Positions 1-37,712 of a DNA stretch of 37,712 bases are shown piece after piece. This DNA is from a bacterium. Lineage in GTDB: Bacteria; UBP14; UBA6098. Where the stretch lies: the NCBI GenBank assembly GCA_023145965.1, contig JAGLDC010000061.1, forward strand, positions 1-37,712. The letters are read 5' to 3'. The position numbers and the translations under genes are program-made. Positions within the stretch are counted from its first letter, which is position 1. Each line of letters starts with the position of its first letter. Under the pieces are notes generated by a model that worked only from the letters and a program-made list of their open reading frames with translations, was not told the DNA's origin and ran no database searches.

Positions 1-152
1 CGGCGTTCGGTGTTAATCTTTTCGAAAAGTTCGTCTTGCCAGGTCTGGAGTTCAATCCAGCTCGCAGGCGAACTTCCACCGCAACCCGTAACAGCGAGTA
101 TAGCCGCTACAATCATTATTACAGAGAGTTTTACCCCACTGTAAATCCTCAT
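1..152 (-). CDS. CAP/SCP-domain-like lipoprotein, N-terminal fragment (runs off the window)
   Basis: Only the first 50 codons are present, and the gene continues beyond base 1. The start ATG is at 152-150, directly after the stop of the upstream barrel gene (154-156), so it is probably the last visible gene of the 6193-to-1 cluster. The N-terminus is a basic stretch, a hydrophobic core and a lipobox ending in VTGC (Cys 24), so the mature protein should be a lipoprotein. The final visible residues, ELFEKINTERR, resemble the opening helix of CAP/SCP-family domains, which commonly read as a Leu-rich helix followed by iNeeR. The lipoprotein call is fairly safe. The CAP call rests on about eleven residues and needs the downstream sequence. 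Confidence 0.6.
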   Translation of the reverse strand, partial: MRIYSGVKLSVIMIVAAILAVTGCGGSSPASWIELQTWQDELFEKINTER

Positions 153-153
153 T

Positions 154-1389
154 TTAAAGATCGACAGCAACCGTGAATCCTCCGACTAAAAGAGATTCGT
201 TGACCCTGTCCATATCCTCTCGGTTAGCTGTTTCATAAGGCGATGGTAACCACGATTCCGGAAATTGGTCGTGCTGATAATATGTGCTCATCTGATAACC
301 ACCGAATACATCCACTTTGACTTTCCCAAACGCAACTCCGCTTCCAAGAGTGAAACCGGTTCTCACTACCTGATCGACAAGTGGTATCCTGTAATGATAA
401 GCTCCGAGTCGCAACGGAATATTGTTAGCTAGCTTGTGTTCCAGTCCAATGCGGAATTCCCAGGAATCCTCAAGTTGTGCAAATGCGCTATCTTCCTCAG
501 CCAGAGCAGAATAGCCTACGAACTCGAACTCAACCACAGCTCGGCTTACGACATAACCGGGTGGGCGATAACCTATACCGATCCCTATTCTCGAAGGGAG
601 AAAATCGGGGTAGAGGCTTTCTCCCAGATCGACCTCGGGAGTCCAGCGAAGACCGATCTGCCAGCGATCGGTAGGCGTAGCAACTGCGGAAAGCGAGATC
701 ATGGTGCCAGAAAGATCAGCGGAATAGACCGTGTCATCATCGAAAGCGGCTTCCCATGGCTCGGTATTGTGGACCACTGAGTCCTGCGCCTCGGGGCTAC
801 GATGCATTTCGATAGTGCCAGAAAGAAGCGTCGCTGAAATACCGATACTTCCATAATCGAGAATATCCTCGCGAACAGCAAAGGTTGGGCCGGCAAGCGC
901 TCCATCGGAATCTAAACTCCAGGTACCGATAAGTCGATCTGCATTAGGGTCTTCGCGCTGACGCACCTGTTCACGATAGATATATTCAGCATCGAACACC
1001 ACGGAATAACCCGCCGCAATCGTCGGTATCCAGTCGCCCTCGAAACCGTAAGAAACAAAACCACCAAAGGTGGGATATGTCTCTTTCATGCTAACATAAG
1101 GTGTCCATCCAACTCGATCTTCGAAGGAGTCGAAAAGCGGAAGTGCACGCTCTTCACTGGCGTTGATAAGATTCAGGTTTACGCCAATATTTATGCCATC
1201 ACGGGGGAGACAGGAAGGCGCCCAAAGTGCCGAAGCGGGTTCCTCCGGCGGAAGGACTTTAAGTCCACCCATCGCTGAAGTCGCAGCACTAGAGGGCATA
1301 ACTGGACCATCGAGAAAAAAAGCACCGTGATAGGTGTATCCCATCGCAATAAACGATAAAGCAGTAATTAATAAAATCGCTCTTTTCAT
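154..1389 (-). CDS. Outer-membrane beta-barrel protein (FadL/PorV-like)
   Basis: A 411-residue protein with an N-terminal signal peptide (MKRAILLITALSFIAMGYTY). An Ala/Ser-Thr-rich stretch (SSAATSAMGG, about residues 33-42) recalls the N-termini of PorV/UPF0164 and FadL-type barrels. The rest alternates aromatic, Gly and polar residues as expected for transmembrane beta-strands, with acidic loops. It ends in a hydrophobic strand (VGGFTVAVDL) suited to act as the outer-membrane insertion signal. A GAGG ribosome site precedes the start at a normal distance. It lies 16 bases after the helix-hairpin-helix gene on the same strand, so it is probably co-transcribed. Its cargo is unknown. It could be a transport barrel or a T9SS-linked scaffold barrel, and the sequence does not decide. 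Confidence 0.72.
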   Translation of the reverse strand: MKRAILLITALSFIAMGYTYHGAFFLDGPVMPSSAATSAMGGLKVLPPEEPASALWAPSCLPRDGINIGVNLNLINASEERALPLFDSFEDRVGWTPYVSMKETYPTFGGFVSYGFEGDWIPTIAAGYSVVFDAEYIYREQVRQREDPNADRLIGTWSLDSDGALAGPTFAVREDILDYGSIGISATLLSGTIEMHRSPEAQDSVVHNTEPWEAAFDDDTVYSADLSGTMISLSAVATPTDRWQIGLRWTPEVDLGESLYPDFLPSRIGIGIGYRPPGYVVSRAVVEFEFVGYSALAEEDSAFAQLEDSWEFRIGLEHKLANNIPLRLGAYHYRIPLVDQVVRTGFTLGSGVAFGKVKVDVFGGYQMSTYYQHDQFPESWLPSPYETANREDMDRVNESLLVGGFTVAVDL

Positions 1390-1405
1390 AAAACCTCGCT
1401 AAATA

Positions 1406-3814
1406 TCAGAAGAAATAATCCATTTGAATGCGCCATGAAGATGTAACCTCTTTGACACGCGTGCCCTCGATCTCGGACTCTGGATCGCCATAGCCACTAC
1501 GAAAATCGATATTCGAGGCCTCGAGTGGAGCATCGAGTGCAATCTTAAAGGTCAGTGATAAATTCTCGACCAGACGGTCGCGAAATGCAACCCACCAGTG
1601 AAGTGCGTCGATTGGGCTATCGAGTTCGGAGAATTCGTTATCCTCAAAATTCCATAACCAACCGCGATATACAATGGCTTGTCCGTTTATAGCAAGATGG
1701 TCGGAAAGGTTGATGTCGTAATTGAGCATAAGGCCTTCAGAAACATTTACCACACCACCAAGAAGTAAATCCTCGCCAAGTGGATCACCGCTACCGTAAT
1801 ACCTCGGTCGCGGAGGACTCCCTAGAAAACTGTGAATAAGCGTAAAACCGAGACGTGAGTAGTTTGCAAGCCTCGTGTCTGCGGTAAGTCGGATTTCGTC
1901 AACCGTGAAGGCTGTCGGTGTAAGTGAATTTTCCTCGCTACGACCCTGCCATTTTCTCCAGAGCCTGAAAGTAAGATTGTTATTCGGGCGCCAGTTAGTT
2001 TTGAGAACTATCCTGCGATAGTCGGTCATATCTGAAAGACGTGTAAAAGCATCGAACTCAAGCGTGCCATCAATCTGGCGGAACGGTTTACCATAAAGCT
2101 CAAGATATAATCCCTCTTCGGCCATAGGCCGAGGATTTTCCTCTGCGAGAACAACCATATTTGGATCGACGAGGCGGTAGTCATCCTCGATAAGAGAACC
2201 TTTGTAGCGAGCATATTCCGCGAAGCCGCGATTATAAGGGTTGTCAAAATCCAGATCGTAATGACGATATACCGCAACCGCCGAAAGCCTGTTAGAAGTA
2301 AAATGCGCTTTCGCTACGAGACCATAAGGATCATCGCCGATAGGAAGAAAACTAGTTTTTTCTCCGCTTATTGTGTCGATAATACCGTTTTCATACCAAT
2401 TTAAGGCAATATTGCTATCTCTAACTATTTCGGAAAACTCAGCGGAAAGCGCAAGATTGCCGATAGTCCATAATCCATGGATACCGACAGCCGAGCGATT
2501 ATCCTGTGGAAACGTCATACTGAAAAGCTCGGCGTCGCGCTCATCCACCTTTACGCTTGTGCCACCGGGGATATAATCGGGATTGATAATCGAACCGGGC
2601 TGTGGATCCCAGGTCTTGTCGTAATTCGCACGATAACCGGTAACGCCGATTCGGAGATTTAAAAGCGGCGAAAATGTCAGATCACCGGCAAACATAGTCT
2701 CATGCACCTGATTCTCCCAATCTTTCGCACCTGAGATGAGATCGGTGAAACTGCCGTCTTCGTTAAGAATAGCATCTTTGTTCCTGCTCGAAACGAGTAT
2801 GGTCGGTTCGATGGATTTCCATTTAAGCTCAAGGGCAGTGCCGCGAAGAGCATAGGTCTCCGAGCTTGACAGGTCTGGATACACACCTAAATGGCGAACA
2901 TCGAAGCCGGTGCCTGTCCAACGCGGAACGAAATAATCTCCGGAATTAAATGTAACCCCTTCGCCAAAAGCTGCAGAATAATCCCCAATAACAAAGCTCC
3001 TGACCTTGACCGGCCCGAGCTGGTAACGCGTAAGGCCGCCATAAAACTTCATGTCTGGGTAATCGAACGGATTAGCCCAGTTGTTATGGTCGATATTCTC
3101 GCCCTCGCTGCGCCCAAAACGAAAACCCTCTGAGATTGGGCCGTTGTTCAGACGAATCTTGAGATATGACAACGGATTTATCTGATCGGAGGTGCCGGCG
3201 AAACGCGCTTGTGCATAGCCGCCGGTGAGCCAGTCTATCGGTCGCTGTTTACCATAACCGATATAAGTTCGCACCGAAACATAACCGCGCGCCGAAAGCC
3301 CGTTAACCGATCTAAGCTGGCGTCGGTCCTTAACCTCACCGATATCTCTTCGGTGCCGAAGAAGAGCAATGGCATCCGTAGAGGAAACATTCTGAAGCGA
3401 GACTAAATCGCGGTAATCGAGCTCGAGAAGCGTGGGCATAGTGCGTATAGCATCGACCCACATATCGACTACCTCGTCGGAGACACTTTCACCCGCCAGC
3501 CATTCGCCAACACGAAAATAAAGCGAGTCAATTCTGTCGAGTGCAGAGGTCTCACCAAGTTCCGCACCAATGCTTACAAGTGGTTTAAGTTTGGCAAATT
3601 CTTTGGGTGTGAAAACCCCGAGTTCGAGGAGATCATAAATGCTATTGAAACCCCCTCCAAAACGCATTCTCTCACAGATAGCATCCCTCTGTTCTGGTGT
3701 AATAGGAAGCTCGCCGAGGGTTGAGCAATCATTACCGGAAAGCTCGACCTGCGCACCAAAAAGCGAGACAACAGCCAAAAACAGCAATAATGTAGTTTTC
3801 TTTTTATTGTCCAA
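1406..3814 (-). CDS. Helix-hairpin-helix protein fused to a large outer-membrane beta-barrel
   Basis: An 802-residue protein. After a signal peptide (about residues 1-21) come two helix-hairpin-helix-like regions. One is at about 31-82 (LPITPEQRDAICERM ... YDLLELGVFTPKEF). The other, at about 126-187, includes LLELDYRDLVSL, DIGEVKDRRQLRSVNGLS and the GLSARG turn, and is ComEA-like in spacing. From about residue 198 to the end the sequence is beta-rich, with Tyr/Trp-flanked strands and acidic loops, and finishes with an aromatic strand (SSWRIQMDYFF) typical of outer-membrane barrels. Similar HhH-plus-barrel proteins of 650-850 residues are common in Bacteroidetes-like genomes, but no function is established that I know of. 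It overlaps the upstream barrel gene by 11 bases. HhH motifs often contact DNA backbone; a DNA role here is inference. Confidence 0.75.
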   Translation of the reverse strand: MDNKKKTTLLLFLAVVSLFGAQVELSGNDCSTLGELPITPEQRDAICERMRFGGGFNSIYDLLELGVFTPKEFAKLKPLVSIGAELGETSALDRIDSLYFRVGEWLAGESVSDEVVDMWVDAIRTMPTLLELDYRDLVSLQNVSSTDAIALLRHRRDIGEVKDRRQLRSVNGLSARGYVSVRTYIGYGKQRPIDWLTGGYAQARFAGTSDQINPLSYLKIRLNNGPISEGFRFGRSEGENIDHNNWANPFDYPDMKFYGGLTRYQLGPVKVRSFVIGDYSAAFGEGVTFNSGDYFVPRWTGTGFDVRHLGVYPDLSSSETYALRGTALELKWKSIEPTILVSSRNKDAILNEDGSFTDLISGAKDWENQVHETMFAGDLTFSPLLNLRIGVTGYRANYDKTWDPQPGSIINPDYIPGGTSVKVDERDAELFSMTFPQDNRSAVGIHGLWTIGNLALSAEFSEIVRDSNIALNWYENGIIDTISGEKTSFLPIGDDPYGLVAKAHFTSNRLSAVAVYRHYDLDFDNPYNRGFAEYARYKGSLIEDDYRLVDPNMVVLAEENPRPMAEEGLYLELYGKPFRQIDGTLEFDAFTRLSDMTDYRRIVLKTNWRPNNNLTFRLWRKWQGRSEENSLTPTAFTVDEIRLTADTRLANYSRLGFTLIHSFLGSPPRPRYYGSGDPLGEDLLLGGVVNVSEGLMLNYDINLSDHLAINGQAIVYRGWLWNFEDNEFSELDSPIDALHWWVAFRDRLVENLSLTFKIALDAPLEASNIDFRSGYGDPESEIEGTRVKEVTSSWRIQMDYFF

Positions 3815-4640
3815 AATCGATACCTATACTCGCGGCGTGTGAAAGAGGCAACGCCGGATGACTTTTTAACGCGTAATCGAAACGCGCGAATTTATATTTT
3901 AGGCCAACTCCCGCCGTAACCCGATCGGGATTGGTGACCGCGCCAAAACGGAAAGTAACTATCTCGTGCGGTGAAAAGGATATTCCGAGACCATAAGTAT
4001 AGCCGGCGATGCTTTCCCTGCGGACATGAAAAACCATATCCGTAGCATTATATGGAGAATACCCGATAGAAGCAGTTACTGCACGGGGTATCTCTATGTC
4101 TCCCTCTACACCAAGATTAGTGGCTGTTAGGTTTTCAGCGAAAATGGAAACCTTGGTCCTTTTATAGATCACTGCCTCACCTGCCATATCGAATGCAGCC
4201 CCTGCGCCGGAACCGAGATCCATACCTCCAATGCTTTTACCATAGGACAGCGAATAAAAGCTTCCTCTAACAGCGAGATTGAACTCAGTGTGTATGTCTG
4301 AAAAAACCGGTCTCGTATAGGCAAAACCGATACTTGTCTCGGTCGAGAGATCGCCAACTGATTGGCCTCCAAGCACCGCAGAAAAACGACCGATTTTTTC
4401 GTGTGACCAGGAAGCCCATGCTGAAAGTTGATCGAAATCGGAGTAATTGAAAGACCGAATATAACCGCCTCCGGCGGTAATTTCGCCCTTATAGAAAAGC
4501 GATGTAGGCCCGGGGCCGATAGCTGGGGATATATCGGCCATACCAATTGCAGCGGGATCGGGCGGAGGGACCTCGAACACTGCAAGAACTGACCCGACAA
4601 CAATAACTACGAAAATGGAAATAAGCCTAGTAGTCGTCAT
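3804..4640 (-). CDS. PorV-like outer-membrane beta-barrel protein
   Basis: A 278-residue protein with a signal peptide (about residues 1-21) followed by a PorV-like opening (DPAAIGMADISPAIGPGPTS), where the pattern of small residues around GMA is characteristic of this barrel class. Repeated Gly- and aromatic-rich strands follow (GFAYTRPVF, YSLSYGKSIGGMDLG, YGLGISFSP, AGVGLKYKF). It ends in SIGIDFGQ, a plausible barrel signal strand. PorV in T9SS shuttles cargo carrying C-terminal sorting domains to the attachment machinery. The gene directly upstream encodes a protein with such a tail and overlaps this start by 4 bases, which fits a cargo-barrel pairing but does not prove it. The other end overlaps the HhH-barrel gene by 11 bases. 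Confidence 0.7.
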   Translation of the reverse strand: MTTTRLISIFVVIVVGSVLAVFEVPPPDPAAIGMADISPAIGPGPTSLFYKGEITAGGGYIRSFNYSDFDQLSAWASWSHEKIGRFSAVLGGQSVGDLSTETSIGFAYTRPVFSDIHTEFNLAVRGSFYSLSYGKSIGGMDLGSGAGAAFDMAGEAVIYKRTKVSIFAENLTATNLGVEGDIEIPRAVTASIGYSPYNATDMVFHVRRESIAGYTYGLGISFSPHEIVTFRFGAVTNPDRVTAGVGLKYKFARFDYALKSHPALPLSHAASIGIDFGQ

Positions 4641-6193
4641 TTTAAAGCACTCCCAATAGCAATAGTTTTCTTAACTGACTCCCTAGAACCGGAAACTGGA
4701 ATGGACTCCAGCAATAGCATATAAACCCCCTCGCCTATGAGTTGGCTTGTTTCGTCCCTTCCATCCCAATCCATCGAGACCGTCGATGAGGGCGTGCCAT
4801 CATAGAGGGTTGTGACATTGCGCCCCATGCGGTCGAAAAGCCTTAGCACAGCACGACTACCCACAGGAACTGTGAACTGAACGTTCATATAATCGTCGCT
4901 TATGGGAACAAACACGCCCTGGGGAATTATTATCTCCGAGCTCTCCCCGGATGGCGGCGTTACAAACGGAACAATAACAATATCCTCCACCGAGGCAGGA
5001 AGTATCTGGAACTCGTCATTATAAACACCAGCAATACCATAGATAGTAATGCCGTCACCAATATTGATCGAATCTCCATCGAGGCCGGTCGTTGACCATA
5101 TGCGAGCCGAAACATAGACACCGCCATCATCGACAACCACATTCCAGTTGCCGTCTCCGGTGCCGTAGCGGTCGTAAACCGTTCCTTGAACAACCGTCCA
5201 GACGCCTTCCCAAGCGGCTGCATCCGAGATCACCGAAGAATAATCGAGCGGTGTGGGTAGAGTATCCTCGCCAACAATCTCCCAATCGGAGACCTCGATC
5301 TCAGTTGTGCCCAAATATTCGCTAATCGTGCCGGAAACTCGTGCCACAGCACCGCGAACAAGAAGGGATTCCATATCGGCAGTGAGACTCCATTCAAAAA
5401 GCTGTATTCCTTTACCGCTTTCGTCCTGAATGTAGGCCTTAAGCTGCGTAGTTTTAAGCGCACCGGCAGCGGCGGTAATAACACCCTCGACAACAACCTC
5501 ATCGAAGGCCGAAGGATCGGCCTGAATATCGGCTATCGGGATGACAAGCGTATCCGAAGGGCCGGAAGTATCGCTAGTATCAACCGTAGCTGAGATATCG
5601 TCATCACTACGCGGTTCCAAAACATATTCATTCCATGAATAGCTCATCATTCCGGTAATGGTCTCGATTGTATCGCCGGCGTTTGGGCTATAAGAATAGT
5701 CGAAGCCGCGCTTCACCTTCAAATTGCCCGTTACATCACTTATCTCCCAAAGCGAATCCACTCCCCCGACAACAACAACATCAGATAGAGTGACGAGAAC
5801 GCCTTCGAGAGCCTCGAAGGTGTCTGCAACACCACATGACGTAGGCCATGGATCGGGCACAGAACCTGTTGAGTCGCTCGAAAACGCGGTGATGGTCGTA
5901 AGCTCGGTGAGACCGTAATACTCATCGACTGTGGCAGTTATGGTAATATAATCGCCGAGACTCACTGAATTGACATAGTCGTAAACATAAACACCATGCC
6001 ACGGCCCCCCCTCCGAATCGGAGAGGTAATATTTGTCGCCGGAATATTCCGTAGCTGCAACAACCCCAGAAACCGTAACAACCTCGCCATCGTAGGGCGA
6101 GTCGCCGGACATGGAATACTGAATGTCGTAAACAGTCAGAGCCATGGAACTAACGACACACAAGATCAACAACATTAAAAAACACTTCTTCAT
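4637..6193 (-). CDS. Secreted protein with about four OB-like repeats and a FlgD-like C-terminal sorting domain
   Basis: A 518-residue protein. After a signal peptide (about residues 1-18) come about four related beta-rich repeats at roughly 20-110, 115-205, 215-315 and 320-400. Their recurring pattern is GxVVTVSGVV / YYLSDSxGG / GVYVYD / LGDYITITATV, which resembles the OB-like domain of YhcR-type nucleases and DUF5689-like domains. Examples are VTVSGVVAATEY with YYLSDSEGGP, and VVVEGVITAAAG with AYIQDESGKGIQLFE. No nuclease active site is visible. Residues about 430-518 form a FlgD-like/T9SS-type tail (AVLRLFDRMGRNVTTLYDG ... WDGRDETSQLIGEGVYMLLL). It is the first gene of the minus-strand cluster, with a promoter at 6237-6265. 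OB folds often bind oligonucleotides or sugars; the ligand here is unknown. Confidence 0.72.
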   Translation of the reverse strand: MKKCFLMLLILCVVSSMALTVYDIQYSMSGDSPYDGEVVTVSGVVAATEYSGDKYYLSDSEGGPWHGVYVYDYVNSVSLGDYITITATVDEYYGLTELTTITAFSSDSTGSVPDPWPTSCGVADTFEALEGVLVTLSDVVVVGGVDSLWEISDVTGNLKVKRGFDYSYSPNAGDTIETITGMMSYSWNEYVLEPRSDDDISATVDTSDTSGPSDTLVIPIADIQADPSAFDEVVVEGVITAAAGALKTTQLKAYIQDESGKGIQLFEWSLTADMESLLVRGAVARVSGTISEYLGTTEIEVSDWEIVGEDTLPTPLDYSSVISDAAAWEGVWTVVQGTVYDRYGTGDGNWNVVVDDGGVYVSARIWSTTGLDGDSINIGDGITIYGIAGVYNDEFQILPASVEDIVIVPFVTPPSGESSEIIIPQGVFVPISDDYMNVQFTVPVGSRAVLRLFDRMGRNVTTLYDGTPSSTVSMDWDGRDETSQLIGEGVYMLLLESIPVSGSRESVKKTIAIGSALK

Positions 6194-6236
6194 AACTAAC
6201 CGTTCCCTATGGTTGGAAGTGAAAACATAACTATGG

Positions 6237-6265
6237 AATATAAGCTATAATTCTGCCAGAGGCAA
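6237..6265 (-). promoter_or_regulatory. Candidate sigma-70 promoter for the surface-protein cluster
   Basis: Reading the minus strand, TTGCCT (complement of 6260-6265), 17 bases, then TATATT (complement of 6237-6242). It lies about 45 bases upstream of the ATG at 6193. The hexamers match the consensus at 4/6 and 5/6 positions. Transcription would start near 6230. Confidence 0.45.
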
Positions 6266-6381
6266 ACTTTTTTGTTATATTTTTGCAATCCTAACGAATA
6301 CTTTGTATTTATTAGCTTAGCGAATCTTTTTTCCTTTAAAAAATTAAAAAACGAACAAATATTTAATTCCCTTGATTTTTT

Positions 6382-6410
6382 TTGAATTTAATTTATTTTT
6401 TCTATATATT
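6382..6410 (+). promoter_or_regulatory. Candidate sigma-70 promoter for the YwgA/Panacea-HD module
   Basis: TTGAAT (6382-6387), 17 bases, TATATT (6405-6410), giving a predicted start near 6417 and a leader of about 50 bases. The surrounding 6250-6460 stretch is very A+T-rich, so chance matches are more likely than usual. The spacing and the position relative to the start codon support it. Confidence 0.45.
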
Positions 6411-6436
6411 CTATGAAAATTATTTATCTAAACTGA

Positions 6437-6450
6437 GTATTTTAAAATAC
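6437..6450. promoter_or_regulatory. 14-bp perfect palindrome in the leader (possible operator)
   Basis: GTATTTTAAAATAC is perfectly self-complementary. It sits between the predicted transcription start (about 6417) and the ribosome site (6460-6463). A repressor bound here would block the transcript, as in autoregulated toxin-antitoxin operons. A+T-rich palindromes of this size can arise by chance. Confidence 0.35.
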
Positions 6451-6469
6451 ATATTTTATGGAGAGAGAA

Positions 6470-6952
6470 ATGGCTTCAAGAAAAGACACATTAGCTGGAT
6501 TTCTTAAAACACTCAAATTCGAAAACAATGATATAAGAGATAGTTTTCAAAATAGATTTAGAATACAAAAATATATTTATCTTTTGCAAGAGTGGAAAGG
6601 TTATAACTGGCGATATAGTTATAATGTTTATTTAAGCGGCCCATATTCGACAGAACTAGCAAAAGAGGTTTATCAGGTATTAGATGAAGATATTATAAGT
6701 AATACAACTACAAAATTACCGCAGCCTTTTTGTGAAGATTTGAAGGAAATTCAAGCTCTAACAAATTCGGATGAGCAACTCGAAGCGCTCTCGACCCTTT
6801 TATACATCTCAAAATCTTTTCAATTGGTTACTAAAGAATTAGACAAAATAAAAAGTTACGCATTATCTCGTTTTAGTTCTGTAAAACCCTTTATATCAAA
6901 CGATGTTAGAGATGAAGCTTGGAGCATAATCGAAAATAAAAAAATGCTATAA
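6470..6952 (+). CDS. YwgA-like / Panacea (DUF4065)-like small protein
   Basis: 160 residues from the ATG at 6470, which has GGAG at 6460-6463 six bases upstream. An ATG at 6458 in the same frame would overlap this ribosome site and is less likely. The core RFRIQKYIYLLQEW ... YNVYLSGPYSTELAKEVYQVL (about residues 25-70) matches the pattern QKxxYLxQ...YxxxxYGPYSxxL shared by Bacillus YwgA and the SocA/Panacea fold. Panacea domains act as antitoxins or chaperone adaptors in many toxin-antitoxin pairs. From memory, B. subtilis ywgA lies next to ywfO, an HD phosphohydrolase gene, and the same pairing occurs here. No signal peptide or membrane segment is visible, so it should be cytoplasmic. The gene is markedly A+T-richer than its neighbours. 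The exact family is uncertain. Confidence 0.6.
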   Translation: MASRKDTLAGFLKTLKFENNDIRDSFQNRFRIQKYIYLLQEWKGYNWRYSYNVYLSGPYSTELAKEVYQVLDEDIISNTTTKLPQPFCEDLKEIQALTNSDEQLEALSTLLYISKSFQLVTKELDKIKSYALSRFSSVKPFISNDVRDEAWSIIENKKML

Positions 6953-6954
6953 TT

Positions 6955-8406
6955 GTGGATGAGCTAAAACTCACACACCGTATATTGGACAATCTATACG
7001 GTTTAATATATCTATCCGATCTTGAAATTGAGCTAATAAATACCCCCCAGTTTCAAAGACTAAGGAAAATCAAACAACTTGGAGTCGCCGATTTAGTCTT
7101 CCCGGGTTCCCAGCACACGCGCTTTAGCCATTCATTAGGTGTTTTAGAAGTGACCGAGAAGGTATTTAAAAACATTAGGAGAAACTTGCCAGATGGTTAT
7201 TCTGAGGATGATCTCGAATATGACAGAAAAAAACTCAGGATAGCTGCTTTATTGCATGATATTGGCCACTATCCTCTTTCCCACACTTTAGAATCCGCTT
7301 ATCAAAAATATACTTATTACGAAACTAAATATCCAAAAAATGGAATATTAAAACAAGAAAATGCGTTAACCTTAACGAAAAAAGACCTTCATCACGAGTA
7401 TATTGGCAAACACATTATTGAAAATTGCACAAACATCAAGAGTATTTTAAAGAAAGAGTTTTCAGAGCAAGATATCGAAGATATTTCAAACACTATTATT
7501 GGTGATTTGATACATGAAAGGCCTTTTTATGCTCATATTTTACATTCGGACCTAGATGTCGATACATTAGATTATTGCCTTCGGGATTCCGACGGAACGG
7601 GCATAGCCTACGGGAAATATGATATTAATTATCTTTTGGATAATGTTGTCCTACACTCGATAAATGATAAATTTGTTATTTGTTTTAAGGAAAAAGCGAT
7701 ACACACTATCGAACATTTTTTACTCGCTAAACACTTCTATTACCTTCAAATACTATACCATCCCAAAAGATTATTCTTTGAGGAAACCGCAACCCGATTC
7801 GCCATAGAAGCGATAAAAATCGGATGGTTACCGTCTCCAAAATCTTACAGAGACAAAATTATTGAAATAGAAGGTACATTTTATAATGATAATTATTTCT
7901 GGGACTTATGCTCAAAAGCATATAAAAATAAAACAATAAAGGACAATAAACCAACACCAGCGATGCATATCTATTCAAGAATTCTCTTTGAAAGACTCGC
8001 ACCTAAAAATTGTTTAAAAATCGAAAAAATGAAAGAAATAAATGAAACGGATCGCGATCCTAATAACATTTGGAAAAAACTTAAAGAAAGCGTTTTAGAA
8101 AAAAGAGTTATAGAAAGAGAATTTACTTTTCTTGATTATAAATTTAAATTCGACAAGATAACAAATGACACTTTTGGAAGGTTTTATAATTATTTCAATA
8201 TTACAAAAACAACCCAGGAATACCGTAATTCGTTAGAAAAAAGACAAAGTAAGGTTCAAAATAACGAATTCCTTATTCAATCACGTGATTCGATCAAGAT
8301 AATCGACGAAAAAGGAAATATAGACTTTTTATCGAATAATAAAGACTCTTTGGCTTATATTTTAGCAAAAAATAAAATCGGTATTTATTTGGATTTTGGT
8401 GATTAA
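6955..8406 (+). CDS. HD-superfamily phosphohydrolase (YwfO/dNTPase-like)
   Basis: 483 residues from a GTG start two bases after the upstream stop, implying translational coupling. There is no good separate ribosome site. The HD signature is complete: HTRFSHSLGV (H54, H59), HDIGHYPLSH (H101, D102, H105), HHEYIG (H146, H147) and DLDVDTLDYCLRD (about 199-211) supply the expected metal ligands. The N-terminal LINTPQFQRLRKIKQLG is typical of the dGTPase/SAMHD1-like and YwfO-like branch. These enzymes hydrolyse nucleoside triphosphates or related phosphoesters; the substrate here is unknown. The C-terminal third (about 330-483) is Lys- and Asn-rich and unassigned. Paired with a YwgA/Panacea-like gene and very A+T-rich, it looks horizontally acquired. 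A defence or toxin-antitoxin role is inference. Confidence 0.82.
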   Translation: MDELKLTHRILDNLYGLIYLSDLEIELINTPQFQRLRKIKQLGVADLVFPGSQHTRFSHSLGVLEVTEKVFKNIRRNLPDGYSEDDLEYDRKKLRIAALLHDIGHYPLSHTLESAYQKYTYYETKYPKNGILKQENALTLTKKDLHHEYIGKHIIENCTNIKSILKKEFSEQDIEDISNTIIGDLIHERPFYAHILHSDLDVDTLDYCLRDSDGTGIAYGKYDINYLLDNVVLHSINDKFVICFKEKAIHTIEHFLLAKHFYYLQILYHPKRLFFEETATRFAIEAIKIGWLPSPKSYRDKIIEIEGTFYNDNYFWDLCSKAYKNKTIKDNKPTPAMHIYSRILFERLAPKNCLKIEKMKEINETDRDPNNIWKKLKESVLEKRVIEREFTFLDYKFKFDKITNDTFGRFYNYFNITKTTQEYRNSLEKRQSKVQNNEFLIQSRDSIKIIDEKGNIDFLSNNKDSLAYILAKNKIGIYLDFGD

Positions 8407-8435
8407 CCTCCCTCCCAATCTAAAAATCACATAGC

Positions 8436-8463
8436 TTGAATTTTTCCTCGATATACTTAATAT
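8436..8463 (+). promoter_or_regulatory. Weak candidate promoter for the small secreted protein
   Basis: TTGAAT (8436-8441), 16 bases, TAATAT (8458-8463). A strong AGGAGG ribosome site follows at 8484-8489, just before the ATG at 8495. Confidence 0.3.
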
Positions 8464-8494
8464 TATTAATAGATACTACAATTAGGAGGTTTTT

Positions 8495-8932
8495 ATGAAG
8501 ATCGCACTTATTATAATCGCATTCTGCGCTTTTGCTTTCGCACAAGCTATCCCTTTTTCAACTCAGACCTTCGAATTATCCAAAGACACGGGAACTCAAC
8601 CCAAACCTTTTGTTGAAAAACAACAAATCGATCCCGCCGAGACCGAAGCATGGGGAATGATTAACGAAGCGATTTTTGAGACAGGTAAAACGACGACCAT
8701 GCCTATATCCTCCGAAAATCTGGAGGAACCCGCAAAAAAGGAGGGAAATGGCACCGGCGATGGCCAAGGCAATGGAAATCATCACGGCCAACGAGGCCCT
8801 AAGAAGCGACCAAAGGGTTGGGACAAGGGTGAAAAAAAGGGCTGGAATGGCTCTGATATTCCTCCGGGGCAAAGCAAAAAAAGTGGAAGCGGCAATTCCG
8901 GTGGCGGCAAGGGCAAAAGTAGGAATAAATAA
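8495..8932 (+). CDS. Small secreted Gly/Lys-rich protein of unknown function
   Basis: 145 residues with a clear signal peptide (MKIALIIIAFCAFAFAQA) and a strong AGGAGG ribosome site. The middle (about 20-85) is polar and acidic. The last 60 residues are a low-complexity basic tail rich in Gly, Lys, Asn and Ser, with the motifs RPKGWDKGEKKGW, SDIPPGQSKK and GNSGGGKGKS. PPG(Q/L)xKK-type tails recur in small exported proteins of many bacteria, but I know no established function. The mature tail is strongly positive and could bind polyanions such as nucleic acid or acidic polysaccharide; that is inference. It is transcribed away from the HD module and ends at the strong terminator at 8961-8995. 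Confidence 0.65.
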   Translation: MKIALIIIAFCAFAFAQAIPFSTQTFELSKDTGTQPKPFVEKQQIDPAETEAWGMINEAIFETGKTTTMPISSENLEEPAKKEGNGTGDGQGNGNHHGQRGPKKRPKGWDKGEKKGWNGSDIPPGQSKKSGSGNSGGGKGKSRNK

Positions 8933-8960
8933 ACAAATCCTTACATTCTATATAACATAT

Positions 8961-8995
8961 AACAAAGGCGCGCCGAGTTTCGGCGCGCCTTTGTT
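8961..8995. terminator. Strong bidirectional terminator between convergent genes
   Basis: A perfect 15-bp inverted repeat, arms 8961-8975 and 8981-8995, with loop AGTTT. The G+C-rich core (GGCGCGCCG) is flanked by AACAAA on the left and TTTGTT on the right, so it can work in both directions. It lies between the plus-strand gene ending at 8932 and the minus-strand gene ending at 9013. Confidence 0.85.
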
Positions 8996-9012
8996 CTTTC
9001 CATCTCGATAAA

Positions 9013-12000
9013 CTATTTGTTCACCGAAATTGTGCCGTTACATATAGCCTCACCATCTTGTTGAATTACATAAAGATATAATCCCGGACGGACAGAAATA
9101 CCATTTCTGTCCTTGCCATCCCAGAAACGGTTGGTTACATCTGTCAACTCCTCTATCGGACCGATTGTAGAACTATAGACTAGAGTATTTCTAATATCGA
9201 ATATAAAAAGCTCTGCTGAACCCGAAAACATGAGCGGATAATCGAACACTGCGGCATCATTGATACCGTCACCGTTTGTAGTTATAGGATTGGGATAGAT
9301 ATTACATGTAATCTTGGGTTCCATCACGAACCACCACGAGAAAGCGCTAAGATTGGATTCGCAAAGATCAGGATTATCACCAGCATATGCAGTAATTCTA
9401 ACCGTATCGCCTGCAACAAACTCGACATCAGATGCCGCTGCATCGAAAGATAACCTACCCTCCTCGTAATTAAGCTCACTCAAGGATAACTCATAATGAT
9501 TGCCATAAACATCCATGGCGAGTTCGCTTTCACGAATGCCCGCAAGGTTATCCTCTATATCGACCCATATAGGCGACCTACCATCGCGGATAAGATTTGC
9601 CGAAGCCGGGAAGTTATTGCTGAAAGTCGGTGGCTCGAGATCGACAAGCCAGTTATAGCTCAAGGTATCCCACATCGGGTTGCCAAGACTATCCTCCGCT
9701 AGAGTTAACATTACAGTAACAATCTGCTCATTCGCCCAGAAATCGACACCGGGCGCAAAGGTTATTTCGCCAGCGGCGCCATCGTAGGACAGCCTACTAT
9801 CCGGCCAGATTATTTGCTGACCTGCTATTACAAGAACCATCGGCGAAGGATCGACACCATCGGGATCAACAAGCTCGATCACGATTGGCTGGTCGGCACA
9901 AGAGGATATCTGTCCCGGAAGAGGTGTTATCGGTGCGGCTGTGGGCCCGCCCAATATTTGACATATACTATCCGCAAAGATCGTTGTTCTGTCGAGCGGA
10001 TTAAGGAAATCGAAGTCATTATCTGTCGAGGTAATCCTGTAAGAAATATTAGTTGTCGAGATGAAGGTGCCAATCGCCGACGTCGTCCGCCAGAGCCACC
10101 CACCCTCGATAGCATCCCAACTTCCCGCCAGCGAATCCATAGGCACCGGGCCGTTGGCATCTATATCTACCTCGCCGTCGGTGTCCCAAATAAGTTCGGC
10201 TCCGAACACACCGCTCGGGTCGGTTATCCTAGCCTCAATAAAGACAGGTATCTGTGTGCTTTCATATTCGGGGCGGAAATCGTAAATATTTGGACCGAGC
10301 GTATCGTCATCGCCAACAGAAAAATTCCAAGAAACACTGGAACTGTTGGGTTCACAGTAATCTGGCATATTGTCGAAAGCTGTTATAATAACACTGACAA
10401 TTCCAAACTCTGGGAAATAAATGCCCGTGCCGAGTGTATCCTCTGGCGCTGAATAGGTTATCCCGAATGCAGAGGCCATCACCGAAGCCGGATCGAGGGT
10501 TAACAGCGGTGCAACCCAATCAACACCATCTGCGGCCACACGAAGACTAATCGGAATTGCCGAACGATAGACACCATCGAGGCGAATATCGAGGCTATCG
10601 GCATCTACACCGAGAATACTATCTGTAACATCGATAGAGATCGTTTGCTGCCAATCGAGCGTGATAAAGCCATCAACAGGATACAACGATGCAAACTGCG
10701 GGGGGGTTAAATCCATGGTGAAACTCCATGACACCGGTGCCCCGGCGAGGGGGTTTCCGAGCATGTCGTCTGCAGAAATCAAACTAACATTCACAAGACC
10801 ATCTGACCAGACTGATGGAGGTGTCCATGTCAGAGTCGGATCGTCCAAATCGAGCTCATCGTCAGAGGTCGTATAAACAACACCGCCAACCTCAAGCTGG
10901 ATTGTTGTTTCATCTACACCATTGCTGTCAACGAGGGTAACAATAATCTGTTGAAGGCTGCATGCACTGACTGTGCCGTCGAGCGGTTCTATGATAGTCG
11001 CTATCGGCCCACCGGTAGCTATACTAAATCGCCAACAATGCAAGCTATCATTAGGTGGACAATAATCGGGATCGTCGCAAGCATGAACACAAATATCGAT
11101 ATTGTCACCACCGCTGAAGAATAGACCGGCATCTGAGCAAGAAAGAGCCATTATCTCGCCGTCCCATGAAATGTCCGGGGAAGTTAGATTGAAGATAATC
11201 GAATCGTTCAAGGTCATCCAAAGGCAACTATCGGCTAAACCTGCAATCGAATCGGCGATGTGAACCGATATATCCGGCGAAGGATTATCTATTATTGCAA
11301 AAGGTGCAGGAGTCCTCGACCAGAAGGCTGGTGGTGTGAGGTCCATCCAAAACCACCAATCGAGTGGAGTCACAAGTTCATTCCCAAGCAAATCATCTGC
11401 GGAAACAAGCTCGACATGAACCGGGCCATCAGCCCAAATCGAGGGTGGTGTCCATATAAGTGTAGGTTCATCCCACTCTATTCGCAGACTGCCCACACGA
11501 TAATCTATCCCATTGACACGCAATAGAATAGTCGAATCGGAAATACTGTTCGAGTCCTCTATTGTTACTATTATCTGCTGAAGACTACACGCACTGACTG
11601 TGGAGTCCAACGGCTCGATTATCTCCGCAATCGGCCCTCCGCGACTAATAACAATTGTTCGGCAATAGGTCGTGTCGTTGGCATCGCAGTAAGGGGCCAC
11701 AGTATCCGGAAGGTCGGCAATTCCGAGGCAAAGCTCGATACTATCACCGCCAGTCCAAAGAATTCCTAGGCTGTCGGGATCGAAAAGAAGCGTATCACCA
11801 TGCCAATATAAAGCCGGAATCAATAGATCGATTACACCGTATCCCTCAACATCGAGCGAAGCCGAGTTATAATCGATACCGGCTGGTGTGTCCTCGAGTA
11901 TAAGGGTAATTAACGGGCTTCTGTCATCCACCGGCACACCGGGAGTCGGAGATACTGAAATTAAAACCGGCGGTTGGTAATCTACAATGAAACTCCAACC

Positions 12001-15000
12001 AAGAAGTGTCTCCAGCGGATTACTAAGAACATCAGAGGCTGCAAGTAGTGAGCAAACAACTGTCGAGCCATGAGTGAAAAATCCCGAACCACCATCGAAG
12101 GTCAACGACGGCTCCGACCAATCCAATTCTGGGTCATCAGCTGTATAACTTAAGCCATTTACCTCGAAAACAATAGAATATCCATCGACACCATTGGAAT
12201 CAAAGATAGAAATAACAATATCTTGAGGATCACAACTCGTTATAATCCCATCTGTTGGGTGAACTATTGTGCCTGCCGGTCCCCCCGGCTCTATATCGAA
12301 ACTCCAACATGTATCAAGAACATTCGGACCACAATAATCAGGTAAATCCTCGGCATAAACGCAAATATCAATAACACTCCCACCCACGACAGTAATAACA
12401 TCGCAGAGATCGAAGCTAAAATTACCTCCTGCCCATACTACTCGACCATCCGAAATATCGAGATACTCAGAGCCATCAACAGTAACTTCGATGGAAGCTT
12501 CATAAAGACCGCTACCAAAGTCGGCTAAATCGAATGATATATTCGGGCATAACGATGCTACCACGCTTCCCGGTATCGGACTTATAGAGCTTATAATGGG
12601 CGCCTCGAAATCGATATTGAAAGTCCAAATAAGCGTATCCTCGTTTGGATTGCCAAAGCGGTCCTCGGCATAGAGCAAGGAACAAATTACGGCCGCACCA
12701 TCAGACCAGTCACTCGATGGTGAATATATCAACGTATCCGGTCGGTATTCAAGTTCCGATGCAGTCGTCATGTAATGGACTCCATCTACACTGAAAATTA
12801 TTGTTCCGCCTATTACCGTATCTGGATCGCTAACCGTAAGAATTATCTCGCCCAAGTGACAGGCACTCCATGAACCATCCACAGGTTCGATGACAGTCGC
12901 CACAGGTCCTCCGGTCGGAAGGAAGAAAGTCCAACACGTATCGCCAGTGTTCGGGAGGCAAAAATCGGGTATATCGGAGGAGCGTATACATATTCTAACA
13001 GTATCACCGCCGGTAATAAATAATGGAATATCTATAATATTAGCTGAATATATACTATCTGTCCGACTAAACCATGATTCTGAAAGGTCGAACCACGACG
13101 TGTCTGATGAAGGAAGAATATCTACACCTATGAGAACCCCATCGAGATTTGTGCCAGCCGGCTCATCGGTAAGGTTAAATCCCACAACCGGTGTAAGAGT
13201 TCCAATACCTGAACCGGGAGCAGGTGCGAGCGAAAAAGCAAGCGGTGATTCAAGATCTATTTCGTATTCCCATGTATCGGTGCCATAGGCAAGTGGATTG
13301 CCAAAAATATCATCTGCAGAAATAAGTTCGACACGAACATGGGCGGCGTGTGTCCATAGAACTGAGGGTGCAAAGCACAATGTGTCGGAAATATAGTTCA
13401 ATTCCGGGTCGGCGGTGGTGTAATCAGTGCCATTAACGCGGAGGATTATACTCGATTCATCCAGACCGTGTGGTATATCTGAATCAAGAAGCTCGAGACA
13501 GAAACCCTGATCATCACAGGCGCTTACAGTATTCGCAAGGGCATCGCCGCTCGATGGATCGAAAATCATGCTATAAATCGGCCCCAATATATCGATATAG
13601 TAAACCCAACAATGCGTAAGCACATTTGGCGGGCAGTAATCCGGCGAATCGGCTGCGCCTATGCATATACGCACCGTATCATTATGGGAAAATACATAAC
13701 CTAGATCGGCGCAATCAACCGAACAGAAAAGGCTATCACCAGTAAATGCACCCTCGAAACCGGGATCACCAAAATAATGAGTCGTTCCGTTTATCGAGAT
13801 TGTGATAAGTGATATATCGAGCCCAGAAAGCCAATCTGCGAGCACAAATGTAAAGCTTGGTGAATCCAGGGCGAGAACGGTGCTGTCGATTGGATCGATA
13901 CCCCATATAACCGGTGGTGTCAGATCAACAATGAAATTCCAGTGAAGTGTATCGCCGAGTGGGTTCCCCACAAGATCGACACATTCTAGAAGACGCACGA
14001 GAATAGTATCGCCGTTATCCCAGAGAGTAGGCGAGGAATACGCGAGCGTATCACCACTCCAAATAACTGTGGAATCGTCGCCGTGGACATCGATGCCATC
14101 CACATTTAAAAGCACCGAAGAGTGATCGATGCCATCGGCATCGAAGATATAAACAATAATACCCTGATCGTCACAAGCAGAATAGGTCCATGGCAGTGGC
14201 TCGATTATCATCCCAATCGGCCCAAGCGGGTTAACTATAAAGAACCAACATGTGTCGAGAACATTAGCTGCGCAATAATCCGGCAGGTCATTAGCTGTAA
14301 TACATATTTCTACAGTATCTCCTATGTCGAAAGCCAGCCCCAGATCGAGGAAGGAAACCGATACATTCGGAGCAACATAAGAAACACCTGCGCTATAAAG
14401 ATCGAGTAAAATCGAATCGTTTATCGATATTATTACCGAAATCTCATCGAGGCCACTTAGTGAATCATATATGTTGAAACTAACCGTAGGGCTAGCCTCG
14501 GGAATCGTCGAACCGGCCGTGGGGATTTCCCCCCAGACCACCGGCGCTGAAATATCGACATACCAATCCCAGCAAACGGGAAGTGTATCGTTCACCACAC
14601 CATATATATCACAAACCGAATCGACACAACAGTGAAGCGTTTCGCCATCAGACCAGAGAGAAGGTGGAGTAAAACGAAGAGTATCATAGTAAAAATCAAG
14701 ATTAATACGATCCACCAAATATGTAATACCGTTGACACTAAATCGAATCGAAGAGGCATCGACAGAATCGTCATCGGTGATCATAACAAAAATCCCTTGA
14801 TCGTCGCAAGCGCTCCATAAACCATCGAGTGGTTCGATTATCTCGATATGCGGTGGAATGCAGGGCGCTGTGGAGAAACTCCAAACCTCACTAGTATCCG
14901 AACCGCAAAGGCCATGAACAATGATGGCCCAGGTATGCCTTTCACCGCAAAGAAAAGATTCGCTCCATCGCGTGCCGCTTAAACCTGCTGCAACCACAAA

Positions 15001-17679
15001 ACCATCGAGAATAACATCGTAGGTAATCGGAGGCGTTCCCGCCGATGCTGACCAGTTGAAAGCTATCAGAGCATCTGGAGTATGATCGGTGCTCCCATCG
15101 GCAGGTGCAATAAGGGTAGGAGCTATCGGTGGATAATCTACGAAAACCGTAGCCGAATCATAACCCTGACAACCGAACGGACTAGTAACAGTGCAGACAT
15201 ATTCTGTTGTATCTCTTGGGCTTACGAGTATTGGGTTCCCTACGAGACCACCCGGTTCCCATGAGAAGGTAGCGCCCGGTAGATCGGGCGATAAGATAGC
15301 GGTGAGCGTAGCACTGTCTCCGAAACATATAAATTGATCCTCAACAGTAAGAATCGGATTCGGATGAACTATCACCGAACCGGTATCTGAACCATCACAA
15401 CCGAAACTACTTGAAACAAAGCAAGTGTATGTCGTTGTGGTCCCTGGTGTTATTGTAATATCCTGAGTCGTGAAACCACCGGGTGTCCAGGAGTATGTGT
15501 AAGTCCCAGGGGGGGTTACATTCGCAGTAAGAGTGGCTGTTTCACCTTCGCAAATGTCCACCGGCGTAATATCTACCTCGGGATCAGGGTGAACATTAAC
15601 AGTCACCGGTGCAATTGCAATACAATCCTCAAGAGCAGTTATTTGGCAAGAATATGTCGTGGTCGTTGTGGGACACGCTGTTGGATTAGGCGAAGTTGGA
15701 TCTGAAAGGCCGGTAGTGGGCGACCATGAGTAATCATAAACCACAGGCCCAGCAGATGAACCGCTTCCTGTAACCGAAACATCGTCGATATACCAGCCAT
15801 CATCCGAGAATAAGAAGTCTGACTCGAACAGGAATCTTATATAGACTACATCGCCGCACCAACTCGAGATGTCTATCGTCTCATTAGTCCATCCTTGCGA
15901 GCCATGGTATGAATCCTCGAGAGACATAGGGCCGAACAGGTGCATGCCATCGTATCCTGGCATGTCAAGCATAAACCAGGGCCCCGTGGGAGACGTGCCA
16001 ATATAAACCTGACAACCATCGAAGCTTGCGGTGTAATATGAATGCCAGAAAGAAAGAGTAGCATTGCTGCAACCGGTAATATCCACACCGGGAGTAACAA
16101 GTGATGCGCTTTCACTGTTGTTGTAGGCCCCTCCGAGGTCGGTTCCCCAGCAGCGCGAGCCGGAATGAGCCGAGCCGGGGCCCGAGGATGGCGTTCCCCA
16201 CGCCCAATCATCGCTCGAACCAGAATGTGTCATCGACACAGAGGACTCAAAATCGCTCGACCAGCTTCCACAATCGTAACCACTTCCAATGGAATCCGGC
16301 CATGCAGAAAGCTCTGTGCAACCACCGGCGCAAATATCGGCATATTCCACAGTAGCATTAGCCCCGAAGTCTATGGTTTCCGGTATATTAATGCAGTAAT
16401 TCTCTATTTCAGGACCGCCTCCGGACCAAGTCGCAGAAATATTATAACACTGTGTTGTCCCATAAGCCGAAGGCGGAATGCTGACTGTCCATGTGGCCAG
16501 TGCGCTACCTCCATAACCGGCGATGGAACCGAGGTTTTGGGGGTTTGCCCCACTTGCAAGTGTAAACGGAGTTCCCGATAGATCGAGCGTCGCCTGAACA
16601 TTCAAAGCCGTCGAAGTCCCGATATTCGTGACAAATGCCTCCACAGTGAACGGGTTAGGAGTAATATCAGTACAACTGGTTTCAAACATAGGTGGAGTGT
16701 GATAAATTCTCAGCCCGGTTCCCGAAGTGATATCGCCGATACCATAATATGTAACAAATATAGCCGAATCCCCAGGGCACACATTGCGCGGATACCATTT
16801 TACCATAGTGGCAGAATCGCCATAAGAACTTCCTGTGTCTGTTACCCAGTCGCTATCTGCCCATCCGTTACCCACCGATGAAGGCCAATTGCCATACCAA
16901 AAAACATCGGGCATTACCGCTTCAAAACCGATAAGCACACCCAAGGCTGTAAGCACACCAGGACCAGGCGGATAGCCACCTTGGTAAGCACGCCAAGTAG
17001 GCGGAATATCCGGCGCAAAAAAGATCTCAGCAATACCTGTATAACCGTATGCGGTCGAAATCTCCGCGTAATCGTCATCATCGAGCATAGTATCATAATA
17101 CACTATGCAACCAACATCATGACAAGAACCATCAGCCGGTTTCATTACCGTCTTAAACTTAACCTGCTCATTCTCGCCAGGTGTTCCTCCAAGGCTAACC
17201 GGCGTAATTTCCTGCCTTATATAAACTCCGTGCCAGTTGTTCCATATAGAATAGACCGTCGAACCAGTCATATAATTCGAAGATGTATTGGGCAAACTTT
17301 CATCAGTTTTTGCGGAATAGCCATCTACATAATACATCACCCATTCAGTCCCCGGAGATCCGGGAAAAGAATACGTCAACCGAACATAGGAACCCCCACC
17401 ACCGGGATCTGCACCCTCATCGAATTCCCCCGATGTTTCATCGACATCGGCGCGAACCCAATTATTTCCAGACAACCAATCCATAGCCTCGGAAGGCCTC
17501 GCACGCGGAGACATGTCTTCAGGCTCTATAAAAAGATTGGCTTTCCACTCTTCATAAAGCGTTCGATCGCCAGAAATTTCAGGGGTCAACAGCTCCGATA
17601 TTTCGCTCCGAGAAGACGCGCTTAAAATTGAGCTGGATAGGATGAGTATGAACAAAAAAAACTTTATCAAAGCTTTCAT
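9013..17679 (-). CDS. Giant repetitive secreted surface protein with eight two-domain units and a CHU_C/FlgD-like sorting tail
   Basis: 2,888 residues. Residues 1-21 are a signal peptide. About 70-335 is a beta-rich domain I do not recognise. About 337-440 is CARDB-like (TPNPFTVEAFVTNIGTSTALNVQATL). About 470-635 is MAM/jellyroll-like (ATLSFWHSYY ... VYIRFLFESDFLFSDDGWYIDDVSV). About 640-850 holds three PKD/gliding-type Ig repeats (ICEGETATLTANVTPPGTY). About 852-937 is fibronectin-III-like. About 938-2784 consists of eight tandem units, each opening with EPLDGxxSACDDQxI and carrying DxDGVDxSSI, a DLTPP linker and DTVxICIxAxDxPDYCxPN. About 2785-2888 is the tail (NPITTNGDGINDAAVF ... FWDGKDRNGISVRPGLYLYVI), close to the gliding-motility-associated C-terminal domain. 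It is probably exported by T9SS and displayed or anchored, perhaps as an adhesin. Conserved Cys pairs in the units suggest extracellular disulphides. No catalytic motif was seen. Confidence 0.85.
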   Translation of the reverse strand: MKALIKFFLFILILSSSILSASSRSEISELLTPEISGDRTLYEEWKANLFIEPEDMSPRARPSEAMDWLSGNNWVRADVDETSGEFDEGADPGGGGSYVRLTYSFPGSPGTEWVMYYVDGYSAKTDESLPNTSSNYMTGSTVYSIWNNWHGVYIRQEITPVSLGGTPGENEQVKFKTVMKPADGSCHDVGCIVYYDTMLDDDDYAEISTAYGYTGIAEIFFAPDIPPTWRAYQGGYPPGPGVLTALGVLIGFEAVMPDVFWYGNWPSSVGNGWADSDWVTDTGSSYGDSATMVKWYPRNVCPGDSAIFVTYYGIGDITSGTGLRIYHTPPMFETSCTDITPNPFTVEAFVTNIGTSTALNVQATLDLSGTPFTLASGANPQNLGSIAGYGGSALATWTVSIPPSAYGTTQCYNISATWSGGGPEIENYCINIPETIDFGANATVEYADICAGGCTELSAWPDSIGSGYDCGSWSSDFESSVSMTHSGSSDDWAWGTPSSGPGSAHSGSRCWGTDLGGAYNNSESASLVTPGVDITGCSNATLSFWHSYYTASFDGCQVYIGTSPTGPWFMLDMPGYDGMHLFGPMSLEDSYHGSQGWTNETIDISSWCGDVVYIRFLFESDFLFSDDGWYIDDVSVTGSGSSAGPVVYDYSWSPTTGLSDPTSPNPTACPTTTTTYSCQITALEDCIAIAPVTVNVHPDPEVDITPVDICEGETATLTANVTPPGTYTYSWTPGGFTTQDITITPGTTTTYTCFVSSSFGCDGSDTGSVIVHPNPILTVEDQFICFGDSATLTAILSPDLPGATFSWEPGGLVGNPILVSPRDTTEYVCTVTSPFGCQGYDSATVFVDYPPIAPTLIAPADGSTDHTPDALIAFNWSASAGTPPITYDVILDGFVVAAGLSGTRWSESFLCGERHTWAIIVHGLCGSDTSEVWSFSTAPCIPPHIEIIEPLDGLWSACDDQGIFVMITDDDSVDASSIRFSVNGITYLVDRINLDFYYDTLRFTPPSLWSDGETLHCCVDSVCDIYGVVNDTLPVCWDWYVDISAPVVWGEIPTAGSTIPEASPTVSFNIYDSLSGLDEISVIISINDSILLDLYSAGVSYVAPNVSVSFLDLGLAFDIGDTVEICITANDLPDYCAANVLDTCWFFIVNPLGPIGMIIEPLPWTYSACDDQGIIVYIFDADGIDHSSVLLNVDGIDVHGDDSTVIWSGDTLAYSSPTLWDNGDTILVRLLECVDLVGNPLGDTLHWNFIVDLTPPVIWGIDPIDSTVLALDSPSFTFVLADWLSGLDISLITISINGTTHYFGDPGFEGAFTGDSLFCSVDCADLGYVFSHNDTVRICIGAADSPDYCPPNVLTHCWVYYIDILGPIYSMIFDPSSGDALANTVSACDDQGFCLELLDSDIPHGLDESSIILRVNGTDYTTADPELNYISDTLCFAPSVLWTHAAHVRVELISADDIFGNPLAYGTDTWEYEIDLESPLAFSLAPAPGSGIGTLTPVVGFNLTDEPAGTNLDGVLIGVDILPSSDTSWFDLSESWFSRTDSIYSANIIDIPLFITGGDTVRICIRSSDIPDFCLPNTGDTCWTFFLPTGGPVATVIEPVDGSWSACHLGEIILTVSDPDTVIGGTIIFSVDGVHYMTTASELEYRPDTLIYSPSSDWSDGAAVICSLLYAEDRFGNPNEDTLIWTFNIDFEAPIISSISPIPGSVVASLCPNISFDLADFGSGLYEASIEVTVDGSEYLDISDGRVVWAGGNFSFDLCDVITVVGGSVIDICVYAEDLPDYCGPNVLDTCWSFDIEPGGPAGTIVHPTDGIITSCDPQDIVISIFDSNGVDGYSIVFEVNGLSYTADDPELDWSEPSLTFDGGSGFFTHGSTVVCSLLAASDVLSNPLETLLGWSFIVDYQPPVLISVSPTPGVPVDDRSPLITLILEDTPAGIDYNSASLDVEGYGVIDLLIPALYWHGDTLLFDPDSLGILWTGGDSIELCLGIADLPDTVAPYCDANDTTYCRTIVISRGGPIAEIIEPLDSTVSACSLQQIIVTIEDSNSISDSTILLRVNGIDYRVGSLRIEWDEPTLIWTPPSIWADGPVHVELVSADDLLGNELVTPLDWWFWMDLTPPAFWSRTPAPFAIIDNPSPDISVHIADSIAGLADSCLWMTLNDSIIFNLTSPDISWDGEIMALSCSDAGLFFSGGDNIDICVHACDDPDYCPPNDSLHCWRFSIATGGPIATIIEPLDGTVSACSLQQIIVTLVDSNGVDETTIQLEVGGVVYTTSDDELDLDDPTLTWTPPSVWSDGLVNVSLISADDMLGNPLAGAPVSWSFTMDLTPPQFASLYPVDGFITLDWQQTISIDVTDSILGVDADSLDIRLDGVYRSAIPISLRVAADGVDWVAPLLTLDPASVMASAFGITYSAPEDTLGTGIYFPEFGIVSVIITAFDNMPDYCEPNSSSVSWNFSVGDDDTLGPNIYDFRPEYESTQIPVFIEARITDPSGVFGAELIWDTDGEVDIDANGPVPMDSLAGSWDAIEGGWLWRTTSAIGTFISTTNISYRITSTDNDFDFLNPLDRTTIFADSICQILGGPTAAPITPLPGQISSCADQPIVIELVDPDGVDPSPMVLVIAGQQIIWPDSRLSYDGAAGEITFAPGVDFWANEQIVTVMLTLAEDSLGNPMWDTLSYNWLVDLEPPTFSNNFPASANLIRDGRSPIWVDIEDNLAGIRESELAMDVYGNHYELSLSELNYEEGRLSFDAAASDVEFVAGDTVRITAYAGDNPDLCESNLSAFSWWFVMEPKITCNIYPNPITTNGDGINDAAVFDYPLMFSGSAELFIFDIRNTLVYSSTIGPIEELTDVTNRFWDGKDRNGISVRPGLYLYVIQQDGEAICNGTISVNK
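9330..14867 (-). repeat. Eight tandem protein-level repeat units within the giant surface gene
   Basis: Approximate unit boundaries are 14867-14224, 14223-13575, 13574-12905, 12904-12275, 12274-11640, 11639-11005, 11004-9940 and 9939-9330. Each begins with a sequence like EIIEPLDGxxSAC and ends with PDYCxPNxxDTCWxF followed by GGP. Most units are about 210-225 residues and contain two Ig-like halves. Unit 7 is about 145 residues longer. DNA identity between units is low by eye, so these are old, diverged duplications. Confidence 0.8.
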
Positions 17680-17713
17680 AAAAACTCCGTCGATTCAAAT
17701 TAAAAACTCTTTA

Positions 17714-17758
17714 TAGAATAATTAATTATTCTACATTAATCAAGTCCAATTGTGTCAA
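17714..17758 (-). promoter_or_regulatory. Promoter region with 20-bp perfect palindrome upstream of the giant surface gene
   Basis: TAGAATAATTAATTATTCTA (17714-17733) is a perfect 20-bp palindrome. On the minus strand its upstream half supplies a -10-like TAGAAT (complement of 17728-17733). TTGACA (complement of 17753-17758) lies 19 bases further upstream, slightly longer than ideal. The ATG is at 17679, giving a leader of about 40 bases. A dimeric regulator binding the palindrome would cover the -10 element. Confidence 0.4.
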
Positions 17759-18176
17759 AACCAACCCTCTAAATAAATTTATTGAACATCTTGTAAACTA
17801 TTTTTAATCTGAACTTTTTGCCTCAAAAAAAATGCACCCTAAGTTAAAACCCTAAAAATCAACACCAAAAACTCGCCGTTAAAGTTGATAAAAAGACCGT
17901 AAAATATTGTATCACCGCTGGCGCGGGAAAAGGGGCTGGCGCGAAATTTGCCGCATTTGCAAATTTCGTGACAGAAAGGCGGTTCGGGTGGGATTTTTGA
18001 GCAAAAATAAATTGCCTAAAAAAAACAGGTAAACGGAATAACAAAAATCGTGACAGCGGCGAAGCACAGAAAAATAATATACAAGATCAAAAAAATATCT
18101 CATTTTTAACTGGAATTTTTTCCATCAAGTAATTTTCCCTTTCAAATCCATCGAGAAGCACCGAGTAAAAAGCGGT

Positions 18177-18224
18177 TCAAATAGGCATTTGCCTATTTGA
18201 CAATAAAGCCAGAATGGGTATAAT
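18177..18224 (+). promoter_or_regulatory. Near-perfect sigma-70 promoter overlapped by a palindromic operator candidate
   Basis: TTGACA (18197-18202), 16 bases, TATAAT (18219-18224): both hexamers are exact consensus. A perfect 10-bp inverted repeat, TCAAATAGGC (18177-18186) and GCCTATTTGA (18191-18200) with loop ATTT, overlaps the -35 element by four bases. A strong promoter covered by a palindrome suggests tight repression. The predicted start is near 18231, about 35 bases before the DUF4159 ATG. Confidence 0.65.
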
Positions 18225-18264
18225 TCAGGGATTTTAGGTATGAAATATGCGTTAAAGTAATATT

Positions 18265-18945
18265 ATGAAAATATCGATTCTAAATAAATATCTGCTCTAT
18301 GCATTAATCGTCCTCACGGCGATGGCCTTTGCCCAAGACAAGCCTACAGTGCCTTTCACTGTTGCACGCCTTAAATATTCCGGCTCTGGCGATTGGTATG
18401 CCAATCCGTCATCACTTCCAAACCTACTTGAATATGTGGGAAAAAATACCGGCATCCCGGCAGTTTTCACAGGCAAATATATCGAACCCTCCGACGACGA
18501 TTTTTTCAATTATCCATATCTTTATATGACCGGCCACGGCGATGTCCGTTTCTCGGAACACGATGTCGCGCGGATGCGCGAATATTTGACCAACGGAGGT
18601 TTTATACATGCCGACGACAATTATGGTATGGATAAATCGCTTAGGCGGGAAATAAAACGAATTTTTCCCGATAAAGAACTCGTCGAGTTACCATTCGACC
18701 ACGAGATCTACCATTGTTTTTTCAATTTTCCCCAGGGACTACCTAAAATCCATGAACACGATGGCAAACCCCCGCAGGGATTCGGAATATTCCACGAAGG
18801 CCGACTTGTCTTGTATTACACCTATGAAACCGATCTGGGCGATGGCTGGGAAGATTCAGATGTTCACAATGATCCACCCGAAAAGCGCGAAGAAGCTCTC
18901 AAAATGGGAACCAATATCGTAGTATATACCCTCACTCGACTATGA
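18265..18945 (+). CDS. DUF4159-family secreted protein
   Basis: 226 residues with an N-terminal signal peptide (about 1-23, ending AMAFAQ). The body matches DUF4159, a class-I glutamine-amidotransferase-like fold: FTVARLKYSGSGDWYANPSSLPNLLEY, YLYMTGHGDVRFSE, REYLTNGGFIHADDNYGMD and HEIYHCFFNFPQGLP are all family hallmarks. Family members have no proven enzyme activity that I know of. They sit mainly in MoxR/Bat (aerotolerance-type) operons beside DUF4175 proteins. Here the DUF4175 gene follows with a 4-base ATGA overlap. The protein should act outside the cytoplasmic membrane. The ATG at 18265 lacks a clear Shine-Dalgarno sequence, but the signal peptide begins there. Confidence 0.82.
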   Translation: MKISILNKYLLYALIVLTAMAFAQDKPTVPFTVARLKYSGSGDWYANPSSLPNLLEYVGKNTGIPAVFTGKYIEPSDDDFFNYPYLYMTGHGDVRFSEHDVARMREYLTNGGFIHADDNYGMDKSLRREIKRIFPDKELVELPFDHEIYHCFFNFPQGLPKIHEHDGKPPQGFGIFHEGRLVLYYTYETDLGDGWEDSDVHNDPPEKREEALKMGTNIVVYTLTRL

Positions 18946-21900
18946 AATCTGCCAAAAAGAAAATATATAGCTTTCTTAACTCGGCAAAAAACAGATATAT
19001 ATCTGTCGAGGCAATTGGGGGACTGCTTCTCTCTTTAGCAGCAATCATTGGTTTTGCTCTGCTTTTAAGCCTTATAAACGGGCTTTTCTTCATGGATTCA
19101 GGCACGCGAACAGCCTTTTTTCTGGCATGGATTGCTGTAATTATAATAACTTTCGGAGTTTGGGTAATTTTGCCCTTTATAAAAAGGCCTAAGCTTCGCA
19201 CTATCGCAATAGACCTCGAAAGGGCATATCCCATCCTGAAAACGCGCTTGGTCTCGGCTTACGATTTATTGAAAATAGATTCTAAACGCTTGGGGTACTC
19301 CAGCGGACTGATAGAGGCCGCGATTATCGATGCCGGGGAATCCATCGAAGACTTGAAACCCGGAAAAATCGCACGATTATCCTCGCTTCGAGAAAAATCG
19401 GCCTTTCTAGGACTTGCTCTAATCACATCTCTAGGGCTTTTTAGCGCTTTTCCAGCGACGTTCCGCAACGGCCTTTTAAGAGGAACCCATCCTTTTGCTG
19501 ATTTGCCTCGCCCTACCTTGACCACGCTCGAAGTTACCCCCGGAGACACCCAGATCACCAAATACGATGACCTCGAGATAAAAATCGAGGCTATGGGCAA
19601 AATGCCCGATAAAGTCGTTATCTATCGGCAATTTGAAAACGAACGCGAAGAACGCGCATACCAAGCTATCCGTGAGGATAATGACCACCACACATGGAGT
19701 TTCGTTTACGAGGATATTAAACGCGATTTCATGTATCGAGTCGAAGGCGGGGATTTCATAGGCACGCCATTTGCCGTAAAAGTTGTTGATCGTCCGAGGA
19801 TTATCAATTTGAGCCTTACACTGAATTTTCCAAACTACACAGGTATCGCAACACAACACCTTCAGGAAAACGAGGGCTCAATCGATGTGCCCTATGGAAC
19901 TTATGTTACTATCGAGGCACGCTTTTCTAAAGATATTGTCTTTGGAGCACTGGAATTTTCCGATTCAACCGAGAAAAAAATCGAAATTGACGAGCGAACC
20001 GGTAAAACAAGATTTAGAGCGCTTAAAAACTATAGCTATCATATCGCAGCCGTCGATGCTGAAAGCCTCTCCAATGATGACCCCATCGAATACTCCATCC
20101 GTGTGCGCACCGACGAATATCCTTCGGTAGAAATAACCTTCCCGGCAACGGACGTTCAGCTTAATGAAAACTTGGAAATACCCCTCGCCTTTATTGCCGA
20201 GGACGATTATGGTTTCTCGAAATTCGTAATCACTCACATTATTCAAAATTCTCCTGAAGATACAATCCGTCATAGGATAGACGCGAATATTGCCGGCCTT
20301 CGGCAGGTTGGAATAAACTATCTCTGGGACTTGGAGCCTCTTGCCCTCGTGCCAGAGGATGTCATTTTATATTGGGTCGAGGCTTATGATAACGATGCGC
20401 TCACCGGTCCAAAGATGGATGCTAGTAAGGTATATTCGGCGCGCTTCCCAAGCATCGATGAAATAATCGAGGAAATCACCGACGAACGCGAGATGCAGGT
20501 TATGGATATGGAGGAGGTTGCTCGAAAGGAACGAGATATCAGTAAAGACATATCAGACATCACGCGCGAACTTAAGGCAGAACGCGAGGTTAGCTACGAA
20601 CAAAGAGAAGACCTTCGCGAAGCTCTTCAAAAACAAGAACAACTCCTTGAAGAACTCGAAAAAACCGCCGACGAATACCAAAAAACCACCGATAAGGTAG
20701 TCGATCAGCAGATGGCGGCATCGGAGATAGTCGAGAAGATGATGGAAATTCAAAAGCTTCTCGATGAAGTCGCAACCGAGAAAATGCGTGAGTCGATGAA
20801 ACAACTTCAGGAAGCACTCGATTCCATGGACCCTGAAGAACTGCGCCGCGCTGCAGAGCAATTCCAACTCTCGCAAGAAGAGCTTATGGAGAGGCTCGAC
20901 CGCACACTTTCACTTCTTAAGCGTATGCAAATTGAGCAACGCGTCGAGGATATGAAAAACCTTGCTGAAAAACTCAATGAAATGCAAGAGCAAGTGAGCG
21001 AAGGTCTCAAAAAAGGTGAGATGTCTAAAAACGAAGCAGAGCGAATGCAGGATAGAATAACAAAAGGAAGCGAGTTATTGGAAAAAGGCACCGAAGAGCT
21101 TTCCAAGATGATGGAGGAGTTCGAGGATATGCCTTCAGAAGCCGCGAAAAAGATATCCGATAGTATGAAAAATAACAGCCCGAGAAAAAAATCTTCGCAA
21201 TGCAAAGGCTCGATGCAATCTGGGGCGATGAAGCAATGTCAGGGGCAATCCAAAGAGCTTTCCGAGCAATTCGAACAACTCGAGAATCAATTTGCCCAGA
21301 TGCAACAACAGATGCAACAACAGATGTCAGCAGAGCTTATGGCCGAGATAAGAAAAGCTGTATTCGACCTTTTGGACCTTTCTTCTCGCCAGGAGGAACT
21401 TACAGGACTTATCTCCACCGACCTTAGGAACTTCGACCTCGCCAGAAGCCTCGTCATTGATGGTTCAAACATACGCTCCGCACTTCAGCGCGTGACCGTT
21501 GCTGTTATGAATATTGCAAATAAGAACTTCATGATACCACCCAGCATCGGTGCGCTTTTAGGCAATGCCAACAGGCAGGTCGATGCTATGCTCGAGGACC
21601 TCGCCCAAGGGCGCGGATATGGTGCACATCCGAGAGGTTTAGAAGCAATGGCTTCAATGAATGTGGCAGCGGAGAAACTTCTCGAAACCATGGACCAGAT
21701 GAACAGTTCCTCCAGTTGTAGCGGTTCGCAGAGTTTCTTCCAACAAATGCAAAGTATGTGCGATAAGCAAGGACAGATTAATTCGATGACCATGCCCATG
21801 CTTCAAGGTCAAAAACCGGGCGGCTTATCTCTCGACCAGCAAGCCGCAGCGGCTCGCCTTGCCGCCGAGCAGGAGGTCGTGCAGAAAAGTGTGCAACAGC

Positions 21901-22298
21901 TATCTAAAGAGGCTTCCGAGCGATCCGATATTGCAGGCCGAATGGACGATATAGTCGATGAGATGGAGGAAGTTGTCAAAGAACTTCGCTCTAAGAACGC
22001 CAGCGAAAGAACGCTTCAACGCCAGGACCGAATTCTTAGCCGGATGCTCGATATGCAGAAATCGCTTCACAGGCAAGAATACGAGGAAAAACGGAAAAGC
22101 AGAACGGGCGAAAATAAAGCTCGAAGAAGCCCAGATAGTCTTCCAGAGGACTTCGGGGAGCGCAGGGACGTGCTCCAACAGCAACTGCTTCGAGCGCTTA
22201 ACCAACCATATCCGAAGGAATACGAGACCTTGATAAAGGACTATTTTAAAGCGCTCAGAGACAACGGAACAACCAATCCGGTGCAAGATGAAAACTAA
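18942..22298 (+). CDS. DUF4175-family membrane protein with long coiled-coil
   Basis: 1,118 residues. Three membrane segments lie near the N-terminus at about 24-50, 58-80 and 153-172, a layout seen in DUF4175 proteins. Then come beta-rich periplasmic domains (about 185-500) and a long charged helical region (about 510-800, for example EQREDLREALQKQEQLLEELE). A Gln/Met-rich stretch contains MQQQMQQQM, followed by further helices to the end. DUF4175 proteins accompany DUF4159 and MoxR/Bat proteins and are thought to be envelope-spanning components; the biochemical role is unknown. The start overlaps the DUF4159 stop by 4 bases and the end overlaps the TPR gene by 11 bases, so all three are probably translated together. 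Confidence 0.82.
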   Translation: MKSAKKKIYSFLNSAKNRYISVEAIGGLLLSLAAIIGFALLLSLINGLFFMDSGTRTAFFLAWIAVIIITFGVWVILPFIKRPKLRTIAIDLERAYPILKTRLVSAYDLLKIDSKRLGYSSGLIEAAIIDAGESIEDLKPGKIARLSSLREKSAFLGLALITSLGLFSAFPATFRNGLLRGTHPFADLPRPTLTTLEVTPGDTQITKYDDLEIKIEAMGKMPDKVVIYRQFENEREERAYQAIREDNDHHTWSFVYEDIKRDFMYRVEGGDFIGTPFAVKVVDRPRIINLSLTLNFPNYTGIATQHLQENEGSIDVPYGTYVTIEARFSKDIVFGALEFSDSTEKKIEIDERTGKTRFRALKNYSYHIAAVDAESLSNDDPIEYSIRVRTDEYPSVEITFPATDVQLNENLEIPLAFIAEDDYGFSKFVITHIIQNSPEDTIRHRIDANIAGLRQVGINYLWDLEPLALVPEDVILYWVEAYDNDALTGPKMDASKVYSARFPSIDEIIEEITDEREMQVMDMEEVARKERDISKDISDITRELKAEREVSYEQREDLREALQKQEQLLEELEKTADEYQKTTDKVVDQQMAASEIVEKMMEIQKLLDEVATEKMRESMKQLQEALDSMDPEELRRAAEQFQLSQEELMERLDRTLSLLKRMQIEQRVEDMKNLAEKLNEMQEQVSEGLKKGEMSKNEAERMQDRITKGSELLEKGTEELSKMMEEFEDMPSEAAKKISDSMKNNSPRKKSSQCKGSMQSGAMKQCQGQSKELSEQFEQLENQFAQMQQQMQQQMSAELMAEIRKAVFDLLDLSSRQEELTGLISTDLRNFDLARSLVIDGSNIRSALQRVTVAVMNIANKNFMIPPSIGALLGNANRQVDAMLEDLAQGRGYGAHPRGLEAMASMNVAAEKLLETMDQMNSSSSCSGSQSFFQQMQSMCDKQGQINSMTMPMLQGQKPGGLSLDQQAAAARLAAEQEVVQKSVQQLSKEASERSDIAGRMDDIVDEMEEVVKELRSKNASERTLQRQDRILSRMLDMQKSLHRQEYEEKRKSRTGENKARRSPDSLPEDFGERRDVLQQQLLRALNQPYPKEYETLIKDYFKALRDNGTTNPVQDEN

Positions 22299-24033
22299 GT
22301 TCGTTATATTGTTCCTATTAATATTGTGTATCGCTCTTTTTGCTGATACATCAAGAGATATCGAGCTTTCGAGAAGGTATGTCGCTCTTGGTAAATTCGA
22401 GGAAGCACGCCTGCTATTAGAACCTCTTTTCGAGCAACAACCCGAGAATCAAAATATCCGCCTTCTACTTAAACAGGTTTATCTAGCCTTGAAGGATAAC
22501 ACTTCCTTATTGCAGCTTATCGAGGCAGAGCTCGCAAATAACCCCAATGATGCCAACCTCTGGATAGAAGTCGGCAATGCTTCGCTTTCATCTGGCAACG
22601 AAGAGAAAGCGAAAAAGGCCTATAAAAATGCGGTCAAACTTGTTCCCAATGACAAGAATAAGATGCTCGACATTTATCGATCATACATGACCTGGGGATA
22701 TACCACAGAGGCGGCGGAATTACTTATCTCAGCTCGTAAAAGGGGAGGGAATAATGCATCATATGCCCTCGAGATCGCAAGTATTTACGAGATCGGCGGT
22801 AAATGGTCAAAAGCTGCAGACGAATACGCGCTCTATTTGCAGGAGTTCCCTGACCGCTTTCCAGATATCGAGCGCCGCATGAACGAAATTTCCGCCGACC
22901 CCGAACAGCTCGACGACCTTGCCGATGCAGTGGTGAAACTCAAGGACAACGGCATAGAGGGTGACAGGATAAACCGTATGTTAGCGAGACTCAGGGTGCG
23001 CCAGCGGGATTACCTTGCAGCAGTTAAAAGCCTTATCGATGCGGAAACCAAACGCAAGATGAAGGGCATTTATGTTCTTGGATTCATGCGCGAAGCACTA
23101 GCTGCCGGCGCCCACGATGCCGTGATATATGCCGGTGAATATCTCGCGGATGCCGAGCCTCGCTATACGCAAGAATCTAATCTTACAATGGCCTATTCGC
23201 TCAAAGCCCAAAACCGGATTGATGAGGCCGAAAACCTTTTAAAGAAACTTATCAAAAGCAAAACTCCGGCTATCGCAGGAGAAGCACTTGTTTTATTTGG
23301 CAGGATCGACCTCGAGAACAAAAAGGATCTTAAAGCCGCGCGCGAGATGTTCACTGAAGCCATCGAAAGCTACCCGAAAATCGAACAAACTGCCTTTGCC
23401 TATCGGGGGCTGACGGAGGTTTATTTTCGCAATAATGACTTTTCTTCCGCCGAACAGGTATTCACCAAACGGCGCACAATAGCGCCGGACGATCCATGGG
23501 CGTTATTTGGGCTTGGAGAACTCGCCTTTTTCCGTGGATCAACGGACACGGCAGGTGCCTATTTTAGGGGTGTAGTCTTGAGCTTCCCAAAATCGGAGGA
23601 AGCCAACGATGCCGTGCAATATCTAGCTCTCTTGGCCGATGCCTCCTCAGGCGCGGATATGTCCGAGATAACCTCTGCATTTGCCGCTCTGCGTAAAGGC
23701 GACTCTGAAACTGCGCTTTTAAAATTCGATTCGATAATCGAAGAACACTCCTCGCAACCATGGGCAGACCTTATATTATGGGAACGCGCACAGCTTAGGC
23801 TGAGCCTTGGGGATAAAATGGGCTGTCGAACCGATCTTAAATCCATCTCAGAGCTTTTTCCCGATGGGTATCACGCCTCACAAGCCGTGGAAATACTGGG
23901 TGATCTGGCATTGGAAAGCGGCGACCTTCAAGCAGCAACTCACTATTTCAACCAAATATTGACAGAACATCCCTCTGCTGTAAATATCGAAAGGGTCAGG
24001 AATAAGCTTAAAGCAATTCCGGGGAACATTTGA
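22288..24033 (+). CDS. Secreted tetratricopeptide-repeat protein
   Basis: 581 residues with a signal peptide (MKTKFVILFLLILCIALFA) and many TPR-type helical pairs along the whole length. Examples are RRYVALGKFEEARLLLEPLFEQQPENQNIR (about 30-58), GNASLSSGNEEKAKKAYKNAVKLVP, and near the C-terminus GDLALESGDLQAATHYFNQILTEHPSA. TPR proteins scaffold protein complexes. Located in the periplasm or envelope and co-translated with DUF4175, it is a candidate assembly partner of that complex, as TPR proteins are in Bat operons. It overlaps the preceding gene by 11 bases and the PrmC gene by 4. Confidence 0.78.
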   Translation: MKTKFVILFLLILCIALFADTSRDIELSRRYVALGKFEEARLLLEPLFEQQPENQNIRLLLKQVYLALKDNTSLLQLIEAELANNPNDANLWIEVGNASLSSGNEEKAKKAYKNAVKLVPNDKNKMLDIYRSYMTWGYTTEAAELLISARKRGGNNASYALEIASIYEIGGKWSKAADEYALYLQEFPDRFPDIERRMNEISADPEQLDDLADAVVKLKDNGIEGDRINRMLARLRVRQRDYLAAVKSLIDAETKRKMKGIYVLGFMREALAAGAHDAVIYAGEYLADAEPRYTQESNLTMAYSLKAQNRIDEAENLLKKLIKSKTPAIAGEALVLFGRIDLENKKDLKAAREMFTEAIESYPKIEQTAFAYRGLTEVYFRNNDFSSAEQVFTKRRTIAPDDPWALFGLGELAFFRGSTDTAGAYFRGVVLSFPKSEEANDAVQYLALLADASSGADMSEITSAFAALRKGDSETALLKFDSIIEEHSSQPWADLILWERAQLRLSLGDKMGCRTDLKSISELFPDGYHASQAVEILGDLALESGDLQAATHYFNQILTEHPSAVNIERVRNKLKAIPGNI

Positions 24034-24857
24034 AAGCGCTCGAAGTAATAGCCACAGGAAAAGCGGTCTTGAATAACAACAAAATTGAAAATCCATCGCT
24101 CGAATCGCGGTGGATTTTAGCATTTATTCTAGACATAGCGCCAACAAGGCTTTACTTAAACCCGGAAATATCTAAAATGGACAAAGCAGAATTCGATGCT
24201 GCTATTGCTCGACGATGCGCAGGGGAACCGATACAGCTTATTCTCGGAGAATGGGAATTTTTCGGAAGGCGTTTCACTATTAAATCGAGGGTGTTTATCC
24301 CGAGACCGGAAACTGAAGGTTTAGTCGAGCTGGTCTTAGGTTTGCTCGATATTAATCAATCATTTGAGGGTCTCGAGGTTGGAGTCGGCAGTGGAGTTAT
24401 CAGCATCAGCATACTTAGCGAAATGCCATCCATTAGGATGACTGGCACGGATATTAATCAAAAAGCCCTCGAATCGACCTCTCGAAACGCCGAATCGAAC
24501 AGTGTTTCGGATAGGCTTAGTTTGTATTTAACCGACAATTTCAAACCAGAAGAAAAATTCGATTTTATTGTAAGCAACCCGCCATATGTTTTGTCGAGCG
24601 AGATGAGAAACCTTCATCGAGAGGTTAAATTCGATCCGCCAGAAGCACTCGATGGCGGTCCTGACGGCCTCGATGTCATCCGAAGCATTTCTATAATGGC
24701 ACAAAATTGGCTTAATCCAAAAGGTTTTATCGCGCTAGAAATACATGAGGAATCGGGTGTCGCAACAGCAGGTTTATTTCCCAAAAATGGTTTCTTAACT
24801 GAGATTCACAAAGATATTCACGGCAAAGATAGATATTTATTGGCTTTCAAGGAGTAA
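24030..24857 (+). CDS. prmC: Release factor glutamine N5-methyltransferase
   Basis: 275 residues from a TTG start that overlaps the previous stop by 4 bases, with GGGG six bases upstream as ribosome site. PrmC/HemK hallmarks are present: the N-terminal helical domain with RRCAGEPIQLILGEWEFFGRRF (about 61-82), FIPRPETE (about 89-96), the SAM-binding EVGVGSGVISI (about 105-115) and the catalytic NPPY (183-186). PrmC methylates the Gln of the GGQ motif in peptide-chain release factors 1 and 2 using S-adenosylmethionine, in the cytoplasm. It is often next to prfA, but not here; it sits in an envelope-gene run. The length is typical. Confidence 0.93.
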   Translation: MKALEVIATGKAVLNNNKIENPSLESRWILAFILDIAPTRLYLNPEISKMDKAEFDAAIARRCAGEPIQLILGEWEFFGRRFTIKSRVFIPRPETEGLVELVLGLLDINQSFEGLEVGVGSGVISISILSEMPSIRMTGTDINQKALESTSRNAESNSVSDRLSLYLTDNFKPEEKFDFIVSNPPYVLSSEMRNLHREVKFDPPEALDGGPDGLDVIRSISIMAQNWLNPKGFIALEIHEESGVATAGLFPKNGFLTEIHKDIHGKDRYLLAFKE

Positions 24858-24860
24858 AAC

Positions 24861-25592
24861 ATGGAAAGGAAGATTCAAAGGCTTAATTGGCATGAGTTTA
24901 CGGACATCATCGAGAGAATAAACGGAGTTATATTACCTATAGGCACTATGGAGGCACATGGGTGCACCAATCTCGGCACCGATATAACAATTCCGGAGTT
25001 TATTGCCGAACACCTTGCCGAAAGGCTCGACATGCTTATTGCGCCCTCGGTGAATTACGGTATCACTCGAACTCTGCTCCCACTTCCCGGATCGATGAGT
25101 GTTTCGAGTGAGCATTTCGAGGCTTATATCTTCGATATTGCTGAATCATTAATTCGCGCCGGTTTCAAGTTTGTAGTTTTTATGAATGGCCACGGAGGGC
25201 ATATCGACGAGCTTGCACGAGTCGCGCGTAAACTATGGGAAAAGACCTCGGGCAATAGTATTGTTTTGCATTGGTGGGAATTCTGCGAACCGCTGACAGA
25301 GAAGCTCCTCGGAGAGGCCGGCGGCCACTGCGGAACCGATGAAACATATATGGTTATGTCTGCTGATAACACCCTTGTAAAAAAAGAGGAAAACATTCAA
25401 AGAGAAAGCTTTCTGGTTCGTGATGGCGCATATCCATACCCTAATGGAGGCTCGATCTTGCTTTATAAAGAAGGGCAAGGAATGCCCCGCTTCGATGAAA
25501 ACGAGGCCAAGCAATACTCCGAAGCGGTATTGGATTATATCGAGAGTTACATCCGAGAAGTGTTGTCGGGATGGAAATTCCATAAGGTGTAG
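24861..25592 (+). CDS. Creatininase-family amidohydrolase
   Basis: 243 residues, with an AAGGAG-type ribosome site between the PrmC stop and the ATG. Creatininase-fold metal-binding features are visible: GTMEAHG (E31, H33), GTDI (D41), the central NGHGGH (109-114) and GGHCGTDET (about 154-162). Members hydrolyse cyclic or linear amides such as creatinine, or formamide intermediates in coenzyme biosynthesis (for example the MftE and ArfB types). The substrate cannot be read from this sequence. It is cytoplasmic, since no signal peptide is seen. A short near-palindrome (25584-25606) spans its stop codon. The function within this run is unclear and co-transcription with PrmC is likely. Confidence 0.82.
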   Translation: MERKIQRLNWHEFTDIIERINGVILPIGTMEAHGCTNLGTDITIPEFIAEHLAERLDMLIAPSVNYGITRTLLPLPGSMSVSSEHFEAYIFDIAESLIRAGFKFVVFMNGHGGHIDELARVARKLWEKTSGNSIVLHWWEFCEPLTEKLLGEAGGHCGTDETYMVMSADNTLVKKEENIQRESFLVRDGAYPYPNGGSILLYKEGQGMPRFDENEAKQYSEAVLDYIESYIREVLSGWKFHKV

Positions 25593-25696
25593 TTTAACTA
25601 CACCTTTGCCCGATAAAACGATAGCACCTCCGATATTTATGATTGATCGAGCGCATAATATGCTTAATCTTTCTAAAAAATCAAAAGGTAGGATAT

Positions 25697-27289
25697 ATGC
25701 AAAAACTCATTTTCTTAATGATATTGATTTGCACTGCAATAGTATCTCAGACCTCGCCGGAGGATTTCGATAGCCTCTCCGCAACCGAGGCAGCGGAAAT
25801 CGCTCCCGATTCGCTGAGGGAATCCCTTTTCGAAGCATATGCCGACGCATTGGGTAATTGGCAAGAGTTAGCTGCTTTTATCGAGAACTTCAGTGACAAT
25901 AATATCAAACTCGAATCCGCAATATGGCTAATCAATATAATGCCTCACCTTGACCGTTTACTGGCAACAAACCGAATTTTAACAGAACACCTCGAATTTG
26001 CCTATGCCGCTCGGGAAAAAGCACCATGGGGAATACCTGACAGCATGTTTTTGCCATATATATTGGCATATCGTTTAAGTTATGAACCGGTTACCCTCTG
26101 GCGCAAAATATTTTTCGATAAGTTTTCCAGCGAGGCATTCGGGACGGGAGACCCCAAAAAAGCAGCAAGAAAGATAAACGGGTGGATCGACGAAAATATC
26201 GACACCTCGGGATGGGATTTCTTTGGTGGGATGCAGTCCCCAGATATGACATACAAACGGAGGAAAGGCTCGCGCTCGGAAATCTCTTCACTTACAGTTG
26301 CCATTCTGAAATCACTTGGAATACCATCGCGAAATGCTTCGATTCGCACCGTTCGTGGTGAGGGCGCTTCCATGAACTGGGTAGAGGTTTTCGATGTTAA
26401 GGAAGACAGCTGGTTTCCTTTATATCCCGATTCTCCAGAGCATTTCGGAGATTTCGCCTATCCGGCGGAAAAATACCCCGGAGGAATAACCGTTGTCAAT
26501 GTAAAAAGCGCTTTCGAGTATGATTTCAATACCTCGAAATACACACCGATAGGCAAATTAAGGGTTTATATAAACCGCAGAGGCAAGCCTGTGGATAAAT
26601 GGGAGCATTTCAGCGTAACTGTTTTCAGTGGAGGCGCCTATTGGCCGCTCGATGAGATTGGAACGGCCACCGATTCAACGGGCATATTCGAATTTGAATT
26701 GGGCGTTGGTGAATATGTTCTCCAAAACGGCACTCGAGACAACACCGGAAGCGTGTGGGTGCAAACCTTTCCATTTGCAATAAAAGAAGGCGAAATCACG
26801 GAAATTGAAATAGAAGTTTCAGCGCCGCAGTATATGGAGGAGCAAACCGAATCAGGAATACTCCCGGTGTTCACACTTAACGACCTCTCTGGAAATCCTT
26901 TTACTCATACACAAATCAAAGCTAATAAACCGACTATACTGGCCATATTCGACCCAAAGGCTGAACCCTCTATTCGAGCGAAAACGGTTATAGACGGGCT
27001 TTCCGCCGAATTTGGCGATTCGATTAGGTTTTTTAATATCATAATCGAGGAAGATAACGACGAATCTCCCAAATACGATTCTGAAAGACGAACACTTATC
27101 GATAAAGGCGCCACGCTTACAATGAGTTTCCTCGGATACCACGAACTCGAGGCCCTTAAAATGGAAGCCCTGCCCGCAATCATTTTCTGCCCGGGAACCG
27201 ATTTGCGTTTCGAGGTTATCTCACGAGGGTATAATACTAGTCTCAAAAACTTGATCGAAGAAAGGATTGCGCTATGGCTTTCACGCTAG
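25697..27289 (+). CDS. Secreted transglutaminase-like / redoxin-like protein lacking catalytic residues
   Basis: 530 residues from the ATG at 25697, chosen because it follows AGGTAGGA and begins a clear signal peptide (MQKLIFLMILICTAIVSQT). An in-frame ATG at 25643 lacks both. Residues about 185-255 resemble a transglutaminase core (RRKGSRSEISSLTVAILKSLGIPSR ... NWVEVFD ... WFPLYPD). The expected catalytic Cys is Ser 194, the His before WVEV is Asn 227, and the Asp of the usual WxxLDP is Tyr 243. A beta-sandwich region follows (about 285-385). The C-terminal ~140 residues look redoxin/TlpA-like (LPVFTLNDLSGNP ... TILAIFDPKAEP) without a CxxC. It is probably a non-enzymatic periplasmic or surface protein. 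It overlaps the next gene by 16 bases. Confidence 0.68.
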   Translation: MQKLIFLMILICTAIVSQTSPEDFDSLSATEAAEIAPDSLRESLFEAYADALGNWQELAAFIENFSDNNIKLESAIWLINIMPHLDRLLATNRILTEHLEFAYAAREKAPWGIPDSMFLPYILAYRLSYEPVTLWRKIFFDKFSSEAFGTGDPKKAARKINGWIDENIDTSGWDFFGGMQSPDMTYKRRKGSRSEISSLTVAILKSLGIPSRNASIRTVRGEGASMNWVEVFDVKEDSWFPLYPDSPEHFGDFAYPAEKYPGGITVVNVKSAFEYDFNTSKYTPIGKLRVYINRRGKPVDKWEHFSVTVFSGGAYWPLDEIGTATDSTGIFEFELGVGEYVLQNGTRDNTGSVWVQTFPFAIKEGEITEIEIEVSAPQYMEEQTESGILPVFTLNDLSGNPFTHTQIKANKPTILAIFDPKAEPSIRAKTVIDGLSAEFGDSIRFFNIIIEEDNDESPKYDSERRTLIDKGATLTMSFLGYHELEALKMEALPAIIFCPGTDLRFEVISRGYNTSLKNLIEERIALWLSR

Positions 27290-28281
27290 TGCTTTTTCTA
27301 TCCTTAGTATGCACGTCTTTTTCAGGAATTCTTTCTGATGAGAATGTTCGACCCATTATTCAATCGACCATAGCCTGTCGTTTCGACCACCGATATGCCA
27401 AAGCAGATACTATAATCGACTCGTTAAGGCTGGTTTTTCCTAACGATCCAGCACCGCTTTTTTTAAAAGGCTCTAATCTTCATGATAAAATGACTCATTA
27501 CGAGGACTATAGTGAAATTTTTACAATGAATTGTATTCTCGACAGTGCTATAACGCTTGCCTCGGAAAACCTTGTTGACCCTTGGAATTTTTGGATCATT
27601 GGTTCTTCATTGGGATATAAAGCCATGGCCGAAATCGAGTCCGGTAACTACTTTTCCGCTTACAATACCTCGCGCGAGGCTTTAGATTATTTAAAAACTG
27701 CGATGGATTCCCAGGAAACCCGTGCTGACGCGGCATTAGGTGCTGGAGGTTATTACTATTGGGTTAGTCGAAGCCTCGGTTTTCTGACTTACCTTCCTCT
27801 CGTTCCGGACAACCGTGAAGAGGGCCTTGAATTACTTCGCACGGCATTTACTGAATCTCATTATTCTCGTGATGCCGCTGCCCACGCATTGGTATATATT
27901 TTCTGCAAGTCCGAAGAGTTCGATTCAGCCAGAGCATATAGCTGTTACATTGAGGAAAAATATCCGTCGAGCCTTCTTCCGTTATGGTATAAGCTCTCTA
28001 TCGCGGAAGCCTTGAAAGACCTTTCAAAATACCTCGTTGCAGCGGAATCACTCAGTTGCGCCCTCGACACACTCGGTATCAAGCAGGGGGCCAATGCAAT
28101 CGAAATCCATTATTTTTCAGCTATCGCCGCTAAGGACCTAAAATTGTGGGACCGCGCGATTTTTCACTGTGATAAAGCCCTTGATTTCACTGATAATAAA
28201 GCATTATTCGAGCGATTCGAAGACGAACTCCATGAGTGCAAAACTATCCGTGAATACTCGAAAGAAAGGATGGCACAATGA
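27274..28281 (+). CDS. Secreted TPR-like protein
   Basis: 335 residues with a signal peptide (MAFTLVLFLSLVCTSFSG). Alpha-helical repeats of TPR character include RYAKADTIIDSLRLVFPNDPAPLFLKG (about 40-66), EEGLELLRTAFTE, SARAYSCYIEEKYPSSLLPLWYKLS and KLWDRAIFHCDKALDFTDNKALF. A Tyr/Gly-rich segment (GAGGYYYWVSRSLGFLTYLPLVPDNREEG, about 150-178) resembles a family of uncharacterised periplasmic TPR proteins. No catalytic motif was seen. The start lies inside the upstream gene (16-base overlap) and the end overlaps gpsA by 4 bases, so expression is coupled to both. Confidence 0.62.
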   Translation: MAFTLVLFLSLVCTSFSGILSDENVRPIIQSTIACRFDHRYAKADTIIDSLRLVFPNDPAPLFLKGSNLHDKMTHYEDYSEIFTMNCILDSAITLASENLVDPWNFWIIGSSLGYKAMAEIESGNYFSAYNTSREALDYLKTAMDSQETRADAALGAGGYYYWVSRSLGFLTYLPLVPDNREEGLELLRTAFTESHYSRDAAAHALVYIFCKSEEFDSARAYSCYIEEKYPSSLLPLWYKLSIAEALKDLSKYLVAAESLSCALDTLGIKQGANAIEIHYFSAIAAKDLKLWDRAIFHCDKALDFTDNKALFERFEDELHECKTIREYSKERMAQ

Positions 28282-29273
28282 AGTTGGGCGTGATCGGTGC
28301 TGGGGCATGGGGAACTGCCTTTGCAATTCATCTAGCGAAACAGGCGTATAAAATTTCCCTTTGGTGCTACGAAAATAAAACTGCAGAAAATATAACAAAA
28401 GGAGAAAATAACGACTTCCTGCCCGGGATTGAAATACCCAAACTTATTAAACCAACAACTCAACTATCTACTGTTGTCGAAGGCGCGAAAGCCATCTTTT
28501 TCGCGGTGCCCGTCCAAAACCTCGCTTCGGTAGTCAGCAGAATCTCTCCTCACGACATCTCAAAGGCACAAATTTTTATCAGCCTATCTAAAGGTATCGA
28601 ACGAAGCACCGGTAAACTACCCTCTCAAATCATCGATGAAGCCCTGAAAATCCCATTAAAGACTATAGCCTTATCAGGACCATCTTTCGCCGACGAGGTC
28701 ACGAAAGAGCGCCCAACAGTGATGGTAGCTGCCGGCAACATTCAATTATCCAGGGATGTTCGACGCATAGTCGCTTCAGATTACCTTCGTGCATACAGTA
28801 GCGACGACCGAGTCGGTGTCGAGTTAAGTGCCGCGTTAAAGAATGTCCTTGCTCTAGCATCGGGCATGTCTGATGGCCTTGGCCTCGGGGAAAACGCGCG
28901 TTCGGCGCTTATCGTTCGCGGCCTCGCCGAAATGCAGAGATTAACCTTGGCCTTAGGCGCTAACCCTCAAACCGCATTCGGAATCGCAGGCCTCGGGGAC
29001 CTTGTTCTTACTTGCACTAGCGGAAAATCGCGTAATTATCGTTTCGGACAAATGCTTGCTCAGGGAAATCCCGCCTCAAAGATAATCTCGCTGAATAAAT
29101 GGGTAGCAGAGGGTGTTTTCACAGCTAAGGCCGCATTAGAACTTGCAAAAAAGCATGGCGTAGAGCTTCCTATTACAGAACAAGTATCGGAAGTAATAGA
29201 AGAAAATAAAACTCCGTTAGAGGTTTCTTACGCCTTGATGACAAGGCCTCTTAAAGACGAATTCCCAAAATAG
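28278..29273 (+). CDS. gpsA: Glycerol-3-phosphate dehydrogenase [NAD(P)+]
   Basis: 331 residues, full length. The NAD(P)-binding GAGAWG (7-12) is at the N-terminus. SKGIE (104-108), GPSFADEV (134-141), the catalytic Lys 188 within AALKNVLALA, and GENARSALIVRG (about 204-215) are all conserved. The enzyme reduces dihydroxyacetone phosphate to sn-glycerol-3-phosphate, the backbone for phospholipid synthesis, in the cytoplasm. plsY, a frequent neighbour, is not in the window. The start overlaps the TPR-like gene by 4 bases, and this is the last gene of the plus-strand run. It converges on the HNH pseudogene with only 7 bases between, and no terminator was seen. Confidence 0.95.
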   Translation: MKLGVIGAGAWGTAFAIHLAKQAYKISLWCYENKTAENITKGENNDFLPGIEIPKLIKPTTQLSTVVEGAKAIFFAVPVQNLASVVSRISPHDISKAQIFISLSKGIERSTGKLPSQIIDEALKIPLKTIALSGPSFADEVTKERPTVMVAAGNIQLSRDVRRIVASDYLRAYSSDDRVGVELSAALKNVLALASGMSDGLGLGENARSALIVRGLAEMQRLTLALGANPQTAFGIAGLGDLVLTCTSGKSRNYRFGQMLAQGNPASKIISLNKWVAEGVFTAKAALELAKKHGVELPITEQVSEVIEENKTPLEVSYALMTRPLKDEFPK

Positions 29274-29280
29274 TTTATTA

Positions 29281-30132
29281 TTAGCCTGTTGATAGTGTAT
29301 TTAGCGGTTTAATTGGATTTTCCCCGTAATGCGCTTGTCTATGGCAGTTGGGACACAAGGCTATGGCATTTTCGACACTATCCTCATTACCTTCAGACAA
29401 AGCCTGAATATGATGGACTTCGAGATAAGGAGTGCCGTCCGATAGGCGTTTAAATGGAGCGAGTTTCCCACAACACTCTCATTTCCCATTAGCACGATAA
29501 AGAACCTCGGCAACAACATCAATATTGCGTATAAAAGATGTAGATACAATTTTTATTCTTTTTGGCATTACAGGCGCTGTTTTAAGGCGTTCCCACCGCA
29601 TCCAAGGATCATCTCTGAGCGAACAAACCACTTTTTTGTGAAATGTTACTTCATCCTCTATAGATTCTTCAGACTGCCCCTTATCTAGATCAATATGGAA
29701 GGAATCCCCATTTCTAAAACGCCCGGAATTTATATATTTTTCGGTGGCTCTTGAGAATGAGGCCCAAAGGGCTTTGTTACTTATTAATCCTGGAAGTCCC
29801 GATATCGACTTCAAATACGCCCAAATTAATGGATACTTGGGATTATTGGAGAATATCTCCGGGCGATACTCAATCCCATCGATATCCAGAGGGGAATGAT
29901 CCACCAAAAGCCATACACCTTCGTCTTTGCAGTCGAAACATATTGCCGCAAGATAAATCCCATAGACAATGATACTTATTGTGGACAAATGAACACCAAA
30001 CCAGGCGTTATAGACGCCTTTGGTGTTTTCGAAGACCTTTTGAAAAAAGGCAACCGAGGCCCAAGAAATATCTTCACTTATGCCATACCTCGAAAACCAC
30101 TGAGTTAATTCGTTTTCCCAGTCATAAGCCAT
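29281..30132 (-). pseudogene. HNH endonuclease gene interrupted by an in-frame TGA
   Basis: Codons 1-217 (30132 down to 29482) end ...VAEVLYRANGK, then TGA (29481-29479). In the same frame a further 65 codons read ECCGKLAPFKRLSDGTPYLE, VHHIQALSEGN and NAIALCPNCHRQAHYGE, stopping at 29281. That is a classic HNH domain with CxxCG and CPNCH zinc ligands. Relatives read ANGxCExCGK, so the TGA replaces the first Cys (TGT/TGC to TGA, one base). The N-terminal ~180 residues are unassigned. An intact protein would be 283 residues, perhaps a McrA-like restriction or defence nuclease. Explanations are a recent nonsense mutation, an assembly error, or much less likely selenocysteine. TGA is a normal stop elsewhere in the window. 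A C8 tract lies just upstream of the ATG. Confidence 0.8.
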
Positions 30133-30161
30133 AGCAGGGGGGGGTTCTACAATGAAAAATA

Positions 30162-31562
30162 TTATTTAATAAAAACTAACTTGGTTCGCGCACACGAATT
30201 GGCAATGCGAGCGAAGTAAATACCTACCGGCTCAGCGCTCGCGTTCCAAATAACCTCACATTCCGGTGCAACCGATGGGATTCTGACTAGCATCGACCCA
30301 TAAATGTTATATATCTGCACTTCGGAATCGAACGGCGCACGGGCGCGGATTGATACCTCACCATTAAAAGGATTGGGGTATGTCGTTATGGAAATCTCAT
30401 CAGGACGCAATATCTTGTCATCAACAAGCGTCGGATCTAGCAGAACAAATGATTCCGATGTATCGGCCGTTGAGTTGAACACTGAATCGTGAACAGTAAT
30501 TCGGAAATAGCATTCACCACCATGAGTATGTGGAAGATTGAATTCAAAATCCTCGTGCTCGGTAGGATAAGACACCTGATTAACCATATGCCATGTTGCG
30601 CCGGCATCTGTAGTATATTCTATCTCGGCGAGAATTACGCACCGGTTATCATATGTGTCGAATCCAATAGTGAAAACCGAATCCATAAAGAGCGTATCGC
30701 CTGAGAGTGCCGTCGTGATATCGGTCAAAGGCATCACACAAAAATCTAATAACCTTGCACAAAGCTCCTCTTTACTATTGCCACCGCGCGGGATATTGCC
30801 GAACTGAAATGGCAATGTTACCATCGCGCCAGGCGAATAGCTTCTGCGTTGTATCCCTCTTGCCGGGCATTTACTCGAGGCATTGAAGACATAACGCAGA
30901 TGGTGGCTATCCCATACCGCATCGTTAATTATAATATCGTCCACACTCGATGTTGCACCCTCTGTCGGGTGATAATCGAAGCTCATTCCATCGGCGAAGG
31001 AGCTGTCCTCACCCACAAGCATGTCCGGTGCACCGCCATCATCGACAAGAAGGAGTGCCCCGGTATAATCGGCAAAAGTCCCTGCATAAGTGTAATGGGA
31101 AGCGGAGGTATCGCAATATAGTTTAGCGAAGTCGTTACCCTCGAGAACAACAGCTGTTTGCGAACCGGGAGTTCTGCCGGTAGCATCGAGGTAAGCAATA
31201 ATCTGAGCTTGCTTTGCGGCATCGATATCATCGGGACCACTACCATCGATCCAGCCCATCGAGATTATAACTATGCTGAAGGGATTAAGGTCTGAAGGCC
31301 AGTCTGTCCCGTAAGAGTATAGTAGCGTATCTCGCATTCCATAAATATCTCCGCCTTCATCGGCTTGAATAGCATTAATAGCCTCTAACCATCCATCGCG
31401 AGGACGAATTATAAATGTCGATGACGAATCCGGGTGTTGGAAATTTGCTCCGGGGGCAGCGGCATCCCAAATATATATGCTTCTGGTGATAGCATAAACC
31501 GAGCTTATCGCAACAAAAGTTGCGATTAACGCAAAAAACAATATGTCCCGCTTTTTCTTCAT
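30162..31562 (-). CDS. Secreted protein with T9SS type-A C-terminal sorting domain
   Basis: 466 residues with a signal peptide (about 1-24, MKKKRDILFFALIATFVAISSVYA). Residues about 25-280 have an alternating beta/alpha pattern (FSIVIISMGWID, AAKQAQIIAYLDATGR, TAVVLEGNDFAKLY, ADYTGALLLVDDG) reminiscent of the class-I glutamine-amidotransferase-like folds found in other T9SS cargo; this is tentative. About 290-380 is an Ig-like beta domain. The last ~75 residues are a textbook sorting domain (ITTYPNPFNGEVSIRA, VQIYNIYGSMLVRIP, GIYFARI, TKLVFIK). It is expected at the cell surface or outside. A good promoter (31585-31612) and GAGAGG ribosome site precede it. The HNH pseudogene follows 30 bases downstream. 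Confidence 0.78.
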   Translation of the reverse strand: MKKKRDILFFALIATFVAISSVYAITRSIYIWDAAAPGANFQHPDSSSTFIIRPRDGWLEAINAIQADEGGDIYGMRDTLLYSYGTDWPSDLNPFSIVIISMGWIDGSGPDDIDAAKQAQIIAYLDATGRTPGSQTAVVLEGNDFAKLYCDTSASHYTYAGTFADYTGALLLVDDGGAPDMLVGEDSSFADGMSFDYHPTEGATSSVDDIIINDAVWDSHHLRYVFNASSKCPARGIQRRSYSPGAMVTLPFQFGNIPRGGNSKEELCARLLDFCVMPLTDITTALSGDTLFMDSVFTIGFDTYDNRCVILAEIEYTTDAGATWHMVNQVSYPTEHEDFEFNLPHTHGGECYFRITVHDSVFNSTADTSESFVLLDPTLVDDKILRPDEISITTYPNPFNGEVSIRARAPFDSEVQIYNIYGSMLVRIPSVAPECEVIWNASAEPVGIYFARIANSCARTKLVFIK

Positions 31563-31584
31563 ATATACCTCTCTTTCATGGAAA

Positions 31585-31612
31585 ATTCTAAGAAAAAGCC
31601 CTTTTATGTCAA
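31585..31612 (-). promoter_or_regulatory. Sigma-70 promoter for the T9SS-type secreted protein
   Basis: On the minus strand, TTGACA (complement of 31607-31612), 16 bases, TAGAAT (complement of 31585-31590), about 23 bases upstream of the ATG at 31562. A GAGAGG ribosome site lies between. Confidence 0.6.
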
Positions 31613-31877
31613 GTTTTTATTTATTTGTGCTCATAGATAAATTCGCAAATTTATAAAGGATTATAAAATTCATCCATGATTAAATGGTTTATATTATTAT
31701 TCTTATCGAGTGTATTTGAACACATTATCTAATTTTGCATTCGATCCAAAAGTGATAGCTCGACGTCATGTAAATGTCTTTTAATTATATCCTTATAACC
31801 TTGCAAAATGCTGTTCTCCCAGAGCGTCTTACATTTAAAGTCTTGGAAAGGTCTTTACTCCAAGTGCCAAAAACAAG
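31613..31877. other. A+T-rich intergenic stretch with no gene seen
   Basis: Part of the 368-base gap between divergent genes (31563-31930). Apart from the two promoters at its ends I see no open frame of note, tRNA, strong hairpin or T-box-like leader. Confidence 0.5.
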
Positions 31878-31906
31878 TTGACAATACATGCTTCGACATG
31901 TAAAAT
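31878..31906 (+). promoter_or_regulatory. Sigma-70 promoter for aspS-phoH with an inverted repeat in the spacer
   Basis: TTGACA (31878-31883), 17 bases, TAAAAT (31901-31906). TACATG (31885-31890) and CATGTA (31897-31902) form an inverted repeat between and into the -10 element, a possible operator. The ATG at 31931 has AAGGAG just upstream. Confidence 0.6.
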
Positions 31907-31930
31907 AAAAAGCCTAAAAAAAGGAGATAT

Positions 31931-33700
31931 ATGCTAAGAACACATAATTGCGGTGAACTCCGCGCAAATCTTGCTGGCGAACAAGTGAAATTGGCTGGAT
32001 GGGTCCATCACAAACGCCATCACGGCGGAGTGCTTTTTGTCGATCTTCGCGATAGATACGGAAGAACTCAACTTACTTTTAAGCCTGAATCGAAGGAGCT
32101 TTTCGAGCGCGCTGAAAAGATTGGCCACGAGACCGTGATCTCGATTACAGGCACAGTTACAGTCCGCCCACCAGAGGCCAGGAACCCAGAGCTTCTGACC
32201 GGCGAGATAGAGGTTATTATCGAAAACATGCAGGTATTATCGATTGCGGAAACACCTCCTTTTGTTATCGAGGATGAAGTCAAAGCAAGCGAAGAAACAC
32301 GCCTCAAATACCGTTACCTCGACTTACGACGTCCCGAGATGCGTGACACCATGATTCTCAGAAGCAAGGCTAGCCGTATAACTCGGAATTTTCTCTTCGA
32401 TGAAGACTTTTTAGAAATAGAAACCGCAACTCTCGTCCGCTCAACACCGGAGGGTGCTCGAGATTTTCTCGTTCCAAGCAGAATGCAGAAGGGTAAATTC
32501 TATGCCCTTCCACAATCACCACAAGTATATAAGCAATTGCTAATGATCTCCGGCTTCGATCGCTACTTTCAACTTGCCCGTTGCTACCGCGACGAGGACC
32601 TTCGCGCAGATCGTCAGCTTGAATTCACACAAATAGATATCGAGATGAGCTTCATTGACGAAAACGATATTCTCAGCCTTGCGGAAAGACTACTTGCAAA
32701 GCTTCTTTCGAAGCTATCCGGTGTCAATCTCAAACTACCGATCCCGCGAATATCCTACGACAAAGCGATGCTTCTCTATGGTAGCGACAAACCTGATCTT
32801 CGATATGGTCTTGAGATTCACGATATCTCCGAGCTTGCAAAAACCAGCGAATTCAGAGTCTTCTCCAGTGCTGTCAAATCTGATGGAGCTGTTCGCGGAA
32901 TATGCGTGCCCGGAGGCGCAGCCCTTTCGCGTAAACAAATAGATGAACTTACCTCGAAGGCTCAGAAACTTGGGGCAAAAGGATTAGCTTATACTAAATT
33001 TGAAAATGGCGAGTTTGTGGGAGGCATCTCAAAATTCCTATCGGAAAATGAAATCGCCGGTATTCGAACCGATTTCGATCCGCCTGAAAACTCAATTATT
33101 GTTTTTGTCGCGGATTCCATCAAGATTTGCGAAAGGGTTCTCGGTGTCATGCGTGTTGACCTAGCCCACTCTCTCGGGTTAATCCCTGAGAATGCATGGG
33201 AAGCTCACTTCATTGTTGATTTCCCGATGTTCGAAGAGGAAGAGGACACCGGTAGGTTGGTAGCACGTCATCATGCTTTTACCCAGCCGAAACCCGAGGA
33301 TTTACACCTGCTCGAGACAGAACCATCTCTCGTGCACGCTCGAGCCTACGATCTAGTTCTCAATGGCCATGAAATCGCCGGTGGAAGTATTAGAACACAC
33401 GACTCGGACCTCCTCGCACGGGTTCTTTCAGTTATTGAGCTCACCGAGGAGAAAGCGCGCGAGAAATTTGGTTTCCTCCTGGATGCTATGAAGTATGGCG
33501 CACCACCTCATGGTGGTATCGCCTTCGGCTACGACCGAATGATCATGCTCATCGCCGGTAGAAACTCCATCCGTGATGTTATTCCCTTTCCGAAAACCAC
33601 TGCTGGGCAATCGCTTATGGACAATTGCCCCAACACCGTTGACCCTGAACAACTCGATGAACTTGGAATAAAAATCGAAAAAGGGGAAAATGCCGAATAA
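31931..33700 (+). CDS. aspS: Aspartyl-tRNA synthetase
   Basis: 589 residues, the usual length for the bacterial type. The N-terminal anticodon-binding OB domain (GWVHHKRHHGGVLFVDLRDR, about 23-42) is followed by the class-II core, with YRDEDLRADRQLEFTQ as motif 2 (about 219-234). The bacterial GAD insertion and motif 3 near the end (GGIAFGYDRMIMLIAGR) complete it. It charges tRNA-Asp with aspartate in the cytoplasm. Residue 31 is His and residue 82 is Glu, not the Leu/Lys pair of the E. coli discriminating enzyme. A His at this place is found in non-discriminating bacterial AspRS, which also charge tRNA-Asn and need GatCAB; this is inference. The stop overlaps the phoH start by 11 bases. Confidence 0.95.
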   Translation: MLRTHNCGELRANLAGEQVKLAGWVHHKRHHGGVLFVDLRDRYGRTQLTFKPESKELFERAEKIGHETVISITGTVTVRPPEARNPELLTGEIEVIIENMQVLSIAETPPFVIEDEVKASEETRLKYRYLDLRRPEMRDTMILRSKASRITRNFLFDEDFLEIETATLVRSTPEGARDFLVPSRMQKGKFYALPQSPQVYKQLLMISGFDRYFQLARCYRDEDLRADRQLEFTQIDIEMSFIDENDILSLAERLLAKLLSKLSGVNLKLPIPRISYDKAMLLYGSDKPDLRYGLEIHDISELAKTSEFRVFSSAVKSDGAVRGICVPGGAALSRKQIDELTSKAQKLGAKGLAYTKFENGEFVGGISKFLSENEIAGIRTDFDPPENSIIVFVADSIKICERVLGVMRVDLAHSLGLIPENAWEAHFIVDFPMFEEEEDTGRLVARHHAFTQPKPEDLHLLETEPSLVHARAYDLVLNGHEIAGGSIRTHDSDLLARVLSVIELTEEKAREKFGFLLDAMKYGAPPHGGIAFGYDRMIMLIAGRNSIRDVIPFPKTTAGQSLMDNCPNTVDPEQLDELGIKIEKGENAE

Positions 33701-34712
33701 TTACAAAAACATTAGCACTTCTGGAAAATCCATTAGGGTATCACTCCGAGATATCGATCAACGCGGTCTTTTCGGGCCGCGAAATCTCTATGTTCGTGAT
33801 ATAGAACTAAAATTCCCAGTTAAACTTGTTGCACGAGGCGATGAACTTCAGATTTTTGGTGAATTCGAGAGCGCACGCGCCGTCGAGTCGATAATCAACC
33901 AGATGATTGAACATCTTGTGAATGGCGGAGTTCTTTCGGAACAGGCCGTCGAATATGCTATCGGACTGACAAAAAATGAACTCCCCTCAAACAACTTCGA
34001 TATTGCAGAACAAGAACGTATCGTCCTCACCAATTGTAACGATTCGGTTCGTCCAAGAAGCGAAGGGCAAAGCCTTTATATAAAGGCTATTGCGGAAAAC
34101 GACCTCATCTTCTCGATAGGCCCAGCTGGAACAGGGAAGACATACCTTGCAGTGGCTTGCGCAATTCGCGCATTCAAAGAGCGCCAATGTACGAGGATAG
34201 TATTGGTTCGACCGGCAGTCGAGACAGATGAATCGCTGGGTTTCTTACCGGGAGATCTTAAAGAAAAAGTCGATCCATACCTCAGGCCGCTTTACGATGC
34301 TCTCTATGAAATGTTGCCATCTTCCCGTTTCGACAAACTTATTGCCGAAGGAACTATAGAAGTCGCGCCGCTTGCTTATATGCGCGGTAGAACTCTCAAC
34401 AACAGTTTCGTGATACTAGATGAAGCACAAAACACGACTATCCGCCAAATGAAGATGTTTCTCACCCGTCTCGGGACGAACTCGAAGGCCGTTGTCACCG
34501 GTGATATAACCCAGATAGATCTTCCAACCAACAAAGCTAGCGGCCTTATCGACGCGCAAAGGGTGCTCGAGGATATAGAGGGGATCGAATTTGTTTATCT
34601 CAACGAAACCGATGTTGTCCGGCACCGTTTGGTACAAAAAATAATCTTAGCATATGACAAGGTAGAAAAACCACTTCACTCAAATCATAATCAAGAGGAC
34701 GATAAAGGATAA
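33690..34712 (+). CDS. phoH: PhoH-family ATPase
   Basis: 340 residues, typical for PhoH/YbeZ. The N-terminal KH-like region (about 40-95) is followed by the P-loop ATPase core: Walker A GPAGTGKT (144-151), RPAVETDESLGFLPGD (about 174-189), Walker B VILDEAQ (241-247) and the TGDITQIDLP motif. PhoH/YbeZ proteins are cytoplasmic nucleotide hydrolases linked to RNA metabolism and ribosome-associated YbeY. YbeY is often adjacent but is not in this window. Translation is coupled to aspS through an 11-base overlap, so it shares the aspS promoter. Confidence 0.93.
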   Translation: MPNNYKNISTSGKSIRVSLRDIDQRGLFGPRNLYVRDIELKFPVKLVARGDELQIFGEFESARAVESIINQMIEHLVNGGVLSEQAVEYAIGLTKNELPSNNFDIAEQERIVLTNCNDSVRPRSEGQSLYIKAIAENDLIFSIGPAGTGKTYLAVACAIRAFKERQCTRIVLVRPAVETDESLGFLPGDLKEKVDPYLRPLYDALYEMLPSSRFDKLIAEGTIEVAPLAYMRGRTLNNSFVILDEAQNTTIRQMKMFLTRLGTNSKAVVTGDITQIDLPTNKASGLIDAQRVLEDIEGIEFVYLNETDVVRHRLVQKIILAYDKVEKPLHSNHNQEDDKG

Positions 34713-34770
34713 TACGAACCCATTAACTCTTTAATTATAACAAGGTTGCACCTTCCTCTTAATTTTTTCC

Positions 34771-34799
34771 TTGACATGACCACTTTTAATATCTAGATT
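34771..34799 (+). promoter_or_regulatory. Sigma-70 promoter for the small beta-barrel gene
   Basis: TTGACA (34771-34776), 17 bases, TAGATT (34794-34799). The predicted start is near 34806, about 30 bases before the ATG at 34838. Confidence 0.5.
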
Positions 34800-34837
34800 T
34801 ACTATTGAGTTATATTAAATATTGGAATGGAGGGGTC

Positions 34838-35611
34838 ATGATAAGATCAGTCGCGATTTTTCTTCTCTTTTTAGCCATAACCTCAATTGCTGCGCCGAAC
34901 GATGCAAAATCCGGGTTCTATTTTGCACCTATGTTGACCTCCGGGCACTTTGGGATTACAGCACATAATCTGCCTATCTCATATGCACAATTAGCAACTC
35001 CTACATTGACTCTTAACAGCCTCGATGTTGCACCAGACAGGGGATTATCCTTAGGGGGTAAACTGGGCATATTTTTCAGACCCGAAATCCACGAGCGCAA
35101 GAACCGTTGTGATTTCGAGGTGCAATTCGAGTATGCGCCGGCAAAATTCTGGTTCCAGACCATCGAACTGGAGAATGGCGTTAGCGTTTATGGCCAGGAT
35201 AAATGGGATTTGAAAAATATGAATCTTGTTGGCCGTTTTCGATGGTCGGCCGAGGTCGGCGATAGATGGCAAGCATTTGTCCATTTTGGTTATGATATAG
35301 ACTTCATTACTCTAGAAAGTGCAACGGCCCTCTCAAACGGTCTCAATCTTGGAGCCGGCATGCGCGTGCGTCTTTGCGACCACTATGCTTTTTACTTCGA
35401 ATATGAAACAGCTTCATTGAAAACAATCAAAATAGCATATGCTGACATTGATGCTACTGCAAATCTCGCTCTTCGCAACTCGACTGGCACAACCGGCTAT
35501 GTCACGCTTAAACCGAATTATAGTATGGTATCTGTTGCGTTCGAGTTCCCAATCGAATTTTGCATGTCTTGTAAAGACAAAAAAAATCGGGGCGACACAC
35601 CTAGGTGGTAG
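34838..35611 (+). CDS. Small outer-membrane beta-barrel protein
   Basis: 257 residues from the ATG at 34838, which follows GGAGG (34829-34833) and starts a signal peptide (MIRSVAIFLLFLAITSIAA). An in-frame TTG at 34805 coincides with the predicted transcript start and is unlikely. The mature part alternates Gly/aromatic strands and turns (SGFYFAPMLTSGHFGI, GGKLGIFFRPEIHERKNRCDFEVQFEYAP, GLNLGAGMRVRLCDHYAFYFEYE), like 8- to 10-stranded barrels of the OmpA/OmpW size class. The final strand YSMVSVAFEFPIEF is followed by a short Cys/basic tail (CMSCKDKKNRGDTPRW), unusual for a barrel C-terminus. It is monocistronic, with its own promoter, and convergent with the next gene. Function unknown. Confidence 0.65.
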   Translation: MIRSVAIFLLFLAITSIAAPNDAKSGFYFAPMLTSGHFGITAHNLPISYAQLATPTLTLNSLDVAPDRGLSLGGKLGIFFRPEIHERKNRCDFEVQFEYAPAKFWFQTIELENGVSVYGQDKWDLKNMNLVGRFRWSAEVGDRWQAFVHFGYDIDFITLESATALSNGLNLGAGMRVRLCDHYAFYFEYETASLKTIKIAYADIDATANLALRNSTGTTGYVTLKPNYSMVSVAFEFPIEFCMSCKDKKNRGDTPRW

Positions 35612-35623
35612 GCCAACCCCGAT
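35586..35623. terminator. Probable terminator hairpin between convergent genes
   Basis: ATCGGGG (35586-35592) pairs with CCCCGAT (35617-35623), and the enclosed region contains the palindrome CACCTAGGTG. The stop codon of the barrel gene (35609-35611) lies inside. T-rich sequence follows on the plus strand (about 35632-35642), and an A-run precedes it for the opposite direction. Confidence 0.5.
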
Positions 35624-35642
35624 AAATCCAATTAATTCTTTT

Positions 35643-36368
35643 CTATTCGGGTTTTTTCAATAACCGCTTTAGGTCGGGTAGTTTGGGTAATTCTATGCTT
35701 TGAGTTGCTCCCGATACTTCAGACTTCGCTCCCTTTTCCCCATATTTAGTAAGCTCTGTCAAACCTTCGCCCTCGCGAATAGCCCTTACAACACCGGCTA
35801 TCGGAATCTCCGGGGATATCCATATCTCTGTTTTTCCCTCTTCATCCGTGATTGTATATTTGTCGCATTTAAATTTGCCAGCCGCGACTTCAATAGTAAC
35901 ATCCTTTTTGACATCGATCTCGACTTCTGGAATTTCAATTTCTTCAACGGGTTCAGTCTCGGCGCCTTTGGCAACCGGTCTATTTGACGGAAGCATAAAA
36001 TCCATCTGGCGAGGCTGTTCTCCCTGAATCTGAATTATCAAAGACACAGCGGCTTCTTTATTTTTCGGATCGGTGCTTTTAAATTTGAAGATACTCCATT
36101 TACCCTCTTGATCCGTAGTTTTTAGCTCGAACCAATAATACTCGATGTCGTCTTCCTTCTCCTGAGAAATTATGGAAAACTTCATCTTCTGAGCATTACC
36201 ATCGTTATCTTTTATCATATATTCCACCCACGCTCCAGGGGTGATCTGAGGTGTAACTTCCGGAACATCGGGAAGCGCGCTTAACAAGTCGAACTGCCCG
36301 AAGGCGGCGAAACTAAGCAAAGCGAATAAAATCGCCGTGAAGAACCTGAATCTCAATGGAACCTCCAT
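35643..36368 (-). CDS. Predicted periplasmic protein (DUF3108/DUF4412-like beta fold)
   Basis: 241 residues with a signal peptide (FFTAILFALLSFAAFGQ). The pattern ITPGAWVEYMIKDNDG, VEVAAGKFKCDKYTI-like strands, then KTEIWISPEIPIAGVVRAI is shared by LolA-like/DUF3108/DUF4412 envelope proteins, where a half-barrel binds a hydrophobic ligand. This assignment is tentative. A Glu/Pro-rich low-complexity insert (ETEPVEEIEIPEVEIDV, about 137-153) divides the domain. The ATG at 36368 begins just after the upstream stop. An alternative TTG start at codon 5 lies five bases after a GGAGG formed by codons 1-3 and may be the true start. It is co-transcribed with the retropepsin-like gene upstream. Confidence 0.58.
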   Translation of the reverse strand: MEVPLRFRFFTAILFALLSFAAFGQFDLLSALPDVPEVTPQITPGAWVEYMIKDNDGNAQKMKFSIISQEKEDDIEYYWFELKTTDQEGKWSIFKFKSTDPKNKEAAVSLIIQIQGEQPRQMDFMLPSNRPVAKGAETEPVEEIEIPEVEIDVKKDVTIEVAAGKFKCDKYTITDEEGKTEIWISPEIPIAGVVRAIREGEGLTELTKYGEKGAKSEVSGATQSIELPKLPDLKRLLKKPE

Positions 36369-36369
36369 T

Positions 36370-37683
36370 TCATTTTGGTATTGGTCTGAGCTCGATTATG
36401 TTTTTTTCAAACCATGTCGTTATCAGCCAATCTTTAAAAAAATTATATCCAATTATTGCATCGATTGCAGTCGGGAGCCCCAAGGAATTTATATGTGACA
36501 AATCACTAATAACCACCGGATAATCATTACGAACTACAGGTCCGATGATTAATTTCTTTGGGTAAACGCTTTCTACTGGTGTGCGTTTCTTATCCGCACC
36601 GACAAGTGTGTCGCTTTCACCTGATTTGTAGCTCTTCCGTGGTAGATCATTGAAAAACTCCGGTGTCATAACACCGCCTCCAGCTCCGCAATCCAAGACT
36701 ATATAGCCGGAGTGCCCTTTTGCAAACTGCGCAGTTGTATAAAGCAAATGAAGTTTTCGGTCGAATCCGATTGTGTGAGTCGGTTCGCGAGATAATATTT
36801 TATCCTCAGGGTCGATAAGTTGGCCCTTTTCATCGAGACGGCTCAAGAAGAGTTTACGTGAGGAATAATCGATAGTCCATGCAAATTTGCCAAGAAAATC
36901 CGACCCGAGAAGACCGGCGATTTCGACATCGAGGGCGGTGGACAAGTGAGAAAGGTCCATTGTTATGGCCATTAAATTGGTAACCACAATGTCCCCAAGA
37001 ATAACACTATCGATGGTAACTGCGCCTGTGTTTTCAATATCGCCACTGACCCCCATAGCCTTTGCAATAACCATATTACCAACTGGCGCGAAACGGGAGG
37101 CCATTTCCGAGTCTAAGACAGAAAGGGGTGTGCCGTTATCGACAATGAGATTCACTTTTTCTCCCCCATGGAAAAAAGCCTCCACGACTATATGATCGAG
37201 ATCATCGGCAAATTTTACCTCCGATAAAGCTGGCCCATCAATTGCGAAACCCATATCCTTAGTGGGGTCTTCAACCACCAGCGCTTGAAGTGCGCCAGTT
37301 CCCATACGCGAAATTTTCCAGACACCATCACGCATAATTATTCCAAATTCATCATTGGTCTCTTGCATATTATCACCGGCTACAAGCTCAGCTGTAATAG
37401 TAACATTAGCTTGGTCTCCATGTCTTTCTATCTCGACCGACTTAACCTCGCCAATTTGGAGAACACCCATCGAGATTATTTGTTCAAAAACCATAGAGGA
37501 AACCTCTGGCCCAGCGCCAGAAAAATCAAAATCCTTGTCGAGATATGGCAAAAGCGGTTCTATCGATCGTAAATTGAGTGCATTTTTATAAGCTTCTACC
37601 AATTGAACAACCTCGGGTGGCGCTGTTTCAGCAACGAGGGATATTGTAATAATCAACAAAACGAATGCTACTGCTTTTTTCAA
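36370..37683 (-). CDS. NTF2-like domain fused to two retropepsin-like (aspartyl protease) domains
   Basis: 437 residues from a TTG start with GAGGAG five bases upstream. The signal peptide is at about 1-20. About 22-130 is NTF2/SnoaL-like (VVQLVEAYKNALNLRSIEPLL ... EFGIIMRDGVWKISRMG). About 150-285 is a retropepsin-like domain with VDNGTPLSVL (D182-N-G) and IAGLLGSDFLGKF. About 300-437 is a second one with VLDCGAGGGVMTPEF (D331-C-G-A) and AIIGYNFFKDW. Family members use D-(T/S)-G, so both sites are altered (Asn, Cys), although each Asp is kept. Two such lobes in one chain could pair like pepsin. It is periplasmic or envelope-bound. Protease activity is uncertain. Confidence 0.7.
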   Translation of the reverse strand: MKKAVAFVLLIITISLVAETAPPEVVQLVEAYKNALNLRSIEPLLPYLDKDFDFSGAGPEVSSMVFEQIISMGVLQIGEVKSVEIERHGDQANVTITAELVAGDNMQETNDEFGIIMRDGVWKISRMGTGALQALVVEDPTKDMGFAIDGPALSEVKFADDLDHIVVEAFFHGGEKVNLIVDNGTPLSVLDSEMASRFAPVGNMVIAKAMGVSGDIENTGAVTIDSVILGDIVVTNLMAITMDLSHLSTALDVEIAGLLGSDFLGKFAWTIDYSSRKLFLSRLDEKGQLIDPEDKILSREPTHTIGFDRKLHLLYTTAQFAKGHSGYIVLDCGAGGGVMTPEFFNDLPRKSYKSGESDTLVGADKKRTPVESVYPKKLIIGPVVRNDYPVVISDLSHINSLGLPTAIDAIIGYNFFKDWLITTWFEKNIIELRPIPK

Positions 37684-37712
37684 TCTTACTCCTCATCTTC
37701 TTGTTTGGGAAG

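Follow-up and report, generated by a model that had tools for sequence, protein, structure and literature searches.

Gene content of the cluster

Five minus-strand genes occupy the first 6.2 kb of the 37.7-kb stretch of DNA analysed here (the window, carried on contig C61 of a 2.5 Mb genome bin), as read from its open reading frames, and a first-pass annotation had placed all five correctly, together with their short overlaps and gaps. The genes for an OB-repeat protein and a PorV-like protein overlap by 4 bases, and those for the PorV-like protein and a barrel fused to helix-hairpin-helix (HhH) domains by 11 bases; 16 bases separate the HhH-barrel gene from a second barrel gene, and a single base separates the latter from a lipoprotein gene. 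These spacings are compatible with a single transcript. Signal peptides were judged by eye. The closest named relatives are MAGs of UBP14_UBA6098 and 'Candidatus Zixiibacteriota', with HhH-barrel identities of 77–79%.

The gene at 4637..6193 (−) encodes a 518-aa OB-repeat surface protein, a T9SS cargo with a signal peptide, two OB pairs and a C-terminal sorting domain. Pfam finds the OB fold tRNA_anti-codon (PF01336, E 1.7e-9) in two stretches, including residues 233–307, and NCBIfam finds the ExeM/NucH OB region (NF033681, E 1.3e-16); matches to DUF5689 and CHU_C/FlgD_ig are weak and under the Pfam cut-offs. For DUF5689 the score is 18.9 bits against a cut-off of 28.6 bits, and the orthologue L073 reaches 27.1 bits (E 4.8e-6) over almost the whole model. 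The AlphaFold2 model (pLDDT 83) has four five-strand OB-like units and an Ig-like C-terminal domain, in agreement with the roughly four repeats first proposed; its low pTM (0.42) is expected for a beads-on-a-string protein. Strand order in the model defines OB pair 1 (residues 19–205, 5579..6139) and OB pair 2 (residues 215–410, 4964..5551), and residues 424–518 (4640..4924) form the T9SS C-terminal domain (CTD), which ends in the operon-specific tail IAIGSALK.

The best Foldseek match of the OB protein in the PDB is p204 HINab bound to dsDNA (E 2.8e-10 over 434 columns), which is likewise built of two OB pairs; single HIN domains give TM-scores of ∼0.4. We read this model-based match as one of shared architecture, not as proof of what the OB protein does. 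Sequence searches of the PDB with the OB and HhH-barrel proteins gave no matches, nor did a plasmid search with the OB protein. Some orthologues carry lamin-tail or Ig-like domains. The EEP nuclease domain is absent by Pfam from the window's OB protein and from the orthologues and paralogues scanned, and no nuclease is encoded in the cluster. The OB proteins have a pI near 4, as do other secreted proteins of this genome.

The next gene (3804..4640, −) encodes a 278-aa outer-membrane barrel, assigned by its match to the PorV/PorQ family NF033709, by a profile match to a Bacteroidota counterpart (see below) and by position. Both it and the 411-aa second barrel fall under the curated cut-off of NF033709 (E 1.1e-3 and 1.6e-6; 18.6 and 28 bits, respectively, against 90 bits). 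The best orthologue scores 47 bits, and a PorV-like orthologue gives E 2.4e-12. Because the family scores stay below the cut-off, we use the name PorV-like.

The third gene (1406..3814, −; TTG start) encodes the 802-aa HhH-barrel protein, in which Pfam detects HHH_3 (PF12836, E 5.9e-7). Its AlphaFold2 model (pLDDT 83, pTM 0.80) shows two double-HhH domains at residues 31–184 and then ∼24 long strands, bearing out the proposal that two HhH regions are fused to a barrel. We delimit a double (HhH)2 N-terminal region (residues 22–190, 3245..3751) and, from DSSP of the model, an outer-membrane barrel (residues 195–802, 1409..3232). By established barrel topology, a domain N-terminal to a barrel with an even number of strands faces the periplasm, which is presumably where the HhH region sits. 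Against PDB folds the barrel matches only generic barrels with TM-scores below 0.5, giving no functional clue.

The HhH region is homologous to ComEA, by HHH_3 and by TIGR01259, which matches HhH-barrel orthologues under its cut-off (E 4e-10 and 3e-14); matches to T2SSK are weak. DNA-binding HhH motifs carry glycines in their hairpins. In the window-type family hairpins 1–3 read LPI[TS], NVS and GLS, so that the HhH fold is predicted and the canonical glycine pattern is missing, and in most members the domain carries a net negative charge. ComEA itself is a small periplasmic protein with glycine hairpins, whereas the region described here is glycine-poor and fused to a barrel; the small ComEA of the window's genome retains SIG and GIG hairpins. 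Since the hairpin glycines are lost and the domain is acidic, contact of the HhH region with DNA may be weak, or the region may serve in docking instead. Charge fails as an argument for DNA binding, as the acidic OB and HhH regions count against it. We also note a lone HhH-barrel gene elsewhere (L021, 5949-8273, G006:C11), which lacks both OB and PorV-like genes as neighbours and lies in line with genes of glycosyltransferase-like and apparent recF/dnaN type (neighbours named by eye).

The second barrel (154..1389, −) is PorV/FadL-like, as judged from NF033709, from an orthologue's match to Toluene_X/FadL (E 1.4e-3) and from adjacency. The contig end cuts the last gene (1..152, −) after 50 codons, which include a lipobox, AVTGC; orthologues (L011, L012, L013) identify it as the start of a CAP-family lipoprotein, that of L011 matching Pfam CAP with E 9e-19. 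The annotation as a CAP-like lipoprotein therefore holds through the orthologues, although the window has only this short start and CAP does not belong to the conserved core: CAP matches come only from the window's own family, and we rejected these genes as core members.

In sister genomes a second CAP gene and then a 5′-nucleotidase come after the CAP lipoprotein, the order in L011 being OB, PorV-like, HhH, barrel, CAP, CAP, 5′-nucleotidase. The nucleotidase occupies the same position in L012, read through its contig L028, and thus is present in both relatives of the same genus whose sequence reaches that far. Clustering of all neighbours places it 3′ of the cluster in 27 of 32 usable loci. 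It has Pfam domains Metallophos and 5_nucleotid_C and is UshA-like, and no T9SS signal was seen in the copies read. The contig end hides the window's own copy.

Upstream of the cluster, an AT-rich two-gene island at 6458-8406 (+; GC ∼0.33–0.35 versus ∼0.48) lies between two T9SS cargo genes. One of its proteins (164 aa) has a weak PADLOC likeness to the C-terminal part of DarG and to PDC-M19A, and the other (483 aa) is a dGTPase-like HD phosphohydrolase; the island is possibly toxin-antitoxin or defence cargo. The gene at 9013-17679 (−) encodes an acidic surface protein of 2888 aa with repeated Ig-like-looking domains and a C-terminal CHU_C T9SS signal.

Conservation of the module and its T9SS cargo

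A profile scan of GTDB genomes recovered 50 loci, in records titled UBP14, UBP2, Zixibacteria, KSB1, Calditrichaeota and Cloacimonadota, among others, and in WOR-3, Krumholzibacteria, Eisenbacteria, Latescibacterota, Coatesbacteria and Edwardsbacteria records. MAGs from ∼12 candidate phyla show the same order: OB, PorV-like, HhH-barrel, second barrel. Where the contig leaves room, a PorV-like gene adjoins the HhH-barrel gene in 35 of 42 loci (the other seven have no PorV-like neighbour), the OB gene adjoins the PorV-like gene in 31/34, and a second barrel gene lies behind the HhH-barrel gene in 35/46. The co-occurrence of OB, PorV-like and HhH-barrel genes, named at the outset as a check, thus stands. 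Its recurrence in dozens of diverged genomes puts the arrangement far from chance, and the cluster is a genuine, deeply conserved outer-membrane module. Searches of the open-access literature turned up no system that matches it. A phage origin was rejected, there being no PHROGs match.

The OB protein had been proposed to be exported to the surface, and an Ig-like CTD together with the T9SS translocon SprA in the same genome (G000:C74, 602 bits including neighbouring stretches) fits a T9SS cargo. The Ig-like domain is seen in the model, and CHU_C/FlgD_ig matches, weak in the window protein, are stronger in orthologues. By profile, the window's genome has 75 CTDs, of which only that of the OB protein fits a CTD model of the operon through the last residue, the window sequence being itself one row of that model. 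The tail pattern of the operon (like IVVGTPLK) occurs in 30/31 operon OB proteins and in 0/26 other CTD proteins, the latter drawn from the same loci and the window, and the pattern having been chosen after the tails were seen.

Full-length HhH-barrels are present in 27 genomes of a set of 193 from across Bacteria. SprA accompanies them in 26 of these 27 genomes, compared with 57 of the 166 others (Fisher p 4e-10, a test that counts genomes as independent, which related genomes are not). SprA is also found in same-phylum genomes that have no HhH-barrel; the cluster therefore uses the T9SS and is no core part of it, and we rejected the idea of a core T9SS component on this ground.

For type B T9SS cargo, PorP/SprF proteins act as dedicated shuttles, and the pairing of a cargo gene with that of its cognate shuttle is well established for the T9SS (PMC12618676). 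Given an OB cargo with its own tail class and an adjacent gene, the simplest reading of the PorV-like protein is that it shuttles this cargo; it is probably a dedicated shuttle or anchor of the OB protein and a partner of the HhH-barrel. Of three outer-membrane barrels originally described, the barrels themselves were found, one of them fused to HhH, but the PorV-like protein reads better as a T9SS shuttle than as a third pore. As in the pairs SprB-SprF and type A cargo-PorV, a cargo gene is followed by a gene of the PorV or PorP family and the cargo has its own class of C-terminal signal (PMC12618676); the cluster differs in that its shuttle is PorV-like and not PorP-like, and in that the operon adds an HhH-barrel and a nucleotidase. 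In L062 (13096-15323), L066 (13097 onward), L068 and L073 a second cargo/PorV-like pair lies 3′ of the operon; its tails are of a different class (KTMVSR or KTMVAR), and in L062 and L066 its cargo is PHP-phosphoesterase-like by eye.

Bacteroidota homologues and linkage to comEC

A shorter HhH-barrel gave matches in 52 of 60 Bacteroidia genomes, and the Parabacteroides and Bacteroides copies are annotated only as 'helix-hairpin-helix domain-containing protein'. Profile matching shows that the Bacteroidota HhH-barrels are homologous to the window type along the barrel (615 columns, E 2e-44), and that their PorV-like neighbour is homologous to the PorV-like protein of the window (E 6.5e-42). In the family of genome G077, which belongs to Bacteroidota by GyrB, comEC lies directly 3′ of the HhH-barrel gene in 62 of 69 loci, mostly overlapping it or a few bases away; the seven loci lacking it come from a single genus, and the flank read for them was only 1.5 kb. 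A PorV-like gene lies 5′ in 61/69, often with an 11-base overlap as in the window. G077 itself has the HhH-barrel and comEC but no SprA match, and therefore the barrel there goes with comEC and not with the T9SS, whose involvement is not general.

The comEC link was first sighted in two genomes. It is kept across many genera of the G077 family, and the family survey excluded chance, for that clade only. The link is confined to one family, within the Bacteroidota subfamily of shorter barrels that has no OB gene, and is effectively a single evolutionary event. It has apparently been lost in most members of genus g239, family f65 (L188, L191, L193, L194, L197, L199, L203).

The window's genome encodes ComEC and a separate, small, canonical ComEA. 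ComEC occurs in all eight genomes of the window's phylum with an HhH-barrel and in five of the nine without (a sample of 17 genomes), and we rejected its presence as evidence, since at 177/193 genomes it is near universal and uninformative.

Two further arrangements involving com genes were observed. At L120 (4278-10481, G000:C60) comEC adjoins, and is in line with, a gene for a PorU-like C25 peptidase with a T9SS signal. L119 (8750-14492, G000:C1) and L024 (445-6640, G016:C165) share a conserved run of ComEA, pseudopilin, PilM-like, PilN-like and large outer-membrane protein genes, which ties ComEA to T4P-like and T9SS-like genes in one cluster; the large protein of L119 has PorP/SprF and OmpA domains.

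Proposed function and alternatives

Since relatives of two of its genes adjoin comEC in Bacteroidota, the cluster probably takes up outside DNA or its building blocks. We consider it the likelier function, albeit with considerable doubt, that the cluster captures DNA or its fragments at the surface and takes them up across the outer membrane, for food, transformation or both. The early suggestion that the OB and HhH folds point to nucleic acid gains from the comEC linkage, the 5′-nucleotidase, the ExeM/YhcR-type OB region and the co-occurrence of the genes, and loses from the acidity of the OB and HhH regions. With the hairpin glycines gone as well, the direct hand-over of DNA from OB protein to HhH region that was proposed with it did not hold up as more than a hypothesis.

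The module would belong to the envelope of diderm bacteria possessing a T9SS. The OB-repeat protein would leave through the T9SS and stay anchored to the cell surface by the PorV-like shuttle, where its OB pairs would bind nucleic acid, as in the substrate-binding part of the ExeM/YhcR nucleases. The HhH-barrel and PorV-like proteins would form the outer-membrane passage, under which the ComEA-related domain may take the DNA or dock the inner machinery, leading on to ComEA/ComEC. The periplasmic 5′-nucleotidase and the FadL/PorV-like second barrel could salvage nucleotides from the DNA.

YhcR joins OB domains to a 5′-nucleotidase. The OB pairs of the cluster, and the lamin-tail domains of some orthologues, resemble those of ExeM/NucH and YhcR, although here the OB protein has no nuclease domain and the functions are split over several genes that include barrels; ExeM without its OB region loses nearly all activity (PMC6085458). 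The cluster resembles ComEA/ComEC in its ComEA-related HhH region and in the homologous barrel that is co-operonic with comEC, and differs in that its HhH region is glycine-poor and joined to an outer-membrane barrel, the canonical ComEA being encoded separately. A further parallel is transformation in Bacteroidota without a pilus, which combines a surface protein of the OB-type DUF5689 family with a barrel in the outer membrane and an HhH protein. In the pilus-less Riemerella anatipestifer these three are essential for transformation (RA0C_RS04920/04915/02645), and it was concluded that a novel DNA-uptake machinery must exist (PMC8459023); the HhH protein PGN_0421 is also essential in Porphyromonas gingivalis (PMC11532111). 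Unlike in the cluster described here, the Riemerella barrel is joined to a carboxypeptidase-regulatory domain, the HhH protein, with three HhH units, is predicted to reside in the periplasm, and a PorV-like partner, an HhH-barrel fusion and a nucleotidase are undescribed in that system.

The main rival to DNA uptake is a T9SS accessory or attachment module with no part for nucleic acid, whose barrels and HhH region help to secrete, anchor or move the OB protein, with HhH serving protein-protein contacts as in GspK and the OB protein binding some other polymer. The OB protein's own CTD tail and PorV-like neighbour, the restriction of the HhH-barrel to T9SS genomes, the lost glycines and acidic domains, the T2SSK matches and the precedent of cognate cargo/shuttle pairs (PMC12618676) all suit such a module. 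We nevertheless think it unlikely, given the Bacteroidota comEC operon, including that of G077 with no SprA match, the conserved 5′-nucleotidase, and the same-phylum genomes in which SprA is present and the barrel is not.

Scavenging of nucleotides, nucleosides or NAD with no translocation of DNA would have the surface OB domains gather oligonucleotides made by other enzymes, the barrels act as selective pores and the 5′-nucleotidase strip phosphate. The nucleotidase in 27/32 loci and the FadL-like second barrel agree with this, and DNA-feeding bacteria do have periplasmic nucleotidases (PMC8289736), but a ∼24-strand barrel is large for nucleosides and the ComEA-type region and comEC linkage are left with no role, so that we judge it improbable. 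Adhesion to extracellular DNA in a biofilm, with no import, would account for a surface cargo with OB repeats and for the lamin-tail or Ig-like domains of orthologues; it needs no HhH-barrel, comEC neighbour or nucleotidase, and we give it very little weight.

Returning to DNA uptake, we tentatively advance a broader proposal, which we hold to be somewhat less likely than uptake as such: that the PorV-like/HhH-barrel pair is a pilus-independent outer-membrane DNA translocator common to Bacteroidota and many FCB candidate phyla, supplying the missing outer-membrane step there, to which T9SS lineages add a dedicated secreted OB-repeat DNA receptor and nucleotide salvage. For the passage of DNA across the outer membrane in competent bacteria that have no type IV pilus, the pair is a concrete candidate, its barrel being present in most of the Bacteroidia searched and its comEC operon in one family. 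DNA feeding would then be a possible common trait of many uncultured phyla.
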